Shown piece by piece: positions 1 through 64,000 of a stretch of DNA of 64,000 bases (positions within the stretch are counted from its first letter, which is position 1; each line of letters starts with the position of its first letter). Location: the NCBI RefSeq assembly GCF_901686465.1, contig NZ_LR594487.1:3175773-3239772 (forward strand). Direction: 5' to 3'. The position numbers and the translations under genes are program-made. Source of the DNA: Halorubrum sp. DM2 (lineage in GTDB: Archaea > Halobacteriota > Halobacteria > Halobacteriales > Haloferacaceae). The notes below the pieces were generated by a model. It was not told the origin of the DNA. It worked only from the letters and a program-made list of their open reading frames with translations, and made no database searches.

Positions 1-261
1 AATAAGGTTAGTGAGGCAGTCGCCTCGAAAAAGGCGGTCGTTACTGAACAATCGCCGGCCATCGATAAGTGGTTCAAACACGGCGAAAGTATCTATACTG
101 TTCCACCGGACAATCCAGTTGGATTGGCTGACGCGATACAGACGCTCGCCACAGAACGGGATCGCATAGAACGACTCGAAGCGGGTGGCTACCGCGTGTA
201 TCAACAGGAGTTCGATGTGACAAGTATCGGAGAAATATTAGAGGACCAGTTGTTCTCCTAG
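1..261 (+). CDS. Glycosyltransferase family 4, C-terminal fragment
   Basis: Reading frame open from the first base of the window to TAG at 259-261; 86 residues remain. The text ends like the C-terminal half of a GT-B fold GT4 enzyme: a motif of the form PPDNPVGLADAIQTL, where the donor-site domain moves into the helix covering the cleft, followed by a closing helix. This part of the family contributes to nucleotide-sugar binding. The N-terminal acceptor domain and the E-x7-E motif lie outside the window. It is followed in the same direction by two sugar epimerases, so a role in surface glycan assembly is likely. Substrate cannot be told. Confidence 0.75.
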   Translation, partial: NKVSEAVASKKAVVTEQSPAIDKWFKHGESIYTVPPDNPVGLADAIQTLATERDRIERLEAGGYRVYQQEFDVTSIGEILEDQLFS

Positions 262-317
262 AGCTGGTCACCTCTGTAAGTCGGAGAATATATTACCCCT
301 AGTTGACGATCTGTAGT

Positions 318-1325
318 ATGGAGTTATCCGGATCGACAACCTTAGTCACGGGTGGTGCCGGTTTCATCGGTAGCCACCTCGTCGACCGCCTCTTGGAGGA
401 AGACTGTAACGTCGTCGTCGCAGACGATTTTTCTCGTGGTTCACTTGAACACCTCGAGCATGTCTCAGATGAGATCGATATCGTGCCGGCCGATCTCACA
501 ACTCGCGAAGGATGTCTGCGTGCTACTGAGGGCGTCGATCACGTCTTTCATCTTGCCGCGCGAGTTGGTGGGATTCATTACATCAAACGCGAGAACGTGG
601 GGGGACTAACGCCTAGTGTACTGATGAATCAGCACATGCTAGAGGCCTCACGAATCAATGATGTCGATAGATTTCTCTTTGCTTCCAGTGCGTGTATATA
701 CCGACAACAGCATAATGACCTAAATCGTTTCACGGAGGACCAAGCGATTCCAGCAGACCCACACAGTACCTACGGATGGGCGAAGGTACTTGGCGAAGTA
801 GCGTGCCAAGCGTACCACGAAGACTGCGATCTCGACTGTGCGATGGTCCGCATTTTCAACGCGTATGGTCCCCGAGAGAATTTAGATCTAGACAGCGCAC
901 ATGTCATTCCCTCGTTCATCCGCAAAGCCATCGAGTATCCTGAGCGGGACTTCGAGATGTTTGGCGATGGATCGCAAGAGCGTGGTTTCATCTACGTGAG
1001 CGACCTCGCCGAAGGGATGGTTCGAGCCATCGAGCGAAAAGCAGACGGCGAACCGATCAATCTCGGAAACGGTGAGGAGGTCGTAAGTATCATGGACCTC
1101 GCAGAACTGGTTGTCGAAATCAGCGGCAAAGATATCGAGATTCAACACGACATGGACGCACCAGAGGGTACTTACAAATACGCGGCGGACACCACAAAAA
1201 TGCAGGAAGCTCTCGACTGGACTCCCGAAGTGAGCCTTACAGAGGGGCTGGCGGAGACTTACGAGTGGGCTGCAAACGAACTTGATGCGGAGGAAGAAGC
1301 GTTCTCCGAGGTGACGGCAGAATGA
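318..1325 (+). CDS. NAD-dependent sugar epimerase/dehydratase (SDR)
   Basis: 335 residues from ATG 318; a TTG 15 nt upstream is in frame but weaker. Extended SDR fold: dinucleotide motif TGGAGFIGSH (residues 11-20), serine motif FASSACIY (121-128), and catalytic YGWAK with Tyr152 and Lys156. The stretch AARVGGIHYI, then many Met/Asn and SSACIY, resembles GDP-mannose 3,5-epimerase-like and related nucleotide-sugar epimerases more than GalE. It probably makes or interconverts a nucleotide sugar in the cytoplasm for the neighbouring glycosyltransferases. Its last 4 bases overlap the next epimerase, indicating translational coupling. Exact substrate unknown. Confidence 0.85.
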   Translation: MELSGSTTLVTGGAGFIGSHLVDRLLEEDCNVVVADDFSRGSLEHLEHVSDEIDIVPADLTTREGCLRATEGVDHVFHLAARVGGIHYIKRENVGGLTPSVLMNQHMLEASRINDVDRFLFASSACIYRQQHNDLNRFTEDQAIPADPHSTYGWAKVLGEVACQAYHEDCDLDCAMVRIFNAYGPRENLDLDSAHVIPSFIRKAIEYPERDFEMFGDGSQERGFIYVSDLAEGMVRAIERKADGEPINLGNGEEVVSIMDLAELVVEISGKDIEIQHDMDAPEGTYKYAADTTKMQEALDWTPEVSLTEGLAETYEWAANELDAEEEAFSEVTAE

Positions 1326-2338
1326 GCTTCGAGGGCGACACCGTTCTCGTTACTGGTGGTGCGTCGTTCATTGGTAGTCACCTCGTTGAAGAACTTGTCG
1401 AGGAGGGAGCCGACGTTCGTGTTGCCGACGACCTTTCTAGTGGCGAGCGAGAGAACCTGGTAGCCGTTCAAGAAGAGGTTGAGTTCCGGGAGGGCAACCT
1501 CAAGGACCGCTCGTTCGCGAACGAAGCGACGGAAGACATCGACCGTCTCTTTCACCTTGCTGCCGATCACGGCGGCCGCGGATACATCTCGAATTATCCC
1601 GCGAACTGCGCGACGAACATGGCTCTGGACAACATCGTCTTTGAGGCTGCCGTCCAGAACGGCGTAGAGAAGATCACGTTCGCGTCGAGTGCTTGTACAT
1701 ACCCCACGGACATACAGCAGGAGCGTCAGCGCCTTCAGGAGGACATGGTGAGCTTCGACGAGCGCGGCGGCGCGTATGCCGACGAGACCTACGGTTGGGC
1801 GAAACTCATGGGGGAACGTTCGCTACAGGCGTTCCATGAACAGTACGGCGTCGATACGAGTTCTGTTCGTATTTTCACCGCCTACGGCCCTCGAGAAAAT
1901 GAGACCCACGCGATCATCGCGCTAATCGCGAAGGCGTACGCAGGCCAAAATCCGTACCAGATCTGGGGCGACGGTGAACAGACGCGGAACTTTACGTACG
2001 TCAAAGACATCACGAAGGCGCTACGGCTCGCGAACGAGAACATCACTGATTCGACGCCAGTGAATGCCGGTATCTCCGAGTACATTTCGATCAACGAGGT
2101 CGTCGATGCCATCTTCGAGTATCTCGGTGAGGAACCCGGTGAAATCAACCACATGACTGACAAGCCGGTCGGTGTTCGGCATCGTGCGGCGGATACAACC
2201 CGGGCAGAAGAGCTGCTCGGCTGGAAGCCCGAGTACAGCCTCGAGGACGGGCTCGCTGAGACCATCGACTGGTACACCGCGAACCGGGACCGGGAGTATG
2301 TCCGGGAGAATTTAGAGACGCTGCTCCACGAACGATAA
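1322..2338 (+). CDS. NAD-dependent sugar epimerase/dehydratase (SDR), second copy
   Basis: 338 residues, starting inside the previous stop (ATGA overlap). Paralogue of the upstream gene: Rossmann motif TGGASFIGSH (11-20), FASSACTYP (120-128), YGWAK (Tyr157, Lys161). The middle glycine of the GxxGxxG motif is serine here (Ser15), whereas the upstream paralogue keeps glycine. C-terminal region with ADTTRAEELLGWKPEYSLEDG is the usual substrate-domain ending of NDP-sugar epimerases. The coupled pair suggests two successive steps, or a heteromer, in one nucleotide-sugar pathway. Codon use is closer to the core genome than the AT-rich genes that follow. Confidence 0.83.
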   Translation: MSFEGDTVLVTGGASFIGSHLVEELVEEGADVRVADDLSSGERENLVAVQEEVEFREGNLKDRSFANEATEDIDRLFHLAADHGGRGYISNYPANCATNMALDNIVFEAAVQNGVEKITFASSACTYPTDIQQERQRLQEDMVSFDERGGAYADETYGWAKLMGERSLQAFHEQYGVDTSSVRIFTAYGPRENETHAIIALIAKAYAGQNPYQIWGDGEQTRNFTYVKDITKALRLANENITDSTPVNAGISEYISINEVVDAIFEYLGEEPGEINHMTDKPVGVRHRAADTTRAEELLGWKPEYSLEDGLAETIDWYTANRDREYVRENLETLLHER

Positions 2339-2421
2339 TTCGCGGTCACGAGTATTTCAGCACATTCCGGTAGTTCTTTTATATTTGTGAGATCCTTCCA
2401 GATTTAAAACACAGAGTTACG

Positions 2422-3720
2422 TCATCGAGTGTCATCAGGTAATTTATTGTATCGGAGCAAATGATATACCGGATAACGCCATAACGGTAAGAAATTTGAG
2501 ACAGCCTGCCAGGCGATGTGTTCCAGTTGGTAGGTCATTGATGACTGGCCAAATGAAGTATGTAGGCGTGACCGATACTCGGATTCAAATTCGCCCAACT
2601 GGAGCGTCGAATCTGACAGGGGTTCTCCAGAATGGTTAGCTAATCGAAAGTATTCCTTCTCCAGCTCTTGAGTAACCTTCTTAGGCCCGAATCTCTGAAG
2701 AGCGCGTTTCTTGCCAGTCTTTCCAAACTTCCTCCTTTTATCATCATCCTCTATTAACTCAATAATAGCGCTTGCGAAGCTCTGGCTACTATTGGCTACA
2801 AAACCTGTCTCTCCGTGATCAACGAGTTCAATTTGTGCGTTATCCCGCATCGGTGTTGAATTAACGACTACGGGGGTCTCTCTTGCTAGCGATTCCGCGA
2901 TAACGTACCCGAAGCTTTCTCCAATTTTGCTGGAATGCGCCATCACATCAATAGAATCGTAGAATTTGTAGACTTCTCTCGGGTGAATATAATCAATATA
3001 GTGACAATTATCGTCGAGACCTCGACGTTTGATTTCTCTTTTGACATCCTCTAACGGATTAACAAGAAGAATTATCGTTTCTGGCTTCACTCTGACTACC
3101 CGCTCAAATGCGTCTATCTCTATTTGTGACCACTTATTGTTCGCCTCCTGCCTACTGATCTTTCCGATAACCGGAACGTTTGAGCAGATGTTGAGTTTCT
3201 CTCGAAATGCTGGTGATTCGTCTGTTTCAAGCTCCGAACGTGACAATGGATAGTACATCCGCTGATACTTAGCTAGTGTTTCGTGTTCTCGGTCAACAGA
3301 AAATAAGCGGAAAAACCGTAACCTAGTCATGTCACTTATAAAATAGTACCTATCCACAATACTATCCACTTTCGATTTGTTCGGCCATCCAAAATTGTCA
3401 GTCAATACTATATTCGGAACATCAGCGGATTTAAGCTCCTCTGTGGTTGATTCAGTTAAACCCGACCCGTGGAGGTGGACAATTTGGGGGTTCTTTTTTC
3501 TGATTGTTTCACCCAATTTTTTAGGAGAACCAAGTACAGTCACGTCGTGGCCTTGGGAGCGGAGGTATTCTCCACGTATGCCCCCTTCGTGGATCCCGAC
3601 AACAGAAACATCAAAATTCTCTTCATTTATGTTTTCCGCGAAAACCTCAATCGCCTTCTCAGTGCCTCCTGACCCCAAAACTTTCCCAACATGCATAACT
3701 CGGATCGGCTCTGTTCCCAT
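2422..3720 (-). CDS. Glycosyltransferase family 4
   Basis: 432 residues from ATG at 3720, which puts the first beta strand (IRVMHVGKVLGSGGTE) at the N terminus; an in-frame ATG at 3744 would add 8 residues. GT-B fold: N-terminal Gly-rich acceptor loop, central HLHGSG motif, and the C-terminal E-x7-E donor motif GESFGYVIAESLARETPVV. Cytoplasmic or membrane-peripheral retaining sugar transferase. It is oriented against both neighbours and is clearly AT-rich, suggesting separate acquisition. The C-terminal tail of about 60 residues after the GT fold is not recognised. Donor and acceptor unknown. Confidence 0.85.
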   Translation of the reverse strand: MGTEPIRVMHVGKVLGSGGTEKAIEVFAENINEENFDVSVVGIHEGGIRGEYLRSQGHDVTVLGSPKKLGETIRKKNPQIVHLHGSGLTESTTEELKSADVPNIVLTDNFGWPNKSKVDSIVDRYYFISDMTRLRFFRLFSVDREHETLAKYQRMYYPLSRSELETDESPAFREKLNICSNVPVIGKISRQEANNKWSQIEIDAFERVVRVKPETIILLVNPLEDVKREIKRRGLDDNCHYIDYIHPREVYKFYDSIDVMAHSSKIGESFGYVIAESLARETPVVVNSTPMRDNAQIELVDHGETGFVANSSQSFASAIIELIEDDDKRRKFGKTGKKRALQRFGPKKVTQELEKEYFRLANHSGEPLSDSTLQLGEFESEYRSRLHTSFGQSSMTYQLEHIAWQAVSNFLPLWRYPVYHLLRYNKLPDDTR

Positions 3721-3867
3721 AGCATCATGCTTGGCATAGTTCATCTCAAACGTTCCGATGTACAGTTAGAAATAAAATAGTGGATTTAGCTTAGTACTGT
3801 ATCGAACTCTCACAGTATAGAGTACTTCACACGCATATAAGTACACGGTTCAAAGAGTAATCATACA

Positions 3868-5301
3868 ATGAAACTGGGACAAATATCTGTCATACACTTT
3901 CTCTCAAATATATCTGCCTCGATTCTGGGATTCATTTCGACTATCTACATCGCTCGGGTATTAGGTTCGGGTGTTCTAGGGACATACTCGGTCGCGCTCG
4001 CAGTAGTGTCTTGGTTAGGGCTACTTGGAACAATGGGTATTACCTCAGCAATTACAAAGCGAGTGAGTGAGCAGGAAGACAGCGAAGCGTACGCCCTAGC
4101 TGGACTCATTATTATAACTACGTTGTTTGTGTTTATTTCAATCCTTGTAACTCTGTTTCAACACAATATTAATCGTTATGTGGGATTCCCTGCGGCACCA
4201 TTCATTGTCGGTATGTTGGGAGTTCTTTTGGGCTATAATCTTATTACATCACTACTCAGCGGCAAGCATCTAGTCCATATCACCGGCATTTTTTCACCTA
4301 TCAAAACTGGGTCACGGGCAGGGATTCAGATTGGCGCAGTCATTTCGGGAATCGGTGTGGCTGGCCTGTTTGGGGGGTATATTCTCGGTTATTTGATTGT
4401 AATCCTATTAGGATCATATATAGTTGTGAAAAAATTTGAAAGAGTTGTCATCCCTGAGCGAAAGCACTTTAATCGGATAATCGACTACGCGAAGTTCTCT
4501 TGGCTCGGAAGTCTCCGATCAAACGCGTTCAATTGGGTAGACATAGCTCTACTCGGCTTCTTTGTCTCAAACTCTTTCATCGGTTACTATACTGCTGCTT
4601 GGAACATTTCTCAATTTCTCATAATATTTGGTGCATCTTTGAGTCAAACGCTTTTTCCAGAAATAAGTAAAATTTCGTCTGAACAATCTCCTAGGAGAGT
4701 GTCTTCACTATTGAATACCGGGTTATCCTATGCGGGTCTATTCCTAATTCCAGGGCTGGTTGGTGGGGGAATACTTGGAGAACAACTCTTGCGGATCTAC
4801 GGCCCGAATTTCGCACAAGCACGTGTGGTCTTAGTGATTCTGATAGTAGCGACGTTGGTACAAAGTTATCAAAGGCAGATCACAACGACGCTAAACGCAA
4901 TAGACCGCCCTGATCTCGCATTCCGTGTAAACACAGTCTTTATTTGTACAAATATAGCGCTGAATGCCCTCCTGATTTACCTTTTTGGATGGGTAGGTGC
5001 TGCGGTAGCCACCGCAACATCTGTCGGTATAAGTCTTTGTACAGGGTATCTCTACTTGAACTCAATCATCAAATTTCAGGTTCCAGTCAAAGAAATTTTA
5101 AAGCAAGTGCTTGCAAGTGCGATTATGGGCGTATTCGTTTGGGGCGCTCTTGTAGCTGAACAGCAATATATACATATAAATCATAACCTGTTGTTAGTAT
5201 TCTCTCTAGTGACCCTGGGAGCGTCAATATATTTTGTGTCACTGCTCATTTTATCGGTTACATTTCGGAATACTGTAAGAAATAACCTACCTTATATCTG
5301 A
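3868..5301 (+). CDS. Polysaccharide/lipid-linked glycan flippase (Wzx/MOP superfamily)
   Basis: 477 residues with about 12-14 predicted membrane segments. Starts with the family-typical pattern of two early helices and the motif IYIARVLGSGVLGTYSVAL, where the R-x-LG-x-x-x-x-G signature of oligosaccharide flippases is seen. It should move a dolichyl-phosphate-linked sugar or glycan across the cytoplasmic membrane, ahead of AglB transfer or polymer assembly. A TATA-like element at about 3833-3839 sits roughly 30 nt before ATG 3868, consistent with a leaderless transcript. Strongly AT-rich, flanked by a divergent GT4 gene and a downstream phosphatase-fold gene. Confidence 0.88.
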   Translation: MKLGQISVIHFLSNISASILGFISTIYIARVLGSGVLGTYSVALAVVSWLGLLGTMGITSAITKRVSEQEDSEAYALAGLIIITTLFVFISILVTLFQHNINRYVGFPAAPFIVGMLGVLLGYNLITSLLSGKHLVHITGIFSPIKTGSRAGIQIGAVISGIGVAGLFGGYILGYLIVILLGSYIVVKKFERVVIPERKHFNRIIDYAKFSWLGSLRSNAFNWVDIALLGFFVSNSFIGYYTAAWNISQFLIIFGASLSQTLFPEISKISSEQSPRRVSSLLNTGLSYAGLFLIPGLVGGGILGEQLLRIYGPNFAQARVVLVILIVATLVQSYQRQITTTLNAIDRPDLAFRVNTVFICTNIALNALLIYLFGWVGAAVATATSVGISLCTGYLYLNSIIKFQVPVKEILKQVLASAIMGVFVWGALVAEQQYIHINHNLLLVFSLVTLGASIYFVSLLILSVTFRNTVRNNLPYI

Positions 5302-5383
5302 TCCATTTTTGGTATAAAACACTGTTGAATTCACATGTACTAAGCGACGGGGTTTTTACGCTTGAGAATAGATTCCATCTTAA

Positions 5384-6313
5384 ATGTCTGAACTACCGTT
5401 CTCAAAACGGGCCAAGCTCTGGGCTTCGAAGTTCCCACTTCGTTTAAACCGGGCTTATTATAGCCGGATGGGAATGTGTGATTTTAATCCATCTGGCACT
5501 GACATTTTTCAGGAGGACTGGGATAACCTTCTAATTCTGGACGCATGTCGTTATGACACGTTTGCTGAAATTTCAAACCTACCAGGAACCCTTGAGAAGA
5601 GAATATCGCGCGCATCGACGACGGACGAGTTCATGCGGGCAAATATTAGTCAAAAAACTTTTGAGGACACGGTCTACGTAACTGCCCAACCAAGTATTCA
5701 CGTAACAGAGGGAGTTGACCCGACATTTCATGATGTAATTGACTTGTGGGAGGACAGATGGGACGACGAACTTCGAACTGTGCCCCCGGAAGTCGTCACG
5801 GAAGCTGCTATTGAGGTAAACAAAGAGTATCCGGACAAGCGACTTTTTATTCATTACCTCCAACCACATTATCCATTTATCGGAGAAACAGGCCGAAAAT
5901 ATTTCAATTATCCGGGGTACGACACACCACTCGAGTCTGATGAAACAAGTGAAAAATTCTGGGATACCGTTGGAACTAGAATCAATGATGTACCCGAGGA
6001 CATCGTCAAGCGTGCGTATCGTGAAAATTTAGAAGAGACTTTACCTCACGTAGAAGAGTTAATTACGACAATACCTGGGAAATCAGTAGTCACCGCCGAT
6101 CACGGTGAAATGCTCAACGATTGGGCTCGGCCTGTTCCATATCGCCTCTACGGACATCCTGCTGGCCTGTATACCCGGGAGCTTGTGGAAGTTCCTTGGC
6201 ACACGTACACGAATGGTGATCGGCCAGAAATAAATGATGGTAAATCAAGTGAACTTGACGAGGTCGACAAAGAAGTTGTCGAAGACCGTTTACAGGATCT
6301 TGGTTATGCGTGA
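5384..6313 (+). CDS. Compact alkaline-phosphatase-superfamily protein (sulfatase-like)
   Basis: 309 residues. Metal-site motif DNLLILDACRYDTF near residues 46-60, a candidate Ser/Thr nucleophile stretch RASTTDEF near 70, a central HYLQPHYPF, and the second metal site TADHGEMLNDW followed by a His in LYGHPAGLY. This is the alkaline phosphatase/sulfatase fold reduced to its core, with no CxPxR formylglycine motif, so a classical sulfatase is unlikely; phosphatase, phosphotransferase or phosphoglycan modification is possible. No signal peptide is clear. The same compact type recurs at 13207-14169. It sits 14-23 nt before a larger relative, probably in one transcript. Confidence 0.72.
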   Translation: MSELPFSKRAKLWASKFPLRLNRAYYSRMGMCDFNPSGTDIFQEDWDNLLILDACRYDTFAEISNLPGTLEKRISRASTTDEFMRANISQKTFEDTVYVTAQPSIHVTEGVDPTFHDVIDLWEDRWDDELRTVPPEVVTEAAIEVNKEYPDKRLFIHYLQPHYPFIGETGRKYFNYPGYDTPLESDETSEKFWDTVGTRINDVPEDIVKRAYRENLEETLPHVEELITTIPGKSVVTADHGEMLNDWARPVPYRLYGHPAGLYTRELVEVPWHTYTNGDRPEINDGKSSELDEVDKEVVEDRLQDLGYA

Positions 6314-6336
6314 TTTGGAACTAAACGGTGAGTAAG

Positions 6337-7803
6337 ATGACTTCACACAATCCCAATCCACCAAACGTGGTTGTAATTGTCTGCGATACACTCCGGCCCG
6401 ACATGCTTTCTTCTTACGGAGGTTCTGTAAATACTCCCGGCTTCGACAAAATAGCGGCTAACGGGACATTGTTTGAACAAGCGTACGCAGCGGGCCCCGG
6501 ATCATCCATCTCGCATGGTGCCCTATTCACCGGGAAGTATCCCTCGGAATCAGGTATCGTCGGGCAAGTAAAAATTCCACCCGAGGAAGGAACTGTTGCA
6601 GAATATTTTCGAAAGGTTGGATACGAAACTTTTGGCATTCCCGGTCCATCTCGAATTGGGTCTGACTGGGGGTACGACAAAGGATTCGACACGTATCTTG
6701 AAAAGTGGCGGGATATCCCGTCATCGTTAACGCTCGAAGATATCCGGAAAGCGATCTCTGATCCGACATTGGTTGAGCCGATGCCGAGTCACTTCTATCG
6801 GATGGCAAAACAGGGAAATGATAAATACACGGGGTATCTTGTCGATACCTTCATGCGGAAATTATCTAAAGATGTTGATGAGCCATTCTTTGCGTTCGCC
6901 AACTTTCCTTTCGTACACGCACCATATGATCCACCCAGACCATACAAAGAGCAAGCTACTCCAGAGCTGCGTCGTCCTTCTTTCGGTGCGCTAGAGCTCT
7001 TGCCTTGGACCGAGGAAAAACTGGACCGTGAAGATGTGCGTCAGCACCGGTTAGAAGCCATCCAAGATGGAACCGGAGATGCGAAATTCTTTGCAGATAG
7101 TTCTTGGCTTACTGACGAAGAAGTTCAAGTGTTGAGAGACTGGTACCGTGCATCAATCAAATATTTAGATACCCATATTGAGCGAATCTGGGAGTGGCTT
7201 GAGAGAACAGGGCAAATAGAGAACACTGTATTTGCGATAATGTCCGACCACGGTGAGTATCTTGGAGAACATGGCCTGCTTAAGCACATGTACTTTCACT
7301 TCAAAGAGGCGCTTCACGTCCCGCTAATTATCACTGGACCCAGTGTTCCAGAAGGGGAACGGCGGTCAGACTACGTTTCCCTTGTGGACGTGTTCGATAC
7401 ACTATGCCATCTAGCTGGAATCGAACGACCTGAATCCGTCACTGGCCACTCAGTCTTTGACGGTTCGCATCGTGACGCCGTATTTGCTGAGAACGGAATT
7501 CGTTCACTTCCCAATTTCTATCAAGAGCAGCTAGGTCCGGATCGACTTGATGAGTTCAAGCGTGGAAGAAAATCGATTCGAACGAAGGATTTCCTGTTTA
7601 CCCAAGATTCTGCCGGAGAATACAGCCTGTTTAAATTACCCGATGAGGAGTTGGTTAACGACCCCTCAGGGGAATTGGTTAATGATCTTCGAGAACGTCT
7701 TTTCGAGGAACTCGGTAGCGAATTCACCCACGACGAAGGATATGGTGATAACCTCGATCAGTCCGTTACAGAAAATCTACGTGAACTCGGTTATATCGAA
7801 TAG
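6337..7803 (+). CDS. Sulfatase-family hydrolase/transferase
   Basis: 488 residues from ATG 6337; a GTG at 6328 is also in frame. N-terminal metal motif VVVIVCDTLRPDMLSSYGG; at the nucleophile position it has GPGSSISHGALFTGKYPSE, so the expected Cys or Ser of a formylglycine sulfatase (CxPxR) is replaced by a Ser-rich stretch. C-terminal metal motif MSDHGEYLGEHGLLKH. Length and layout match sulfatase-family proteins near surface-glycan genes, where some act as phosphoethanolamine or phosphoglycerol transferases. No signal peptide is visible, so a cytoplasmic role on nucleotide sugars or lipid-linked glycans is possible. Substrate unknown. Confidence 0.78.
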   Translation: MTSHNPNPPNVVVIVCDTLRPDMLSSYGGSVNTPGFDKIAANGTLFEQAYAAGPGSSISHGALFTGKYPSESGIVGQVKIPPEEGTVAEYFRKVGYETFGIPGPSRIGSDWGYDKGFDTYLEKWRDIPSSLTLEDIRKAISDPTLVEPMPSHFYRMAKQGNDKYTGYLVDTFMRKLSKDVDEPFFAFANFPFVHAPYDPPRPYKEQATPELRRPSFGALELLPWTEEKLDREDVRQHRLEAIQDGTGDAKFFADSSWLTDEEVQVLRDWYRASIKYLDTHIERIWEWLERTGQIENTVFAIMSDHGEYLGEHGLLKHMYFHFKEALHVPLIITGPSVPEGERRSDYVSLVDVFDTLCHLAGIERPESVTGHSVFDGSHRDAVFAENGIRSLPNFYQEQLGPDRLDEFKRGRKSIRTKDFLFTQDSAGEYSLFKLPDEELVNDPSGELVNDLRERLFEELGSEFTHDEGYGDNLDQSVTENLRELGYIE

Positions 7804-7872
7804 AACAGCGGGAATTGTAGAATTAAGAAACCATACTATTACAAATACAGAATATAAGTGGTGGCATCCATA

Positions 7873-9069
7873 TTATATGTTTAATGCTTCCAGTGAGGCT
7901 ACAACTTCGTTAACATCTACGCGAACGTCTTCCCCTACCGGATCACATTCAATACAAGCGTAGTCAGATCCAAGTCCGTTTGCCATCTCAAAATAGACTG
8001 GCACGAAGTGAGACGCAAATAGTTCAATTACGGAGGCATCAACCGTATACATCAACTCTGTTAATCCAGCTCCATGTACCCCGACAATAGCTGAGGCGTT
8101 CTTAATTAATCGTTTTTGTTCGACGAAGCTCAGATCACTAAGGACGACGGTCTCAAACCCTTTCCCTTCTAGAACCGACTTTACTTCCTCCCAGTTGGTA
8201 ATTCGTCGGACATCAGCGTCCTCTTCTCGAGAGATAAGAACCTTCGATAGTGATTTTGAATCCTCTTTAGAGTCAATATTTGACCAAACGCGGTTCTGGA
8301 GCCATTCTAAGGCGAACGGTTCTCTCAGGTAATCTCCCGAAGTTCCACTCAGACACCGGCGGACCGACGGTAGCACAAGCCGATCAACCTTCGCCCTAGC
8401 GTTCTCACCCCATTCCACGTACTGCCCATCGTACCCTAGAAGATCAAGTGATTCTGAGACGAATGCTGGGGAGTTCGGGGGTATCAACAGTATTGGTTCC
8501 TCGCCAGTTTTCTGTATGTAATATTCTAGTCCTTGAATTTGGGTCAGGCATTCCTCGGTCCAATGGCTATAATTGGTTCCCCATCGCTTCAGCAATGGCA
8601 CAGCCACATCATACTGCCGCGGAACGTTGTTACGCCGAGAGAAATCCCATGTTCCGTAACTCAATGCTTCAACAGCGTCGTAAGCAAAGTCTACAGCCGA
8701 TCTGTCGTTTCCCGGCTGCCAGTAATTGTATACCAGATATTCGTCGGAAGAGGTGACTTTGATTCCGGGATATCCAACGAGTTCTACATCAGGAACTTCG
8801 ATTACGAACGGTGGATGACGCTTGTGCTTGCCGATTATGTTCTCAATTTCGGTCGGAAGATTATTGTAGTAATCAGGTTCTTCAAACGAAAATGAACGAC
8901 GTTCGCCAAACGACCAGTATTCAGCACGTCCTTGGTCAACAAGATCTCTGTATGAAACAACACTATCTCTGTATCGATCTTTAAAAGCCCATCTAGCTGC
9001 TTTTTTACCCCTTTCTGGAACGAGTCGCTCAGCGAGCGAACGAAAGATGGACGTTTGGTTTGGTACCAT
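7873..9069 (-). CDS. Glycosyltransferase family 61 (DUF563-type)
   Basis: 398 residues. The C-terminal third carries the family hallmark: AIVGVHGAGLTELMY, then a hydrophobic strand and VIELFASHF, as in GT61/capsular polysaccharide biosynthesis proteins. Central NYSHWTEECL matches the conserved HW segment of the same family. GT61 members are inverting sugar transferases that often add xylose, GlcNAc or similar to glycans; a UDP-xylose-type donor would fit the UDP-glucuronate-decarboxylase-like gene next door, but this link is inference. Convergent with the preceding sulfatase gene across 69 AT-rich bases. Confidence 0.78.
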   Translation of the reverse strand: MVPNQTSIFRSLAERLVPERGKKAARWAFKDRYRDSVVSYRDLVDQGRAEYWSFGERRSFSFEEPDYYNNLPTEIENIIGKHKRHPPFVIEVPDVELVGYPGIKVTSSDEYLVYNYWQPGNDRSAVDFAYDAVEALSYGTWDFSRRNNVPRQYDVAVPLLKRWGTNYSHWTEECLTQIQGLEYYIQKTGEEPILLIPPNSPAFVSESLDLLGYDGQYVEWGENARAKVDRLVLPSVRRCLSGTSGDYLREPFALEWLQNRVWSNIDSKEDSKSLSKVLISREEDADVRRITNWEEVKSVLEGKGFETVVLSDLSFVEQKRLIKNASAIVGVHGAGLTELMYTVDASVIELFASHFVPVYFEMANGLGSDYACIECDPVGEDVRVDVNEVVASLEALNI

Positions 9070-9120
9070 GATAATTAGTGTGTTATCGCGTTTGGAATTT
9101 GTGAATAGAACGGATACGGA

Positions 9121-10062
9121 TTACCAAATTTGTTCTTCGAAGTACTTGATCGTTTTCTGTAGGCCGGTTTCAAGCTTGACAGTCGGTTCGAAGTCCAAGA
9201 CGCGCTCAGCCTTCGAAAGGTCTGGTCGCCGTCGACTGGGATCGTCTTCGGGGAGCGACTTGTAGGTGATCTCGCTCTCGGCATCGTAGGTTCGGAGGAC
9301 CGCTTCTGCGAGTTGCTTGATCGTAATTTCATGCTCGTTGCCGAGGTTTACGACATCGCCTTTCATTTCGTCTTCCGACATGACCTGTCGAATTCCTCGG
9401 AGGAGGTCGGAGACGTAGCAGAACGAGCGGGTCTGTGATCCGTCGCCGTACACCGTCAGGTCCTCATCTCTGATCGCTTGTGAGAGGAAATTAGGGATAA
9501 CGCGACCGTCGTTGACTCGCATTCGCGGCCCATACGTATTGAAAATACGGGCCGTTCGAACATCAAGGTCGTACTCGCGCTCATAGGCGACGGTCAGCGT
9601 CTCGCCGAACCGCTTGGACTCATCGTAACAGTCTCGTGGGCCGCAGATGTTGACGTTGCTGGTGTAGCTCTCGGGTTGTGGGTGTACCTCGGGGTCGCCG
9701 CACACTTCGCTCGTCGAAGCGAAGAGCATCTTGGCGTCGCAGGCTACTGTGTGATCGAGGAGGTTTCGGGTCCCCTCTGTGTTGGTGAGGGAGATACGAA
9801 CCGAGAAGTCGATGAAGTCCTTCGGTGACGCCCGAGAGGCGAGGTGGTATATTTCGTCGACCGGTGGGAGAGCCGGCGGCTGGCGGATGTCCGCCTTCTG
9901 GAGCGTAAATCGCGGATGGTCGAGGAGGTGTTCGACGTTCCAAGGGCGGCCGCTCCCGAAGTTGTCGACACAGAAAACTTCGTAGCCATCGTCGAGAAGC
10001 GCGTCACAGAGGTGGCTGCCAACGAAGCCGCCACCGCCGGCGACCATCACACGTGTTGCCAC
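9121..10062 (-). CDS. UDP-glucuronate decarboxylase-like SDR (UDP-xylose synthase type)
   Basis: 313 residues from GTG at 10062. Extended SDR with VAGGGGFVGSHL at residues 7-18, TSEVCGDPEVHPQPE, the catalytic YDESKR, then ARIFNTYGPRM and VYGDGSQTRSFCYVSDL. This string of motifs is characteristic of UDP-glucuronate decarboxylases (Uxs), which oxidise and decarboxylate UDP-glucuronate to UDP-xylose in the cytoplasm. Other nucleotide-sugar decarboxylases or 4,6-dehydratases share parts of it, so the product is likely but not certain. Base composition is intermediate between island and core genome. 51 nt separate it from the downstream GT61 gene on the same strand. Confidence 0.82.
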   Translation of the reverse strand: MATRVMVAGGGGFVGSHLCDALLDDGYEVFCVDNFGSGRPWNVEHLLDHPRFTLQKADIRQPPALPPVDEIYHLASRASPKDFIDFSVRISLTNTEGTRNLLDHTVACDAKMLFASTSEVCGDPEVHPQPESYTSNVNICGPRDCYDESKRFGETLTVAYEREYDLDVRTARIFNTYGPRMRVNDGRVIPNFLSQAIRDEDLTVYGDGSQTRSFCYVSDLLRGIRQVMSEDEMKGDVVNLGNEHEITIKQLAEAVLRTYDAESEITYKSLPEDDPSRRRPDLSKAERVLDFEPTVKLETGLQKTIKYFEEQIW

Positions 10063-10103
10063 TACAATTCCGGATACCCTCTCGACAGATAATGGTTCTG
10101 TTT

Positions 10104-10793
10104 TTATAATTGGTCAAGCAGTCGATGGGCCAGTCGTTCGTGCCCGTCAGGAGAAAGGTGATATCCGTCATCGACAGTATATTTGTCTACAATCTTTTGT
10201 TCTTCATATATGTCATCTACAAGTGGCCGGAGAGTCGAACAGTTCTCGGTCGATTTTGCGACATTATCAAGTATTGCGTTGTATTTTTTAATAGCATCTG
10301 AGACATCAGTATTCTGTTGCTTGTATTTCGAGCCTGCGGATAGTATATTCACTAATACAACGCTAGAAGTGTCAATATTCGTAATTCGGTCAAGATACTT
10401 AGATATATTCGATCTGAATTGTTCGGGTTTTACGTAAGCCCGTCTTTGGGAACGCGATCGTAGTCGCTTTCCCGTGAAGAGAGCCGCTCGCCGGCAGATA
10501 CTGGGTACTTTTGAGAGGAATTTCTGTTCTGTTCGTCGGAAGTATCGGGGTGCGCAGTCCGCAATACCCAGTTGTACAACCACGGTATTTGGATGATAGT
10601 ACTCTAGTAACCGTCGATTCTCATACTCTTCGGGATGATAGAGGCACTCAGTAGTATTATTTCCACGTGCACTGTTTATCACGTGAGTATCAAAGAGTGC
10701 TTCTCGGACATGGTACGGCCATGTTTCCTTGTATTGAACTTCCTCTCGAGGGAGGGCAAGGGAATCTCCTTGTATAAGGATGGTGTCAGGCAT
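10104..10793 (-). CDS. SGNH-fold hydrolase/transferase-like protein
   Basis: 229 residues. Block I nucleophile motif ILIQGDSLALPR at residues 5-16 and block V DGYHLSPDGHERLAHRLL near the C terminus supply Ser and Asp-x-x-His of an SGNH catalytic triad. The block III region reads VVQLGIADCAPRYF, where the usual GxND Asn is Ala. Such small SGNH proteins in polysaccharide clusters are often sugar O-acetyl esterases or acyltransferase partners. No signal peptide, so it is probably cytoplasmic. It is upstream of the Uxs-like gene on the same strand with a 41-nt gap. Loss of the Asn leaves activity uncertain. Confidence 0.7.
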   Translation of the reverse strand: MPDTILIQGDSLALPREEVQYKETWPYHVREALFDTHVINSARGNNTTECLYHPEEYENRRLLEYYHPNTVVVQLGIADCAPRYFRRTEQKFLSKVPSICRRAALFTGKRLRSRSQRRAYVKPEQFRSNISKYLDRITNIDTSSVVLVNILSAGSKYKQQNTDVSDAIKKYNAILDNVAKSTENCSTLRPLVDDIYEEQKIVDKYTVDDGYHLSPDGHERLAHRLLDQL

Positions 10794-10885
10794 GGTCGTT
10801 AAACAATATTTACGATGAAAAAACTAGTGGATTGGATATTCTAATACTTCGTAATGTATTTTTGTTCAGAGGACATATATGGTGT

Positions 10886-11845
10886 ATGTCTGGTACATTC
10901 ACCCTCTCTACTCCTGTCGTGTTTTTTATTTATAATCGTCCTGAATACACAGCTCGTGTTTTCGATCGGATTACAGATGCAAAGCCCTCGCAGTTGTTCA
11001 TTGTTGCCGATGGCCCAGCCGACGAGTCTGACCGAGAGCGGACGGAGGCCGCACGCGCTGTTGTTGAAGATATCACATGGAGTTGCGACGTTAAGCGACT
11101 CTACGCAAGTACGAATCTCGGCATTAAACAGCGGTTCGTGACCGGTCTTGAGTATGTATTCAATACCGTGGAACGTGCTATCATCCTTGAAGATGATACT
11201 GTTCCAGATCCAACGTTCTTCAACTTCTGCCAGACACTACTTAGGCGATATCAAGACGACGAACGAATCATGGAAATCACGGGTCGAAACCAACTTGGCA
11301 CGTGGCGTGACAACGGGCAAGATTACCACTTTTCATATAATGGAGGTATCTGGGGATGGGCAACGTGGAGCAAGTACTGGGATATGTACGATCCGGATAT
11401 GGAACTATGGGCTGATCCCAATGCCAAGGATAGAGTTCAGGATCTTATTGGCGATCAATGGCAGTACAACCATCTAAAGCGTGTATACCGCGAGACGTAT
11501 GAGGGAAACAACGAAACGTGGGACTACCAGTGGGCATTTACCCGACATATAAATTCAGGGCTATCAATCGTCCCATCCAGAAATCTGATTGCAAACATTG
11601 GATTCGGCGAAGGGGCAACCCATACGAGTGATGAGGACTCGCCGTTTGCCGGTACCCCTGTATATTCTATGGACTTCCCATTGAACCATCCCGATTATAT
11701 CGTGGTGGACAGGGATTATGATCAGTCATTTCACCGACTGCGACCCGGTCGCTGGAAGGTTCACCCAATAGTCTACCCAATTTGGGAGCGCATGCGATCA
11801 CTTGTTAACAATATTACTATCACACATTCTATGAATAGTAAGTAA
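10886..11845 (+). CDS. GT-A fold sugar transferase (HlpA-like)
   Basis: 319 residues from ATG 10886 (MSGTFTLSTPVVFFIYNRP); an in-frame TTG at 10832 would add 18 poorly matching residues. N-terminal VVFFIYNRPEYTARVFDRI and the acidic metal-binding motif ILEDDTVPDPTFF near residue 100 mark a GT-A fold; GGIWGWATWSKYW is typical of sugar transferases annotated as hemolytic-protein HlpA-like. Probably transfers one sugar onto a lipid-linked acceptor at the inner membrane face. AT-rich and divergently placed against the SGNH gene, with 92 nt between the starts as assigned. Donor unknown. Confidence 0.78.
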   Translation: MSGTFTLSTPVVFFIYNRPEYTARVFDRITDAKPSQLFIVADGPADESDRERTEAARAVVEDITWSCDVKRLYASTNLGIKQRFVTGLEYVFNTVERAIILEDDTVPDPTFFNFCQTLLRRYQDDERIMEITGRNQLGTWRDNGQDYHFSYNGGIWGWATWSKYWDMYDPDMELWADPNAKDRVQDLIGDQWQYNHLKRVYRETYEGNNETWDYQWAFTRHINSGLSIVPSRNLIANIGFGEGATHTSDEDSPFAGTPVYSMDFPLNHPDYIVVDRDYDQSFHRLRPGRWKVHPIVYPIWERMRSLVNNITITHSMNSK

Positions 11846-11858
11846 TTAACACACAGAT

Positions 11859-13097
11859 TTACACTAGCGACTCGTACAGGTCAAGATATCTCCCCGCCAC
11901 ACCTCGCTGTTCATACTGTTTGACAGCCCGTTCCCGAGCCGTCGCCGCCAGTTCTTTTCGATCCGACGCCAGCACCCATTTCACTCCCACCCCCAACTCA
12001 GCCGCATCGTACGGCTCTGCCAACCAGCCCGTCTCCCGATGATCCACGATGTCTCGCGGCCCCGTCGCGTCGAACGCCACCACGGGCGTCCCACACGCTA
12101 GCGACTCCGACACCGTCTGTCCGAACCCTTCGTATCTCGACGGAACGACCATCACGTCAGCGCCACTATACAGCAACGCTAAACTCGGATCATCGTGGAG
12201 GTATCCCACGTAGTTCGTCGGAAACCCGAAGTCCGGGGGATCGTCCGGTTCCTCGGATCCGAATATCACCAGCTCCACGTCTTCGAGATCGCCAGAGATC
12301 TCCTGAAGCGCCTCTTGTAGCAGATCCGCTCCCTTTCGATGGTCACCCATCGGGTCGACGGCACCAAACAACACGAGCCGCTTGTCTTCCGGAAGCCCGA
12401 ACAGCTCTCGACCGAGCGAACTGTCCCGTGGTCTGTACACGTCGGTGTCGAGCGCGTTCGGGATGACCTCGATACGGTGATCGCCGAACAACGAGCTGCG
12501 TTCGGCCTCCTCGGCGAGCCACGTGCTCGGCGTGACGACGGTCAGATTGAGGTCGTCCCAATAATAATCCTTTCGGAGCCAGTTGAATCGAGACAGATCC
12601 ACGTCGGACTCGCTATCGAGTTGCGGACAGGAACCACACTTGTTCTCAAACCCGTCACAGTCGGCCGCGTAGTGACATCCGCCGGTCATCGCGTGCATAT
12701 CGGGGAACCGCCAGACTATCGGTCGGTCGATCTGGCCGATCGACCGTGTCGACATCGCTCCACGTCCCATCCAGTTGAGGTGAACCAGATCTGGATCGAT
12801 CTCCTCGATCCGTTCGTTCATTCGCTCGGGAAGCCAGTTCACTGTAAATCCGCTCTTCTGGCCGTAAAACCGCAACGGGAGCATGTCCACGTGTGGGCGA
12901 GCAAGGCTCCAAGCCGTCTCGATCTTCGAGGAAGGCCCGACTATCGTTCCGTCGTTCGTGGATTTCTCCTGAACCAGCATTCGGGATTCCACGCCAATTG
13001 ATCTAAGCGCCCGGTGGATTCGTTTCGTCGCCGTTGCCGAGCCCCCGGTGTCTGACGCGTTCACAAGAAGGGGCCGAATGTCTGTCTCTGGTGGCAT
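11859..13097 (-). CDS. Glycosyltransferase family 4 (WcaC-like)
   Basis: 412 residues. N-terminal PLLVNASDTGGSATATKRIHR is the Gly-rich acceptor loop of GT4; a Cys-rich segment GGCHYAADCDGFENKCGSC around residue 145-165 is shared with WcaC/WsaF-like GT4 enzymes and could bind metal. Donor motif PSRYEGFGQTVSESLACGTP gives the E-x7-E pair near residue 325. Cytoplasmic, retaining sugar transfer to a lipid-linked glycan is expected. Its GC content is distinctly higher than the genes on both sides, so the island is a patchwork rather than one insertion. Convergent with the HlpA-like gene at 13 nt. Confidence 0.87.
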   Translation of the reverse strand: MPPETDIRPLLVNASDTGGSATATKRIHRALRSIGVESRMLVQEKSTNDGTIVGPSSKIETAWSLARPHVDMLPLRFYGQKSGFTVNWLPERMNERIEEIDPDLVHLNWMGRGAMSTRSIGQIDRPIVWRFPDMHAMTGGCHYAADCDGFENKCGSCPQLDSESDVDLSRFNWLRKDYYWDDLNLTVVTPSTWLAEEAERSSLFGDHRIEVIPNALDTDVYRPRDSSLGRELFGLPEDKRLVLFGAVDPMGDHRKGADLLQEALQEISGDLEDVELVIFGSEEPDDPPDFGFPTNYVGYLHDDPSLALLYSGADVMVVPSRYEGFGQTVSESLACGTPVVAFDATGPRDIVDHRETGWLAEPYDAAELGVGVKWVLASDRKELAATARERAVKQYEQRGVAGRYLDLYESLV

Positions 13098-13206
13098 AAA
13101 TTCGGAAAGGATCTCAGTTGTTGTCGTGAAAGTAGCGTACTGGCGATCGAGTCAAAAGTGTTCCCATGCTCAGTAAAAGGATACGTTCAGTAAGTCCGCT
13201 GAATTA

Positions 13207-14169
13207 TTATAGATAACCAAGGTGTTCAAGTTGAGACTGCGTATCCAGTTCAGCATCTGACTTGGGCTCCAGAGACGGCTCATATGTCTGCGTATCGACG
13301 CCGGTGGTCGTTACCCACGGAACCTTCCGAACAACAGGGTGAGGACAGCCAATATTGTGTGAATGGAATCCCCACTCACCCATCGCCTCTCCATGGTCAG
13401 CAGTTATGACGACAGTCTCTGCGTCCAAGTTTTCTAAGAGTAACTCGACTTCGTCGAGGACCAACCGGAGCGTATCGAGATAACAGTCCCATACTTGGTC
13501 ACGGTCGATATCTCCAGATCCTAGCTTTTGTAGTGCGTGTTCGGGGGGATCGTCTACACCAATATATGGCTCGTGTGGTTGAAGATAATGGACGATCTGT
13601 CGCTGTGGGGACTCGTTACGCCAAACGTCAACCGCACGGTCAGTCATACTTTGTGGCGGTACAACTCCGAGATCGTCGTCAAATGCGTATTCGTATACGG
13701 GGTCTATGTAGTCGAACTCAGATTCGTTGACGAGACCATACGTTTCGAAGGAAGGGTGAAACGGAGCGGCGTTTGCGTGCGGCGGTGCTCGTCGTTCTTG
13801 GAACACCTTTTCAAATTGAACGTTGCCGTTCACGTACGCAGTCTCCGATATTTCTGAGCGGAATGTGTCACGAAATGTTAGAGACATCCACTCAACGGTT
13901 GTGCTACCGACAGACCACGTCGTCTCGATATTCTCAAGAAACTCGTATTCATCTTGTACTGCCCGCAAAGCATCGACTCTACAGGCATCAAGCACGATGA
14001 GAACATCCCAATTCCGTTTAAAAACGTTGGTTCCGATGTCAAAATATGTGCTGACATACAAAAGCAAACCGACATATACGTGATACAGGCTCTCAGCGAC
14101 CCCCCGTAAACTGTTGTCACGGATTCGTTGAGCACTTTCAGATACCCAACTAGAGAAATTGACGGCCAT
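13207..14169 (-). CDS. Compact alkaline-phosphatase-superfamily protein (sulfatase-like), second copy
   Basis: 320 residues, same compact type as 5384-6313. Metal-site motif WDVLIVLDACRVDAL near residues 52-66; possible nucleophile segment VGSTTVEWMSL; HYLQPHEPY in the middle; and VITADHGEAMGEWGFHSHN with the second metal site plus an extra His pair. A hydrophobic stretch near residues 30-45 could anchor it to the membrane. As with its relative, no CxPxR formylglycine motif is present. The pair shares WD-x-L-x-(V/L)LDACR-x-D, TADHGE and the C-terminal LG-Y ending, so it forms a small subfamily within the glycan island. Function not established. Confidence 0.72.
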   Translation of the reverse strand: MAVNFSSWVSESAQRIRDNSLRGVAESLYHVYVGLLLYVSTYFDIGTNVFKRNWDVLIVLDACRVDALRAVQDEYEFLENIETTWSVGSTTVEWMSLTFRDTFRSEISETAYVNGNVQFEKVFQERRAPPHANAAPFHPSFETYGLVNESEFDYIDPVYEYAFDDDLGVVPPQSMTDRAVDVWRNESPQRQIVHYLQPHEPYIGVDDPPEHALQKLGSGDIDRDQVWDCYLDTLRLVLDEVELLLENLDAETVVITADHGEAMGEWGFHSHNIGCPHPVVRKVPWVTTTGVDTQTYEPSLEPKSDAELDTQSQLEHLGYL

Positions 14170-14225
14170 AACATACGATCCTCAGTACGTCGCAAATGTA
14201 TTTCGAAAGTAAAACCGAAGTTAGA

Positions 14226-15206
14226 GCAGGCCAGGGGACAAGAGTTTACCCCAAACACGTACGAAGCCGAAACCGATGGTGCGTGTCGCCGGAAAACCGA
14301 TTCTCGGACATATCCTTGACGGGCTTGTTGACTCCTCGGTCGACGATGTCGTCATTATCGTCGGTGTGATGAAAGACCACGTAATCGAGTACGTGGACGA
14401 CGCATACGCTGCCGACCTAAACGTGGAGTACGCCGAGCAGGAACACACTGAAGATCTTGGACACTGTATCTACTAAGCGCGAGATTATTTCGACGACGAG
14501 TCCATGTGTATCCTGCTTGGGGACATGCTTTTTGAAGATGGTTACGAGAGCTTCTATAAATCTCACCAGTCGCTCGGTGATGTCGACAGAAGCATCGGCG
14601 TGAAGCGTGTCGATGTGCCATCGGACTACGACATTGTGACACCTGATGGAGACGAGATCGCCGAACTTGAGGAGAAGCCGGATAATCCGGACTCAAATCT
14701 TGCGATCAGCGGGATCTACTTTATTGAAGACATGGACGGCCTGTTTGACGCGATTAGTTACTTCATTGACGACGAGTACGCGGCGCAGGAGACGAGTACC
14801 AACTGACGGATGCGCTTCAGCGAATGCTCGAGTTGGACGCGGAGTTCTGAACGTTCGAAGTAGGGGATTGGTACGGCTGTGGACGCCCGGAAACGCTGCT
14901 ATAAGCGAATAGGGTCTGCTTGAGTCCACACCTGGAAATAAGACGCATACAGGCAACAAATCCGTCGTTATCCCGCCGGTCGATATCGGAAGTGGTGTGA
15001 GTATCGAGGGGAGCGTCGTCGGGCAGTACGTAAGTATCGACGATGAAGCGACCGTCATTGATAGCCGAGTTCGAGACACGATCGTCGGTACGAATTCGAA
15101 GCTCTCGGACGTTAACCCTTCAGAGACGATCGTCGGGAACAACTCAGAGGTCGGAGGAACTCCGTCAAAACTGAACGTTGGCGATTTTAGTGAAGTGAAC
15201 CTGTAG
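14226..15206 (+). pseudogene. Decayed sugar-1-phosphate nucleotidyltransferase (RfbA-like)
   Basis: Homology to NDP-sugar pyrophosphorylases runs through several frames. The NTP-binding core AGQGTRVYP (14226-14252) is in a different frame from the following KPMVRVAGKPILGHILDGL. An in-frame TAA at 14474-14476 interrupts LGHCIY-stop-ARDYFDDE. Near 14775-14800 a short duplication shifts frame before DEYQLTDALQRMLEL. TGA at 14848-14850 and TAA at 14902-14904 follow, then another shift before TGNKSVVIPPVDIGSG. The C-terminal repeats (SVVGQYVSIDD, TIVGTNS, ETIVGNNSEVGGTPSKLNV) end at TAG 15206. It once supplied a nucleotide sugar next to aglG-aglB. At least six lesions exclude a sequencing slip. 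Confidence 0.88.
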
Positions 15207-16148
15207 TCAGGCGTTTGCCTTCTTGATCAGGTCCGGGGTCACAGTCCCATATAAGTACCCCAACCCGACAGCCGCGGTAAACACTCCAATCGCGCCGAGC
15301 TGTGCTACCGCCGCGATCGACGGCGACCGAACGAGCCCCTCTAACCGGCGTGGCACCCGGTCTGTCAGTAACCACTTGAGGTAATCGCCCTTGGCATCGG
15401 GCGCATCTGGGTACAAAAGATCCATCACGCGTTTGGAGTACCCTTGCCAGAACGATCGCGACACCAGCCATCGGAACTCCCCCCGGTACTCAAACAGCGT
15501 GTGGTGTACAATGGCGTCTTCAGTGTACACCATTCCCCGGCCAAACTCCTCCAGTAGCCGAATCCCGACTGGGGCCTCGTGAGCCTGTAGGTGCTTGTCT
15601 CCCTTTCGACCCGTGTTCGGGTCGTACCCACCGACCTCAAGAAACGCCTCGCGCCTGTAGGAGATGTTAGATCCGTACGTGTTCCGAACCTCCTCACCGT
15701 CCTCGGCGAACCCAGGCTCGACACACCCCACCAACCAGTAGAACTCTTCGGGGAAGAACTCCGGTCGCTCACCCTGCCAGTTCGGCCGTACGTCACCGCC
15801 AACAGCGATCGCGTCCGTCTCCTCGTACACCGTAACAAGGTTCGCGATCCAGTCCTCCTCGGCCACGCCGTCGTCGTCAATGAACGCGACGATCTCGCCC
15901 GAGGCCAGCTCCGCGCCCTTCGTCCGGCTGAACGAAATCCCACGATTCTCGTTGTTGTCGTGAATCACGACGTTCTCGTGATCACCGAAGTCGTCGACCG
16001 CGTGTTCGTACACCTCGGGATTTCCGTCGATCACCAACACAACCTCGATCGGATCGTACATTTGCGCGAGCGCGCTCTCGACGGCCTCTGTAAACACGTC
16101 GTAGCGCTCCATCGTGTACGTACAGACGACGACGGAGACCTTCATTGA
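15207..16148 (-). CDS. aglG: Glucosyl-dolichyl phosphate glucuronosyltransferase-type GT2
   Basis: 313 residues from ATG 16148 (MKVSVVVCTYTMERYDVF). GT2 fold: KVSVVVCTY first strand, DDDGVAEEDW as the metal/nucleotide DxD, then VRNTYGSNISYRREAFLEVGG, EAPVGIRLL and a pair of C-terminal membrane segments (AAVAQLGAIGVFTAAVGLGYLYG). The whole layout follows Haloferax volcanii AglG, which adds the second sugar, a glucuronic acid, to dolichyl phosphate-glucose in the N-glycan pathway. Placement directly divergent from aglB also matches Haloferax gene order. Its stop meets the end of the decayed nucleotidyltransferase with no gap. Donor specificity here is inferred. Confidence 0.88.
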   Translation of the reverse strand, partial: SMKVSVVVCTYTMERYDVFTEAVESALAQMYDPIEVVLVIDGNPEVYEHAVDDFGDHENVVIHDNNENRGISFSRTKGAELASGEIVAFIDDDGVAEEDWIANLVTVYEETDAIAVGGDVRPNWQGERPEFFPEEFYWLVGCVEPGFAEDGEEVRNTYGSNISYRREAFLEVGGYDPNTGRKGDKHLQAHEAPVGIRLLEEFGRGMVYTEDAIVHHTLFEYRGEFRWLVSRSFWQGYSKRVMDLLYPDAPDAKGDYLKWLLTDRVPRRLEGLVRSPSIAAVAQLGAIGVFTAAVGLGYLYGTVTPDLIKKANA

Positions 16149-16200
16149 CGCCGAGTTTTCCGCCCGGATCAATAAGGATTCTGAACCCGTCGTCGGGCGG

Positions 16201-16207
16201 TATATAA
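16201..16207 (+). promoter_or_regulatory. TATA box of aglB
   Basis: TATATAA preceded by a GC-rich BRE-like stretch; centre about 40 nt before ATG 16244, predicting a short 5' leader of about 14 nt. It lies in the 95-nt divergent region shared with aglG. Confidence 0.6.
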
Positions 16208-16243
16208 CAAGCCTTATGGAGGTTTTGGTGTTCACCACGTACA

Positions 16244-19200
16244 ATGAGCGCGCAAACAGACACCGACGAGGACGGGGGAGACGCTCCCCTCGACGTCCTC
16301 AAACGGTGGTACCACGTCCCGCTCCTCCTCGGGGCCGTGGCCTTCATGCTGTGGACTCGCCTCCGGTCGTACGGCAACTTCGTTCGAAACGGCGAGGTGT
16401 ACTTCCGGGGCAACGACCCGTGGTATCACCTCCGCGAGACGACGTATCTCATGGAGAACTGGCCGAACACGCTCCCGTTCGATCCATACACGGGATTCCC
16501 GTTCGGCCGAACCGCCGGCCAGTTCGGAACGCTCTGGGACCACATCATGGCGGTGGGCGTCTGGATCGCCCGCCCCATCATGGGCAGCACCGAGGAGGTC
16601 ATGCTCGTCATGGCCCCGATCGCGGGCGCACTCGTCGCGATCCCGACGTACTTCATCGCGCGGCGCTTTGCCGGCCGCGTCGCTGCGCTCGGCGGAGCCT
16701 TGGTCCTCGCGCTCCTCCCCGGAACGTTCTTCAGCTACTCGCTCGTCGGATTCCCCGACCACAGCGCGGCCGAGGTGCTCTTCCAGAGTATCGCCGTCCT
16801 CGCGTTCCTCGTCGCCTTCGCCGTCGCGGAGCGCGAAAAGCCCGTCTGGGAACTCGTCGTCGACCGCGACGTCGAGGCCCTGAAACGCCCCGTCTCGTAC
16901 GCCGCGGCAGCCGGCGTCGCACTCGGACTCTACATCTGGACGTGGCAGCCGGGTATCCTCCTCGTCGGCATCACCGGTATCTACCTCGCGGTGAAGCTCA
17001 CGAGCGACGTTTCCCACGGCCGGAGCCCCGAGCCAGTCGCCTTCGCGGGCGCGGTCGCGATGACGGTTACGGCCGTGATGCAGCTGATTCCGCTCAACGA
17101 CTTCTCTTTCGGGACGACGTCATACTCGCTCCTCCAAGTCGTCCTCCCGCTCGGCGTCGCGGTCGGTGCCGTCTTCCTCGCGTGGCTCGCCCGCGAGTGG
17201 GAGGCACGCAACCTCGACGTTTCCACGTACCCACCGACCGTCGGCGGACTCATCCTCGCGTCGGCCGGCGTCGTCTGGCTCGCCATTCCGTCGCTGTGGT
17301 CGACGCTCACCGGAAACCTCCTCAACTTCGTCGGATTCAGCTCCAGCGCCACCTTCCGCACCATCGGCGAGGGCGGCCCGCCGCTCCAAGACGCCACGTT
17401 CACGAACTTCGTGCTCTCGCAGTACGGGCTCGCCTTCTTCCTCGCGCTCGCAGCGGTCCTCTACATCCTCGCGCGCCCGCTGTACCGCTCCGACGATACC
17501 AATCACACGCTGTACATCCCGGCCGCGCTCGCCGTGGTCGGCTCCGTCTACGCGGTCCCGCAGGCGTACGGCGCGGTCGGCGGCGTCGTCGGCCTCGACT
17601 GGCAGGTGGTCGGGCTCGTCCTCGCCGCGGCGTTCCTCGTCGGGGCGACGTTCCTCGTCGAGTACGACGCCGAGGAGCTGTACTTCGTCGTGTGGGCGGC
17701 GTTCATCGGGAGCGCGGCGTTCACCCAGACCCGCTTCAACTACTACCTCGCCGTCGTCGTCGCGGTCGGCACGGCGTACTTCCTCCAGGTCGCGTTCGAT
17801 GCCCTCGATCTCACGTCTCTCGACGCGGTCAAAAACGTCGAGGGCTGGCAGGTGCTGACCGTACTCGCCGTGCTCGCGATCCTCCTCGTCCCGCTCGTCG
17901 GCGTCGCCACGCCGGTCTGGACCGCCGGGAACTCCAGTCAACCGGGCAGCGTCGTCCAGTGGGACGAGAGCCTCCAGTGGATGAACGACGAGACGCCTCA
18001 GCCGGGCGAGCTCGGAGGCGCGGACAACGCGATGGATCCGTACACCACCTACGAGCGGCCCGCAGACGGCGACTTCGACTACCCCGACGGCGCGTACGGC
18101 GTCCAGTCGTGGTGGGACTACGGCCACTGGATCACCACCCGCGCCGAGCGCATCCCGAACGCCAATCCGTTCCAGCAGAACGCCGGCGAAGCGGCCGACT
18201 ACCTGCTCGCACCGAGCGAACAGCAGGCGGCCGAGGTGCTCGCGAGCCAGAGCGACGAGGGCAACCAGACTCGCTACGTGATGGTCGACTGGCAGATGGC
18301 GTCGCCGAACTCCAAGTTCAACGCGCCGGTCACCTTCTACAGCGGCAACGAGACGGTCCGCGACTTCAACGAGCTGCTGTACGAACGGGTCCAGGGCCAG
18401 AACGGCCAGCAGGGCGGGCTCCGGGCCGCCCTCCAGACGCGGACGCAGCGCTACCACGAGAGCCAGATGATCCGGCTCTACCAGCACTACGGGAGCGCGG
18501 TCGAGCCGGACCCGGTCGTGTTGGACTGGGAGCCGCAGACGGCCCAGACCCAGTCGGGCGAACAGGTCGACATCAAGGTCCTCCCGAGCGAGGGACAGCC
18601 GGTCCAGCGGTTCGACAACCTCTCGGCCGCCCGCTCGTACGCCGAGGAGGACGGCTCGGCGCAGGTCGGGGGCGTCATGGGCGTGCCCACCGAGCGCGTC
18701 GAGGCGCTCGAACACTACCGGCTGGTTCACGCCACGCAGGCACCCGGACGCTCGCCGTACGCACAGCAGGCACAGATACTCGCCCAGCGGTTCGGCGTCG
18801 ACCTCCAGGCGACGTTCGGCGAGTCGCTGTTCGGCGCGTTCAGCGACGACTTCGTCAAGACGTTCGAGCGCGTGCCGGGCGCGACCGTCGAGGGGTCGGG
18901 CGCGGCACCCGGTCAGGAGGTCGAGGCGACCGTCGAGATGCGGAAACTGAACGGGCAGACGTTCGAGTACACGCAGTACGCGACGGCGGACGAAAACGGC
19001 GAGTTCGAACTCACGCTCCCGTACTCGACGACGGGCTACGACGAGTTCGGACCCGAGAACGGGTACACGAACACGAGCGTCCGCGCGACCGGTCCGTACA
19101 ACGTCAGCACCGCGCAGACGACGGGCGAGGACCTGTACACCACCGAGCAGTTCGGACAGGTCGAGGTGACCGAAGGGCAGGTCGTCGGTGAGGACGACAC

Positions 19201-19414
19201 GGCGGCGACGGTCGAACTCGAAGAACGGATCGTCGACTGCCCGAGCGGCGACCCGGCGTGTCCTGTCGATAGTGGGAGCGAGGGCGGCGACGGCGGCGAC
19301 AGCGGTAACACGACGAACTCGACCGACAGCGCGAGCGTGCTCGGCGCGGCGGAGCCGGTAACGGCGGTCGACGCCACGAGCGCGACGACGGCGACCGGGG
19401 ACGCGAGCGCGTAA
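16244..19414 (+). CDS. aglB: Archaeal oligosaccharyltransferase AglB (STT3)
   Basis: 1056 residues. About 13 N-terminal membrane segments (residues 25-575) precede a large extracytoplasmic domain. Catalytic features: first-loop acidic motif RGNDPWYHLRE near residue 57, FPDHSAAE near 170, and WWDYG at 623-627, the signature that recognises the +2 Ser/Thr of the N-x-S/T sequon. A later DDFVKTFERVPG segment near 865 matches the DK/DKi-type motif region. It transfers the dolichyl-phosphate-bound glycan to Asn of S-layer and archaellin proteins on the outer face. The Gly/Ser/Thr-rich C-terminal 60 residues are a linker-like tail. Long alternative frames across it are GC-bias shadows. Confidence 0.97.
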   Translation: MSAQTDTDEDGGDAPLDVLKRWYHVPLLLGAVAFMLWTRLRSYGNFVRNGEVYFRGNDPWYHLRETTYLMENWPNTLPFDPYTGFPFGRTAGQFGTLWDHIMAVGVWIARPIMGSTEEVMLVMAPIAGALVAIPTYFIARRFAGRVAALGGALVLALLPGTFFSYSLVGFPDHSAAEVLFQSIAVLAFLVAFAVAEREKPVWELVVDRDVEALKRPVSYAAAAGVALGLYIWTWQPGILLVGITGIYLAVKLTSDVSHGRSPEPVAFAGAVAMTVTAVMQLIPLNDFSFGTTSYSLLQVVLPLGVAVGAVFLAWLAREWEARNLDVSTYPPTVGGLILASAGVVWLAIPSLWSTLTGNLLNFVGFSSSATFRTIGEGGPPLQDATFTNFVLSQYGLAFFLALAAVLYILARPLYRSDDTNHTLYIPAALAVVGSVYAVPQAYGAVGGVVGLDWQVVGLVLAAAFLVGATFLVEYDAEELYFVVWAAFIGSAAFTQTRFNYYLAVVVAVGTAYFLQVAFDALDLTSLDAVKNVEGWQVLTVLAVLAILLVPLVGVATPVWTAGNSSQPGSVVQWDESLQWMNDETPQPGELGGADNAMDPYTTYERPADGDFDYPDGAYGVQSWWDYGHWITTRAERIPNANPFQQNAGEAADYLLAPSEQQAAEVLASQSDEGNQTRYVMVDWQMASPNSKFNAPVTFYSGNETVRDFNELLYERVQGQNGQQGGLRAALQTRTQRYHESQMIRLYQHYGSAVEPDPVVLDWEPQTAQTQSGEQVDIKVLPSEGQPVQRFDNLSAARSYAEEDGSAQVGGVMGVPTERVEALEHYRLVHATQAPGRSPYAQQAQILAQRFGVDLQATFGESLFGAFSDDFVKTFERVPGATVEGSGAAPGQEVEATVEMRKLNGQTFEYTQYATADENGEFELTLPYSTTGYDEFGPENGYTNTSVRATGPYNVSTAQTTGEDLYTTEQFGQVEVTEGQVVGEDDTAATVELEERIVDCPSGDPACPVDSGSEGGDGGDSGNTTNSTDSASVLGAAEPVTAVDATSATTATGDASA

Positions 19415-19452
19415 TTCCGGGCTGTTAACTACCGCCACACTATTCTCGACGT

Positions 19453-20397
19453 ATGGACGACCGACGCGAGTGGCTGACGCTGTACCTGAAAGGCGTCGCC
19501 ATGGGGAGCGCGGACGCGGTGCCCGGCGTCTCGGGCGGGACCATCGCGCTCATCGTCGGCATCTACGAGCGGCTGATCGCGGCCGTCACGGCGATCGATC
19601 CCGGTCGAGTACGCCGCGTGCTGGCGGGGGTTCGGCCGGGGAACCTCGCGGACGCGCGGGCCGCGTTCCGCGAGGTCGACGGCGCGTTCCTGCTCGTGTT
19701 GGGGGCCGGTATCGGTACCGCGGTCATCGCCGTGTTGAGCGGGGTGAACTACCTACTTGCGACGCGGCCCGTCGCGACGTACGGCTTCTTCTTCGGGCTG
19801 ATCGCCGCCAGCGCCGCGGCCCTGCTCGGCGACGTCGACCTCGGAACGCCGCGCCGGAAGGTCGCCGCGGCCGGGGGGTTCACGCTGGCGTTCCTCGCCT
19901 CCGGGGTCGGCTCGACGGGACTCGGAAGCCCGCTGCCGCTCGTGTTCCTCGCGGGCGCGGTCGCGGTCAGCGCGATGGTGCTGCCGGGCGTCTCCGGTTC
20001 GCTGCTGCTCGTCGTCCTCGGCCAGTACGAGTACATGTCCGGCGTCGTGAGTCGGTTCGTCGACGGGGTCGGCGCGCTCGCCGTCGGGAACGGGTCCGAC
20101 GCACTCGTCGAGACGCTACCGCCCGTCGCCGTCTTCCTCGTCGGAGGCGTCTGCGGACTGTTCACCATCGCGCACGCGGTCCGCTACGCGCTTTCCCGGG
20201 CACGCACCGCGACGCTCGCCTTCCTCGTGAGCCTGATCGTCGGCGCGCTCCGCGCGCCGCTCGTCGAGACATCGACCCGGCTGGCGGAGAGCGCCGAGTC
20301 GTGGCGGGCGGCCGCGCCGCGGTTCGCGCTGGCGGCGATCGGCGGTGCCGCACTCGTGCTCGTCTTGGACCGATACTCCGACGCGGTCGAGTACTGA
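19453..20397 (+). CDS. DUF368 membrane protein, probable polyprenyl-phosphate translocase
   Basis: 314 residues, 8-9 predicted membrane segments, 38 nt after aglB on the same strand. It carries both DUF368 hallmarks as an internal repeat: AVPGVSGGTIALIVG (PGVSG at 24-28) and VLPGVSGSLLLVVLG (178-182). Bacterial DUF368 proteins (PopT) recycle undecaprenyl phosphate from the outer to the inner membrane leaflet. In this context the cargo should be the dolichyl phosphate released when AglB transfers the glycan from a dolichyl-phosphate donor. The family assignment is clear; the dolichyl-phosphate role is inference from gene order. Confidence 0.88.
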   Translation: MDDRREWLTLYLKGVAMGSADAVPGVSGGTIALIVGIYERLIAAVTAIDPGRVRRVLAGVRPGNLADARAAFREVDGAFLLVLGAGIGTAVIAVLSGVNYLLATRPVATYGFFFGLIAASAAALLGDVDLGTPRRKVAAAGGFTLAFLASGVGSTGLGSPLPLVFLAGAVAVSAMVLPGVSGSLLLVVLGQYEYMSGVVSRFVDGVGALAVGNGSDALVETLPPVAVFLVGGVCGLFTIAHAVRYALSRARTATLAFLVSLIVGALRAPLVETSTRLAESAESWRAAAPRFALAAIGGAALVLVLDRYSDAVEY

Positions 20398-20440
20398 GCG
20401 CGCAACGCCTTTTCCGCTCGCCGCCGTAGCCCGGAGCGAC

Positions 20441-21001
20441 ATGGTCCAGACCGAATCCGAGTCCGAACTCGACCGCGGCGACGTAGCGCCCGACTTCGAA
20501 CTACCCGGCGCGGACGGGGAGACGTACGCGCTCGACGACTTCGAGACGGACGCGCTGCTCGTCGTCTTCACCTGTAACCACTGCCCGTACGCGAAGGCGA
20601 AAATCGACCTGCTGAACGATCTGGCGGTCGAGTACGACGACCTCGCCGTCGTCGGGATCAACCCCAACGACGCCGACGAGTACCCGGAGGACTCCTTCGA
20701 GGCGATGCGCGAGGCCGTCGCGGACGGCACGGTCGCGTACGACGCGTACCTGCGCGACGAGACCGCGGAGGTCGCGGCCGCCTACGACGCGGTGTGTACG
20801 CCCGACCCGTTCCTCTTCGGCCGCGAGGACAGGAAGTGGCGGCTGCGCTACCACGGCCGGCTCGACGACGCGCTCAACCCCGACGATGAGGCGACGGAGT
20901 TCTACGTTCGCGACGCGGTCGACGCCGTTCTCGCAGGTGAGGAAGTCGAGATCCCCGACCGCCCGTCTCGGGGCTGCTCGATCAAGTGGCCGGACGCGTA
21001 G
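20441..21001 (+). CDS. Thioredoxin-fold redoxin family protein
   Basis: 186 residues from ATG 20441. N-terminal GDVAPDFELPGADGETYALDD is the AhpC/TSA-redoxin entry, followed by VVFTCNHCPYAKAKI with a CxxC (Cys-Asn-His-Cys) at the usual redox position near residue 48. The pattern with DEYPEDSFEAM and a late VCTPDPFLF (Cys plus cis-Pro) matches the widespread thioredoxin-like proteins often annotated as thiol peroxidase/redoxin. Probably a cytoplasmic thiol oxidoreductase. No signal peptide. Followed by a hairpin-rich stretch and a truncated copy of the composite repeat. Confidence 0.83.
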   Translation: MVQTESESELDRGDVAPDFELPGADGETYALDDFETDALLVVFTCNHCPYAKAKIDLLNDLAVEYDDLAVVGINPNDADEYPEDSFEAMREAVADGTVAYDAYLRDETAEVAAAYDAVCTPDPFLFGREDRKWRLRYHGRLDDALNPDDEATEFYVRDAVDAVLAGEEVEIPDRPSRGCSIKWPDA

Positions 21002-21017
21002 GGTCTCGCTGCCACGA

Positions 21018-21087
21018 GTCCCGCGAGCGGAAGCGAACGGGACCACGAAAGACGCAGCGCCGAGCGAAGCGAGGCGACCGTCTTTCG
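21018..21087. repeat. Inverted-repeat cluster downstream of the redoxin gene
   Basis: Two inverted repeats just after the stop at 21001: GTCCCG/CGGGAC (21018-21023 with 21038-21043) and CGAAAGAC/GTCTTTCG (21046-21053 with 21080-21087). The second loop contains the GAGCGAAGCGAG string seen in other hairpin clusters here. No T-run follows, so it is not a typical archaeal terminator. Confidence 0.55.
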
Positions 21088-21093
21088 GATGTT

Positions 21094-21207
21094 CTCGCGG
21101 CTGGGGCTTCGGTGGTGTGCTGCGCGGTAGCCGTGACGAATAAACGAGCGGCTAGAGCTTTGGAGACGGTCCCAGCGGAGTCGCCGTTCGCTTATAAATA
21201 GCCGCGG
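21094..21207 (-). repeat. Truncated composite repeat, copy C
   Basis: On the minus strand this reads as two degenerate tandem units with a TATTTATAAG-like element, then ACCACCGAAGCCCCAGCCG and GCGAG at 21094. It matches the left part of the two larger copies at 22342 and 49951 but stops where their 19-bp hairpin stem would continue, so the right half is missing. Like them it lies between two genes that converge (20441 forward, 21225 reverse). Confidence 0.6.
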
Positions 21208-21224
21208 ACGATATCACTCGATCG

Positions 21225-21764
21225 CTACCGGTGCCAAGCCGATTCGGTATCCGTCTCACCGCTGTCTTCGGTTACATCGCTCTCGTCGCCGTCGAGCGTC
21301 ACCGACCCGTTGGCGGCGTTGCGGAGCGCGTCCGAGCGCCCGAACTCGCCGGGCGCGATAGCGAGCGTTCGGATCCCGTAGCCGTTCGCGGTCTCGACGA
21401 CCGGCTTGAAGTCGGTGTCGCGGGAGGCGATCGCGAGGGTCTCCATCCGCCCCTCGGCCGCGAACCGCGCGGCGTCGACCGCGAGCTTCACGTCCACGTC
21501 GCCGCTGGTCATCACGACCTCGAAGCCGCGGGCCTCGGCGGCCTGAATCAGCCCCGGCGTCGCGTGTTCGTCGAGATAGAGCCGCGTCGTCACCAGCGGT
21601 CCCTCCGCCTCGGCCGCCCGGCGCACGTCGTCGAGGTCGACGTCGAACTCCTCGCGCAACACGTTCGGGCCGTCGACGAACAGCGCCACGCCGCCGGCGT
21701 CCGGGTCCGTCTGTCCGGCGGCGTCCGAACTGGAACCTTCAACCCCCTCGTCGTCTTGCTCCAT
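21225..21764 (-). CDS. NYN domain protein (TIGR00288-type)
   Basis: 179 residues from ATG 21764. The reading frame stays open a further 78 codons upstream, but that part has no domain-like composition. PIN-like NYN fold: ALFVDGPNVLREEF gives the first catalytic Asp and Asn, GDVDVKLAVDAARFA and IASRDTDFKPVVETA give the later acidic residues. NYN proteins are metal-dependent RNases or RNA-binding relatives. The last 20 residues are an acidic tail rich in D, E and T. Convergent with the redoxin gene across the copy C repeat. Target RNA unknown. Confidence 0.83.
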   Translation of the reverse strand: MEQDDEGVEGSSSDAAGQTDPDAGGVALFVDGPNVLREEFDVDLDDVRRAAEAEGPLVTTRLYLDEHATPGLIQAAEARGFEVVMTSGDVDVKLAVDAARFAAEGRMETLAIASRDTDFKPVVETANGYGIRTLAIAPGEFGRSDALRNAANGSVTLDGDESDVTEDSGETDTESAWHR

Positions 21765-21969
21765 GACCGCGATCCGAGACCATCGGAGATAGGCGTGGTG
21801 ATCCGCGAGTGACGAGGTCGGGGCAGCGTGCGGCGCAGTCGCCGCGGGCCACGCACGGCGACTGATCGTTTCGGCATTCGTACACCTTATATCCGTATTA
21901 CTACCTGACTCACGACTGTAGTGAATATACGGAGACTTGAAGTAGTATGTCCAAGAATAACGGAATAAG

Positions 21970-22221
21970 ATGTCACAATCGAACGCGTACACCGTCATCT
22001 CCGAGCAGAACGATCACGAATGTACCACGGTACGTGCCCATCCACGCAACGAGACGTACCACGTCGTCGAGTACGCCGACGAGGACGCCCGGGAGCGCGT
22101 CGCGGACCTACCGGTCGGGTCGGTGGTCAGGATGGAGCTCTCGCGTGCCGGCCGCCGGAGCAACGTCTGGTGTGCCGAGTCCGTCGAGACCGCGGTCACG
22201 GACGGCGGCTCCCCGCAATAA
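21970..22221 (+). CDS. Small conserved haloarchaeal-type protein
   Basis: 83 residues, acidic, single compact domain with no membrane segment. Sequence features: YTVISEQNDHECTTVRAHP, then VVEYADEDARERVADLPVG and VVRMELSRAGRRSNVW. The regular alternation of charged and hydrophobic positions and haloarchaeal codon use support a real gene. The pattern suggests a small beta-barrel or OB-like fold, but no family is recognised with confidence. It is divergent from the NYN gene and convergent with ilvD across the composite repeat copy A. Confidence 0.65.
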   Translation: MSQSNAYTVISEQNDHECTTVRAHPRNETYHVVEYADEDARERVADLPVGSVVRMELSRAGRRSNVWCAESVETAVTDGGSPQ

Positions 22222-22341
22222 GAATCGAGGTGAGTGAGGAGCCGACGTTCGGTCGTTGATCGCGGCTCGGTGAGAAACGGAGACGTTCTCGAAGTTCCGG
22301 TCACTCGGTTGTACGTGGCCGAGAGTCTCGCGGCGGTGAAC

Positions 22342-22857
22342 ACCACCGAAGCCCCTGCCGCTCGGCTATACGAAGCTGTTCCTGTTGATAAATCGTTAAT
22401 CGACATGAACCGCTCCGAAGCCCCAGTCGCGAGGCGGGCGCACGTTCGCTGCGGTCCTCGTCGGTCGCTCGCGCTGCTCGCTCCCTTCCTGCGGTCCTTG
22501 CGTCACCTGCGCCCGCCTCGCGACTGCCCCTTCGAGTCCCGCCCCGCACCACCGGAAGACGGTCCTGCTCGCTCACTACGTTCGCTGCGCGGGCTGCGAC
22601 TTCCGTACTCCCGCTCGCTCCCTCCGGTCGCTCGCGGGACCGCACAGCCTCACACCTCCCCAGCCTCGTCACCGGACTACGTCCGGTTTCAAGCGAGAGC
22701 TTCGCTCTCGCCCTGTCGCTGGTCCCGGAGCGAAGCGGAGGGACCAGCGACTCCAGCGAGAATCGAGGATTCTCTGGCAGCCGGCGCTACGCGCCGGCGA
22801 CCACGCGCGGCGCTCCTCGGCCGCGATGCGGCCTCGGAGGCGCGCGCCACAGCGGTA
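22342..22857. repeat. Composite repeat, copy A, with 19-bp stem and hairpin string
   Basis: Fills most of the 720-nt gene-free stretch 22222-22941. Left part: a tandem unit starting ACCACCGAAGCCCC (22342), repeated 69 nt later. The second unit runs into a 19-bp perfect inverted repeat, CAGTCGCGAGGCGGGCGCA (22424-22442) with its complement at 22508-22526. A conserved CCTCCCCAGCCTCGTC (about 22655-22670) follows, then six hairpins between 22671 and 22833. The right end CGCGCCACAGCGGTA (22843-22857) is shared with copy B at 50318-50332. No coding potential is convincing here. Confidence 0.75.
22671..22833. repeat. Array of six hairpins, five with trinucleotide loops
   Basis: Consecutive perfect inverted repeats: 22671-22687 (7-bp stem, loop TAC), 22693-22711 (8 bp, TTC), 22715-22751 (12 bp, 13-nt loop), 22758-22774 (7 bp, GAG), 22780-22798 (8 bp, TAC), 22819-22833 (6 bp, GAT). 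Spacers between them are 3-20 nt. The stem sequences differ from one another, so only the structure repeats, not the sequence. Confidence 0.8.
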
Positions 22858-22941
22858 GATGAAAAGGAGCCGTCGAGATCGTTAATTTTGAGCCTCAGTA
22901 AAAACGGACGCTCCCGGCGGCTCCGACAGCTTCGTGCCCGG

Positions 22942-24732
22942 TTACAGGTCTCGCGTGAGTCGCGGGTTCGTCACCGCGCCGTCGGCGGCGGAGGCAAAGT
23001 CGCGACCGTACTTCGCGAGAATGCCGCCCTCGTAGGGCGGTTCCGGGGCCTCCCACTCCTCGCGCCGGGCGGCGAGCTCCTCGTCGGAGAGGTCGACGGT
23101 GAGGTCGCGTTCGGGGATGTCCACGGTGATGTGGTCGCCGTCCTCGATGAGCCCGATCGGGCCGCCCGCGGCGGCCTCGGGCGCGACGTGACCGATCATG
23201 GGACCGCGGGTGCCGCCGGAGAAGCGGCCGTCGGTCAGGAGGGCGACGTCGTCCTCGTGGCCCGCGCCGACGACGGCGGCGGTGACGCCGAGCATCTCGC
23301 GCATCCCGGGACCGCCGCGGGGCCCCTCGTTCCGGATGACGATCACGTCACCGGACTCGATCTCGCCCGACTGGACGTACTCCATCGCGTCCTCCTCGTT
23401 TTCGAACACGCGGGCCGGGCCCTCGTGGTAGAACTCGTCGTCGCCGGTCACCTTCAGCACCGAGCCGTCCGGCGCGAGGTTACCGTCGAGGATCTTGATC
23501 GCCCCCTCCTCCTCCTTCGGGTCGTCGACGGTGTAGAGGAAGTCGGCCTCGATTTCGTCCTCGTCCGGGAGGTCGCCGTTCGCCTCCAGTTCGGCCAGTT
23601 CCTCTTTGAGCGTCCGCCCGGTCACGGTCATCGCGTCGCCGTGGAGCAGGTCGGCCTCAAGCAGGCGGCGGAGGACGACCGGAACCCCGCCGATCTCGTG
23701 GAGGTCGTTCATCACCCGCGTCCCGCCGGGCTGGAGGTTCGCGATCTTCGGCGTGCGGCGCGATATCTTATCGAAGTCCTCGATCGAGAGGTCGACGTCC
23801 GCCTCGCCGGCGAGCGCGAGCAGGTGAAGGACCGCGTTCGTCGACCCGCCCATCGCGGTCTGGGCGGCGATCGCGTTCTCGAACGACTTCCGCGAGAGGA
23901 TGTCGGAGGGGCGGCGGTCGTTCTCGATACAGTCCATCGCGAGTTCGCCCGCGCGCTCGGCGACCGCGTAGCGAGCCTCGTCCTCGGCGGGCGGTGAGGC
24001 GGACCCGAGCGGGGCCAGCCCGAGCGCCTCCGAGAGCGACGCCATCGTGTTCGCGGTGAACATCCCGCCGCAGGAGCCCGCTCCGGGGCAGGCGTGTCGC
24101 TCTAGGTCGTCGAGTTCGTCGGCGTCCATGTCGCCCTGCGCGTAGGTGCCGACACCCTCGAACACCTGGACGATCGTCACGTCGCGCCCGTCGTGTTGCC
24201 CGGGCATGATCGACCCGCCGTAGAGGAAGACGCTGGGCAGATCCGTCCGGATCGCGGCCATCATCATCCCGGGGAGGTTCTTGTCGCAGCCCGCGACCGT
24301 CACGAGGGCGTCCATGCGCTCGCCGAAGGAGACGAGTTCGACCGAGTCCGCGATCACTTCCCGCGAGATCAGGCTCGCCTTCATCCCCTCGGTCCCCATC
24401 GAGATGGCGTCGGAGATGGTGATCGTCCCGAACTCGATGGGCATTCCGCCCGCGGCATCGATGCCGTCGAGCGCGGCGTCCGCCACGTCGTCAAGGTGGA
24501 CGTTACACGGCGTGATGTCCGCCGCCGGGTTCGGCACGCCGACGATGGGCGACGAGAGGTCCTCGTCGTCGAACCCCATCGCCCGGAACATCGCGCGGTG
24601 CGGCGCTTTGTCCGGTCCCTCGGTCACTTCGCGGCTCCGCAGGTCCTCGTCTTTCCCCCCGGCGAATCGATCTGTGTCTTCCCGGCGGCGACGCCGCTCG
24701 TCGTCGTCGGATCTCGGCTGCTGTTCGCTCAT
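22942..24732 (-). CDS. ilvD: Dihydroxy-acid dehydratase
   Basis: 596 residues, full family length. Dehydrates 2,3-dihydroxy-3-methylbutanoate and -pentanoate to the 2-keto acids in valine and isoleucine synthesis. Family motifs: [28 protein letters not shown] (cluster Cys), [20 protein letters not shown] (second cluster Cys), and [16 protein letters not shown]. The C-terminal [20 protein letters not shown] is also standard. The N-terminal 20 residues are a charged haloarchaeal extension. A TATA-like TTTAAGA about 25-30 nt before ATG 24732 points to a leaderless message. The composite repeat copy A lies just beyond its stop. Confidence 0.96.
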
Positions 24733-24830
24733 ACTCGCCCCTGTCGCTCGGGACTCTTAAACCGCCGCGTCGGGGCGATGGTTGCTCGCGCGGGCGAACG
24801 GGTTCGGGGCGGCCTCGCCTCGGTTCCCGT

Positions 24831-25223
24831 TCACACCCGCGCTTTCAGCTCCACTCGATACCCGAACGGGTCGCGGACGTACACCGCGCCCGCCTCGCCG
24901 GTCGCACCGAGCGGCGAGTCGAGCGTCTTCTCGACCTCGACGCCCGCGTCGGCGAGTTCGGTCGCTGTCTCGTCGACCGACTCCTCGACGACGACCGCGA
25001 CGTGGTCGTAGTTCGTCGGCGTCGGCGGCTCGAACTCGGCCGTGGGCCACAGGTGGATCACCGCCGTCGCCGAGAGCCGCACGTCGAAGAACGGCTTGTC
25101 GTCGGCCGCGTACAGCGCGTCCTCGATCCCAAAGCCGAGCGCGTCGCCGTAGAACTCGCGGGCGTCGTCGACGCCGTCTTCGGGGATCCGGAGGTTGACG
25201 TGGTCGATGTGGCGTGCGTTCAC
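24831..25223 (-). CDS. VOC/glyoxalase-family protein
   Basis: 130 residues from GTG 25223, chosen because ARHIDHVNLRIP is the first beta strand of the VOC fold and the upstream in-frame extension is Arg/Ala-rich without domain character. Paired beta-alpha-beta-beta-beta modules: HIDHVNLRIP...FYGDALGF, VRLSATAVIHLWP, NYDHVAVVVEE and VYVRDPFGYRVEL. The metal ligands expected at His8, a mid-domain residue, His near 74 and Glu near 128 are plausible. Likely a metal-dependent dioxygenase, lyase or resistance-type binding protein; reaction unknown. Confidence 0.8.
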   Translation of the reverse strand: MNARHIDHVNLRIPEDGVDDAREFYGDALGFGIEDALYAADDKPFFDVRLSATAVIHLWPTAEFEPPTPTNYDHVAVVVEESVDETATELADAGVEVEKTLDSPLGATGEAGAVYVRDPFGYRVELKARV

Positions 25224-25396
25224 GTTGACCGATTCGGCTGCCGGGCGCAAAAGTCGTAGGGGGAGCGGCACGCCCCTCGCTGCCGAACGTCGGCGAGCGA
25301 ACCGACGGCGGTTCGTCGACTCGGGACGGCTACGCGCGGTCTCGCTACCTGCCAACGGCCGCTGAGTATTTAATCGGAGAAATGTAACTACCGCAC

Positions 25397-25768
25397 ATGA
25401 TTGTGTTCGACTTCGTCGCCGTCGGGCCGCTGATGGGCGGGATGGCCGGTTCGGGGATGGCGGGCGGGATGGGCGGCTGGATGTTCGCGTTTCCCCTCGT
25501 CGCGCTGTTCACCGTCTCGGTGCTGATCGCCGTGGGCCTCGTCGGGATCAAGCTGCTCGTGAGCGAGACGGATGACGGACCGGACGAGGGTGACCCCGAC
25601 GAGACCCCGGTCGAGCGCCTTCAACGGCGGTACGCCGCGGGCGAACTCGCGGAGGAGGAGTTCGAGCGGGCGTTGGAGCGCGAACTGGAGCGCGAGGGGA
25701 GCGACGGAGTCGACGAGAGGACGGCCGCCGAGACGGAGTCCGCCGGAGAGGCTGCGCGAGCGCGGTGA
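25397..25768 (+). CDS. SHOCT-domain membrane protein
   Basis: 123 residues. A Gly/Met-rich N-terminal part with one or two hydrophobic segments (WMFAFPLVALFTVSVLIAVGL) is followed by an acidic linker and a short C-terminal SHOCT motif, ERLQRRYAAGELAEEEFERALERE. SHOCT helices usually end membrane or secreted proteins and may mediate oligomerisation. The C-terminal 30 residues are charged and low in complexity. It is convergent with purQ at 24 nt. No specific function can be given. Confidence 0.78.
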   Translation: MIVFDFVAVGPLMGGMAGSGMAGGMGGWMFAFPLVALFTVSVLIAVGLVGIKLLVSETDDGPDEGDPDETPVERLQRRYAAGELAEEEFERALERELEREGSDGVDERTAAETESAGEAARAR

Positions 25769-25792
25769 GCTGAAGTTGACCCGGGAATCGAT

Positions 25793-26470
25793 TCAGGCGA
25801 ACGCTTCGAGGATTCCCGCGCCGTCGGTGCTGCGGCCGAGGTCGGGAAGCGTGGCGCGCTCGGGGTGGGGCATCAACACGGCGACCGTCTCGCGCTCGCC
25901 GAGGACGCCGGCGACGTTGTCCGTGGAGCCGTTCGGGTTCGCGGCGTCGGTGACGTTCCCGTCGGCGTCGCAGTAGCGGAAGAGGACGCGGTCGTCGGCG
26001 ACGAGGTCTGCGTGCGCCTCGTCGCCGATCTCGAACCGGCCCTCGCCGTGGGCGATGGGGACCTCGATCACGTCGCCCTCGTCGTAGGCGGCGGTCCACG
26101 GCGTGTCGGCGCGCTCGACGCGCAGGTGGACCGGCTCACACTGGAAGCGAGCGGAGGCGTTCGTGGTGAACGCGCCGGGCGTGAGGCCGGACTCGGAGCC
26201 GATCTGCGCGCCGTTACAGATCCCGATGACGGGGACGCCCGATTCGGCCGCGGCGCGGACCTCGTCCATGATCGGGTCGCGGGCGGCCATCGCGCCGGCG
26301 CGCAGGTAGTCGCCGTAGGAGAAGCCGCCGGGGAGGACGATCCCGTCGGTGTCTTCGGGGAGTCCGTCCTCGTGCCAGACGCGCTCGGCGTCGATCCCGA
26401 GGTGCGCTAACGCGCGGACGGCGTCGCGGTCGCAGTTCGAGCCGCCGAACTGGACGACGGCGACCGTCAC
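25793..26470 (-). CDS. purQ: Phosphoribosylformylglycinamidine synthase, glutaminase subunit
   Basis: 225 residues from GTG 26470 (reads MTVAVVQFGGSNCDRD); a GTG 9 nt earlier is less typical. Class I glutamine amidotransferase: VLPGGFSYGDYLRAGAMA, nucleophile GICNGAQIG with Cys near residue 85, and the C-terminal His/Glu motif MPHPERA. It feeds ammonia to PurL for FGAM formation in purine synthesis. Downstream of purS on the same strand. Unusually, 73 nt separate the two genes, although purS still ends in an ATGA of the kind that normally starts the next gene; see the small open frame between them. Confidence 0.95.
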   Translation of the reverse strand: MTVAVVQFGGSNCDRDAVRALAHLGIDAERVWHEDGLPEDTDGIVLPGGFSYGDYLRAGAMAARDPIMDEVRAAAESGVPVIGICNGAQIGSESGLTPGAFTTNASARFQCEPVHLRVERADTPWTAAYDEGDVIEVPIAHGEGRFEIGDEAHADLVADDRVLFRYCDADGNVTDAANPNGSTDNVAGVLGERETVAVLMPHPERATLPDLGRSTDGAGILEAFA

Positions 26471-26547
26471 GCCGACCACCTCGCGTGGGCGGCCGCGACC
26501 GCCGCGCCGGTGACGATCGGCGTCGTCTCGACGACGGCGACCGTCAT
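26467..26547 (-). other. 26-codon open frame fitted between purS and purQ
   Basis: ATG at 26547 overlaps the purS stop as ATGA; its TGA overlaps the purQ start as GTGA. It begins MTVAVV, the same six residues and nearly the same bases as the start of purQ, then reads ETTPIVTGAAVAAAHARWSA. This looks like either a partial duplication of the purQ 5' end that shifted the real start downstream, or a tiny translated coupler that keeps ribosomes moving from purS to purQ. Coding status is unproven. Confidence 0.4.
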
Positions 26548-26795
26548 CGCTCCGCGACCGCCACGTCGTAGTCGTGGATCGTCGGGTTCGCGAGCAGCCG
26601 CTCGGCCATCTCGCCGGCGCGATCGGCGGCCTCGTCGGCGTCGGCGGCGGCGAGGTCGACCTCGAAGCGATCCGCGGAGCGGAGGTCGTCGAGTTCGAAC
26701 CCGAGCCGTTCGAGGGCTTGTTGGGTCGTCTCGGCCTCCGGGTCGAGGACGCCCCGCTTCAGCCGGACCGTCACCGTCGCCGTGTAGTCGGTCAT
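26544..26795 (-). CDS. purS: Phosphoribosylformylglycinamidine synthase subunit PurS
   Basis: 83 residues, the normal PurS length. The sequence follows the family: YTATVTVRLKRGVLDPEAETTQQAL, then LGFELDD, with VDLAAADADEAADRAGEMAERLLANPTIHDYDV at the end. PurS dimers bridge PurQ and the small-type PurL in the FGAM synthase complex. First gene of a purS-purQ unit; purL is not in this window. Its TGA forms an ATGA with the 26-codon open frame rather than with purQ. Confidence 0.95.
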   Translation of the reverse strand: MTDYTATVTVRLKRGVLDPEAETTQQALERLGFELDDLRSADRFEVDLAAADADEAADRAGEMAERLLANPTIHDYDVAVAER

Positions 26796-26975
26796 GTCCG
26801 TTGGTGCGGAGTCGTGTGTAAAAACCGTTTTGGAACGCCTCGTATAGACACGTTCGTGGATATAGATCGGTCGAACGTGCGGGAGGCAGGGACCGCGCGG
26901 AACGAAAGGGGCAAACCCCTCCGCCTGTTGAGGAGGGTGTATGCAGCCGCTCGAACCCGCGGAGGTGATCGTCGC

Positions 26976-27956
26976 ATGACCCGCGAATTGACCGAGATCA
27001 CGGTCGTCGGAGGAGACAAGACCGGACTCATCGCGCGGGTCACCTCCCTGCTGTTCGAGCGGGGAATCAACATCGAGGACTTAGATCAGGCGGTCCGCGA
27101 GGGCGTCTTCCGCATGACGACCCGCGTCGACACCGCGGAGATGGAGACTTCCCGCGGGGAGCTCCGCCGCGCGCTCGCCGAACTGGGCCGCGAACTCGAC
27201 GTGGACATCCAGGTCCGGTTCCCGAGCGACCGCGACGCGCGCCGAATCGCGTTGCTGGTCACGAAGGAGACCCACGCGCCCGAGGTGCTGCTGGAGGCGG
27301 AGGCCAACGGTGACCTCGCCGACGACGGCGAGGAGGCCGAGATCCCGGTCGTCATCGGCAACCGCGGCGACCTCCGGTCGCTCGCGGAGCGCTACGACAA
27401 GCCCTTCTACGACGTGGGCGACGGCAACGGGAACACCGACGAGGAGCGCCTGCTCGACCTGCTGGCCGAGTACGACGTGGACCTGATCGCTTTGGCCCGC
27501 TACATGCGTATCCTCTCGCCCGAGGTCGTCTTCCGGTACGAGGGCCGGATCATCAACGTCCACCCCTCGCTGCTGCCGGCGTTCCCCGGCGCGGAGGCGT
27601 ACCGGCAGGCGAAGGACGCGGGCGTCCGCATCGCGGGCGTCACCGCCCACTACGTCACCACCGACCTCGATCAGGGGCCGGTGATCGCCCAGCGCGCCTT
27701 CGACGTGCCGCCGAATGCCGACGTCGCCGAGATCAAGCGGCGCGGGCAGCCGCTGGAGGCCGACGTGCTGCTCGACGCGGTCCGGCTCCACCTCGCGGAC
27801 GCCATCGCGGTCCACCGGGGAACCGTCCACGTCCGCGAGGACATCGACGTCGACGCGCGGCTCGGGCTGAGCGAGGCCGCCGTCGAGGCGAACCCCGACG
27901 AGCCGGTCGACGGGGAGCCGCTCAGTCGGTCCCGGCCGTCGCCGTCGGACGACTGA
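26976..27956 (+). CDS. purU: Formyltetrahydrofolate deformylase
   Basis: 326 residues from ATG 26976. N-terminal ACT domain (ITVVGGDKTGLIARVTSLLFERGINIEDLDQ within residues 7-40) joined to a formyltransferase-fold domain with VVIGNRGDLRSLAERYDKPFY, ALARYMRILSPE, the catalytic NVHPSLLPAFPGA (His) and HYVTTDLDQGPVI (Asp). It hydrolyses 10-formyl-THF to formate and THF, which can feed a PurT-type formate step. The C-terminal tail after about residue 295 is a haloarchaeal extension. It is divergent from purS, so purine genes face away from one intergenic region of 180 nt. Confidence 0.93.
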   Translation: MTRELTEITVVGGDKTGLIARVTSLLFERGINIEDLDQAVREGVFRMTTRVDTAEMETSRGELRRALAELGRELDVDIQVRFPSDRDARRIALLVTKETHAPEVLLEAEANGDLADDGEEAEIPVVIGNRGDLRSLAERYDKPFYDVGDGNGNTDEERLLDLLAEYDVDLIALARYMRILSPEVVFRYEGRIINVHPSLLPAFPGAEAYRQAKDAGVRIAGVTAHYVTTDLDQGPVIAQRAFDVPPNADVAEIKRRGQPLEADVLLDAVRLHLADAIAVHRGTVHVREDIDVDARLGLSEAAVEANPDEPVDGEPLSRSRPSPSDD

Positions 27957-28017
27957 GCGTCGGTCTCGGCCGCGCTATCGACTACTTTTAATTGACCGCG
28001 ACCGCAACGTTGGACCG

Positions 28018-28206
28018 ATGACCGAGCGCCGCGGGCGGAGGGAGTTCCTCGCGGACACCGCCGGGGTGGTCCGCAGTGACGAGCGGCTGGTCCTGCTGTT
28101 CCTCCTGTTGCTGTCGGTGGCGGGGCTGGCGGTGTTCCTCCACTACACGACGCTGATCTTGGAGGGACTCCCCGATCCGCTCCCGACCGAGCCGATCGGG
28201 CCGTGA
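28018..28206 (+). CDS. Small single-span membrane protein
   Basis: 62 residues. A charged start (TERRGRREFLADTAG) leads into one strong hydrophobic segment LVLLFLLLLSVAGLAVFLHY (about residues 25-44), then a short Pro-rich tail DPLPTEPIGP. A TATA-like TTTTAATT about 25-30 nt before the ATG supports expression. Convergent with the methyltransferase at the end of the pterin-like operon. No family recognised; it could be a small membrane adaptor. Confidence 0.6.
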   Translation: MTERRGRREFLADTAGVVRSDERLVLLFLLLLSVAGLAVFLHYTTLILEGLPDPLPTEPIGP

Positions 28207-28268
28207 TCCGCGAACTCGACCGGGGCGCGCGACACAGCGGTGACTGCGACGCGCTCGCAGTTCCGGTG

Positions 28269-29042
28269 TCACTCCAGTTCGACTAGCAGGTCTCGGTTCG
28301 CCGCCTCGTAGCGCAGCCGCTCCGATCGGAGCGACTCACGCCGGCGGTCCGCCCAGTCGCTCGCGTCGAAGTCGGTCTCGTCGACCGCGCCCTCGACCGT
28401 GTCGAGCAGGTGCGCGAGGACCGTCCGCTCGCCCGCCTCGTACGGCGGTTCGATCGTCCACGGCGACGGTCCCTCGGCGATCACGGTCGCCGCGCGAGCC
28501 AGCGCCGCCGCGCCGTCCGGACCGCCGGGCCGGAACTCCCGCATGTGGCGGTGATACCGGTCGAGGACGGCGTCGTCGTCCGTATCGGGGGGCGCGAAGC
28601 GCGTCTCGCCGTCGTAGGTGATCGGCGCGTACGCGACGGGAGCGACCGCGGCGAGGGCGTCGACCGCGGGGGCGGCGTCGACCACGTCGAAGAACGCGCA
28701 GCCGACGACCGCGTCGAACCGTCGGCCCGCGGCCGCCGCGTCGCGCGCGAAATCGAACGCGTCGGCGACGCGGTACTCGACGTCGACGCCGCCGACCGCG
28801 TCGCCGACCCGCGCCTCGCCCGCGGCGAGCGCCTCCTCGTGGGCGTCGACGGCGACCCACCGGCCGCCCTCGATCACGTCCCACTCGGCGAGGCGCTCGA
28901 CCATCGTCGCCGTGCCGGCACCGACCTCCAGTATCTCCGGCTCCGGCGGAAGCTCGGCGGCGAACCGGTCGAGGACCGTGCGGTTCAGCGAGCGGTCGTC
29001 GAGCGCGCGCTTCGCGTCGAGGTACGCGGCGTGGTCGGTCAC
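28269..29042 (-). CDS. Class I SAM-dependent methyltransferase (pterin-like operon)
   Basis: 257 residues from GTG 29042, overlapping the preceding glycosyltransferase stop by 4 nt. Motif I EILEVGAGTATMVERL (about residues 36-51) binds SAM; VAVDAHEEAL is the motif II acid end; YRVADAFDFARDA and FDAVVGCAFFDVVD complete the fold. It lacks clear markers of DNA or RNA methyltransferases, so a small-molecule or glycan acceptor is likely. Last gene of a four-gene operon with a dehydrogenase, a PTPS homologue and a GT4 enzyme. Confidence 0.82.
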   Translation of the reverse strand: MTDHAAYLDAKRALDDRSLNRTVLDRFAAELPPEPEILEVGAGTATMVERLAEWDVIEGGRWVAVDAHEEALAAGEARVGDAVGGVDVEYRVADAFDFARDAAAAGRRFDAVVGCAFFDVVDAAPAVDALAAVAPVAYAPITYDGETRFAPPDTDDDAVLDRYHRHMREFRPGGPDGAAALARAATVIAEGPSPWTIEPPYEAGERTVLAHLLDTVEGAVDETDFDASDWADRRRESLRSERLRYEAANRDLLVELE

Positions 29043-30211
29043 GCGCTATCACCCCGGGTCCTCTCATCCGCAGCTGTCTTCCCGTCCGCGATCGCCCCGC
29101 TTCCCGCCTCCGCCGCCAGAAAATCGACCGCGCGGTCGAGCGTCTGTGGCCACCCCGGCCGCGCCTCGTAGTCGCGGCGCGCGGCGACGCCCATCTCGGC
29201 CAGCCGGTCGCGGTCGTCGAGGTCCCGGAGCGCCCGGGCGACGGCTCGCGGGTCGTCGGGCGAGACGAGGACCCCGGACTCGCCGTCGCGGACGAACTCG
29301 CCGGCCCCGCCCGCGGTCGTCGCCAGCGGGACGCAGCCGAACCCCATCGCCTCCAGGTACACCATCCCGAACGGCTCGTACCGCGAGGGGACTGCCAAGA
29401 CGTGGCTCTCGCGGAGCCGCGCCGCGACCGCCTCGTCGTCGAGTCGGCCGACGAAGCTGACCCGGTCGTCGACTCCGGCCGCGGCGATCGCGCGCTCGAC
29501 GGTCTCGACGTACTCCGGCGCGACGGTCCGGTCGCCGACGACGGTCAGCCGCCAGTCGACCGCATCTCGATCCAGCCGAGCGACGCCGTCGACGAGCGTG
29601 TCCAGCCCCTTTCGGGAGACGACATTCCCGAGGAACGTCACCTCCAGCGGCCCGGAGCCCGCCCGCTCCCGGATATCGGACTCGGAGACCACCGGGTCAA
29701 ACCGGTCGCCGGCGGGCGGCGCGACCATGTTCCGGTCCGGGCCGCCGAGTCCGGCCGCGTCCCGCCGGGTCGTCTCGGCGTTGTACACCGCGGCGTCGAC
29801 CCCCCGGAGGAAGCGGCGCTCGACCGCCGCGACCCCTCGGCGGGCGAGTTCGGTGCGCACCCGGCCGGCCGCGTCTGTTCCCGCCGCCCCCTGAGCCGCC
29901 CGCGCACGCCAAGCGATCATGTGGACGAGAGCGACGGTCGGCGCGTCGAGCGAGCGGTTAGCGAGCAGCACGGACGGGTGCGCTAGCCCGTCCTCGACGA
30001 CGACGTCGAACCCCGAGAGCCGGTCCGTGAGCCGGCGGGCGCGGAGGTTCGGCGCGAGGCGCTCCCGGTAGGAGCCTCGGGGAAGCGAGACCACCTCGAC
30101 CGCGTGGCCCCGCTCGCGGATGCGGTCGCGGAGCCGGCGGTCGTAGTAGAAGCCGCCGGACTCGGCGTCGATGTCGCCGGCGAGCACGAGGGCGACGCGC
30201 ATCCTCGTCAC
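29039..30211 (-). CDS. Glycosyltransferase family 4 (pterin-like operon)
   Basis: 390 residues from GTG 30211, which overlaps the PTPS stop as GTGA; an ATG 9 nt later is possible. GT-B fold: MRVALVLAGDIDAESGGFYYDRR at the acceptor side, VTFLGNVVSRKGLDTLVDGV opening the donor domain, and VPSRYEPFGMVYLEAMGFG with the E-x7-E pair near residue 295. Unlike the island GT4 genes it has normal GC-rich composition. Being locked between a PTPS homologue and a methyltransferase, it may glycosylate a pterin or a related small molecule rather than a surface glycan. Confidence 0.86.
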   Translation of the reverse strand: MTRMRVALVLAGDIDAESGGFYYDRRLRDRIRERGHAVEVVSLPRGSYRERLAPNLRARRLTDRLSGFDVVVEDGLAHPSVLLANRSLDAPTVALVHMIAWRARAAQGAAGTDAAGRVRTELARRGVAAVERRFLRGVDAAVYNAETTRRDAAGLGGPDRNMVAPPAGDRFDPVVSESDIRERAGSGPLEVTFLGNVVSRKGLDTLVDGVARLDRDAVDWRLTVVGDRTVAPEYVETVERAIAAAGVDDRVSFVGRLDDEAVAARLRESHVLAVPSRYEPFGMVYLEAMGFGCVPLATTAGGAGEFVRDGESGVLVSPDDPRAVARALRDLDDRDRLAEMGVAARRDYEARPGWPQTLDRAVDFLAAEAGSGAIADGKTAADERTRGDSA

Positions 30212-30579
30212 TCCAGCGCGCCCGTGTACGAGACGCGCGCGACGTCGTCCTCGTGGACGGTCACGGTCAGTTCGGTCGCGGCGGGGGCGTCGACGCCGGC
30301 GAGCGCGTCGAACAGCGCCCGGGCCAGCCGCTCGGCGCTCGGGTTTCCGTCGAGGCGGTCGTTGAGCGTCTCGTCGCGGTACCGGTCGGCGGCGGCCCGC
30401 AGCGCCTCGCGAGCGAGGTCGATGTCGAGCAGGTAGCCATACTCGCCGAGTTCGGGGCCGCTGAACGTCGCCTCCGCGGTGAAGGCGTGCGAATGGAGGG
30501 TCGCCTCGTCGGCCGGCGGGTTCGGGACGGTGAGGAAGTGCTGTGCGACGAACGACTCGGTGACGGTCAGTTCGTACAT
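30208..30579 (-). CDS. 6-pyruvoyl-tetrahydropterin synthase/QueD family, Cys-less variant
   Basis: 123 residues, full length for the family. Zinc-binding histidines are visible as His14 (AQHF) and His29/His31 (LHSH). The catalytic Cys of the usual CxxxHGH motif is Glu25 here (E-A-T-L-H-S-H), a replacement known from PTPS-III enzymes, which cleave dihydroneopterin triphosphate to 6-hydroxymethyl-dihydropterin instead of a 6-pyruvoyl or 6-carboxy product. So it is unlikely to be the queuosine/archaeosine QueD. It overlaps the dehydrogenase by 13 nt and the GT4 by 4 nt. Confidence 0.8.
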   Translation of the reverse strand: MYELTVTESFVAQHFLTVPNPPADEATLHSHAFTAEATFSGPELGEYGYLLDIDLAREALRAAADRYRDETLNDRLDGNPSAERLARALFDALAGVDAPAATELTVTVHEDDVARVSYTGALE

Positions 30580-31625
30580 GGGTAGGTGAACAGGATCTGG
30601 CGGGTGGCGTCTCGCTCGTCCGCGAGCCGGCGGTACGCGCTCGGCGCGTCGGCGACGGGGACGCGGTCGGTGACGAGCCGGTCCGTGACGTCGAGGTCGT
30701 CGTTGAGCCGCCGGAGTTCGCGCCAGGCGGTCTCGCGGCGGCGCTCGCGGTCCCAGCGCCCGCGGAGTTCAGGCGCGATGGTGCTGACTTGGCTGCTCCG
30801 AACGGTCACCCGCCCGCGGTGGAAGTGGTCGCCGAAGCCGAGGTCGGCGCGCTTGGTCCCGTACCACGACCCGACGACGACGCGGCCGTCGAACCGGGTG
30901 GTCTCGACCGCCGTCTCCAGCGTCTCCGGCCGGCCGGACACCTCGACGGCGAGGTCGACGCCGTCGGTGTGCTCGCGGACCGCGTCGACGACGCCCGCCC
31001 GCCCGTCGTGTCGGCTCGGGTCGACGACCGCGTCCGCGCCGAACTCGGCCGCGAGCGACCGTCGATCTTCTCTCGGTTCGACCGCGACGACGGTCTCAGC
31101 GCCGCTCCGCGCCAGCAGCGCGGTCGTGAGCAGTCCGACGACGCCCTCGCCGAACACCGCGACGCGCTCGCCGATCCGGGGGGCGGCATCGAGCGTCAGG
31201 CTGACCGCGGTCTCCGCGTTCGCGAACAGCGTCGCGGTCTCCGGGCCGACCCCGTCGGGAACGGGATAGAGTGCGTCCGGCGAGACCGCGAACCGGCTCT
31301 CGTGGGGGTTGAACGCGAAGACGGTCCGGTCGCGCCACGCCGGGTCGACGGCGTCGCCGACGGCTGTCACCCGTCCGACCGCCGCGTATCCGTACCGGAG
31401 CGGGTACGAGAGGTCGCCGTCGAGGGACGGCAGCTCCTCGTCCGCGACCGTGTCCGGGTCGAGTTCGCCGCGGTACGCGAGCAGTTCCGACCCCGCGCTG
31501 ACCGCCGAGACCGTCGCCTCGACGACCACCTCGTCGGGGGCGGGGACGGGGTCGTCGATGGCGACCACGTCGACGCGCTCCGGGCCGACGAACTCTACCG
31601 CGCGTCCGGTGTCGCCACCGCTCAC
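30567..31625 (-). CDS. Zinc-binding-type alcohol dehydrogenase (MDR), first gene of pterin-like operon
   Basis: 352 residues from GTG 31625. MDR superfamily: Gly-rich cofactor motif RVAVFGEGVVGLLTTALL near residue 155, SGRPETLETAV, and RVVVGSWYG. The catalytic zinc ligands of classical ADHs are not obvious in the N-terminal part, and the structural four-Cys loop is absent, so the chemistry may be non-standard. The ending VSTIAPELRGRWDRERR is a feature I associate with bacterial MDR genes found beside PTPS homologues (recollection). It likely oxidises or reduces the side chain of a pterin-like intermediate. Preceded by 147 nt without a gene. Confidence 0.78.
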   Translation of the reverse strand: MSGGDTGRAVEFVGPERVDVVAIDDPVPAPDEVVVEATVSAVSAGSELLAYRGELDPDTVADEELPSLDGDLSYPLRYGYAAVGRVTAVGDAVDPAWRDRTVFAFNPHESRFAVSPDALYPVPDGVGPETATLFANAETAVSLTLDAAPRIGERVAVFGEGVVGLLTTALLARSGAETVVAVEPREDRRSLAAEFGADAVVDPSRHDGRAGVVDAVREHTDGVDLAVEVSGRPETLETAVETTRFDGRVVVGSWYGTKRADLGFGDHFHRGRVTVRSSQVSTIAPELRGRWDRERRRETAWRELRRLNDDLDVTDRLVTDRVPVADAPSAYRRLADERDATRQILFTYPCTN

Positions 31626-31772
31626 GGGGACTCACCCGTCCGCGACCGACGACTGAGACGGTGTGGCATTACCGATCGCACGGACCGGTCAATCATAAAG
31701 CCCCCGCGAAGCCGAACCCGGGTGCGGCGAGGGGGTACAAATAAACCGAGCGAGGCCGTGTTTCACGTGTTC

Positions 31773-32153
31773 ATGTCACACTCCGAAGCCGGCGTCGACA
31801 CCGAATCGCTGACCCCCCTCCACTGGATCGGGATCGTCGCCGCCACCGTGTCCGGGATCGTACACGTCGTTCTTGGGGTACAGGTCGGGGGAGCGTTGGG
31901 TATCTCCTTTTTCGTCGCGACCCTAGGCTTCGGCGCGGGCGTGACGGCGATAATCGCCGGGTACCGTCGCCGGCTGACGTACGCGCTCGGAATCCCGTTC
32001 ACCGGCGGACAGATCGTCTTATGGTACGTCATCAACTTCGTCACCGGGACGTACTCGTTCCCGGCCGACATCGGAACGTACGGTGCTGTCGACAAGATCG
32101 CGCAAATCGTGTTGATCGTCGTCCTCGCGGTCCTGTTGTACCGGGAGTCCTGA
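31773..32153 (+). CDS. Four-helix haloarchaeal membrane protein
   Basis: 126 residues from ATG 31773. Four hydrophobic segments: WIGIVAATVSGIVHVVLGVQ, GISFFVATLGFGAGVTAIIA, LGIPFTGGQIVLWYVINFV and IVLIVVLAVLLY. The first helix, with IVHVVLG, resembles small haloarchaeal membrane proteins of unknown function. An A-rich TATA-like ACAAATAA about 30 nt before the start fits a promoter. Divergent from the pterin-like operon. The frame extends far upstream across the dehydrogenase gene, but that part is a shadow. No function assigned. Confidence 0.72.
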   Translation: MSHSEAGVDTESLTPLHWIGIVAATVSGIVHVVLGVQVGGALGISFFVATLGFGAGVTAIIAGYRRRLTYALGIPFTGGQIVLWYVINFVTGTYSFPADIGTYGAVDKIAQIVLIVVLAVLLYRES

Positions 32154-32389
32154 GATCGGGGTCCGCTCACGGCGCGACGGCCGGGCGGCCGCCCGCGACG
32201 TGAGAACCGAGAAACCGAACGTCTCCCTTCCGTTCGCGAACCGTTGAGATTCTGACCGTTCCACTGCCGGTACCCGGAGCCTCGGTACCGTGTGGCCCGC
32301 GGCCGCGAGCCGTGGTACCACACGTGTTGTGTGACGGGACGCGCACAGCCGCCGTCCGCTTATGTTCCCGACTACGGTACTGAAACGCG

Positions 32390-33496
32390 ATGGCCGACGA
32401 CCCGCTTTTCGACGAGTTCGAACTGAACGGACACGCTCTCGACAACCGCGTCGGTCTCGCGCCGATGACGCGGACGAGCGCGACCGACGAGGGGCACCCG
32501 ACGGACCGGATGGCGCGGTACTACGCCTCCTTCGCCCGCGGCGGCTTCTCGTTCCTCGTCACGGAGGGCGTCCACCCGGACGCGACGCACAGTCAGGGCT
32601 ACCCCAATCAGCCCGGCCTCGCGACCGACGAACAGGCGGCGGCGTGGGAGCCAGTCGTCGACGCCGTCCACGAGGCCGGCAGTCCGATCATCGCCCAGTT
32701 GATGCACGCCGGGGCGCAGGCGCAGGGCAACCGTTACGGGCTCGGTCCCGTCGCCCCGTCCCCGTACCGTCCGCCGGGCGAGATGGCCGAGATGTACGGC
32801 GGTTCGGGCGAGTTCCCCGAGGCGGACGGACTCGACGATGAGGGGCTCGCCGACGTGAAAACGGACTTCGTCGCCGCGGCGGAGCGCGCGCTTGACGCCG
32901 GGTTCGACGGGATCGAGGTCCACGCCGCGAACGGCTACCTCCTCCACGAGTTCGTCGACCCGCTGGTCAACGATCGCGACGACGAGTACGGGGGATCGCC
33001 GGAGAACCGGGCGCGGTTCCCCGCCGAGGTGACGGCGGCCATCGACGAGGCCACGCCCGACGAGTTCGTCGTCGGCGTCCGCGCCTCGCAGGCGGCGGTG
33101 GCCGATCAAGAGCGGGTCTGGCCCGACGGCGAGGCGACCGCCGCCGCGCTGTTCGGCGCGCTCTCCGACGCCGGTGCCGACTACGTCCACGTCACCGGCG
33201 GCGACGCGACCGCGCCCGAGGTGCCGGACACCGACCGGACGCTCGCGGAACTCGCCGCGGACCACGCCGGCGACGACGTCGCCGTGATCGCCAACGGGAG
33301 CCTCGGCGACCCCGAAAACGCCCGAGCCGCGTTGGCCGACGGCTCCGACCTGATCACGCTCGGCACCGGCGCGCTCGCCAACCACGACTGGCCCGACCGG
33401 GTCCGGGCGGGCGAGCCGCTCGACGACCTCGACCCGAGCGTCGTCTTCCAGCCCGACGCCTCGCTCAGCGACGCAGAGATCCCCGGAGACGACTGA
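32390..33496 (+). CDS. NADH:flavin oxidoreductase, Old Yellow Enzyme family
   Basis: 368 residues. FMN-binding TIM barrel: NRVGLAPMTRTSATDEGHPT (Thr and Arg near the flavin), GGFSFLVTEGVH, PIIAQLMHAGAQA with the conserved Gln/His region, FDGIEVHAANGYLLHEFVDP (substrate-binding HAANGYL), and VVGVRASQ. OYE enzymes reduce activated C=C bonds using NAD(P)H. No fused C-terminal FeS or flavin domain, so it is the short OYE type. Physiological substrate unknown. The 236-nt region upstream holds the palindrome GTGGTACCAC at about 32312-32321 and a TTATG element near 32360. Confidence 0.92.
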   Translation: MADDPLFDEFELNGHALDNRVGLAPMTRTSATDEGHPTDRMARYYASFARGGFSFLVTEGVHPDATHSQGYPNQPGLATDEQAAAWEPVVDAVHEAGSPIIAQLMHAGAQAQGNRYGLGPVAPSPYRPPGEMAEMYGGSGEFPEADGLDDEGLADVKTDFVAAAERALDAGFDGIEVHAANGYLLHEFVDPLVNDRDDEYGGSPENRARFPAEVTAAIDEATPDEFVVGVRASQAAVADQERVWPDGEATAAALFGALSDAGADYVHVTGGDATAPEVPDTDRTLAELAADHAGDDVAVIANGSLGDPENARAALADGSDLITLGTGALANHDWPDRVRAGEPLDDLDPSVVFQPDASLSDAEIPGDD

Positions 33497-33559
33497 CGGC
33501 ACCGCGTAGCTCCTCCTTCGGGGAGTCGCAATCCGTTCTGTGGCCTCCTATCAACCGAC

Positions 33560-34351
33560 TCAGCCGCGGTCTCCCCCCGCCGAGACCGGCGGATCGTCGC
33601 GACCCAGCCGCCCCGTCGCGGCGGCCCAGTCGCGGGCGAAGCTTCCGAGCAGGGCCGCGAGCGCGAGCGCCGAGAGCGCGGTGAGCCAGACGGGCAGCCC
33701 GCCCGCGCCGCCGACGCCCGGGAGGAGCGCGAGCGCGACGACGACGAACTGGACGGTGCCGACGAACGGGCGGACCCGACTCGGCGAGAGTTCGTACACC
33801 GGCGCGCCCTTCCGCCTGCGCCGCCACAGCGACGCGGCGTAGGCGTACCAGACCCCGCCGGCGACGAGGTACCACCCGGGGAGTGACCCGAGCGCGACGG
33901 CGACCGCCGCGCCAACGAGGACCGCGAGCGCGTCGGTGGCCCCGTCGAGGCGCGCGCCGAGGACCGTCTCCGCCGTGCGGCGGGCGACCGCGCCGTCGAC
34001 CGCGTCGAGACCGACCGCGCCGGCGAAGAGCGCGACGGGGACCCACGGGGAGGGGGACGGCGCGACGACCGCGCCGGCGAGGACCGCGGCGAGCCAGCCG
34101 CGGAACAGCGTGATCGCGTTCGCCGGACCGAGTTGAGGGTCGAGGTCGTCGCCGCCCGGCGGACGGTTCGCACCGAGGTTCGTCCACGCGTACGCCGTCA
34201 GGTACGTCCCGGGCGCGACCGCGGCGAGGACCCACCCGGCCCCGAGCGGTCGCCACAGCGCGGCGAGACCGAGGAGGCCGAGCGCCGCGACGGCGACGAA
34301 CTGAATGCGGAGGCGGGAAGGCGGCGCTGGGTGCGGCCCGAGTCCGGCCAT
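33560..34351 (-). CDS. CDP-alcohol phosphatidyltransferase family membrane protein
   Basis: 263 residues, about 7 membrane segments. Near residue 98 the catalytic signature reads DAVDGAVARRTAETVLGAR followed by LDGATD, supplying the DG...AR...G...D...D acidic cluster. Such enzymes exchange CMP from a CDP-activated lipid for an alcohol, for instance in archaetidylinositol, archaetidylserine or archaetidylglycerol synthesis. Which headgroup is used cannot be told. Starts 1 nt after the lhr stop on the same strand, so the two are probably cotranscribed, although no functional link is obvious. Confidence 0.85.
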   Translation of the reverse strand: MAGLGPHPAPPSRLRIQFVAVAALGLLGLAALWRPLGAGWVLAAVAPGTYLTAYAWTNLGANRPPGGDDLDPQLGPANAITLFRGWLAAVLAGAVVAPSPSPWVPVALFAGAVGLDAVDGAVARRTAETVLGARLDGATDALAVLVGAAVAVALGSLPGWYLVAGGVWYAYAASLWRRRRKGAPVYELSPSRVRPFVGTVQFVVVALALLPGVGGAGGLPVWLTALSALALAALLGSFARDWAAATGRLGRDDPPVSAGGDRG

Positions 34352-34352
34352 C

Positions 34353-37346
34353 TCAGTCCGTCCGTCGGTCCGCCGACGGTTCGGCGTTGCGGTCGGCGCT
34401 CCGGTCGTCGGCAGCGGTCCCGGCGTCGTCGGCGCTCCGGTCGTCGGCGGTCCGCGGTGTCTCGCCGATCTCCTCCATCACGCGGGCGTGGAACTCGCGG
34501 AGGACGGCCGACTCGTCGTCGGCGATGACGGTGTCGGAGTCGACGAGCGTCGCCAGCCCGAACGCGAGCGGGCTGGGCGAGTCGACGACGCGGTGTTCGA
34601 CCGCCAGATCGCCGGTCGAGATCCGCCCGACGACCTCGCGGATCCCCGCCACGTCGAGGCGGTCCTCCAGCAGTTCGCGGTACGTCTCCTCCAACACGGC
34701 AAACTCGTCCAACTCCGCCGCGAACGACAGCAGCATCTCGGCGGAGACCTGCTGTTCGGCGGCCGACTTCTCGTACCCCTTGTACCGCTTCAGGATCATG
34801 AGCGCGCGCCCCGCGTCGATCCGGAAGTACCGCTGGAGCAGGTCGGTCCCCTCGACGGCCTCGCGGAGGTCCTCGCGGACCGCCTCCGGGTCGAGGTCGG
34901 CCAAGATCTGTGCCACGTCGACCTTGCGGTTCAGCGGGAGCGCGAGCGAGAACCCGCGGTCCGCGACCGCGACCGCGACGTTGGCGTCGGTCCGGTTCGC
35001 GACCGCACTCGCGGCGAGCCGCGAGAGCCCGTCGTTGAACCGCCGACCGTAGACGGAGTGGACGTAGAAGCGGCGCTTGTACTCGCTGCGGTCGAGTTCC
35101 TCCTCCACCACGAGGCGGTCGGGCGTCGAGACGCCAGCCGGCCCCGCGTACCGGACCTGCTCGTCGTACATCCGGGCGAGCGCCCGGACCGCGTTCTCGT
35201 CGAGGGGGAACTCCCGGAGCCACGCGCGGACCGCGGCGGGACCGGCGTTCGGGTCGTCGCCGGTCAGCCGGTCGAGGAGTTCGGCCTGGAACGCCAGCAC
35301 CTCGCGGGCGAGGTCCGCGGACAGCGGGAGGCGCTCCGCGAACCACGAGGGGACCGTCGGCCGCTCGCTCGTGCGGTCGACGTACACCTTCGAGCCGCGG
35401 CGGTAGCGGAACGCGAACCGCTCGCCGCCCAAGGCGAACACGTCGCCGGACTCCAGCGTGTCGAGGTACGACTCGTCGAGCGTGCCGACCCACTCGTCGC
35501 CGCGCGTGAACACGTCGCAGGTGAACGAGTCGGGGATCGTCCCCACGTTCGTCATGTAGATGACCCGTGCGAGCCGGCCGCGCTTCCCGACGAGCGTCTC
35601 GCCGACCGGGAACTCGGGGTGGTGGTGGTCGCCGTCGGGCGGGTCGTTGGCGTCGCGCCACACCTTCGGGTAGACGTTCTTCGACTCCAGCCCGTCGTAG
35701 TCCGCGGTGAGATACCGCATGAGTCGTTCGTAGGCCGCCTCGTCGAAGTCGCGGTACGGGTTCGCCCGGCGTAACACCTCCCGGACCTCGCGGTCGGGCC
35801 GGATCCGGTTTATGGCCATCCCGTACACGTGCTGTGCGGCCACGTCGTAGGCCCCCTCGGGCGGGAACACGCGGTCGACGAAGCCGTCCTCGGCGCGCGC
35901 GAGCAGCGTCGCACACTCGATCAGCTCGTCGCGGTCCAGAGCGAACACCCGCCCCTCGACGGTCTCTCCCGGGCTGTGGCCGGCGCGTCCGACGCGCTGG
36001 AGGAGCGCCGCGACCGACTTCGGCGAGCCGACCTGGACCACCAGATCGAGGTGGGGCATGTCGATGCCGAGTTCGAGGCTCGTCGAGGTGGTGACCACGT
36101 CGAGGTCGCCGGCTTTCAGCCCCTCCTCGACGCGCGTCCGCTGCGCCTCGCCGAGGCTGCCGTGGTGACAGCCCGAGTCCGACTCGTCGTAGTCGAACCG
36201 CTGCCGGAGCTCCTGAAGCGTGCGCTCCGCGCCGGACCGGGAGTTCGTGAACACGAGCGTGTTCTCGTGGCGCTCGATCAGGTCGTGGAGCGACTCGTAG
36301 AACCGGTCGGTCACCGCCGACCGCGGCGTGTGGATCAGGTCGGCGGCGGGCGTCCTGAGTTCGAGGTCGAACTCGCGGGCGAACCGGGCGTCGACCACCT
36401 CGCAGGGACGCGTTTTGAACCCGTCGGCGTCGCCGACCGCGCCGTCGACGCGCTCGCGGCCGACGAGGAACGAAGCGATCCCGTCGAGCGGTTCGACGGT
36501 CGCCGAGCAGCCGATCCGCGTCGGGGGACCGGCGGCGGACGCCGCGTCGTCGCCCGCCGCGATCAGCTCCGTCAGCCGCTCCAGCGACACCGAGAGGTGC
36601 GTGCCGCGCTTGTTCGCGGCCAGCGAGTGGATCTCGTCGACGATCACGTACTCGACGGTGCGGAGCTTCTCCTTGAACTTCGGCGAGTTGAGTAAGATTG
36701 CGAGCGTCTCCGGCGTGGTGTTGAGGACGTGGGGCGTCTCCGAGAGCATCGCCTGCCGGTCCGCCTTCGAGGTGTCGCCGTGGCGGATCGCCTGCCTGAC
36801 GCCGGGGTCGTAGGGGTCGTCCCCGTCGCTGTCGCTCGGGTTGGACTCGCCGCCGTCGCTCTCGTCGCTGGATTCTCCCTCCGCCGTCGCGATCGCCTCG
36901 CCGATCCCCTCCAGCGGGGTCGCGAGGTTGCGCTCGATGTCGTTCGCGAGCGACTTCAGCGGCGAGACGTACAGGCAGTAGACGGAGTTGTCGAGGTCGC
37001 CGGCGCGGTCGCGCGCGAAGAGGTCGTCGAGGACCGCAATAAAGGAGGCGAGCGTCTTCCCGCTGCCCGTCGGCGCGGCGACGAGGCAGTTCTCCCCGTC
37101 GTCGACGTGGGGGATCGCCTCCCGCTGGGGCGGGGTGAAGAAGCCGCCGTTCTCGGCGACGTACCCGCCGAACCGCTCGACCCACCAGCGACGGACCGGC
37201 GACGAGAGCCGGGCGAGCACGTCGGCGTCGCCGATCGGGACCGTCTCCGGGTCGAAGTCGGGGTCCGCGACCGCGCTGCGGTCGACCGCGCCGCGGAGGA
37301 GCGCCCGCGCGGTCGCCTCGGCGTCGCGATCCGTGGACTCGGTCAC
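34353..37346 (-). CDS. lhr: Large ATP-dependent helicase, Lhr family
   Basis: 997 residues from GTG 37346 (MTESTDRDAEATARALLRG); the upstream in-frame part to 37448 is Arg-rich and not domain-like. Superfamily 2 helicase: motif I VAAPTGSGKTLASFIAV, motif II YVIVDEIHSLAANKRGTHL (DEIH), Lhr-type LSVSLERL, motif III SATV, SRSGAERTLQEL, motif VI LLQRVGRAGHSPGE. The C-terminal winged-helix and Lhr-specific part runs from about residue 480 on. Lhr is a 3'-5' ssDNA translocase implicated in DNA repair and replication-coupled processes in archaea. Confidence 0.94.
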   Translation of the reverse strand: MTESTDRDAEATARALLRGAVDRSAVADPDFDPETVPIGDADVLARLSSPVRRWWVERFGGYVAENGGFFTPPQREAIPHVDDGENCLVAAPTGSGKTLASFIAVLDDLFARDRAGDLDNSVYCLYVSPLKSLANDIERNLATPLEGIGEAIATAEGESSDESDGGESNPSDSDGDDPYDPGVRQAIRHGDTSKADRQAMLSETPHVLNTTPETLAILLNSPKFKEKLRTVEYVIVDEIHSLAANKRGTHLSVSLERLTELIAAGDDAASAAGPPTRIGCSATVEPLDGIASFLVGRERVDGAVGDADGFKTRPCEVVDARFAREFDLELRTPAADLIHTPRSAVTDRFYESLHDLIERHENTLVFTNSRSGAERTLQELRQRFDYDESDSGCHHGSLGEAQRTRVEEGLKAGDLDVVTTSTSLELGIDMPHLDLVVQVGSPKSVAALLQRVGRAGHSPGETVEGRVFALDRDELIECATLLARAEDGFVDRVFPPEGAYDVAAQHVYGMAINRIRPDREVREVLRRANPYRDFDEAAYERLMRYLTADYDGLESKNVYPKVWRDANDPPDGDHHHPEFPVGETLVGKRGRLARVIYMTNVGTIPDSFTCDVFTRGDEWVGTLDESYLDTLESGDVFALGGERFAFRYRRGSKVYVDRTSERPTVPSWFAERLPLSADLAREVLAFQAELLDRLTGDDPNAGPAAVRAWLREFPLDENAVRALARMYDEQVRYAGPAGVSTPDRLVVEEELDRSEYKRRFYVHSVYGRRFNDGLSRLAASAVANRTDANVAVAVADRGFSLALPLNRKVDVAQILADLDPEAVREDLREAVEGTDLLQRYFRIDAGRALMILKRYKGYEKSAAEQQVSAEMLLSFAAELDEFAVLEETYRELLEDRLDVAGIREVVGRISTGDLAVEHRVVDSPSPLAFGLATLVDSDTVIADDESAVLREFHARVMEEIGETPRTADDRSADDAGTAADDRSADRNAEPSADRRTD

Positions 37347-37391
37347 GGCGATCACGAGGGGTCGGGAAGGGAAATCGGTTGCGTCGATTCC

Positions 37392-37455
37392 CCGCGGAAC
37401 TTCGCGCAACCGACCCCACCTCCGTCGGCTCCGCGGAAATTCGCGCAACCGACCC
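37392..37455. promoter_or_regulatory. Two 25-bp direct repeats between lhr and cmk
   Basis: CCGCGGAACTTCGCGCAACCGACCC at 37392-37416 recurs at 37431-37455 with one mismatch, 39 bp apart. A shorter inverted copy, CGGTTGCG, lies at 37376-37383. The second direct copy directly abuts the TTTAT element at 37457-37461, the likely promoter of cmk (ATG 37489). This is consistent with a binding site for a regulator of the divergent lhr and cmk genes; no known protein is assigned. Confidence 0.5.
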
Positions 37456-37488
37456 GTTTATCCGCCGCGCTTCCGTGACAACGCACGC

Positions 37489-38103
37489 ATGAGCGGTACC
37501 TCGCCGGAGGCCGACCGACGGATCGACCGGAACCTGTTCGTCACCGTCTCCGGCCCGCCGGGCTGCGGTGCCACCACGCTCGTCGAGGGGATCGCGGAGG
37601 CGCTCGACTGCGGCTACGTCTCGGGGGGCGAGCTGTTCCGCGAGATCGCGGCCGAACGCGACATGAGCCTCTCGCAGCTCATCGCCGAGACCGGCGAGTC
37701 CGAGGAGATCGACCGCGCGCTCGACCGGCGGCTCCGCCGGATCGCCGAGAAGTGGGGGACCGCGAACAAGGCGTTCGTGCTGGAGTCGCGGCTCGCCGGG
37801 TGGATCGCCGGCAACCGGGCGGACATCCGGATCTGGCTGGACGCGCCCGACGAGGTCCGCGCCGACCGGACCGCCGACCGGGAGGAGATGACCTCCGAGA
37901 TGCAGGTCCGCGAGGTCATTGAGGAGCAGCGGTACAAGTCCTACTACGGCATCGACCTGTCCGACCGGTCGATCTACGACCTCGCGATCAACACGGGGCG
38001 CTGGGACACCGAGTCGACGCTCGAACTGGCGCTCACCGGCATCGAGGGGTACGACGTCGAGACCGACGAGGGCGCGTTCGACACGCCCGACTTCGAGATC
38101 TGA
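37489..38103 (+). CDS. cmk: Cytidylate kinase, archaeal type
   Basis: 204 residues from ATG 37489. P-loop FVTVSGPPGCGATTLVEGIA: archaeal CMKs typically carry GxxGxxTTT-like loops without the Walker lysine, so the missing Lys is normal. Further family segments: YVSGGELFREIAAERDMSLSQL, DRRLRRIAEKWG, VLESRLAGWIAG, and the LID region DREEMTSEMQVREVIEEQRYKSYYGID. It phosphorylates CMP/dCMP to the diphosphates. The N-terminal 12 residues and the acidic C terminus are halophilic extensions. Divergent from lhr. Confidence 0.94.
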   Translation: MSGTSPEADRRIDRNLFVTVSGPPGCGATTLVEGIAEALDCGYVSGGELFREIAAERDMSLSQLIAETGESEEIDRALDRRLRRIAEKWGTANKAFVLESRLAGWIAGNRADIRIWLDAPDEVRADRTADREEMTSEMQVREVIEEQRYKSYYGIDLSDRSIYDLAINTGRWDTESTLELALTGIEGYDVETDEGAFDTPDFEI

Positions 38104-38202
38104 ACCCCGCTCGGCGGCCCCGTCCGCGGGGACAGGTCGGAGCAGGGGACCGACGGGGTCCCGGCCCACACTTATAAGATAGCTGGTCGTACGGCGAAAG
38201 AC

Positions 38203-39627
38203 ATGACCGACGAGCCGAGCGGCCGCAACCTCGACGGCGACGCACCGGTGGCGGAGACCGTCGTCGAGACCGAGCGGGCGACGATCACCGAGGAGGCCGA
38301 ACTCGAACGCACCATCGGGCTGAGCGGCGGGCTCGCGATCGGGATCGGGACGATGATCGGTGCCGGGATCTTCGTGTTCCCCGGGCTCGCCGGCGGCGAG
38401 ATCGGCACGGCGGCGACCGCCTCGTTCGCGGTCGGCGGGCTGATCGCGCTCCTCGTCGCGCTCCCGACCTCAGAGCTCGCGACCGCGATGCCCCGCAGCG
38501 GCGGCGGCTACTACTTCATCTCGCGCGGGCTCGGGACGCTCGCCGGCACGGTGATCGGGCTGTCGCTGTGGCTCGGACTCGTGTTCGCGACGGCCTTCTA
38601 CCTCGTCGGACTCGGCTACTACGCCCTCGACGCGCTCGCGCAGGTCGGGGTCACCGTCGGCGTCAGCCCGACCGTGATCGTCTCCGTCATCGCCGTCGTC
38701 GCCGGGGTCGCGTTCACGGTCCTGAACGTCACCGGCACCGAGAACGCCGCGAAGCTCCAGAACGCCATCGTCGCGCTGCTGTTGTCGATGCTTGTCGCCT
38801 TCCTCGGATACGGCCTCTTGGAGGCGTTCGGGTTCGTCGCCGTCGACACGCCGCCGGGACAGGCCGAGAGCGTCTGGGAGGCGGTCCCGATTCTCTCGGT
38901 CGCCGCGCTCGTGTTCACCTCGTACCTCGGCTTCGCGCAGGTCGCGACGGTGGCCGGGGAGATGAAGGATCCCGGCCGGAACCTCCCGCTGGCGATGGTC
39001 GGGTCCGTGCTGATCGTGACGGTCCTGTACGTGTTGACCATCTTCATCGCGACGAACATCTTCACGCGGGACGCGCTGTTGAACGCGGGCGAGACCGCCA
39101 TGGTCGAGGTGGGTCGGGCGCTGCTCGGGCCGGCCGGCGCGCTCGTCATCATCGTCGGCGGGCTGCTCGCGACGATGTCGTCGGCGAACGCGTCGATCCT
39201 CAGCACGTCGCGGGCGATATACGGGGTCTCGAAGGACGCGCTCCTCCCGCGGTGGGCGAGCCGCATCAACCTGCGATACGGCACGCCCCACGTCGCGCTC
39301 GGCATGGCCGGCGGCCCGGTGATCGTCCTCGCCGCGACCGGGCAGGTACAGCTGCTCGCGGAGGTCGCCTCCTTCCTCCATCTGATCATGTACGGACTGA
39401 TGTGCGTCGCGCTCGTCGCCATCCGGCGGGACCGACCGGAGTGGTACGACCCAGACTTCACGGTGCCGGGAGGGCCCGTAATCCCGGTCCTCGGCGCGCT
39501 TGCCAGCTTCGGGCTGATCGCGTTCATGAACCGGCTCTCGATAGCGGTCGGCGTCGCCGTCATCGCCGTTACCGCCGGATGGTATTTCTACTACGCCCGC
39601 GACGTGTCACTCAAGGGGGCCCTGTGA
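38203..39627 (+). CDS. APC superfamily amino acid permease
   Basis: 474 residues, 12 predicted membrane segments. First helix GGLAIGIGTMIGAGIFVFPG contains the unwound substrate-binding GAGIF motif of the APC fold; PRSGGGYYFISRGLG follows helix 2 as in the family, and SSANASILSTSRAIYGVSKDA sits near helix 8. Likely proton- or Na+-coupled amino acid uptake. The gene is coupled to a USP-domain protein whose ATG overlaps the stop by 1 base, a common haloarchaeal arrangement in which the USP partner modulates transport. Substrate not determinable. Confidence 0.92.
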   Translation: MTDEPSGRNLDGDAPVAETVVETERATITEEAELERTIGLSGGLAIGIGTMIGAGIFVFPGLAGGEIGTAATASFAVGGLIALLVALPTSELATAMPRSGGGYYFISRGLGTLAGTVIGLSLWLGLVFATAFYLVGLGYYALDALAQVGVTVGVSPTVIVSVIAVVAGVAFTVLNVTGTENAAKLQNAIVALLLSMLVAFLGYGLLEAFGFVAVDTPPGQAESVWEAVPILSVAALVFTSYLGFAQVATVAGEMKDPGRNLPLAMVGSVLIVTVLYVLTIFIATNIFTRDALLNAGETAMVEVGRALLGPAGALVIIVGGLLATMSSANASILSTSRAIYGVSKDALLPRWASRINLRYGTPHVALGMAGGPVIVLAATGQVQLLAEVASFLHLIMYGLMCVALVAIRRDRPEWYDPDFTVPGGPVIPVLGALASFGLIAFMNRLSIAVGVAVIAVTAGWYFYYARDVSLKGAL

Positions 39628-40439
39628 TGACACGAGCACTCGTACCCGTCGCGATACTGGAAGGCGAAACGGTCTCGCCCGGGCTGATGTCGCTGCTCGG
39701 CACCGTCGACGTGACGGTGCTCGGCTACCACGTCCTGCCGGAACAGACGCCGCCGGACCAGGCGCGGCTCCAGTTCGGGGAGCGCGCCACGTCCGCGCTG
39801 GAGGACCTGAGCCAGGAGTTCCGGACCGCCGGCGGCGACGCCGACCACCGGCTCGTGTTCACGCGCGACCGCGAGCAGACGGTTCGGCGCGTCGCCGACG
39901 AGGTGGGTGCGGACGCGTTCGCCGTCTCCGGACCGACCGGCGATGTCGACCGGATCCTCGTGTCGGTCTCGGGCGACGTCGACGTCGACCGGATCATCTC
40001 GTTCGTCGAGACGCTCGTCGGCGGCCGCGACATCGGCGTCACGCTGTTCCTCGCGGCCGGGACCCGCGGCGACGGCGCAGACGGCGACGGGGCGGTCGAG
40101 GGGGACGTTCCGGCCGAATCCGAAGGCGACGCCGCCGAGAGCGTCACCGACGAGGCGTGGCTCGCGGCCGTGGCCGACCGACTCCGGGGGACGGGCGTCG
40201 AGACGACCACGGAACTGGCGGAGGGCGGCCCGGCGTTCGACGCGCTGATCGGCGCGGCGGCCGGGCACGACGCGGTCGTGATGGCGGAGCGCGCGCCGTC
40301 CTTCCGGTCGCTCGTGTTCGGCGACGAGAGCGAACGGGTCGCGGCCGCGTCGGTCGGTCCCGTCCTCGTGGTCCGCGACCGGGAGTCCGGCGCGTCCAGC
40401 ACGTCCGGCGCAGAGGCGCGTTCCGATCGCGAGGAGTGA
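39627..40439 (+). CDS. USP-like regulatory protein partnered with the permease
   Basis: 270 residues from ATG 39627, which shares one base with the permease TGA. Two universal-stress-protein-like halves: RALVPVAILEGETVSPGLMSLL...VLGYHVLPEQT with VRRVADEVGADAFAVSG, and a second half from RILVSVSGDVDVDRII through VTLFLAA to VAAASVGPVLVVRDRES. The halves are joined by an Asp/Gly-rich acidic linker (about residues 150-170). The nucleotide-binding G-x2-G-x9-G(S/T) motif is only partly kept. Its coupling to the APC permease suggests a cytoplasmic regulator of that transporter. Confidence 0.8.
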   Translation: MTRALVPVAILEGETVSPGLMSLLGTVDVTVLGYHVLPEQTPPDQARLQFGERATSALEDLSQEFRTAGGDADHRLVFTRDREQTVRRVADEVGADAFAVSGPTGDVDRILVSVSGDVDVDRIISFVETLVGGRDIGVTLFLAAGTRGDGADGDGAVEGDVPAESEGDAAESVTDEAWLAAVADRLRGTGVETTTELAEGGPAFDALIGAAAGHDAVVMAERAPSFRSLVFGDESERVAAASVGPVLVVRDRESGASSTSGAEARSDREE

Positions 40440-40445
40440 GTTGGG

Positions 40446-40979
40446 CTACCGCTCGCCGCGGACGGCGACGGTCTCCCGCTCGAACGCCTCCGCGTCCGCG
40501 CGCCAGCGCCACGACCCGACGAAGGGGTAACCGTCCAGCGCGCAGATGACGTACGAGCGGTCCGGCCACGTCGCCTCCGCGGCGTCCGTCTCGCTCGGCT
40601 CGGTCGGTCCGGTCGGGTGCGAGTGGTAGAAGCCGACCACGTCGAGCCCAGCGGCTTCGATCTCCTCTAACAGTTCGAGTTGCTCTTCCGGGTCGATGCG
40701 GTATCGAATCTGCGGCGTCTCCGCGACGTTATCGGCGGCGTAGGCGCGCTCGACGACCGTCACCTCCTCGACATCACTCCGGCCGTCGACGCCCGCCCCG
40801 TCGTCGACGCCCGCATCGCCGCCGACGCCCGCCCCGTCGTCGACGCCCGCATCGCCGCCGACGCCCGCCTCGCCGTCGTTGACGGTGGTCCCGGCCAAGA
40901 TGCCGCAGACCTCCGCCTCGCCCCCGGCGTACGCCCGCGAGACGATCTCGTCGTAGACCGCCCTGGGGAATTCGATCAC
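40446..40979 (-). CDS. JAMM/MPN metalloprotease (desampylase-like)
   Basis: 177 residues from GTG 40979 (MIEFPRAVYDEIVSRAYAGG). JAB1/MPN motif: catalytic Glu in GGEAEVCGILAG (near residue 20), then VVGFYHSHPTGPTEPSETDAAEA, giving HxH-x10-D for zinc. Haloarchaeal members cleave SAMP (ubiquitin-like) isopeptide bonds. A 12-residue Asp/Gly/Val repeat (GGDAGVDDGAGV, about 2.4 copies) is inserted between the Glu motif and the zinc site, encoded by a 36-bp tandem repeat at 40788-40859 and onward. Convergent with the USP gene at 6 nt. Alternatively a small-molecule JAMM enzyme. Confidence 0.86.
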   Translation of the reverse strand: MIEFPRAVYDEIVSRAYAGGEAEVCGILAGTTVNDGEAGVGGDAGVDDGAGVGGDAGVDDGAGVDGRSDVEEVTVVERAYAADNVAETPQIRYRIDPEEQLELLEEIEAAGLDVVGFYHSHPTGPTEPSETDAAEATWPDRSYVICALDGYPFVGSWRWRADAEAFERETVAVRGER

Positions 40980-41074
40980 ACGAGGGGTGACGGGCGGCCG
41001 CCGGATAAATCCGATCCGGCCGGCGAGCGCCGCCTCCTCGTCGGAGGTAGCGGCAGTCGTTGAACTCGCACGGG

Positions 41075-41081
41075 TATTTTT
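41075..41081 (+). promoter_or_regulatory. TATA box of the DUF302 gene
   Basis: TATTTTT, about 28 nt (centre) before the ATG at 41106, predicting a leaderless or nearly leaderless transcript. It sits in the loop of a small inverted repeat GGGTA/TACCC. Confidence 0.5.
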
Positions 41082-41105
41082 ACCCTCACCCCGGGAGAGA
41101 AAAGC

Positions 41106-41571
41106 ATGAGCGACGCTTCCGCCGGGTCCCCGGCACCGACCGCCGAGGAGGCCCTCCACACGACCCTCGACATGCCGTTCGACGACGCGGTGCCGTTCGT
41201 CCAGATTCGAACACGAACTGGCCGACTTCGAGACGGTTCAGGTTACGCGGCTCGACCAGATGGTCGAGGGGATGCTCGGTCACGACGACGTCGAGCGGAC
41301 CGCGCTGATCGTCGTCTGTCACCCGGAGATCGCGTACGACGCCCTCGGCATCGACCCGACGCTCGCCGGCATGCTCCCGTGTACGACGATTGTCTACGAG
41401 CGCGAGGGCGACGACCGCGTCCACGTCCATCACGTCTCGGCGACGAAGGCGATCCGCGACCTCGGCTGCGCCCCCTCGGAGTCGTCGGCCGACGTCGAGG
41501 CGCTCGTCGAGAAGACGGGCGAACTGATGACCGTCGTCTGGGAGAACATCGAGGAACACGGCTCCGAGTAG
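41106..41571 (+). pseudogene. DUF302-domain protein with a +1 frameshift
   Basis: From ATG 41106 the frame reads SDASAGSPAPTAEEALHTTLDMPFDDAVPFVQI and then runs out of phase. One frame over it continues EHELADFETVQVTRLDQMVEGMLG, ERTALIVVCHPEIAYDALG and the rest of a typical DUF302 domain to TAG 41571. The break is one extra T in the TT at 41206-41207 (codon 34). Without it the product would be 154 residues. Translation could restart at ATG 41260, but the first domain strands would be lost. Either a recent inactivating mutation or a base-calling error; codons after the break are otherwise intact. Confidence 0.75.
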
Positions 41572-41638
41572 AGTAGGCCGTGTCGCGAGCGATGCCGCAC
41601 CGAGGGAAGTCGAGATCCGCGACCGATCCGGCGCGTCC

Positions 41639-42103
41639 TCAGCGGTCGATCCCCTCGATGCGCCGGAGCGCGCTCCGAACGGCGCTCGGCGTCGCGTGCG
41701 GCCCGCCGCTCACGCGGTGGTCCGGCAGCAGGAGGGGGATCGGGTTGTCGGCCAGCGCGTCTCGCACCGTCGCCACGTCGTCGGCGTCGTCGGGGTCGAA
41801 GCCGCCGAGCCGCGCGAGTCGGCTCACCGTCACCTCCTCGCCATACGGTACGCTCCGGAGCGCCTCCAACACCGCTCGCTGGTCGGTCGGCACCGTCAGC
41901 CCGAGCGCGACCTCGGGGAACTCGTCGCGCTCGCCGTCGACGTACGCGCCGATGCGGTCCAGCAGGTCGTGGTCGTCCTCCGCGTCGTCCGGCGGCTCGG
42001 CGGGAAACGACACCGAAATGACGCGGCCGCCGGCGAACCCCACCTGAATGGTGCGGCCGATCTCGTCGAACTCCCGGGCGTAGACCCCGGAGGTACCCGA
42101 CAT
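41639..42103 (-). CDS. MGMT/alkyltransferase-like protein lacking the active-site Cys
   Basis: 154 residues from ATG 42103; in-frame ATGs at 42109 and 42118 are equally possible, and a TATA-like TATTTTAA 24-40 nt upstream does not decide. The C-terminal half is the O6-alkylguanine-DNA alkyltransferase fold: TDQRAVLEALRSVPYGEEVTVSRLARL (helix-turn-helix), VRDALADNPIPLLLPDHRVSGG. The universal PCHR(V) methyl-acceptor motif reads PDHR here, Cys to Asp. It cannot act as a normal MGMT, but could bind alkylated bases like ATL proteins, or have another role. Confidence 0.84.
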   Translation of the reverse strand: MSGTSGVYAREFDEIGRTIQVGFAGGRVISVSFPAEPPDDAEDDHDLLDRIGAYVDGERDEFPEVALGLTVPTDQRAVLEALRSVPYGEEVTVSRLARLGGFDPDDADDVATVRDALADNPIPLLLPDHRVSGGPHATPSAVRSALRRIEGIDR

Positions 42104-42227
42104 ATTCATACCCTTCATTGGAAGGGTCGATCACTTAAAATATCGGCCGGCCGCCGCCCAACGCCCGACGTGGCGAACCGAGCCGGGGAGAGAGGTCCTG
42201 TCCCGCCCGGCGCGGTCCCCCGCAAGT

Positions 42228-42257
42228 CTTATGAACAGATACGTACATTAGTGTATA
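42228..42257 (+). promoter_or_regulatory. trpCBA promoter with operator-like palindrome
   Basis: TATA-like CTTATGA at 42228-42234 about 30 nt before ATG 42261, so the mRNA should be leaderless. Between them, overlapping the expected start site, lies the imperfect palindrome TACATTAGTGTA (42244-42255), whose core ACATTAGTGT also occurs at 49252-49261. Candidate regulator-binding site. Confidence 0.5.
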
Positions 42258-42260
42258 GTA

Positions 42261-43043
42261 ATGGACGATCCAGACGAGCTGGCACCGGCGGTCAGATCGA
42301 TCCTGTCCGCCGCTCACGAACGCGCGGCCGCGGGACCGGGCGAGCGGGTCTCGGTCTCCCCCCGTGACCTCGCCGCCGCGTTCGAGCGCGCCGAGGCCGA
42401 CGGGCGCGTCCCGGTGATCGCCGAGGTAAAACCGACCAGTCCGACGACCGACGGGGCCCGCGAGGACGACCCGGTCGCGCTCGCGGAGGGGATGGTCACG
42501 GGCGGCGCGGCCGCCCTGAGCGTGCTCACCGAGCCGGAGCACTTCGGCGGGAGCGTCGACACCCTCGAACGCGTGCGCGACGCCGTCGACGTGCCGGTCC
42601 TGCGGAAGGACTTCGTCGTCGACGAGGACCAGCTCGACGCCGTCGAGAGCGACGTCGTCCTGCTCATTGCCCGGTTCGTCGGCGACGACCTCCCGGACCT
42701 GCTCGCGGCCGCCCGCGACCGCGGCTTCCAGGTGCTCGTCGAGGTCCACGACCGGGAGGAGCTGGAGCGCGCGCTCGACGCGGGCGCGACGACGGTCGGC
42801 GTCAACAACCGCGACCTCGCGGAGCTGGTCGTCGACCTCGGAACTTTCGAGTCCGTGGCACCCCACGTCCCGGACGAGGTGACGCTGATCGCCGAGAGCG
42901 GCATCGGATCGCCCGCGGACGTCCGCCGGATGCGCGCGGCGGGCGCGGACGCCCTGCTCGTCGGCAGCGCGATCATGGACGGCGACGTCGAGGCGAACAC
43001 GCGAGAACTGACGCGAGCGGAGACCACGGAACACACCACATGA
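42261..43043 (+). CDS. trpC: Indole-3-glycerol phosphate synthase
   Basis: 260 residues, TIM barrel. Family motifs: [15 protein letters not shown] (catalytic Lys), [33 protein letters not shown] (Lys and Asp), [13 protein letters not shown] (Glu), VGVNNRDL (Asn) and [15 protein letters not shown] (Ser-Gly phosphate site). It closes the ring of CdRP with loss of CO2 and water to give indole-3-glycerol phosphate in tryptophan synthesis. First gene of a trpCBA operon; its stop overlaps the trpB start by 4 nt. Confidence 0.96.
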
Positions 43044-44344
43044 GCGAGACCGACACGCGGACGACGGAGGAAACGGAGACGGCGCGACGCCCCGGCCGCG
43101 AGCGCGGCCGCGACGACGGGAAGTTCGGCCGCTACGGCGGCCAGTACGTCCCTGAGGCGCTGATGCCGGCGATCGAAGAGCTGACCGACGCCTACGAGCG
43201 CTACGTCCTCGACAACGAGGACGGGTTCGTCGACGAGTTCCGGGAGCGGCTCGCCGACTTCGGCGGCCGGCCGACCCCGCTCCAGCGCGCCGACCGGCTC
43301 TCGGAGCGCTACGACACGGAGGTGTACCTCAAGCGCGAGGACCTCCTTCACGGCGGCGCGCACAAGCTGAACAACGCGCTCGGACAGGTCCTCTTGGCGA
43401 AGTACATGGGCAAAGAGCGGATCATCGCGGAGACGGGAGCCGGCCAACACGGCACCGCGACCGCGATGGCGGCCGCGCACCTCGACATGCCCTGTACGAT
43501 CTACATGGGCGAGCGCGACATCAACCGCCAGCGCCCCAACGTGTTCCGGATGAAGCTCAACGGCTCGGAGGTGAAGCCGGTCACCACCGGCCGCGGGACG
43601 CTGAAGGAGGCCATCTCCGAGACGATGCGCGACTGGGCGGAGACGGTCGAGGACACCCACTACGTGATCGGCTCCATCGTCGGCCCGCACCCGTTCCCGG
43701 TGATGGTCCGCGACTTCCAGGCGGTCATCTCAGAGGAGGCCCGCGAGCAGGCGAGAGAGAAGACGGGCGGGCTCCCGACCGACGTGGTCGCCTGCGCGGG
43801 CGGCGGGTCGAACACGATGGGGTCGTTCGCCGAGTTCGTCGACGACGAGTCGGTCGCGCTCCACGCGGTCGAGGCCGGCGGCTCGACGCTGGAGGTCGAC
43901 GAGGAGGCGGGCGTCGCGCCCAACTCCGCGTCGCTTTTCGCCGGCGAGGAGGGCGTCCTCCACGGCGCGCGCACGAAGCTGCTTCAGGACTCGGACGGGC
44001 AGATCATGGAGAGTCACTCGATCTCCTCGGGACTCGACTACGCCGGCGTCGGGCCGGAGCTCGCGTACCTCGTCGACGAGGGGCGCGTGAGTCCGGTCGC
44101 GGTCGACGACGACGCCGCGCTGGAGGGGTTCCACCGGCTCTCCTCGACGGAGGGGATCATCCCGGCGTTAGAGACGGCGCACGCGTTCGGCTTCCTCGAA
44201 GAACACCACGAGGAGCTTGGCGAGCGCGTGGTCGTGAACGTCTCCGGGCGGGGCGACAAGGACCTCGACGCCGCCATCGAGGAGACGGACAAGCGCGATA
44301 TCGAGGGCGCGCCGGACATGTCGATGTTCACGGGGGGGATGTAG
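43040..44344 (+). CDS. trpB: Tryptophan synthase beta subunit
   Basis: 434 residues, TrpB1 type. Key segments: [40 protein letters not shown] with the PLP lysine in HKxNN (near residue 112), [14 protein letters not shown], the Gly-rich phosphate loop [12 protein letters not shown], and the final [10 protein letters not shown]. It condenses indole with serine. An N-terminal extension of about 30 charged residues is halophilic. Starts inside the trpC stop (ATGA) and abuts trpA with no gap, so subunits are made in step. Confidence 0.97.
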
Positions 44345-45232
44345 ATGGCGAACGCCGACGCGCTCGACGCGGCGTTCGCGGACGGCCCGGCGTACGTCCC
44401 GTACCTCGTCGTGGGCGACCCCGACTACGAGTCGTCGAAGGCGTACGTCGAGGCGCTCGACCGCGGCGGCGCGGACGTGATCGAACTCGGGCTCCCCTTC
44501 TCGGAGCCCATCGCCGAGGGGTCGACGATCCAGGAAGCGCTCGTCCGCTCGCTCGACGCGGGGATGACGCCCGACCGCTTCTTCGCGTTCGCGGAGGAGT
44601 TGGATGTCGACGCCGCCTTAGTCTGTATGACGTACTACAACCTGATCTATCAGTACGGGGACAGCGAGGCGCGAAGCGCCTCGGACGCGAGCGGCGACGC
44701 CGCGAGCACCGGCCCGCGCCCCTTCGTCGAACGCGCGGCAGCGGCCGGAATCTCCGGCCTCGTCGTCCCCGACCTTCCGGCGGAGGAGGCCGACCCGCTG
44801 CGGGAGGCGTGCGACGAGTTCGGGCTGGACCTGATCTTCATCGTCGCCCCGACGACGCGCGGCGACCGACTGGACCGCATGATGGCCAACGTCTCCGGCT
44901 ACGTGTACGTTCAGGCGCGGCTGGGGACCACGGGCGCTCGCGACGACGTCTCGGACCAGACGACGGCGAGCCTCGACCGGCTCCGCGAGTACGACGTGCC
45001 GAAGGCGGTCGGGTTCGGCATCTCGACGGGCGACCACGCCGAGCGGATCGTCGCGGGCGGGGCGGACGGGATCATCGTCGGCTCGGCGCTCGTCGACGTG
45101 GTCGCCGAGGGCGTCGCGGAGGACTCATCGACCGCCGAGGTCGCCGACCGACTGGAGGCGCTCTCTCGGGAACTGAATGCGGGAGCCGAGCGCGGCTACC
45201 GCTCGCGGACTGAGACCGTCGAGTCTGCCTGA
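44345..45232 (+). CDS. trpA: Tryptophan synthase alpha subunit
   Basis: 295 residues, somewhat longer than most TrpA. It starts immediately after the trpB stop. TIM barrel motifs: [38 protein letters not shown] (catalytic Glu and the substrate Asp replaced by the haloarchaeal Glu form of the SDP/SEP motif), [26 protein letters not shown], and [14 protein letters not shown]. About 20 extra residues ([20 protein letters not shown]) lie between the YYNLIYQY strand and [11 protein letters not shown], encoded around a perfect DNA hairpin at 44665-44683. It cleaves indole-3-glycerol phosphate and passes indole to TrpB. Confidence 0.95.
44665..44683. repeat. Triloop hairpin inside trpA
   Basis: CGAGGCGC, loop GAA, GCGCCTCG: 8-bp perfect stem, three-base loop, multiple of three in phase with the gene. 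It encodes part of the extra loop EARSASD of TrpA. The form matches the triloop hairpins found in the non-coding arrays at 22671 and 49063. Confidence 0.7.
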
Positions 45233-45312
45233 GCCGAAACGAACCAATACGTCCCCGAACGAAACCCACTTACCTCCGATTGACACACGCTCACACAACG
45301 ATCGATCTCACC

Positions 45313-46104
45313 ATGACAGCAGGACTCTCGGCACGACTCGACCGCATCTCCACGAACGACCGATACCTCATCGTCCCGATGGACCACGGGATCACGATGG
45401 GTGCCGTCGAGGGGCTCGTCGACATCGAGTCGACGATAGACGGCGTCACCAGCGGCGGCGCGGACGCGGTGCTCACCCAGCGCGGGGTTGCCCCACGCGT
45501 CCACGAGAACAAGAACGACGCGGGCTACATCGTCCACCTCAACGGCTCGACGACGATTGGGCCGGACGAACAGGACAAACGGGTTACCGGAACCGCCGAG
45601 GATGCGGTCCGCGCGGGCGCTGACGCCGTTTCCTTCCACATCAACGTCGGTTCGGAGTACGAGCCGGACCAGATCGAGGAGCTGGCGGAGCTGACCGCGG
45701 ACGCCGAGCGGCTCGGGCTGCCCGTCCTCGCGATGGCGTACGCGCGCGGCCCGGGCGTCGACAGCACGGACCCCGAGGCGCTCGGTCACGCCGTCCGGCT
45801 TGCCGAGGAACTCGGCGCGGACGTGGTGAAGACGGGCTACTCGGGCGACGGCGACACCTTTTCGCGCGTGACGGAGTCGACCCGGCTGCCGGTCGTCATC
45901 GCCGGCGGCTCGAAGGGGACCGACCCCGAGACGGTCGAGATGGTCCGCGGCGCGATGGACGGCGACGCCGCCGGCGTCTCGATGGGCCGGTCGATCTTCC
46001 AGCACGAGGACCCCGAGGGGATCGCCCGTGCGGTCTCGGCGGTCGTCCACGACGACGCCTCCGTCGAGGAGGCGCTGCGCGCGGGCGGGTTCGTCGAGGC
46101 GTAG
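45313..46104 (+). CDS. aroA': 2-amino-3,7-dideoxy-D-threo-hept-6-ulosonate synthase
   Basis: 263 residues from ATG 45313 (MTAGLSARLDRIS); an in-frame TTG at 45280 is less likely. Class I aldolase (DhnA/Fba-like) barrel: YLIVPMDHGITMGAVEGL (Asp and His), VLTQRGVAPRVH, YIVHLNGSTTIGPDE, FHINVGSEYE, LAMAYARGPG, VVKTGYSG with the Schiff-base Lys, VIAGGSKG, GVSMGRSIFQH. It condenses an aspartate-semialdehyde-derived unit with a ketose donor in the archaeal early shikimate route. Closely follows trpCBA, and its partner DHQ synthase II lies 1.8 kb downstream. Confidence 0.93.
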   Translation: MTAGLSARLDRISTNDRYLIVPMDHGITMGAVEGLVDIESTIDGVTSGGADAVLTQRGVAPRVHENKNDAGYIVHLNGSTTIGPDEQDKRVTGTAEDAVRAGADAVSFHINVGSEYEPDQIEELAELTADAERLGLPVLAMAYARGPGVDSTDPEALGHAVRLAEELGADVVKTGYSGDGDTFSRVTESTRLPVVIAGGSKGTDPETVEMVRGAMDGDAAGVSMGRSIFQHEDPEGIARAVSAVVHDDASVEEALRAGGFVEA

Positions 46105-46126
46105 CGCTCCGCCCCGCGGTCCCGAG

Positions 46127-47764
46127 TCAGCAGGCGGCGCTGATCCGCTCTTCTACCTGCGGCTCCCCGACCGGTCCGTCCGGATCGACCGGCTGCTCGA
46201 CGTGGAAGACGGTCACGGACGAGAGATCGCGGTCCGACCGCTCGCAGACGTACGACGCCACCGGTCGGTACCGCGACTCGCCGGCGTTCTTCGTCCTGAA
46301 TCCGAACTGGTGCCAGAGCGTCGTCGGATACGTCTCCGCCGCGTCCGGCGGTCGGTCGTACGCGACCGCCCCGCCGTCCCGCACGTCGATCGCGTCGCCC
46401 GATTCGAGCGTCCCGCGGACGACGTACCAGCCGGAGGCGTCGGGCGGGTTCGGGGCGAAGAACGACCAGCTCCCCTCCGACAGCTCGCCGGTCGACTCCG
46501 ACGCCGGGAGGTCGACGAGCCCGACGCCCGCGGCCTGCCACCACACGAGCGCGAGGAAGAACCCCACGAGCAGCAGGGTGGCTCCCACCCGAATCCCGCG
46601 GCGTGCCCGAGATTTGGCCGGGGACGCAGACTCCGTGGCGCGTTCGGCGTCGCCCGGTTCGCCGTCACTGCTCACGCCGTCACCTCTTCCGGCGTCACTG
46701 CTCACGCCGTCACCGCTTCCAGCGTCAGCACGTCCGCCGTCGCTTCGAGCTGTGCGCGCCCCGGACCGGAAGGGAACGCGAAGCTTCGACGCGACGGTCT
46801 CGACGAGGTCCCAGACGCGAGGCGGCAGGAACAACAGCAGTACAGAGACCATGACGTACGGGAAGACGGCGAGCCGCATCGTCGCGGCCATGCCGAGGTG
46901 CGCGGAGACGAACGCGAGGGCGACCCCGGTCCTGAGCCGCCCGGTCGCGACGACCAGCAGGACGGACGCCGAGAGGAGCGCGGTCCAGAGCCAGTTTACC
47001 GCCGCGAGGACCGCTGCGTGTTCGGAGACGAGCGGGCCGAGTCCCACGGTGAACTCCCCCAATTGGAAGATCCGAGGGACCGCGACGCCCGACATCCACG
47101 CGTCGCTCCGGTACTTCGAGACCGCGTTCGCCGCGTAGATGGACACGAGCGTCAGCAGCGCGACGGCTGTGCCGACCGAACAGATTCGCCGATCGATCCC
47201 GGCTCCGCGTTCGGCGTCCGCCCCTCGGTCGGCCGCCTCCCGACCGCGACCGTCGCCGTGACGGCTCCCGCCGAGCGACCAGCGAGCGTCGAGCGGAAGG
47301 AAGAGGCTCACGAGGAGGAACGCGACCAGAATCGTGTTCCCGCCGTTGATCACGTACGGGTTCCGCGCGTACAGCGACGCGAGCAGGACGACGGAGACCC
47401 CCGTCGAGGCCCGCGTTCGATAGCCGACGAGCAGGCAGACGGCGGCGCAGACCGCGACGGCGATCAGCCCCGTTTGTACCCATGCCGAGCCGGACAGCGC
47501 GTGGAGCGAGACGGCCTCCAAGAGCGGATAGACCTCACCGAGCGTCGAGCGCGGAAGGACGCCGGCGTCCGTGTAGAACGCGCCCACCCCTCGCAGCCGA
47601 TAGACCAGCAGGTCGGCGAGGAGGATGAGCGCGAGCGCGATCCGGAACGCGCCGAGCGCCCGCGGATCGATCCCGAGATGGGGTGTGCCGCGCTCGCGGA
47701 GGGAGTCGCGAGCCGCCGCGTATCGGGAACCTACCGTCGAGAGCGGTTGCCATGGTGGCGTCAT
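46127..47764 (-). CDS. HTTM-domain membrane protein (gamma-carboxylase-related)
   Basis: 545 residues from ATG 47764. About 9-10 membrane segments, starting ALGAFRIALALILLADLLVYRL, the typical first helix of horizontally transferred transmembrane (HTTM) domain proteins related to vitamin K-dependent carboxylase. The extracytoplasmic C terminus has SWSFFAPNPPDASGWYVVRG and TTLWHQFGFRTKN, as in the family. A soluble Asp/Gly/Ser linker (around residues 350-380) is encoded partly by a 30-bp tandem repeat (46664-46723). No carboxylase active-site Lys pair is obvious. It stands on the opposite strand between the two early-shikimate genes. Function unknown. Confidence 0.82.
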   Translation of the reverse strand: MTPPWQPLSTVGSRYAAARDSLRERGTPHLGIDPRALGAFRIALALILLADLLVYRLRGVGAFYTDAGVLPRSTLGEVYPLLEAVSLHALSGSAWVQTGLIAVAVCAAVCLLVGYRTRASTGVSVVLLASLYARNPYVINGGNTILVAFLLVSLFLPLDARWSLGGSRHGDGRGREAADRGADAERGAGIDRRICSVGTAVALLTLVSIYAANAVSKYRSDAWMSGVAVPRIFQLGEFTVGLGPLVSEHAAVLAAVNWLWTALLSASVLLVVATGRLRTGVALAFVSAHLGMAATMRLAVFPYVMVSVLLLFLPPRVWDLVETVASKLRVPFRSGARTARSDGGRADAGSGDGVSSDAGRGDGVSSDGEPGDAERATESASPAKSRARRGIRVGATLLLVGFFLALVWWQAAGVGLVDLPASESTGELSEGSWSFFAPNPPDASGWYVVRGTLESGDAIDVRDGGAVAYDRPPDAAETYPTTLWHQFGFRTKNAGESRYRPVASYVCERSDRDLSSVTVFHVEQPVDPDGPVGEPQVEERISAAC

Positions 47765-47888
47765 CCGGTAATCCAACTCATACGAAGTGATTTCACTACT
47801 AAGTGCTTTGTCGTCGCCGCGCCGGATCGCGTCCGCAACGCGCGACCCTTCCGCAGTTTTCAAGCCGGCGCGCCGTGAGGTTCCGACA

Positions 47889-49061
47889 ATGACACGCACG
47901 GTCTGGGTCAAAGCCGACGGCGACGTCGGCGACTGGGAGGCGCGCAAGCGACGGGTCACGGCCGCCATCGAGGCCGGGGCGGACTGGGTCCTCGTCGACG
48001 AGGGAGACGTGGGTCGCGTCCGGGAGCTCGGCGACGTGAACGTCGCGGCGTTCCGCTCCGACGCCGACGTGATCGACGACGCCGAGAGCGACGCCGAGGC
48101 CGACGCGTACTTCGTCGGGAAGGGCGGCGAGGGCGACGGGACGATCGCGATGCCCGACGACCTCTCCGGGTCGGCGGACCTGACGACGCTCCGCCGACGC
48201 GACGACCGCGCGCAGGGCGCGTACGTCCGCGTCCTCGGCACCGAGTACGAGGCGTTCGCGGAGGCCGCGGCCGACGACGCCGAGTTCACCGTGATCGTCG
48301 GCGAAGACTGGTCTATCATCCCGCTGGAGAACCTCATTGCCCGGGTCGGCGAGGAGACGCACCTCGTCGCGGGTGCGACGACCGCCGCGGAGGCTCGAAC
48401 CGCCTTCGAGACGCTGGAGATCGGCGCGGACGGCGTCCTCCTCGACGCCGACGACCCCGACGAGATCCGCGGCGCGGTCGAAGCCCGCGACGCGGCCGAC
48501 CGCGAGACGCTCGACCTCCGATACGCCGAGGTGACGGCGATCGAACAGACCGGGATGGCGGACCGCGTCTGTATCGACACCGGATCGCTGATGGACGACA
48601 CCGAGGGGATGTTGGTCGGCTCGATGTCGCGCGGCCTCTTTTTCGTCCACGCCGAGACCGCCGAGTCGCCGTACGTCGCGTCGCGGCCGTTCCGCGTGAA
48701 CGCCGGCGCGGTCCACGCGTACGTCCGCAACGCGGAGGGCGGTACCAACTACCTCGCGGAGCTGTCGAGCGGCGACGAGGTCCAGCTCGTCGACACCGAC
48801 GGGAACACCCGCGAGGCGGTGGTGGGTCGGGTAAAAATCGAGAAGCGCCCGATGTTCCGGATTCAGGCGGAAATCGAGACGGAGGAGGGGACCGACCGCA
48901 TCGAGACGCTCATCCAGAACGCCGAGACCGTGAAGATCGCCACGAGCGAGGGCCGCAAGGCGGTCACCGACGTCGAGGAGGGCGACGAGGCGCTCGTCTA
49001 CTACGAGGACGTGGCGCGCCACTTCGGCGAGGCGGTCGAGGAGAGCATCATTGAGAAGTAG
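47889..49061 (+). CDS. aroB': 3-dehydroquinate synthase II
   Basis: 390 residues from ATG 47889. Matches the archaeal DHQ synthase II family over its full length: MTRTVWVKADGDVGDWEARK at the start, EDWSIIPLENLIA, YAEVTAIEQTGMADRVCIDT, GSMSRGLFFVHAETAESPYV, RPFRVNAGAVHAY and EGGTNYLAELSSGDEV. It oxidatively deaminates and cyclises the product of the ADTH synthase to 3-dehydroquinate with NAD+, bypassing DAHP synthase and the usual AroB. Divergent from the HTTM gene and followed by a hairpin array. Confidence 0.95.
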   Translation: MTRTVWVKADGDVGDWEARKRRVTAAIEAGADWVLVDEGDVGRVRELGDVNVAAFRSDADVIDDAESDAEADAYFVGKGGEGDGTIAMPDDLSGSADLTTLRRRDDRAQGAYVRVLGTEYEAFAEAAADDAEFTVIVGEDWSIIPLENLIARVGEETHLVAGATTAAEARTAFETLEIGADGVLLDADDPDEIRGAVEARDAADRETLDLRYAEVTAIEQTGMADRVCIDTGSLMDDTEGMLVGSMSRGLFFVHAETAESPYVASRPFRVNAGAVHAYVRNAEGGTNYLAELSSGDEVQLVDTDGNTREAVVGRVKIEKRPMFRIQAEIETEEGTDRIETLIQNAETVKIATSEGRKAVTDVEEGDEALVYYEDVARHFGEAVEESIIEK

Positions 49062-49062
49062 C

Positions 49063-49202
49063 GAGACTGAGCGAAGCGAAGTCTCATATGCGAACGGCGT
49101 AGCCGTGAGCCGAGTGGCCGACCGAAGGGAGGCCACTACAAATGAGCGGGCCTCTGGCCCGCGAGTAGCGAGGTCGACCGTACGGAAGACCTCGTACGCG
49201 AG
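49063..49202. repeat. Array of five or six hairpins after DHQ synthase II
   Basis: Begins 2 nt after the stop. GAGACT/AGTCTC (49063-49068 with 49080-49085); ACGGC-GTA-GCCGT (49094-49106); GTGGCC/GGCCAC (49114-49119 with 49131-49136); GCGGGCC-TCT-GGCCCGC (49146-49162); CGAGGTC/GACCTCG (49169-49175 with 49188-49194); and CTCG-TACG-CGAG (49191-49202), which shares bases with the previous one. The stretch also stays open in one frame, but nothing in that translation resembles a protein. Confidence 0.7.
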
Positions 49203-49251
49203 CGAGGTCGTCGAGCCGATCGGAACCGGGCGCGTTCGCATCGACCCGAAC

Positions 49252-49274
49252 ACATTAGTGTGATTCTCTAATGT
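49252..49274. promoter_or_regulatory. Operator-like inverted repeat ACATTAG-9-CTAATGT
   Basis: Perfect 7-bp arms separated by 9 nt, ending 10 nt before ATG 49284, at the position where a TATA box and start site would lie. Its left half contains ACATTAGTGT, identical to the palindrome core over the trpC start site. Confidence 0.5.
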
Positions 49275-49283
49275 CGCTGTCAC

Positions 49284-49895
49284 ATGGCAGTTGCTAACGA
49301 AGGTCGCCACGTCGCGGAGTCGGGGTTTGTCGAACGGGTACGACACCTTGCGAATGCCGCGAACCCGGCGTTCGCGGCCGGGTGCTTCCTCGTGCCGCTG
49401 GCGTTTCTCGCCGCCAGCCTCGGCCTGGCGAACACCGAACTACTCTTCTACACGCACGTCGCCGCGGGCGCGGTGTGGTTCGGCTTCGCGCTGATCTTCC
49501 CCGCGCTCATCGGGCCGACGCTAGGCGGGCTCGACGAGGAGGCGTCGGCCGCGGTGAACACCGTGTTGATTCCGAAAGCCGTGTTCTTCCTCGTCGGGGT
49601 TTCGCTGACGACGGTGCTGTCCGGGACGGTGCTGTTGACGCCCGAAATCGGACTCGGCTACGGCTTCGGCGGCGCGTGGTCCGGGCTGGCGCTCGGCCTC
49701 GGCTGGGGGCTGTTCGCGTTCGGGCTGGCGGTCCCGCACCGGCTCCAGCTGTCGGCGTACTACGAGACCCTGTCGGCGAGTCCCGACGCGTCCAAGCTCG
49801 AATCGATCGAGCAGAAGAACCTCGTCGTCGGGCTGTTCGAGGGCGCGGTGATGCTCGCGCTCATCGCGCTGATGACCGGATTCCGGCTGGGATAG
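49284..49895 (+). CDS. Five-helix membrane protein of unknown function
   Basis: 203 residues. A soluble N terminus of about 25 residues, then five or six hydrophobic segments: FAAGCFLVPLAFLAASLGLA, THVAAGAVWFGFALIFPALI, FFLVGVSLTTVLSGTVLL, WSGLALGLGWGLFAFGLAVP and FEGAVMLALIALMTGFRL. The pair THVAAGAVWFG and AVPHRLQLSAYYETL resembles small DUF2269/heme-type integral proteins, where a conserved His in the second helix can bind haem, but this is only suggestive. It may share regulation with trpCBA through the ACATTAGTGT element. Confidence 0.72.
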   Translation: MAVANEGRHVAESGFVERVRHLANAANPAFAAGCFLVPLAFLAASLGLANTELLFYTHVAAGAVWFGFALIFPALIGPTLGGLDEEASAAVNTVLIPKAVFFLVGVSLTTVLSGTVLLTPEIGLGYGFGGAWSGLALGLGWGLFAFGLAVPHRLQLSAYYETLSASPDASKLESIEQKNLVVGLFEGAVMLALIALMTGFRLG

Positions 49896-49950
49896 GGCGC
49901 GGAGAGGCCGTTATGTGTGGACAGTTTCGGTTACTGCGGTGAGACCGTTT

Positions 49951-50332
49951 CCGAAGCCCCGGTAGCTCGGCTGTACGTGATTGCTATTTATAAGCGAGCG
50001 ATCGACACGAAGACCGCCGAAGCCCCAGCCGCTTAGCTGAACGTACCTGGTTATAAATGGCTGATCGACACCACCGAAGCCCCAGCCGCGAGGCGGGCGT
50101 ACACTCGCTGCGGTCCTCGTCACTCGCTCCGCTCGTTCCTGCGGTCCTTGCGTCGTCTACGCCCGCCTCGCGGCTGCCCCTTCGATACCCGCCCCACACC
50201 GCCCCGCACAGCACCTCACGCCTCCCCAGCCTCGTCGGTCGCCTCCGCGTTGCTCCGGCGACCGACTCCCTCGCGCGGTGCTGCTTCGCGGTCGCCGGTG
50301 GCGACCGCTCGCAGGCACGCGCCACCGCAGTA
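49951..50332. repeat. Composite repeat, copy B, with covarying 19-bp stem
   Basis: Accounts for nearly all of the gene-free stretch 49896-50388. Tandem units begin CCGAAGCCCC at 49951, 50017 and 50074 (66 and 57 nt apart), with TATTTATAA or TTATAAATG and GATCGACAC in each. The last unit enters a perfect 19-bp stem: CAGCCGCGAGGCGGGCGTA (50083-50101) and its complement at 50158-50176. Then CCTCCCCAGCCTCGTC, a 10-bp hairpin (50234-50243 with 50257-50266), a 9-bp triloop hairpin (50288-50308), and the right end CGCGCCACCGCAGTA (50318-50332). Compared with copy A, two stem pairs changed on both sides. Confidence 0.75.
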
Positions 50333-50388
50333 TCGACTCCCCGCCACACGCGATTGCTTATAAGGAACGCAGAAACGGCTGAGGGTGT

Positions 50389-51924
50389 TTATATACCGTA
50401 CAGCTCGCCGTACTTCTCGTCGACGTAGTCGAGGAAGGCGTCGGCGGTGAACTCCTCGCCGGTCGCGCGCTTGACCAGCTCGTTCGTCTCGTAGCGGGAG
50501 CCGTGCCGGTGGACGTTCTCGCCGAGCCAGTCGTGGAGGTCGTCGAAGTCGCCGTCGGCGATCTTCGCGTCGAGGTCGTCGATCTCCGCTTCCGCGGCCG
50601 CGAACAGCTGGGCGGCCATCACGGAGCCGAGCGAGTAGGTGGGGAAGTAGCCGAAGTTGCCGTGGCTCCAGTGGATGTCCTGAAGACAGCCCTCGCTGTC
50701 GGTGTCGGGCCGGATACCGAGGTACTCCTCGTACTTGTCGTTCCACACTTCGGGCACGTCCTCGACGTCGAGGTCGCCGCGGATCAGGTCGCGCTCGATC
50801 TCGAACCGGATCACGATGTGGAGGTGGTAGGTGAGCTCGTCGGCCTCGACCCGGATGAAGTTGTCCTCGTACACCTGGTTGAACGCCTCGTAGGCGTCCC
50901 GAACGGTGGCGTCCTCAGTCTGCGGGAAGTGCTCTTGGAAGACGGGGAGGAACTCCTCCCAGAACGCCTCGCTGCGCCCGACGTGGTTCTCCCAGAGGCG
51001 CGACTGCGACTCGTGGACCGAGAGGTCGCGCGACTCGCCGAGCGGCGTACCGAAGTGCTCCTGCGGGAGCCCGAGGTTGTACTGCGCGTGGCCGAACTCG
51101 TGGATCGTCGAGCCGACGGCCCCGAGCGGGTCGGTCTCGTCGAACCGGGTGGTCACGCGGCAGTCGAACTGGTTGCCCGAGGTAAAGGGGTGCGAGGAGA
51201 CGTCGAGGCGGCCGCGGTCGAAGTCGTAGCCGACGAGATCCAGCGCCTCACGGGAGAGCGCCTCCTGATCCTCCTCGGGGAACGTCCCCTCGAAGGTGTC
51301 GACCGCGAGCTCGCGGTCGGACTCGCGGATGTCGTCGATCATGGGGACGAGCGCCTCGCGGAGCTCGGTCAGGATCGACTCGGCGCGCTCCATCGACAGA
51401 CACGGCTCGAACTCCTCGAAGAGGACCGCGTAGGGATCGCGGTCGGGGTCGATGTGTTCGGCGTACTCGCGTTTCAGCTCGACGTGTTTCTCCAGGTACG
51501 GGGCGAACTCGTCGAAGTCGTCCTCGGCTTTCGCCTGCTCCCACGCCTGAAGCGCCTCGGAGCCGGTCTCGGAGATCTCCTCGACGAGTTCGACCGGAAC
51601 GGCGTCGGCGCGCTCGTACTCGCGGCGGACCTCGCGGACGACCGCGGCCCGCTCGTCGGTGAGGTCGGCGTCGTCGAGCTCGTCGAGCAGCTCGCCCGTC
51701 TCGTCGTCGGTGACCATGTCGTGGTGGACCGAGGAGAGCGCCGAGAGCTGCTTCGACCGGGCGGGCGTGCCGCCCTCGGGCATCATCACCTGCTGGTCCC
51801 AGCCGAGGACGCCGGAGGCGCTGCCGACCGCGTTCCACCGCTGGACGCGGTCGAGGAGCGCGTCGTATGCGTCCGGTGCGTCAGACGCGTCGTCCGTGCC
51901 GTCTGCTGTGGCTTCCGTTGCCAT
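50389..51924 (-). CDS. Metallocarboxypeptidase M32 (carboxypeptidase Taq)
   Basis: 511 residues, full family length. Zinc motif HEFGH at residues 275-279 within TIHEFGHAQYNLGLPQEHFG, followed by the M32 signature VHESQSRLWENHVGRS about 25 residues later, and downstream IRVEADELTYHLHIVIRFEIERDLI and WSHGNFGYFPTYSLGSVMAAQ. M32 enzymes remove C-terminal residues from peptides with broad specificity, in the cytoplasm. Start ATG 51924 gives a short Ala/Asp-rich lead. The composite repeat copy B lies just beyond its stop. Confidence 0.96.
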   Translation of the reverse strand: MATEATADGTDDASDAPDAYDALLDRVQRWNAVGSASGVLGWDQQVMMPEGGTPARSKQLSALSSVHHDMVTDDETGELLDELDDADLTDERAAVVREVRREYERADAVPVELVEEISETGSEALQAWEQAKAEDDFDEFAPYLEKHVELKREYAEHIDPDRDPYAVLFEEFEPCLSMERAESILTELREALVPMIDDIRESDRELAVDTFEGTFPEEDQEALSREALDLVGYDFDRGRLDVSSHPFTSGNQFDCRVTTRFDETDPLGAVGSTIHEFGHAQYNLGLPQEHFGTPLGESRDLSVHESQSRLWENHVGRSEAFWEEFLPVFQEHFPQTEDATVRDAYEAFNQVYEDNFIRVEADELTYHLHIVIRFEIERDLIRGDLDVEDVPEVWNDKYEEYLGIRPDTDSEGCLQDIHWSHGNFGYFPTYSLGSVMAAQLFAAAEAEIDDLDAKIADGDFDDLHDWLGENVHRHGSRYETNELVKRATGEEFTADAFLDYVDEKYGELYGI

Positions 51925-52049
51925 GAGTTTCGAATCGATCCCCGTCGTTAAGAAGGGAACGGACGCGGAACGCGGTGAACCGCGCGCCCGGGAGTGTCGA
52001 CCGACGAGCGCGGGATATATGCCCGCCGCCGCGGAACGAGCTACAACCG

Positions 52050-53102
52050 ATGCCCGAAGCCGACGAACTCGACATCGACCTACGCTCGGACACCGTGACG
52101 ACGCCCTCGGACGCGATGCGCGACGCGGCCGCGACCGCCGAGGTCGGCGACGACGTGTACCGCGACGACCCGACCGTCAACGAGCTGGAGCGGCGCGCCG
52201 CCGAGGCGGTCGGTACGGAGGCCGCGCTGTACGTCCCCTCGGGGACGATGGCGAACCAGATCGCGGTCCACGTCCACACGGAGCCGGGCCAGGAGCTCCT
52301 CTTGGAGCGCGAGTCGCACATCTACCGGTGGGAGCTGGCGGGCGCGGCCAAGCTCTCGGGCGTCCAGACGCGGACGATAGACGCCGGCGACCGCTGCGTC
52401 CCGACGCCCGAGGCGGTCCGCGAGGGCCTCGTCGACGAGGACCTCCACCGCCCCGGAACCGGCCTGCTCGCGGTGGAGAACACGCACAACTACCGCGGCG
52501 GGATCGCCGTCCCGGTCGACCGGATCGCGGCCGCGGCCGAGGTCGCCCGCGACGCCGGCGTGCCGGTCCATCTCGACGGCGCGCGCGTGTTCAACGCCGC
52601 GGTCGCGCTCGGCGTCGACGCGAGCGAGATCGTCGACGGCGTCGACAGCGTCACCTTCTGTCTCTCGAAGGGGCTCGGCGCGCCCGTCGGCTCGATCCTC
52701 GCCGGCGACGAGGCGTTCGTCGAGGACGCGCGCCGCGTCCGCAAGCTGTTCGGCGGCGGGATGCGACAGGCCGGAATGATCGCCGCGCCCGGGCTGAAGG
52801 CGCTGGAGAACGTCGAGCGCCTCGCGGACGACCACGCCAACGCGGAGCGGCTCGCGGCCGGGCTCGACGCGCTCGACGGCGTCGACGCGCCCGCGCCCGA
52901 CACGAACATCGTCGTGGCACACACCGAGGCGGCCGGCATCGCGGCCGCCGACCTCGTGACGGCGTGTAAGTCGGCCGGCGTCGGCTGCGTCGAGTTCGAC
53001 GACTACACGACGCGGTTCACCACGCACCTCGACGTCGACGCCGACGACGTCGACGCCGCCGTCGATCGGATCGGCGAGGTCGTGGACGACCTGCGGGCCT
53101 GA
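52050..53102 (+). CDS. ltaE: Low-specificity threonine aldolase family enzyme
   Basis: 350 residues from ATG 52050. PLP fold type I, beta-eliminating lyase/threonine aldolase: IDLRSDTVTTPSDAMRDA near the start, GDDVYRDDPTVNELE, YVPSGTMANQIAVHVHT, ENTHNYRGG, VHLDGARVFNAAVALG (Asp and Arg), VTFCLSKGLGAPVGSILAG with the PLP Lys, and RKLFGGGMRQAGMIAAP. It splits threonine or allo-threonine to glycine and acetaldehyde. Divergent from the M32 gene. Confidence 0.94.
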   Translation: MPEADELDIDLRSDTVTTPSDAMRDAAATAEVGDDVYRDDPTVNELERRAAEAVGTEAALYVPSGTMANQIAVHVHTEPGQELLLERESHIYRWELAGAAKLSGVQTRTIDAGDRCVPTPEAVREGLVDEDLHRPGTGLLAVENTHNYRGGIAVPVDRIAAAAEVARDAGVPVHLDGARVFNAAVALGVDASEIVDGVDSVTFCLSKGLGAPVGSILAGDEAFVEDARRVRKLFGGGMRQAGMIAAPGLKALENVERLADDHANAERLAAGLDALDGVDAPAPDTNIVVAHTEAAGIAAADLVTACKSAGVGCVEFDDYTTRFTTHLDVDADDVDAAVDRIGEVVDDLRA

Positions 53103-53187
53103 CCCGACGGCCGTCTCGACCCGCGGTCCGACCGGACCGCGGCGGACCACGGAAACGTTCAATTCGACGGCCGACGTACCGTGGTAC

Positions 53188-53623
53188 ATGGACGAGACGA
53201 CAGCCGAACCGGTCGCGCCGCGTCGCACAACCGAGGTGGAGTGCGCCCGCCCCTGAGGTCGTCGGCGTCGACATCAGCGGTCGCCACGAGGAGGACGGCG
53301 AGTACCTGATGGTCGCGGCCGCGGTCCACGCGCGGATCGACTCCGCGCGGATCCGGTCCGTGGAGGGGATGGGCTTCGCCGCCGCGCGCGAGGGGCCGAC
53401 GCTTGAGGCGACCGTCGCGCTCGCCGCGGAGGCGGTCGGGGACCTCCCGGAGCCGCCGGACGGAGCGATCGTCGCGGAGGGCGGCGAGTTCTACGAGGAG
53501 CCGGCCGAGCGCGTCGGACTCAGCTTCCAGCCCGATTTTAAATACGTCGAGAGCATAGGCGAGCGCGAGACAGTGCAGGCAGCACACCACGCCGCGTACG
53601 CCGCCCGGGACCTCCTCCGATGA
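53188..53623 (+). pseudogene. DUF2209 protein with apparent frameshift near its start
   Basis: The conserved body (ISGRHEEDGEYLMVAAAVHAR, GMGFAAAREGPTLEATVALA, FYEEPAERVG, FKYVESIGERETVQAAHHA) runs to TGA 53623. Upstream in that frame, PEVVGVDIS is recognisable but no ATG, GTG or TTG precedes it; the nearest ATG is 53309, after the first strand. A plausible start ATG 53188 opens MDETTAEPVAPRRTTEV in another frame that ends at TGA 53254-53256, exactly where EVVGVD begins. One shifted base near 53240-53254 would join them. A truncated protein from 53309 is the alternative. The end overlaps hflX by 4 nt. RNase H-like fold suspected; function unknown. Confidence 0.65.
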
Positions 53624-54978
53624 CCGGAGGCGCTGCGGGCGCGGACGCCGACGCCGATCCGAGCGCCGAGGGACGCCGCGCAGTCGTCGCCAAGCGCGTC
53701 GACGCCGGGGAGGCCGACCTGACCGAGATCAGCCAGCTCGCGGCCGCGGCCGGCTACGACGTAGTCGGGGAACTCACCCAGACCCGCACGGAGGACGCCG
53801 CGTTCATGTTCGGCGAGGGGAAGGTCGCGGAGCTCCGGGACCTCGTCCGTCGCACCGACGCCGGGTCGGTGATCATCGACAACGACGTGGGGCCGTACCA
53901 GACGTTCAACATCGGCGGGAAGCTCGCCGATGGCGTCGAGGTCGTCGACCGGTTCACGCTCATCCTCGAGATCTTCGGCCAGCGCGCCAACACGCGGAAG
54001 GCGCAGCTACAGGTCGAACTCGCGGAGCTGCGGTACGAGCTCCCCCGCGCCGAGGCGAAGGCGAGCCTCGCCAAGCGCGACGAGCGGCCGGGATTCATGG
54101 GGCTCGGCGAGTACGACGAGAGCGTCGAGCGCGACATCAAACGCCAGATATCCGAGATCCGCGACGAGCTGGACTCGATCGCCGAAAAGGAGGAGGCGCG
54201 CCGCGAGCAGCGCCGCGACTCCGGGTTCGATCTGGTCGCGCTCGCGGGCTACACCAACGCCGGGAAGTCGACGCTGATGCGCCGGCTCGCGGCCGAGATC
54301 GACGTCGACGAGAACGCCGAGCGCCACCCGGACCTCGACACGACCGCCGAGTCGCAGGACATGCTGTTCACGACGCTCGGCACCACCACTCGGCGGGCCG
54401 AGATGGAGAAGCGAGACGTCCTGCTTACCGACACGGTCGGGTTCATCGCGGATCTCCCCCACTGGCTCGTGGAGTCGTTCGAGTCGACGCTCGACTCCGT
54501 CTACCGCGCCGACCTCGTCCTCCTCGTCGTCGACGCCAGCGAGTCCGTCGAGGCGATGCGCGAGAAGCTCGTCACGAGCCACGACACCCTCTACGAGCGC
54601 AACGAGGCCCCCGTCGTCACCGTGTTCAACAAGATCGACCGGCTTCGGCCGGGCGAACTCGCGGACAAGCGCGCCGCGCTCTCGGGCGTGGCACCGGACC
54701 CGATCGGCGTCTCGGCGAAGACGGGGGCGGGCGTGGCAGAACTCCGCGACCGCGTCGAGGACGAACTCCCTGACTGGGAGCGCGAGCGACTCGTCTTACC
54801 CGTCTCGGACGACGCGATGAGCCTCGTCTCGTGGGTCCACGACCACGGGCACGTCGAGGAGGAGACGTACGCGGCCGACCAGGTGACCGTCGACTTCGAG
54901 GCGAAGCCGTCGATCGTCGCCCGCGCCCGGGCGAAGGCGGCCGAGATCACGGCGCGACCGACCGAGGAGTCGGTCTGA
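53620..54978 (+). CDS. hflX: Ribosome-associated GTPase HflX
   Basis: 452 residues; ATG overlaps the DUF2209 stop. N-terminal HflX domain with AAGYDVVGELTQTR and FGEGKVAELRDLV, then a helical linker with QRANTRKAQLQVELAELRYELPR and the Gly-rich RPGFMGLGEYDESVERDI. G domain: G1 GYTNAGKSTLMRRLA, G2/G3 LFTTLGTTTRR and DTVGFIADLPHWLVESF, G4 NKID, G5 SAKTG. HflX splits or rescues stalled 70S-type ribosomes. The GTPase is complete; the coupled DUF2209 gene may share a translation-related role. Confidence 0.94.
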   Translation: MTGGAAGADADADPSAEGRRAVVAKRVDAGEADLTEISQLAAAAGYDVVGELTQTRTEDAAFMFGEGKVAELRDLVRRTDAGSVIIDNDVGPYQTFNIGGKLADGVEVVDRFTLILEIFGQRANTRKAQLQVELAELRYELPRAEAKASLAKRDERPGFMGLGEYDESVERDIKRQISEIRDELDSIAEKEEARREQRRDSGFDLVALAGYTNAGKSTLMRRLAAEIDVDENAERHPDLDTTAESQDMLFTTLGTTTRRAEMEKRDVLLTDTVGFIADLPHWLVESFESTLDSVYRADLVLLVVDASESVEAMREKLVTSHDTLYERNEAPVVTVFNKIDRLRPGELADKRAALSGVAPDPIGVSAKTGAGVAELRDRVEDELPDWERERLVLPVSDDAMSLVSWVHDHGHVEEETYAADQVTVDFEAKPSIVARARAKAAEITARPTEESV

Positions 54979-55052
54979 CCGCCGTCGGCGGAGTCCACCG
55001 CGGCGATCCGCCGCCGTCGACGGCGGCTCTCACTCGGCGAGGAGTCGGACAA

Positions 55053-55059
55053 AGTATAC
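55053..55059 (+). promoter_or_regulatory. TATA box of the first acetyl-CoA synthetase gene
   Basis: AGTATAC, about 29 nt (centre) before ATG 55085; implies an almost leaderless transcript. Confidence 0.45.
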
Positions 55060-55084
55060 GTTTCTCCGCGGGCCAATACGTGTC

Positions 55085-57040
55085 ATGGACGAATCCGGGG
55101 GCCACGGTCGGCTCGTCGACGGCGACGAGGACGTCGTCCCGCCGCCGGCCGACTTTCGGGAGCGAGCGGCCGCGAGCGACCCCGCGGTGTACGAGCGGTT
55201 CGACCGGGAGGGACCGGAGGCGTGGCGCGAGGCGGCCGACCTGTTGACGTGGGACCGCGAGTACGACACCGTCCTCGACGACTCCGAGCCGCCGTTCTAC
55301 GAGTGGTTCCCCGACGGGCGGCTCAACGCCGCGGCGAACTGCGTCGACCGTCACCTCGACGAGCGCGGGAACCAGCTCGCGATCCGCTGGTTCGGCAAGC
55401 GCGGCGAGCGCCGGTCGTACACCTACCTCGACCTCCACCGCGAGGTGAACGCGCTCGCGGCCGGGCTCCGCGACCTCGGCGTCGAGGAGGACGACGTCGT
55501 CACGCTCTACCTGCCGATGATCCCGGAGCTGCCGATCGCGATGCTGGCGTGCGCGCGCATCGGCGCGCCCCACAACGTCGTCTTCGCGGGGCTGTCCGCG
55601 GAGGCGCTCGCGACCCGGATCGACGCGGCCGACTCCGAGTACCTGATCACCTGCGACGGCTACTACCGCCGGGAGGACGCGTTCAACCAGAAGTCGAAGG
55701 CGGACAACGCCCGCATCCGCGCCGAGGGGGACCTGTCGGCGGCGGTCGTCGTCGACCGCCTCGGCGACGAGCTCTCCGTCTCGCTGGGGGACGACGAGCG
55801 CGAGTACGACGCGCTCGTCGACGCCCACGACGGGGAGACGATCGAGCCGGTCGCCCGCGACGCGACGGACCTCCTCTTCGTGATGTACACCTCCGGGACG
55901 ACCGGGCGGCCGAAGGGTGTCGAACACGCGACGGGCGGCTACCTCGCGCACGTCGCGTGGACGACGCGGAAGGTCTTGGACGTGCGGCCCGAGGACACCT
56001 ACTGGTGTGCCGCCGACATCGGCTGGATCACCGGTCACTCCTACGGCGTCTACGGCCCGCTCGCGACGGGGACGACGACGGTGCTGTACGAGGGGTCGCC
56101 CGACTACCCGGACCGCGACCGCGTCTGGGACCTGATCGAGCGCAACGCGGTGAGCGTCTTTTACACCTCGCCGACCGCGATCCGCTCGTTCATGAAGTGG
56201 GGTGCGGAGTACCCCGACTCCCACGACCTCTCGTCGATCCGGCTGCTCGGGACGGTCGGCGAGTCGATCACGCCGAAGGCGTGGCGCTGGTACCGCGAAC
56301 ACGTCGGCGGGGGCGAGGCACCGATCGTCGACACGTGGTGGCAGACCGAGACCGGCGCGATAGCGCTCGCCACGCTCCCGGGCGTCACGCCGATGAAACC
56401 CGGAAAAGTCGGGCCGCCGCTGCCGGGCATCGACGCCCGCGTCGTCGACGAGGACGGCGATCCGGTCGACCCCGGCGAGTCCGGCTATCTAACGCTCGCG
56501 TCGCCGTGGCCCGGCATGCTGCGCGGGCTCCGCGAGGGCGACGAGCGCTACCTGCGGGAGTACTGGCTGAACGGCGAGGACGGCTGGCGCTACCGCACCG
56601 GCGACGGCGCGGCCGTCGACGAGGACGGCTACGTCACGATCCTCGGGCGCGTCGACGACGTGATCAACGTCCGCGCCCAGCGGTTCAACACCGGCGAGCT
56701 GGAGGCGGCCATCGTCGACGCCGAGGGCGTGACCGAGGCCGCGGTCGTCGGCGACGACGACGGGCGGATCGTCGCGTACGTGACGACGAAGAGCGGCGTC
56801 GAGCCGGACGAGACCCTCCGCGACGCCATCGCGGACCGACTGGCCAGTGCCGTCGGCGACGTGGCTCGCCCCGACCGGATCGTGTTCACCCCCGAACTCC
56901 CGAAGACGCGCTCCGGGAAGATCATGCGACGCCTGTTGGAGGACATCGCCCGCGGCGAGGAGTTCGGCGACGTGAGCGCCCTCCGCAACCCCGAAGTCGT
57001 GGGCGAGATCGAGTCGACCGTCCGAAACGAGAGTAATTGA
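55085..57040 (+). CDS. Acetyl-CoA synthetase family enzyme, paralogue 1
   Basis: 651 residues. AMP-forming synthetase: P-loop YTSGTTGRPKGVEHATGGYL (near residue 265), ADIGWITGHSYGVYGPLATG, VDTWWQTETGA with the Trp that limits the acyl pocket to acetate or propionate, TGDGAAVDEDGYVTILGRVDD, and KTRSGKIMRRLL with the lysine that is acetylated in Acs. Closely related to the gene at 59409 but with a different hinge-region (VRAQRFNTGELEAAI versus VSGHRLGTMEIESAI), so it may prefer another short acid, such as propionate. A Bat-like regulator lies between the two. Confidence 0.9.
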   Translation: MDESGGHGRLVDGDEDVVPPPADFRERAAASDPAVYERFDREGPEAWREAADLLTWDREYDTVLDDSEPPFYEWFPDGRLNAAANCVDRHLDERGNQLAIRWFGKRGERRSYTYLDLHREVNALAAGLRDLGVEEDDVVTLYLPMIPELPIAMLACARIGAPHNVVFAGLSAEALATRIDAADSEYLITCDGYYRREDAFNQKSKADNARIRAEGDLSAAVVVDRLGDELSVSLGDDEREYDALVDAHDGETIEPVARDATDLLFVMYTSGTTGRPKGVEHATGGYLAHVAWTTRKVLDVRPEDTYWCAADIGWITGHSYGVYGPLATGTTTVLYEGSPDYPDRDRVWDLIERNAVSVFYTSPTAIRSFMKWGAEYPDSHDLSSIRLLGTVGESITPKAWRWYREHVGGGEAPIVDTWWQTETGAIALATLPGVTPMKPGKVGPPLPGIDARVVDEDGDPVDPGESGYLTLASPWPGMLRGLREGDERYLREYWLNGEDGWRYRTGDGAAVDEDGYVTILGRVDDVINVRAQRFNTGELEAAIVDAEGVTEAAVVGDDDGRIVAYVTTKSGVEPDETLRDAIADRLASAVGDVARPDRIVFTPELPKTRSGKIMRRLLEDIARGEEFGDVSALRNPEVVGEIESTVRNESN

Positions 57041-57109
57041 ATACAGTTTCTTTTCAGTCATTGAGAGACACCTATCAGTTACTTACCAGCGGCGACCGAA
57101 GATGACGGT

Positions 57110-57349
57110 ATGAACCTCGGTGTGTTCTCGCGGGACGCGGTCAACGCGCGACGCCGTGCGGTCGTCAAGACCCTCTGTTACCGGGCCTTGATGGTGACTA
57201 TCACCGTCGTCGTCGCGTGGCTCGTCGTCGGCGACGTCGGACAAGCGGCGAGTATCGGCCTCGTGACCAACGCCGTAAAGACGCTCACTTACTACGGCTA
57301 CGAGCGCCTGTGGGACCACGTGTCGTGGGGCGTCGGCGTGTCGGGCTGA
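57110..57349 (+). CDS. DUF2061 small membrane protein
   Basis: 79 residues with two hydrophobic segments: CYRALMVTITVVVAWLVVG and the more polar SIGLVTNAVKTLTYYGYERLW. The pattern RRRAVVKTLCYR, then IGLVTNAVKTLTYYGYERLW, is the DUF2061 signature. These proteins are found alone or fused to sulfate-assimilation enzymes; their role is unclear. It is preceded by 69 nt after paralogue 1, probably in its own transcript. Confidence 0.85.
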   Translation: MNLGVFSRDAVNARRRAVVKTLCYRALMVTITVVVAWLVVGDVGQAASIGLVTNAVKTLTYYGYERLWDHVSWGVGVSG

Positions 57350-57360
57350 TGGCTGCCGAC

Positions 57361-57507
57361 CGTTTCGGAACCTACTGAGAGCCCGAAAGTTCTGACCGGT
57401 CTCGATGATCGCTTCTGTGAACAGTTCCGCGGAGGCGGACTGCTCACCGCTGAGAGTGGCAGCTATCGGAACAGTTTTGTTTCGGCTACGTGTTGAGTTC
57501 CGAAACG
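57361..57507. promoter_or_regulatory. 11-bp inverted repeat before the regulator gene
   Basis: CGTTTCGGAAC at 57361-57371 and its exact complement GTTCCGAAACG at 57497-57507, the latter ending 1 nt before ATG 57509. A further TCGGAAC lies near 57468. Could be an autoregulatory site pair; spacing of 125 nt argues for looping or two separate sites. Confidence 0.4.
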
Positions 57508-57508
57508 A

Positions 57509-59311
57509 ATGGTCGACGGTCTCGGCGCGGACGCCTACGACGCGCTCGTCACCGCCGCGGAGACGTATCGCGCGGCGCTCGTCGTCAGGCTGGCCGGCGA
57601 GGCCGGACTCAGGACCGAGGAAATAACCCGCGTCGCACCGCGGCACCTCCGCGAGGCGGAGTCGACCGCGGGCGCTCGCATCCTCTCCGTGCCCGCCGCC
57701 GCCGGGAACGACGGCGCGACCGCGAGCGGTGACGACGCGGGGTCGACCGCGACCGACGACGGACGGATCGACAGAGAGACCGTCGTCTCGGCCTCTCTTG
57801 CGGCCGACCTCGACCGGTACGCAACGAGCGAAGGCCTCGACGACGACGAGCCGTACGTCGACGTCTCGCCCCGCCGGGTCCAGATGATCGTGAGCGAGAC
57901 CGCGGCGCGGGCGGCCGACCGCACCGACGGCGCGCTCGACGAACGGATCACGCCCAGCCGCCTCCGGAAGACGTTCGCCCGCCGGCTGCTCGTCGATCGC
58001 GACGTCGACCCCCGAGCGGTCCGCGACGCGGGCGGGTGGGAGTCGCTCGCCACGCTCGACCCTTACCTCGACCCGCTCGACGGGGAGGCGCTCGCGGCCG
58101 CGATAGCCACGGACGAGGACTCTGACGACGCGGCCGCGGGAGGGCTCGGAACGACCGCCATACCCGGGTTCGAGGCGCTCGCGGACCCCGGATCGACGGA
58201 CCCCGTCGCGGCCGTCCCCGGCAGTTTGGTCGAGGCGGACCGCTGGGCCGAGGCCTGGGTCGTCCGCCGGGCGGTCGGGGGCAAGCGGACCGACGTGGCC
58301 GCCGCCGCGGGCGTCGACCGCGAGGCGCTCGCGGACCGCGTCGCGACCGCCGAGGGACCGTGGCTGGACGCGATAGCGGACGGCGCGCCGGCCGCGACCG
58401 ATGGGGGACAGGGGACGGGGGGACGGCCGGCCCTGGCGGTCCCGGCGACCTACGAGGGCGTCGTTCACGGCGCGCTCTGCGTCGTCGCGGCCGACGACGA
58501 TCCGATCGAGGGGGCCGAGCGTCGGGCGCTCGCCGCGCTCGGCCGGTGTCTCGGCCGGGCGATAACCGCGGACCGGTGGCGGGAACTGCTCCACTCGGAC
58601 GCGGTCACCGAGGTCGAGTTCCACACGGCCGACGAGAGGGCGTTCCTCGCGCGGGCGAGCGACCGGCTGGACTGCCGGATCGAACTAGCGTCGACCGTCG
58701 ATGTCGACGACGACGCCTCCAGGGCGTACCTCTCCGTCGACGGTGCCCGGCCGCAGGACGTCGCGGCCGTCGTCGAGGCGGCGACGGGCGTCTCCGACTT
58801 CCGGGTGATCGAAACCCGGGAGGACGGGTGTTCGGCGTCGCTCCGCCTCGCCGGCGGCTCGCTGGTCCGGGCGCTCATCGACCACGGCGCGACGGTCCGC
58901 GAGGCGTCCGCGGCCGACGGGCGGGTCCGCGTCGTCGCCGACTTCCCGGAGGGAACGAACGTCAGACCGATCGCCGACGGTCTCCGCGACCGGTTCGCGG
59001 ACGTCCGACTCGCCAGCAAGGAGTCCGTCGCCCGCTCGCCGCGGGCGGAGTCGTCGCTGCGAGACGGGGTCGGCGACCGGTTCACGGACCGACAGTGGGC
59101 CGCGCTGTCCGCGGCGTACCACGGTGGCTACTTCGACTGGCCGCGCGGCAGCACCGCCGAGGAGGTGGCCGACGCGATGGGCGTCTCCTCGCCGACGTTC
59201 CACAATCACCTCCGAAAGGCGCAGCGCGCCCTACTCGACGGCGTCTTCGAAGAGGAGACGGAGCTGTCGGTCCGGGAGGGCGAGGAACGCGCGGTCCGCA
59301 CCGACGGGTGA
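57509..59311 (+). CDS. Bat-like regulator with tyrosine-recombinase-fold N terminus
   Basis: 600 residues. Residues 1-190 follow a tyrosine recombinase: GLRTEEI with Arg35, TPSRLRKTFAR with Arg153 (the usual His is Ser150), and GGWESLATLDPYL with Trp177 and Tyr186. A GAF-like domain follows (about 240-370), with ALAVPATYEGVVHGALCVVA. The bacterio-opsin-activator domain occupies about 385-530, ending in the HTH-10 domain FTDRQWAALSAAYHGGYFDWPRGSTAEEVADAMGVSS. It is probably a DNA-binding transcription activator sensing a small ligand; recombinase activity is doubtful. Location between two acetyl-CoA synthetases suggests control of acetate use. Confidence 0.86.
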   Translation: MVDGLGADAYDALVTAAETYRAALVVRLAGEAGLRTEEITRVAPRHLREAESTAGARILSVPAAAGNDGATASGDDAGSTATDDGRIDRETVVSASLAADLDRYATSEGLDDDEPYVDVSPRRVQMIVSETAARAADRTDGALDERITPSRLRKTFARRLLVDRDVDPRAVRDAGGWESLATLDPYLDPLDGEALAAAIATDEDSDDAAAGGLGTTAIPGFEALADPGSTDPVAAVPGSLVEADRWAEAWVVRRAVGGKRTDVAAAAGVDREALADRVATAEGPWLDAIADGAPAATDGGQGTGGRPALAVPATYEGVVHGALCVVAADDDPIEGAERRALAALGRCLGRAITADRWRELLHSDAVTEVEFHTADERAFLARASDRLDCRIELASTVDVDDDASRAYLSVDGARPQDVAAVVEAATGVSDFRVIETREDGCSASLRLAGGSLVRALIDHGATVREASAADGRVRVVADFPEGTNVRPIADGLRDRFADVRLASKESVARSPRAESSLRDGVGDRFTDRQWAALSAAYHGGYFDWPRGSTAEEVADAMGVSSPTFHNHLRKAQRALLDGVFEEETELSVREGEERAVRTDG

Positions 59312-59373
59312 TCGCGGCGGCCCGTCGGGATCCGACGGCAGTCTATCACGGTTTTTCGTATTTAGCGTCAGCG

Positions 59374-59380
59374 TTTATAT
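59374..59380 (+). promoter_or_regulatory. TATA box of acs
   Basis: TTTATAT, 32 nt (centre) before ATG 59409, in an AT-rich stretch following the regulator stop; predicts a leaderless or very short 5' leader. Confidence 0.55.
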
Positions 59381-59408
59381 GGCGATATCGGTTGGATACG
59401 ACCGTACC

Positions 59409-61403
59409 ATGACAGAGGGAGACGGCCAACTGGAAGCGAGACTGGCGGAACAAGAGGTATTCGAGCCGTCGGAGTCGTTCGTCGAGCAGGCGAACGTCTC
59501 CGACCCGGAGATATACGAGGAGTTCGAGGAGAACTGGCCCGAATGCTGGGAGGCGGCCGCCGACCTGCTGGAGTGGGAAACCGACTACGATCAGGTGCTC
59601 GACGACGGCAACCCGCCCTTCTACGAGTGGTTCACGGGCGGTGAACTCAACGCGTCGGCGAACTGCCTCGACCGACACCTCGACGAGCGCGGCGACGAGG
59701 TCGCCATCGAGTGGGTCGGTGAACCGGTCGACGAGGACGACCGCTCGTTCACGTACGAGGAACTCCACCGCGAGGTCAACGAGTTCGCGGCCGCCCTTCG
59801 GGAGCAGGGCGTCGAGGAGGACGACGTCGTCACGATGTACATGCCGATGATCCCGGAACTGCCGATCGCGATGCTGGCGTGCGCGCGCATCGGCGCGCCC
59901 CACAGCGTCGTGTTCGCCGGGTTCTCGGCCGACGCGCTCGCGACGCGGATGAACTCCGCGGAGTCGGAGTACCTCGTCACCTGCGACGGTTACTACCGCC
60001 GCGGCGACCCGCTCGACCACCTCGACAAGGCGAACGAGGGGCTCGCGGGCGTCGACCACGACACGACGACCGTCGTCGTCGACCGCCTCGGTCCGAACGG
60101 CGACGACTTCGGCCACGACCTCGGCGACGACCAGGTCGACTACGACGACCTCGTGGCCGAGCAGGCGGGCGCGACGGTCGAGCCGGTGACGCGCGACGCC
60201 GAGGACATGCTGTTCCTGATGTACACCTCGGGGACGACGGGGAAGCCGAAGGGCGTGAAACACACGACCGGCGGCTACCTCTCGTGGGTGTCGTGGACCT
60301 CGCAGTCGGTCCTCGACATCAAGCCGGATGACACGTACTTCTGTTCGGCCGACATCGGCTGGATCACGGGCCACTCCTACATCGTCTACGGGCCGCTCTC
60401 GCTCGGAACGACGACGATGATGTACGAGGGGACGCCCGACCACCCGGAGCGCGACCGCCTCTGGGAGATCATCGATGAGTACGAGGCGACCCAGTTGTAC
60501 ACCGCCCCGACGGCGATCCGGGCGTTCATGAAGTGGGGCGAGAAGTTCCCGGACCGCCACGACCTCTCCTCGCTGCGGCTGCTCGGCACGGTCGGCGAGC
60601 CGATCAACCCGCGCGCGTGGAAGTGGTACTACCAGCACATCGGGAACAAGGAGTGCCCGATCGTCGACACGTGGTGGCAGACCGAGACCGGCGGGATGAT
60701 GGTGACGACGCTGCCCGGGGTGAAGGACATGAAACCCGGCGCGGCCGGACCGCCGCTGCCGGGGCTCGATGTCCAGATCCTCGACACGCTCGGCGACGAG
60801 GTAGAGCCGGGGAAGGCCGGCTACCTCACGGTACAGAAGCCGTGGCCGGGAATGCTCCGGACGCTGTACAACAACGACGAGCGCTACATCGAGGAGTACT
60901 GGGCGGAGTACTCCGACACCGACAGCGACGACCCCGACGACTGGGTGTACTTCCCCGAGGACGGCGCGAAGATCGACGACGACGGCTACATCACCGTCCT
61001 CGGCCGCGTCGACGACGTGCTCAACGTCTCCGGCCACCGGCTGGGGACGATGGAGATCGAGTCCGCCATCGTCGGCGTCGAAGGCGTCGCCGAGGCGGCC
61101 GTCGTCGGCGGGAACCACGACATCAAAGGCGAGGCGGTCTACACCTACGTGACGACCGAAGACGGCTACGAGGGTGACGACGAGCTCCGCGAGGCGATCG
61201 TCGCGGGCGTCGAGGACGCCATCGGTCCGATCGCGCGGCCCGAGCAGGTCGTGTTCACTCCGGACCTGCCGAAGACGCGCTCCGGGAAGATCATGCGTCG
61301 CCTGCTCGAGAACATCGCTGACGGCGAGGAACTCGGGAACACGAGCACGCTTCGGAACCCCGAGATCGTCGAGGAGATCCAGCAGAAGGCCGACGCCGAG
61401 TAG
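59409..61403 (+). CDS. acs: Acetyl-CoA synthetase, paralogue 2
   Basis: 664 residues from ATG 59409; the frame extends upstream across the regulator gene but that is a shadow. P-loop YTSGTTGKPKGVKHTTGGYL, ADIGWITGHSYIVYGPLSLG, VDTWWQTETGGMMVTTLPG (acetate-pocket Trp), VLGRVDDVLNVSGHRLGTMEIESAI, and KTRSGKIMRRLLENIADGEELG with the acetylation lysine. It activates acetate via acetyl-AMP to acetyl-CoA. All Acs motifs are kept, including the VSGHRLGT hinge, so it is the better acs candidate of the two. The DUF4212/SSS symporter genes follow after 104 nt, consistent with acetate uptake plus activation. Confidence 0.95.
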   Translation: MTEGDGQLEARLAEQEVFEPSESFVEQANVSDPEIYEEFEENWPECWEAAADLLEWETDYDQVLDDGNPPFYEWFTGGELNASANCLDRHLDERGDEVAIEWVGEPVDEDDRSFTYEELHREVNEFAAALREQGVEEDDVVTMYMPMIPELPIAMLACARIGAPHSVVFAGFSADALATRMNSAESEYLVTCDGYYRRGDPLDHLDKANEGLAGVDHDTTTVVVDRLGPNGDDFGHDLGDDQVDYDDLVAEQAGATVEPVTRDAEDMLFLMYTSGTTGKPKGVKHTTGGYLSWVSWTSQSVLDIKPDDTYFCSADIGWITGHSYIVYGPLSLGTTTMMYEGTPDHPERDRLWEIIDEYEATQLYTAPTAIRAFMKWGEKFPDRHDLSSLRLLGTVGEPINPRAWKWYYQHIGNKECPIVDTWWQTETGGMMVTTLPGVKDMKPGAAGPPLPGLDVQILDTLGDEVEPGKAGYLTVQKPWPGMLRTLYNNDERYIEEYWAEYSDTDSDDPDDWVYFPEDGAKIDDDGYITVLGRVDDVLNVSGHRLGTMEIESAIVGVEGVAEAAVVGGNHDIKGEAVYTYVTTEDGYEGDDELREAIVAGVEDAIGPIARPEQVVFTPDLPKTRSGKIMRRLLENIADGEELGNTSTLRNPEIVEEIQQKADAE

Positions 61404-61507
61404 CGCTCGGCGGCCCGTTTTCGATCCGTTCCGGACACGACCACGACGGGCGATACGACGACAAACATCACGAAAATACCACACAAAACGACAACACACA
61501 CCAAAAC

Positions 61508-62011
61508 ATGACAGATAATACCTCACGCGAACGAGACGACGCGGCGACCGATGGTGGCCGCGCACCCGACGACGCGGCCACCGATGGGGGTCGCGCAACT
61601 GACGACGCGGCCACCGACGGCGGCGTCGCGACCGGTGCGGCACAGACGCACAACGACACCGACTACCTCGGGGCGGAAGTGAACATCCTGAACCCGAGCA
61701 CGCCGTACATGCGCGATCACCTCCGCATCGTCTGGACGGGGTTCGCCGTATGGGTCCTCGCGGTGTGGGGTCCGGTGACCCTGACGCGGCTCGCGCCCGG
61801 CCCGATGACGACCCAGATGCCGATCCTCGGGTTCCCGCTCCACTACTTCCTCGTCGCGTTCGGCGCGCCGACGAGCGCGCTCATCCTCGCGTTCTGGTAC
61901 TCGCGAAAGCGGGACGCGCTCGATGAGAAGTACGGCATCGACCACGCCACGGTCACGAAGACTGAGAGCCGTGCCGAGGCCGCAGCGACCGACGGAGGGT
62001 CCGACGAATGA
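61508..62011 (+). CDS. DUF4212 small subunit of sodium/solute symporter
   Basis: 167 residues, almost twice the family norm because of an N-terminal repetitive extension: three copies of an 11-residue unit DDAATDGGRA-x (61535-61633). The domain proper begins near YMRDHLRIVWTGFAVWVLAVWGP, followed by LGFPLHYFLVAFGAPTSALILAFWYSRKRDALDEKYG, giving two membrane spans. DUF4212 proteins pair with SSS-family symporters as an essential small subunit. Stop overlaps the symporter start by 4 nt. The same ATDGGRA-type repeat appears at the end of the symporter. Confidence 0.92.
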   Translation: MTDNTSRERDDAATDGGRAPDDAATDGGRATDDAATDGGVATGAAQTHNDTDYLGAEVNILNPSTPYMRDHLRIVWTGFAVWVLAVWGPVTLTRLAPGPMTTQMPILGFPLHYFLVAFGAPTSALILAFWYSRKRDALDEKYGIDHATVTKTESRAEAAATDGGSDE

Positions 62012-63768
62012 CGGGGGTCATCCTACAGAGCGACCTCCTCCCGGAGGCACTCGACATCTCGTTCAAGCTGGTGCCGTCGCTCCTGGTGATCGGGATGCTG
62101 GGGCTGTTCCTCATGATCGGATTCGTCTTCCGCGTGGCCGACACCGACGACATGTGGGTCGCCGGCCGTTCCATCGGGAACGTCGAGAACGGGATGGCGA
62201 TCGGAGCGAATTGGATGTCGGCGGCGTCATACCTCGGGATGGCGGCGTCCATCGCGCTGGCCGGCTTCTACGGGCTGGTGTTCGTCGTCGGCTGGACGAC
62301 GGGATACTTCATCCTGCTCATCTTCCTCGCGGCGCAGCTGCGCCGGTTCGGGAAGTACACCGCGCCGGACTTCGTCGGCGACCGGTTCAACTCCGACACC
62401 GCGCGCGCCATCGCGGCGGTGACGACGTTCCTCATCGGGTTCGTCTACGCCATCGGACAGGCGAAGGGGATGGCGCTCGTCGGCCTGTACATCTTCGGTA
62501 ACTACGGGGCATACGTCCCCGGCTTAGACGGGTACCAGGTGATGGTCGTCGCCATGATGGTCGTCACCGTCGGCTATCTGACGCTGTCCGGCATGCTGGG
62601 CGCCACGAAGAACCAGACCGTCCAGTACACCATCCTCATCCTCGCGTTCGTCCTCGGGCTGTTCGCCGTCGGCTACACCAACGGCTACTCCACGGTACTG
62701 CCGCAGCTCGAGTACGGGATGCTGATCAGCGAGCTCGGCAGCGAGTTCTCCGAACCGTTCGCCTCGTCGAGCTACTACCTGTGGGTCGCCACGACGTTCT
62801 CGCTGATCGTCGGTACCTGCGGGCTCCCGCACGTGCTCGTCCGGTTCTACACGGTCGAAAGCGAACGGACAGCCCGCTGGTCGACCGTCTGGGGCCTGTT
62901 CTTCATCTGTATCCTGTACTGGAGCGCCCCGGCGTTCGCGGCGTTCGGCACGGACCTCTACTCGCAGAACGTCGGCGCGACGTACGGCGACCCCGGCATG
63001 ACGAGCGCGGCCAGCGAGGTCATCGTCGTGCTTGCGGCGCAGCTGTCGGAGCTGCCGGAGTGGTTCGTCGGCTTCGTCGCGGCGGGCGGTATCGCCGCGG
63101 CCATCGCGACGGTCGCCGGGCTGTTCATCGCCGGTTCGTCGGCGATCAGCCACGACATCTACACGAACATCATCAACGAGGACGCGACGCAGCGCCAGCA
63201 GATCCTCGTCGGCCGCCTCTCGATCGTCGCGCTGGGCGCGCTGACCACGCTGGCCGCGCTCAACCCCGCGTCGTCGATCGCGGCGCTCGTCGGGTACGCG
63301 TTCTCGCTCGCCGGCTCCGTCCTGTTCCCGATGTTCTTCCTCGGCATGTGGTGGGAGAACGCCAACCGGCAGGGCGCACTCGCCGGCATGACCACCGGAC
63401 TGACGCTCTGGTCGATCCCGATGATCAACCAGATCGTCCCGACGTACATCGGCTCGCTCGAAGCGCCGCTGTCGGCCGGGCTCGCCACGTGGATGCCCGC
63501 CATCGGCTCGGCGCTCATTACGCTCCCGGTCGTGTTCGTCGTCACCGTCGTCGTCTCGATGGCGACCGACGAGCCGTCGCTGGAGACGAAGCGGATCGTC
63601 CGGCAGTGTCACAGCCCCGAGCCGATGGCACAGCAGGAGACCGCCGAGGACGTCGTCGCCGCGGACGGCGGCGAGGACGTGGCGACTGACGGCGGCCGCG
63701 CAGTTGACGACGCGGCCGCCGACGGTGACCGCGCAGTTGACGACGACGAAGCCACGGAGGAGCGATAA
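62008..63768 (+). CDS. SSS-family sodium:solute symporter (probable acetate)
   Basis: 586 residues with about 13 membrane segments. Solute:sodium symporter signatures: ADTDDMWVAGRSIGNVENG, GANWMSAASYLGMAASIALAG, GFVYAIGQAKGMALVGLYIFG, CGLPHVLVRFYTVES and the late AALVGYAFSLAGSVLFPMFFLGMWW. It belongs to the VC_2705/ActP-like branch linked to DUF4212 small subunits. With acs upstream, acetate or another short carboxylate is the likely cargo, driven by Na+. The C-terminal 45 residues are an acidic repetitive tail with VATDGGRAVDD and related units. Confidence 0.93.
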   Translation: MTGVILQSDLLPEALDISFKLVPSLLVIGMLGLFLMIGFVFRVADTDDMWVAGRSIGNVENGMAIGANWMSAASYLGMAASIALAGFYGLVFVVGWTTGYFILLIFLAAQLRRFGKYTAPDFVGDRFNSDTARAIAAVTTFLIGFVYAIGQAKGMALVGLYIFGNYGAYVPGLDGYQVMVVAMMVVTVGYLTLSGMLGATKNQTVQYTILILAFVLGLFAVGYTNGYSTVLPQLEYGMLISELGSEFSEPFASSSYYLWVATTFSLIVGTCGLPHVLVRFYTVESERTARWSTVWGLFFICILYWSAPAFAAFGTDLYSQNVGATYGDPGMTSAASEVIVVLAAQLSELPEWFVGFVAAGGIAAAIATVAGLFIAGSSAISHDIYTNIINEDATQRQQILVGRLSIVALGALTTLAALNPASSIAALVGYAFSLAGSVLFPMFFLGMWWENANRQGALAGMTTGLTLWSIPMINQIVPTYIGSLEAPLSAGLATWMPAIGSALITLPVVFVVTVVVSMATDEPSLETKRIVRQCHSPEPMAQQETAEDVVAADGGEDVATDGGRAVDDAAADGDRAVDDDEATEER

Positions 63769-64000
63769 TGTACGAACGCATCCTCGTCCCCACGGACGGT
63801 AGCGACGTCGCGGAGGCCGCCGTCGACCACGCGCTCGACCTCGCGGAGCAGTACGACGCGGAGGTCCACGCGCTGTACGTGGTCGACATCGACTCGGTGA
63901 ACTTCAGTCTCGGAACCGAACAGGTCGACCGGCTCAAGCAGGGCCGGTTCGACGAGATGGGAGAGCTGAAAGATCAGGCCGACGAGGCGACGGGCGTGGT
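63768..64000 (+). CDS. Universal stress protein, cut by the window end
   Basis: 77 complete codons visible from ATG 63768, which overlaps the symporter stop by one base. MYERILVPTDGSDVAEAAVDHALDLAEQYDAEVHALYVVD is the standard USP N terminus with the nucleotide-site Asp of PTDGS. The rest, including the Gly-rich ATP-binding loop, lies outside. In haloarchaea such USP genes commonly follow transporters and are thought to regulate them; here the partner would be the acetate symporter. Confidence 0.9.
   Translation, partial: MYERILVPTDGSDVAEAAVDHALDLAEQYDAEVHALYVVDIDSVNFSLGTEQVDRLKQGRFDEMGELKDQADEATGV

Follow-up and report, generated by a model that had tools for sequence, protein, structure and literature searches.

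A candidate GTP-derived biosynthetic gene cluster shared by haloarchaea and many bacteria

Four overlapping genes of Halorubrum sp. DM2, together with a nearby CDP-alcohol phosphatidyltransferase gene, probably form the core of an uncharacterised GTP-derived pathway common to haloarchaea and many bacteria (a probability of about 0.6). The product would most likely be a glycosylated, methylated and probably membrane-linked pteridine or aminopyrimidine. The gene set is preserved in one order across two domains, in about half of the sampled haloarchaea and in at least 589 confirmed bacterial stretches, and the comparison yields a testable starting compound, the intermediate made first on the way to riboflavin and F420. 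This reading would explain the altered-site GCH II of the bacterial clusters, a second haloarchaeal GCH III and the orphan structure SCO6650. The genes lie in a 64,000-nucleotide stretch of DNA (the window) and are as follows.

30567..31625, minus strand: MDR-superfamily dehydrogenase, BchC-like, without zinc ligands (family profiles including PF00107)
30208..30579, minus strand: PTPS/QueD-fold protein, SCO6650-type (PF01242, 61-sequence alignment, AlphaFold model, tree)
29039..30211, minus strand: GT4 retaining glycosyltransferase (PF00534/PF13692, E279-x7-E287)
28269..29042, minus strand: class I SAM-dependent methyltransferase (PF13649)
33560..34351, minus strand: CDP-alcohol phosphatidyltransferase (PF01066)
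31773..32153, plus strand: 126-aa membrane protein and uncertain member, conserved close to the cluster at 26 haloarchaeal loci

The four overlapping ORFs that an earlier note placed at 28269-31625 on the minus strand are all present, with their overlaps of 13, 4 and 4 nt reproduced, and the MDR, PTPS, GT4 and methyltransferase assignments are borne out by the profile matches listed above. The glycosyltransferase has an alternative start, an in-frame ATG at 30202, and its homologue alignments open at query residues 3-5. It may in truth begin there rather than at 30211, in which case a 5-nt gap would replace the GTGA overlap with the PTPS gene. The operon was rightly described as GC-rich core sequence, with a GC content of 70-74% around it against 43-55% in the first 16 kb of the window. 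Two plus-strand genes separate it from the CDP-alcohol phosphatidyltransferase gene. An OYE-type gene (32390-33496) was rejected as a pathway member because its adjacency to the cluster is not conserved, as were PurU, PurQ and a helicase as pathway partners, which adjoin the cluster only in close relatives.

The operon-type PTPS gene was detected in 66 of the 117 Halobacteriales genomes that made up the haloarchaeal sample. The MDR gene is present in 64 of these 66 genomes, the glycosyltransferase in 54 and the methyltransferase in 58, and each of the three was found in 0 of the 51 PTPS-less genomes. Homologues of these genes do not occur together only rarely, the outcome by which the earlier note would have been refuted, but track the PTPS gene (Fisher p from 3e-31 to 8e-22, uncorrected for relatedness), and these statistics over 117 genomes rule out chance adjacency. 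They also keep their order, and the operon proposed earlier is supported as a conserved biosynthetic one; the recurrent arrangement is CDPOH-MDR-PTPS-GT-MT, to which the window conforms. The CDP-alcohol phosphatidyltransferase gene lies within 6 kb of the PTPS gene in 35 of 60 haloarchaeal loci. In three genus-mates the glycosyltransferase gene is detached from the PTPS gene and found about 110 bp after a GCH III gene.

Similar bacterial gene sets, which the earlier note had mentioned, were found in Actinomycetes, Proteobacteria, Acidobacteria and Gemmatimonadales, where they surround relatives of SCO6650 from Streptomyces coelicolor (PDB 3d7j). None of the papers searched describes the set. 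Among 80 bacterial loci, the MDR gene is present in 80, the glycosyltransferase in 77 and the methyltransferase in 75, and a CDP-alcohol phosphatidyltransferase gene lies within about 10 kb in 70. Genes for RibD_C (52 loci), an LPG-synthase TM protein (49), GCH II (43) and a creatininase (38) also recur; the haloarchaeal loci yielded neither RibD_C nor LPG-synthase genes, and only two of them have a creatininase gene. Each of the five window genes, that is, the operon four and the CDP-alcohol phosphatidyltransferase gene, matches its bacterial cluster counterpart (E=6e-51 for the MDR protein). The four-gene set first described is thus incomplete, since the CDP-alcohol phosphatidyltransferase is a regular cluster member; the riboflavin-type genes and the zinc-less nature of the MDR protein were likewise overlooked.

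No conserved cysteine was found among 51 homologues of the MDR protein, which lack the catalytic and structural zinc ligands (Cys/His) of zinc-dependent MDR alcohol dehydrogenases and preserve S43-x-G45-T/S46-E47, making a zinc-binding label misleading. In the glycosyltransferase, the E-x7-E motif is formed by E279 and E287, which 93% or more of 48 sequences share. The CDP-alcohol phosphatidyltransferase matches PF01066 with 42.7 bits and preserves the motif D116-x2-D119-G-x2-A-R-x7-G-x3-D136-x3-D140, including all four aspartates. Its top NCBIfam match, a weak one, is the archaetidylinositol-phosphate synthase model.

The PTPS homologue is the sole PF01242 protein of the genome (66.7 bits, cut-off 22.4), and its AlphaFold model has a pLDDT of 90.9. 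The closest fold is that of 3d7j (Z 16.1); the match to E. coli QueD has a Z of 13.8. Its motif is E25-x-x-x-H29-S30-H31 (ExxxHSH), with E25 and H29 present in 61 of 61 aligned haloarchaeal sequences, S30 in 60 and H31 in 59. In the literature, QueD has the signature CxxxHGH and PTPS-III the signature ExxHGH (PMC5041015). Glu25 therefore does occupy the position of the QueD catalytic cysteine, as the earlier note claimed, but the further equation with PTPS-III is not supported: both have a glutamate in the active-site loop in place of the cysteine, that of the operon protein being one residue earlier and in a different genome context. Like QueD/PTPS-I proteins (COG0720), the homologue has zinc-type histidines (H14/H29/H31, a putative zinc site) and the pterin anchor Glu110, which is invariant in the haloarchaeal alignment; unlike them, it has R68-D69 in the alignment where QueD has its Asp-His dyad, and no queC partner. 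A pterin-type or 2-amino-4-oxopyrimidine substrate is plausible because Glu110 is invariant and the fold fits PTPS enzymes, although the pterin ring suggested for the product is still putative.

In a tree built on few columns and with long branches, the haloarchaeal operon proteins and those of the bacterial clusters, with SCO6650 on their side of the tree, split from QueD with support of 99/92. Relatives of the homologue are labelled 6-carboxytetrahydropterin synthase by PGAP, and, as the only PF01242 protein here, it might be taken for the organism's QueD in archaeosine synthesis, with the other genes as bystanders. However, control haloarchaeal QueD sequences carry C-x3-HGH and form a separate clade, often alongside the operon-type protein in one genome; a search of the present genome for QueC gave no full-length protein, just partial, weak PF06508 matches; and the homologue co-occurs strictly with the MDR, glycosyltransferase and methyltransferase genes. 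Motif, clade and missing QueC rule this role out for practical purposes, leaving it a negligible probability, and the QueD label is misleading for operon-type proteins.

The Streptomyces relatives of the SCO6650 cluster share the order MDR-PTPS-GT4-MT, with a CDP-alcohol transferase and GCH II in addition. The two branches of SCO6650-type proteins differ: the haloarchaeal ones have HSH and Glu25, whereas those of the bacterial clusters have HGA, one zinc histidine being lost, and an extra invariant His9, and lack Glu25. This loss would suit a PTPS homologue recruited to sugar chemistry, with the MDR protein, glycosyltransferase, methyltransferase, CDP-alcohol enzyme and LPG-synthase-like protein building a methylated glycophospholipid or surface sugar unrelated to GTP, as would the CDP-alcohol transferase and LPG-synthase TM genes of the bacterial loci and the archaetidylinositol-phosphate synthase match. 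The GCH III, GCH II, RibD_C and creatininase genes in the clusters and the invariant Glu110 argue against such a pathway, which is considered improbable.

A GTP-derived pathway is favoured by the recurrent link to riboflavin-route cyclohydrolases, GCH II in bacteria and GCH III in haloarchaea. A GCH III gene lies within 6 kb of the PTPS gene in 26 of the 66 haloarchaeal genomes; none was seen near the other 40 loci, some of which are on short contigs. In all 11 haloarchaeal genomes that have two GCH III genes, one copy is beside the operon-type PTPS gene. The window has no adjacent cyclohydrolase gene, and the single GCH III and single RibD_C genes of its genome are elsewhere. In the bacterial clusters, the catalytic-site Tyr of GCH II is often replaced, and a creatininase gene accompanies all 27 Tyr-less copies and 6 of the 15 with Tyr; Tyr is mostly retained in Proteobacteria and Actinoplanes/Micromonospora. 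For SCO6655, the GCH II of the SCO6650 cluster, in which Met replaces this Tyr, Spoonamore et al. reportedly found a formylated product in 2006. The creatininase-family enzyme BrbF deformylates formamidopyrimidine ribotide (PMC9478397).

Of 155 cluster loci, a single one (L136) has a clear GCH I gene nearby. A possible GCHY-1 match 7 kb away at one further locus (L046), which may belong to a neighbouring gene, was the only one that seemed real with GCHY-1 probes taken from the ORFs of one locus. Dihydroneopterin triphosphate, the precursor suggested earlier, is thus unlikely, because the cluster-linked cyclohydrolases are GCH III or GCH II and GCH I is nearly absent from the neighbourhood. The same observation weighs, with the ExxxHSH motif and the altered dyad, against a PTPS-III-like enzyme that would convert dihydroneopterin triphosphate (or a haloarchaeal cyclic phosphate) into 6-hydroxymethyl-dihydropterin for subsequent glycosylation and methylation. 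The fold, the loop glutamate, the invariant Glu110 and the presence of GCHY-1/MptA elsewhere in the genome agree with such an enzyme, and cyanopterin, which also bears an O-methyl sugar, is a precedent for glycosylated, O-methylated hydroxymethylpterins (PMC3546692). On balance it is unlikely. A PTPS-III role in folate synthesis was rejected on the motif and because one would expect a folate step in more than 66 of 117 genomes.

Cyanopterin (PgtA/BGluT) and the solfapterin of Sulfolobus, as glycosylated pterins, resemble the proposed product class. However, the cyanobacterial pterin glycosides are made from biopterin or hydroxymethylpterin via the known PgtA, with no link to a CDP-alcohol transferase or GCH III described.

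For the GTP-derived pathway, we infer the following steps. GCH III, in this organism the lone copy encoded away from the operon, or GCH II in bacteria, would open GTP to formamidopyrimidine ribotide (FAPy ribotide, AFRPP), and a formamidase, of the creatininase family in bacterial clusters, would release the diaminopyrimidine ribotide. A RibD-type reductase could then reduce either the ribose or, at a later stage, a dihydropterin. The PTPS homologue would grip the 2-amino-4-oxopyrimidine via Glu110 and a metal while the sugar carbons are rearranged, and might close the dihydropterin ring. The MDR protein would alter the oxidation state of the side chain, the CDP-alcohol enzyme would couple a polyol or polyol phosphate to an archaetidyl lipid (phosphatidyl in bacteria), and the GT4 enzyme and methyltransferase would decorate the product. 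The lipid link is a possibility suggested by membership in the CDP-alcohol family, and neighbourhood in a cluster is no proof of substrate flow.

The cluster neighbours imply the same first intermediates as the archaeal riboflavin/F420 start (ArfA, which is GCH III, ArfB and ArfC) with BrbF (PMC9478397), but no later riboflavin genes were seen with the cluster, which adds PTPS, MDR, glycosyltransferase, methyltransferase and CDP-alcohol transferase. Given the early enzymes in common (GCH III, GCH II, RibD_C, creatininase), the cluster could instead extend the riboflavin or F420 route towards a modified flavin, deazaflavin or lumazine, and PTPS-IV has been tied to F420 in unpublished results (PMC5041015). 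The annotated neighbours include no riboflavin-synthase, lumazine-synthase or Fo-synthase genes, and such an extension is very unlikely. We know of no role for the PTPS fold in these ring systems.

A more specific form of the GTP-derived pathway, put forward tentatively and with low confidence, is a de novo pterin route independent of GCH I in bacteria and haloarchaea. GCH III or altered GCH II, the formamidase and the PTPS homologue would together give dihydroneopterin monophosphate, which would end in a glycosylated, methylated phospholipid head group. In place of GTP cyclohydrolase I, which normally catalyses both, the PTPS homologue would here carry out the Amadori rearrangement and the ring closure. 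The modified 'halopterins' of haloarchaea would be candidate products.

Judged from gene content and its recurrence across genomes, the cluster is a genuine, broadly conserved pathway with no assigned function so far. An earlier note on this DNA had proposed a four-gene operon; the ORFs, their overlaps, the families and the co-occurrence in 117 Halobacteriales genomes agree with it, with the overlap lengths confirmed by a sequence recheck and the families borne out by family and profile searches. These four genes stand, but a fifth, encoding a CDP-alcohol phosphatidyltransferase (CDPOH), had been left out:

28269-29042, minus strand, SAM methyltransferase (MT)
29039-30211, minus strand, GT4 glycosyltransferase (GT)
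30208-30579, minus strand, PTPS homologue
30567-31625, minus strand, MDR dehydrogenase
33560-34351, CDPOH gene, with two plus-strand genes between it and the operon

The operon has a GC content of 70-74%, versus 43-55% in the first 16 kb of the window, which is haloarchaeal and lies within a 3.45 Mb single-contig genome. For the GT, the ATG at 30202, three codons past the GTG of the GTGA overlap, is a possible start, since homologue alignments begin there. The CDPOH gene comes after a large DEXH helicase gene (34353-37448) with a spacing of 1 nt, and so may be read together with it. At 26 haloarchaeal loci the cluster has, close by and in either orientation, a relative of the 126-aa membrane protein encoded at 31773-32153.

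A clear homologue of the window PTPS is found in 66 of the 117 Halobacteriales genomes, accompanied by MDR in 64, MT in 58 and GT in 54, and none of these three was detected in the 51 genomes lacking PTPS. Around 60 haloarchaeal PTPS genes, surveyed in segments no longer than 17.5 kb, the commonest order is CDPOH, MDR, PTPS, GT, MT, and CDPOH lies within 6 kb of PTPS in 35. Split clusters keep sub-groups: genus g18 has GTP cyclohydrolase (GCH) III, PTPS and GT adjacent, and MT together with MDR at a second site. In three genomes of the window's genus, GT is remote from PTPS and follows the sole GCH III gene by ~110 bp, so that even the divided cluster keeps GT beside GCH III:

G021, C23:31013-32897, GCH III-GT pair
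G033, C1:2951818-2953729, GCH III-GT pair
G068, C5:106456-108355, GCH III-GT pair

The haloarchaeal cluster is often carried on megaplasmids, including pNG700 of Haloarcula marismortui (L102), where a creatininase-family gene is near the CDP-alcohol transferase.

The nearest solved structure to the window PTPS, in both sequence and fold, is SCO6650 of Streptomyces coelicolor (PDB 3d7j). Queries of this type detected annotated plasmid clusters in Streptomyces, Methylosinus, Thiodictyon, Rhizobium, Palleronia, Microbacterium and others. Similar bacterial gene sets, as mentioned in the earlier note, are present in plasmids as well as in the 80 top-scoring of at least 589 confirmed genome stretches, which come from Actinomycetes, Proteobacteria, Acidobacteria, Gemmatimonadales and others; because only these 80 were taken, rare arrangements are under-sampled. 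Within ~10 kb of PTPS, these best 80 of at least 589 contain MDR (80), GT (77), MT (75), CDPOH (70), RibD_C (52), LPG-synthase TM (49), GCH II (43) and creatininase-family (38) genes, assignments confirmed by a separate family check. All five window genes specifically match their bacterial cluster counterparts (MDR, E=6e-51; GT, 5e-24; CDPOH, 6e-16 to the best copy; MT, 1e-11; PTPS, 1e-8). On a Streptomyces sp. NBC_00028 plasmid (L105), an SCO6650-type PTPS gene is solitary, its usual partners absent beside it.

The proposed PTPS-III identity does not hold. QueD has the signature CxxxHGH and PTPS-III has ExxHGH (PMC5041015), whereas the window-type motif is ExxxHSH, and its Glu therefore occupies the QueD Cys position, not the PTPS-III Glu position. 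In the haloarchaeal alignment, H14, E25, H29, S30, H31, D69, N73, N79-P80-S81, E83 and E110 are invariant or nearly so. Haloarchaeal QueD sequences, many from genomes that also have the operon, differ in preserving C-x3-HGH, and the bacterial cluster PTPS sequences feature HGA in place of HSH, and an additional invariant His9. R68-D69 aligns with the Asp-His pair of E. coli QueD. Glu110, the residue that grips the 2-amino-4-oxo pyrimidine edge in QueD/PTPS, is conserved in every haloarchaeal operon and bacterial cluster copy. The ring-binding part is thus retained and the catalytic part altered, a combination compatible with a different reaction on a substrate that shares the pyrimidine. A tree separates the operon and bacterial cluster PTPS from QueD (99/92), with each group on one side of the branch, although the short alignment and long branches make this support rather than proof. 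A whole-genome family search of the window's own genome found no QueD and no full-length QueC, which makes it probable that the organism either imports an archaeosine precursor or is without archaeosine.

Dihydroneopterin triphosphate, the precursor previously suggested, is probably wrong: GCH III and GCH II are linked to the clusters, and a clear GCH I is near PTPS at only 1 of 155 loci, with a possible GCHY-1 at one more. The formamidopyrimidine branch is favoured instead by three signs in the sequences. First, GCH III, which yields the formylated ribotide in archaea (PMC9478397), is within 6 kb of PTPS in 26 of the 66 PTPS-bearing haloarchaeal genomes, and wherever a genome has two GCH III genes (11 genomes), PTPS is present and one of the two copies adjoins it. 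Second, the position of E. coli GCH II Tyr105 is Met, His, Cys or Ile in 27 of 42 readable cluster GCH II copies from the best 80 of at least 589 loci. SCO6655, with Met there, reportedly releases the formylated product (Spoonamore et al. 2006). Third, a creatininase-family gene accompanies all 27 Tyr-replaced copies but 6 of the 15 that keep Tyr (p = 1e-5, uncorrected for relatedness); BrbF, of the same family, deformylates formamidopyrimidine ribotide itself (PMC9478397). In the window's genome, GCH III, RibD_C and GCHY-1 are represented by one gene each, all away from the cluster, so that precursor supply would be shared with riboflavin.

Across 51 homologues of the MDR not one Cys is conserved, and for that reason it is a non-zinc enzyme, contrary to its automatic name; its loop is BchC-like. 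Homologue alignments indicate that the GT retains E-x7-E and the CDP-alcohol enzyme its four Asp, and these features, together with the frequent bacterial LPG-synthase-TM protein, suggest that the product may be lipid-linked. Some clusters (L099, L100, L107, L109) contain extra genes, encoding cytochrome b, FkbM methyltransferase, inositol monophosphatase, PfkB kinase or Gfo/Idh oxidoreductase.
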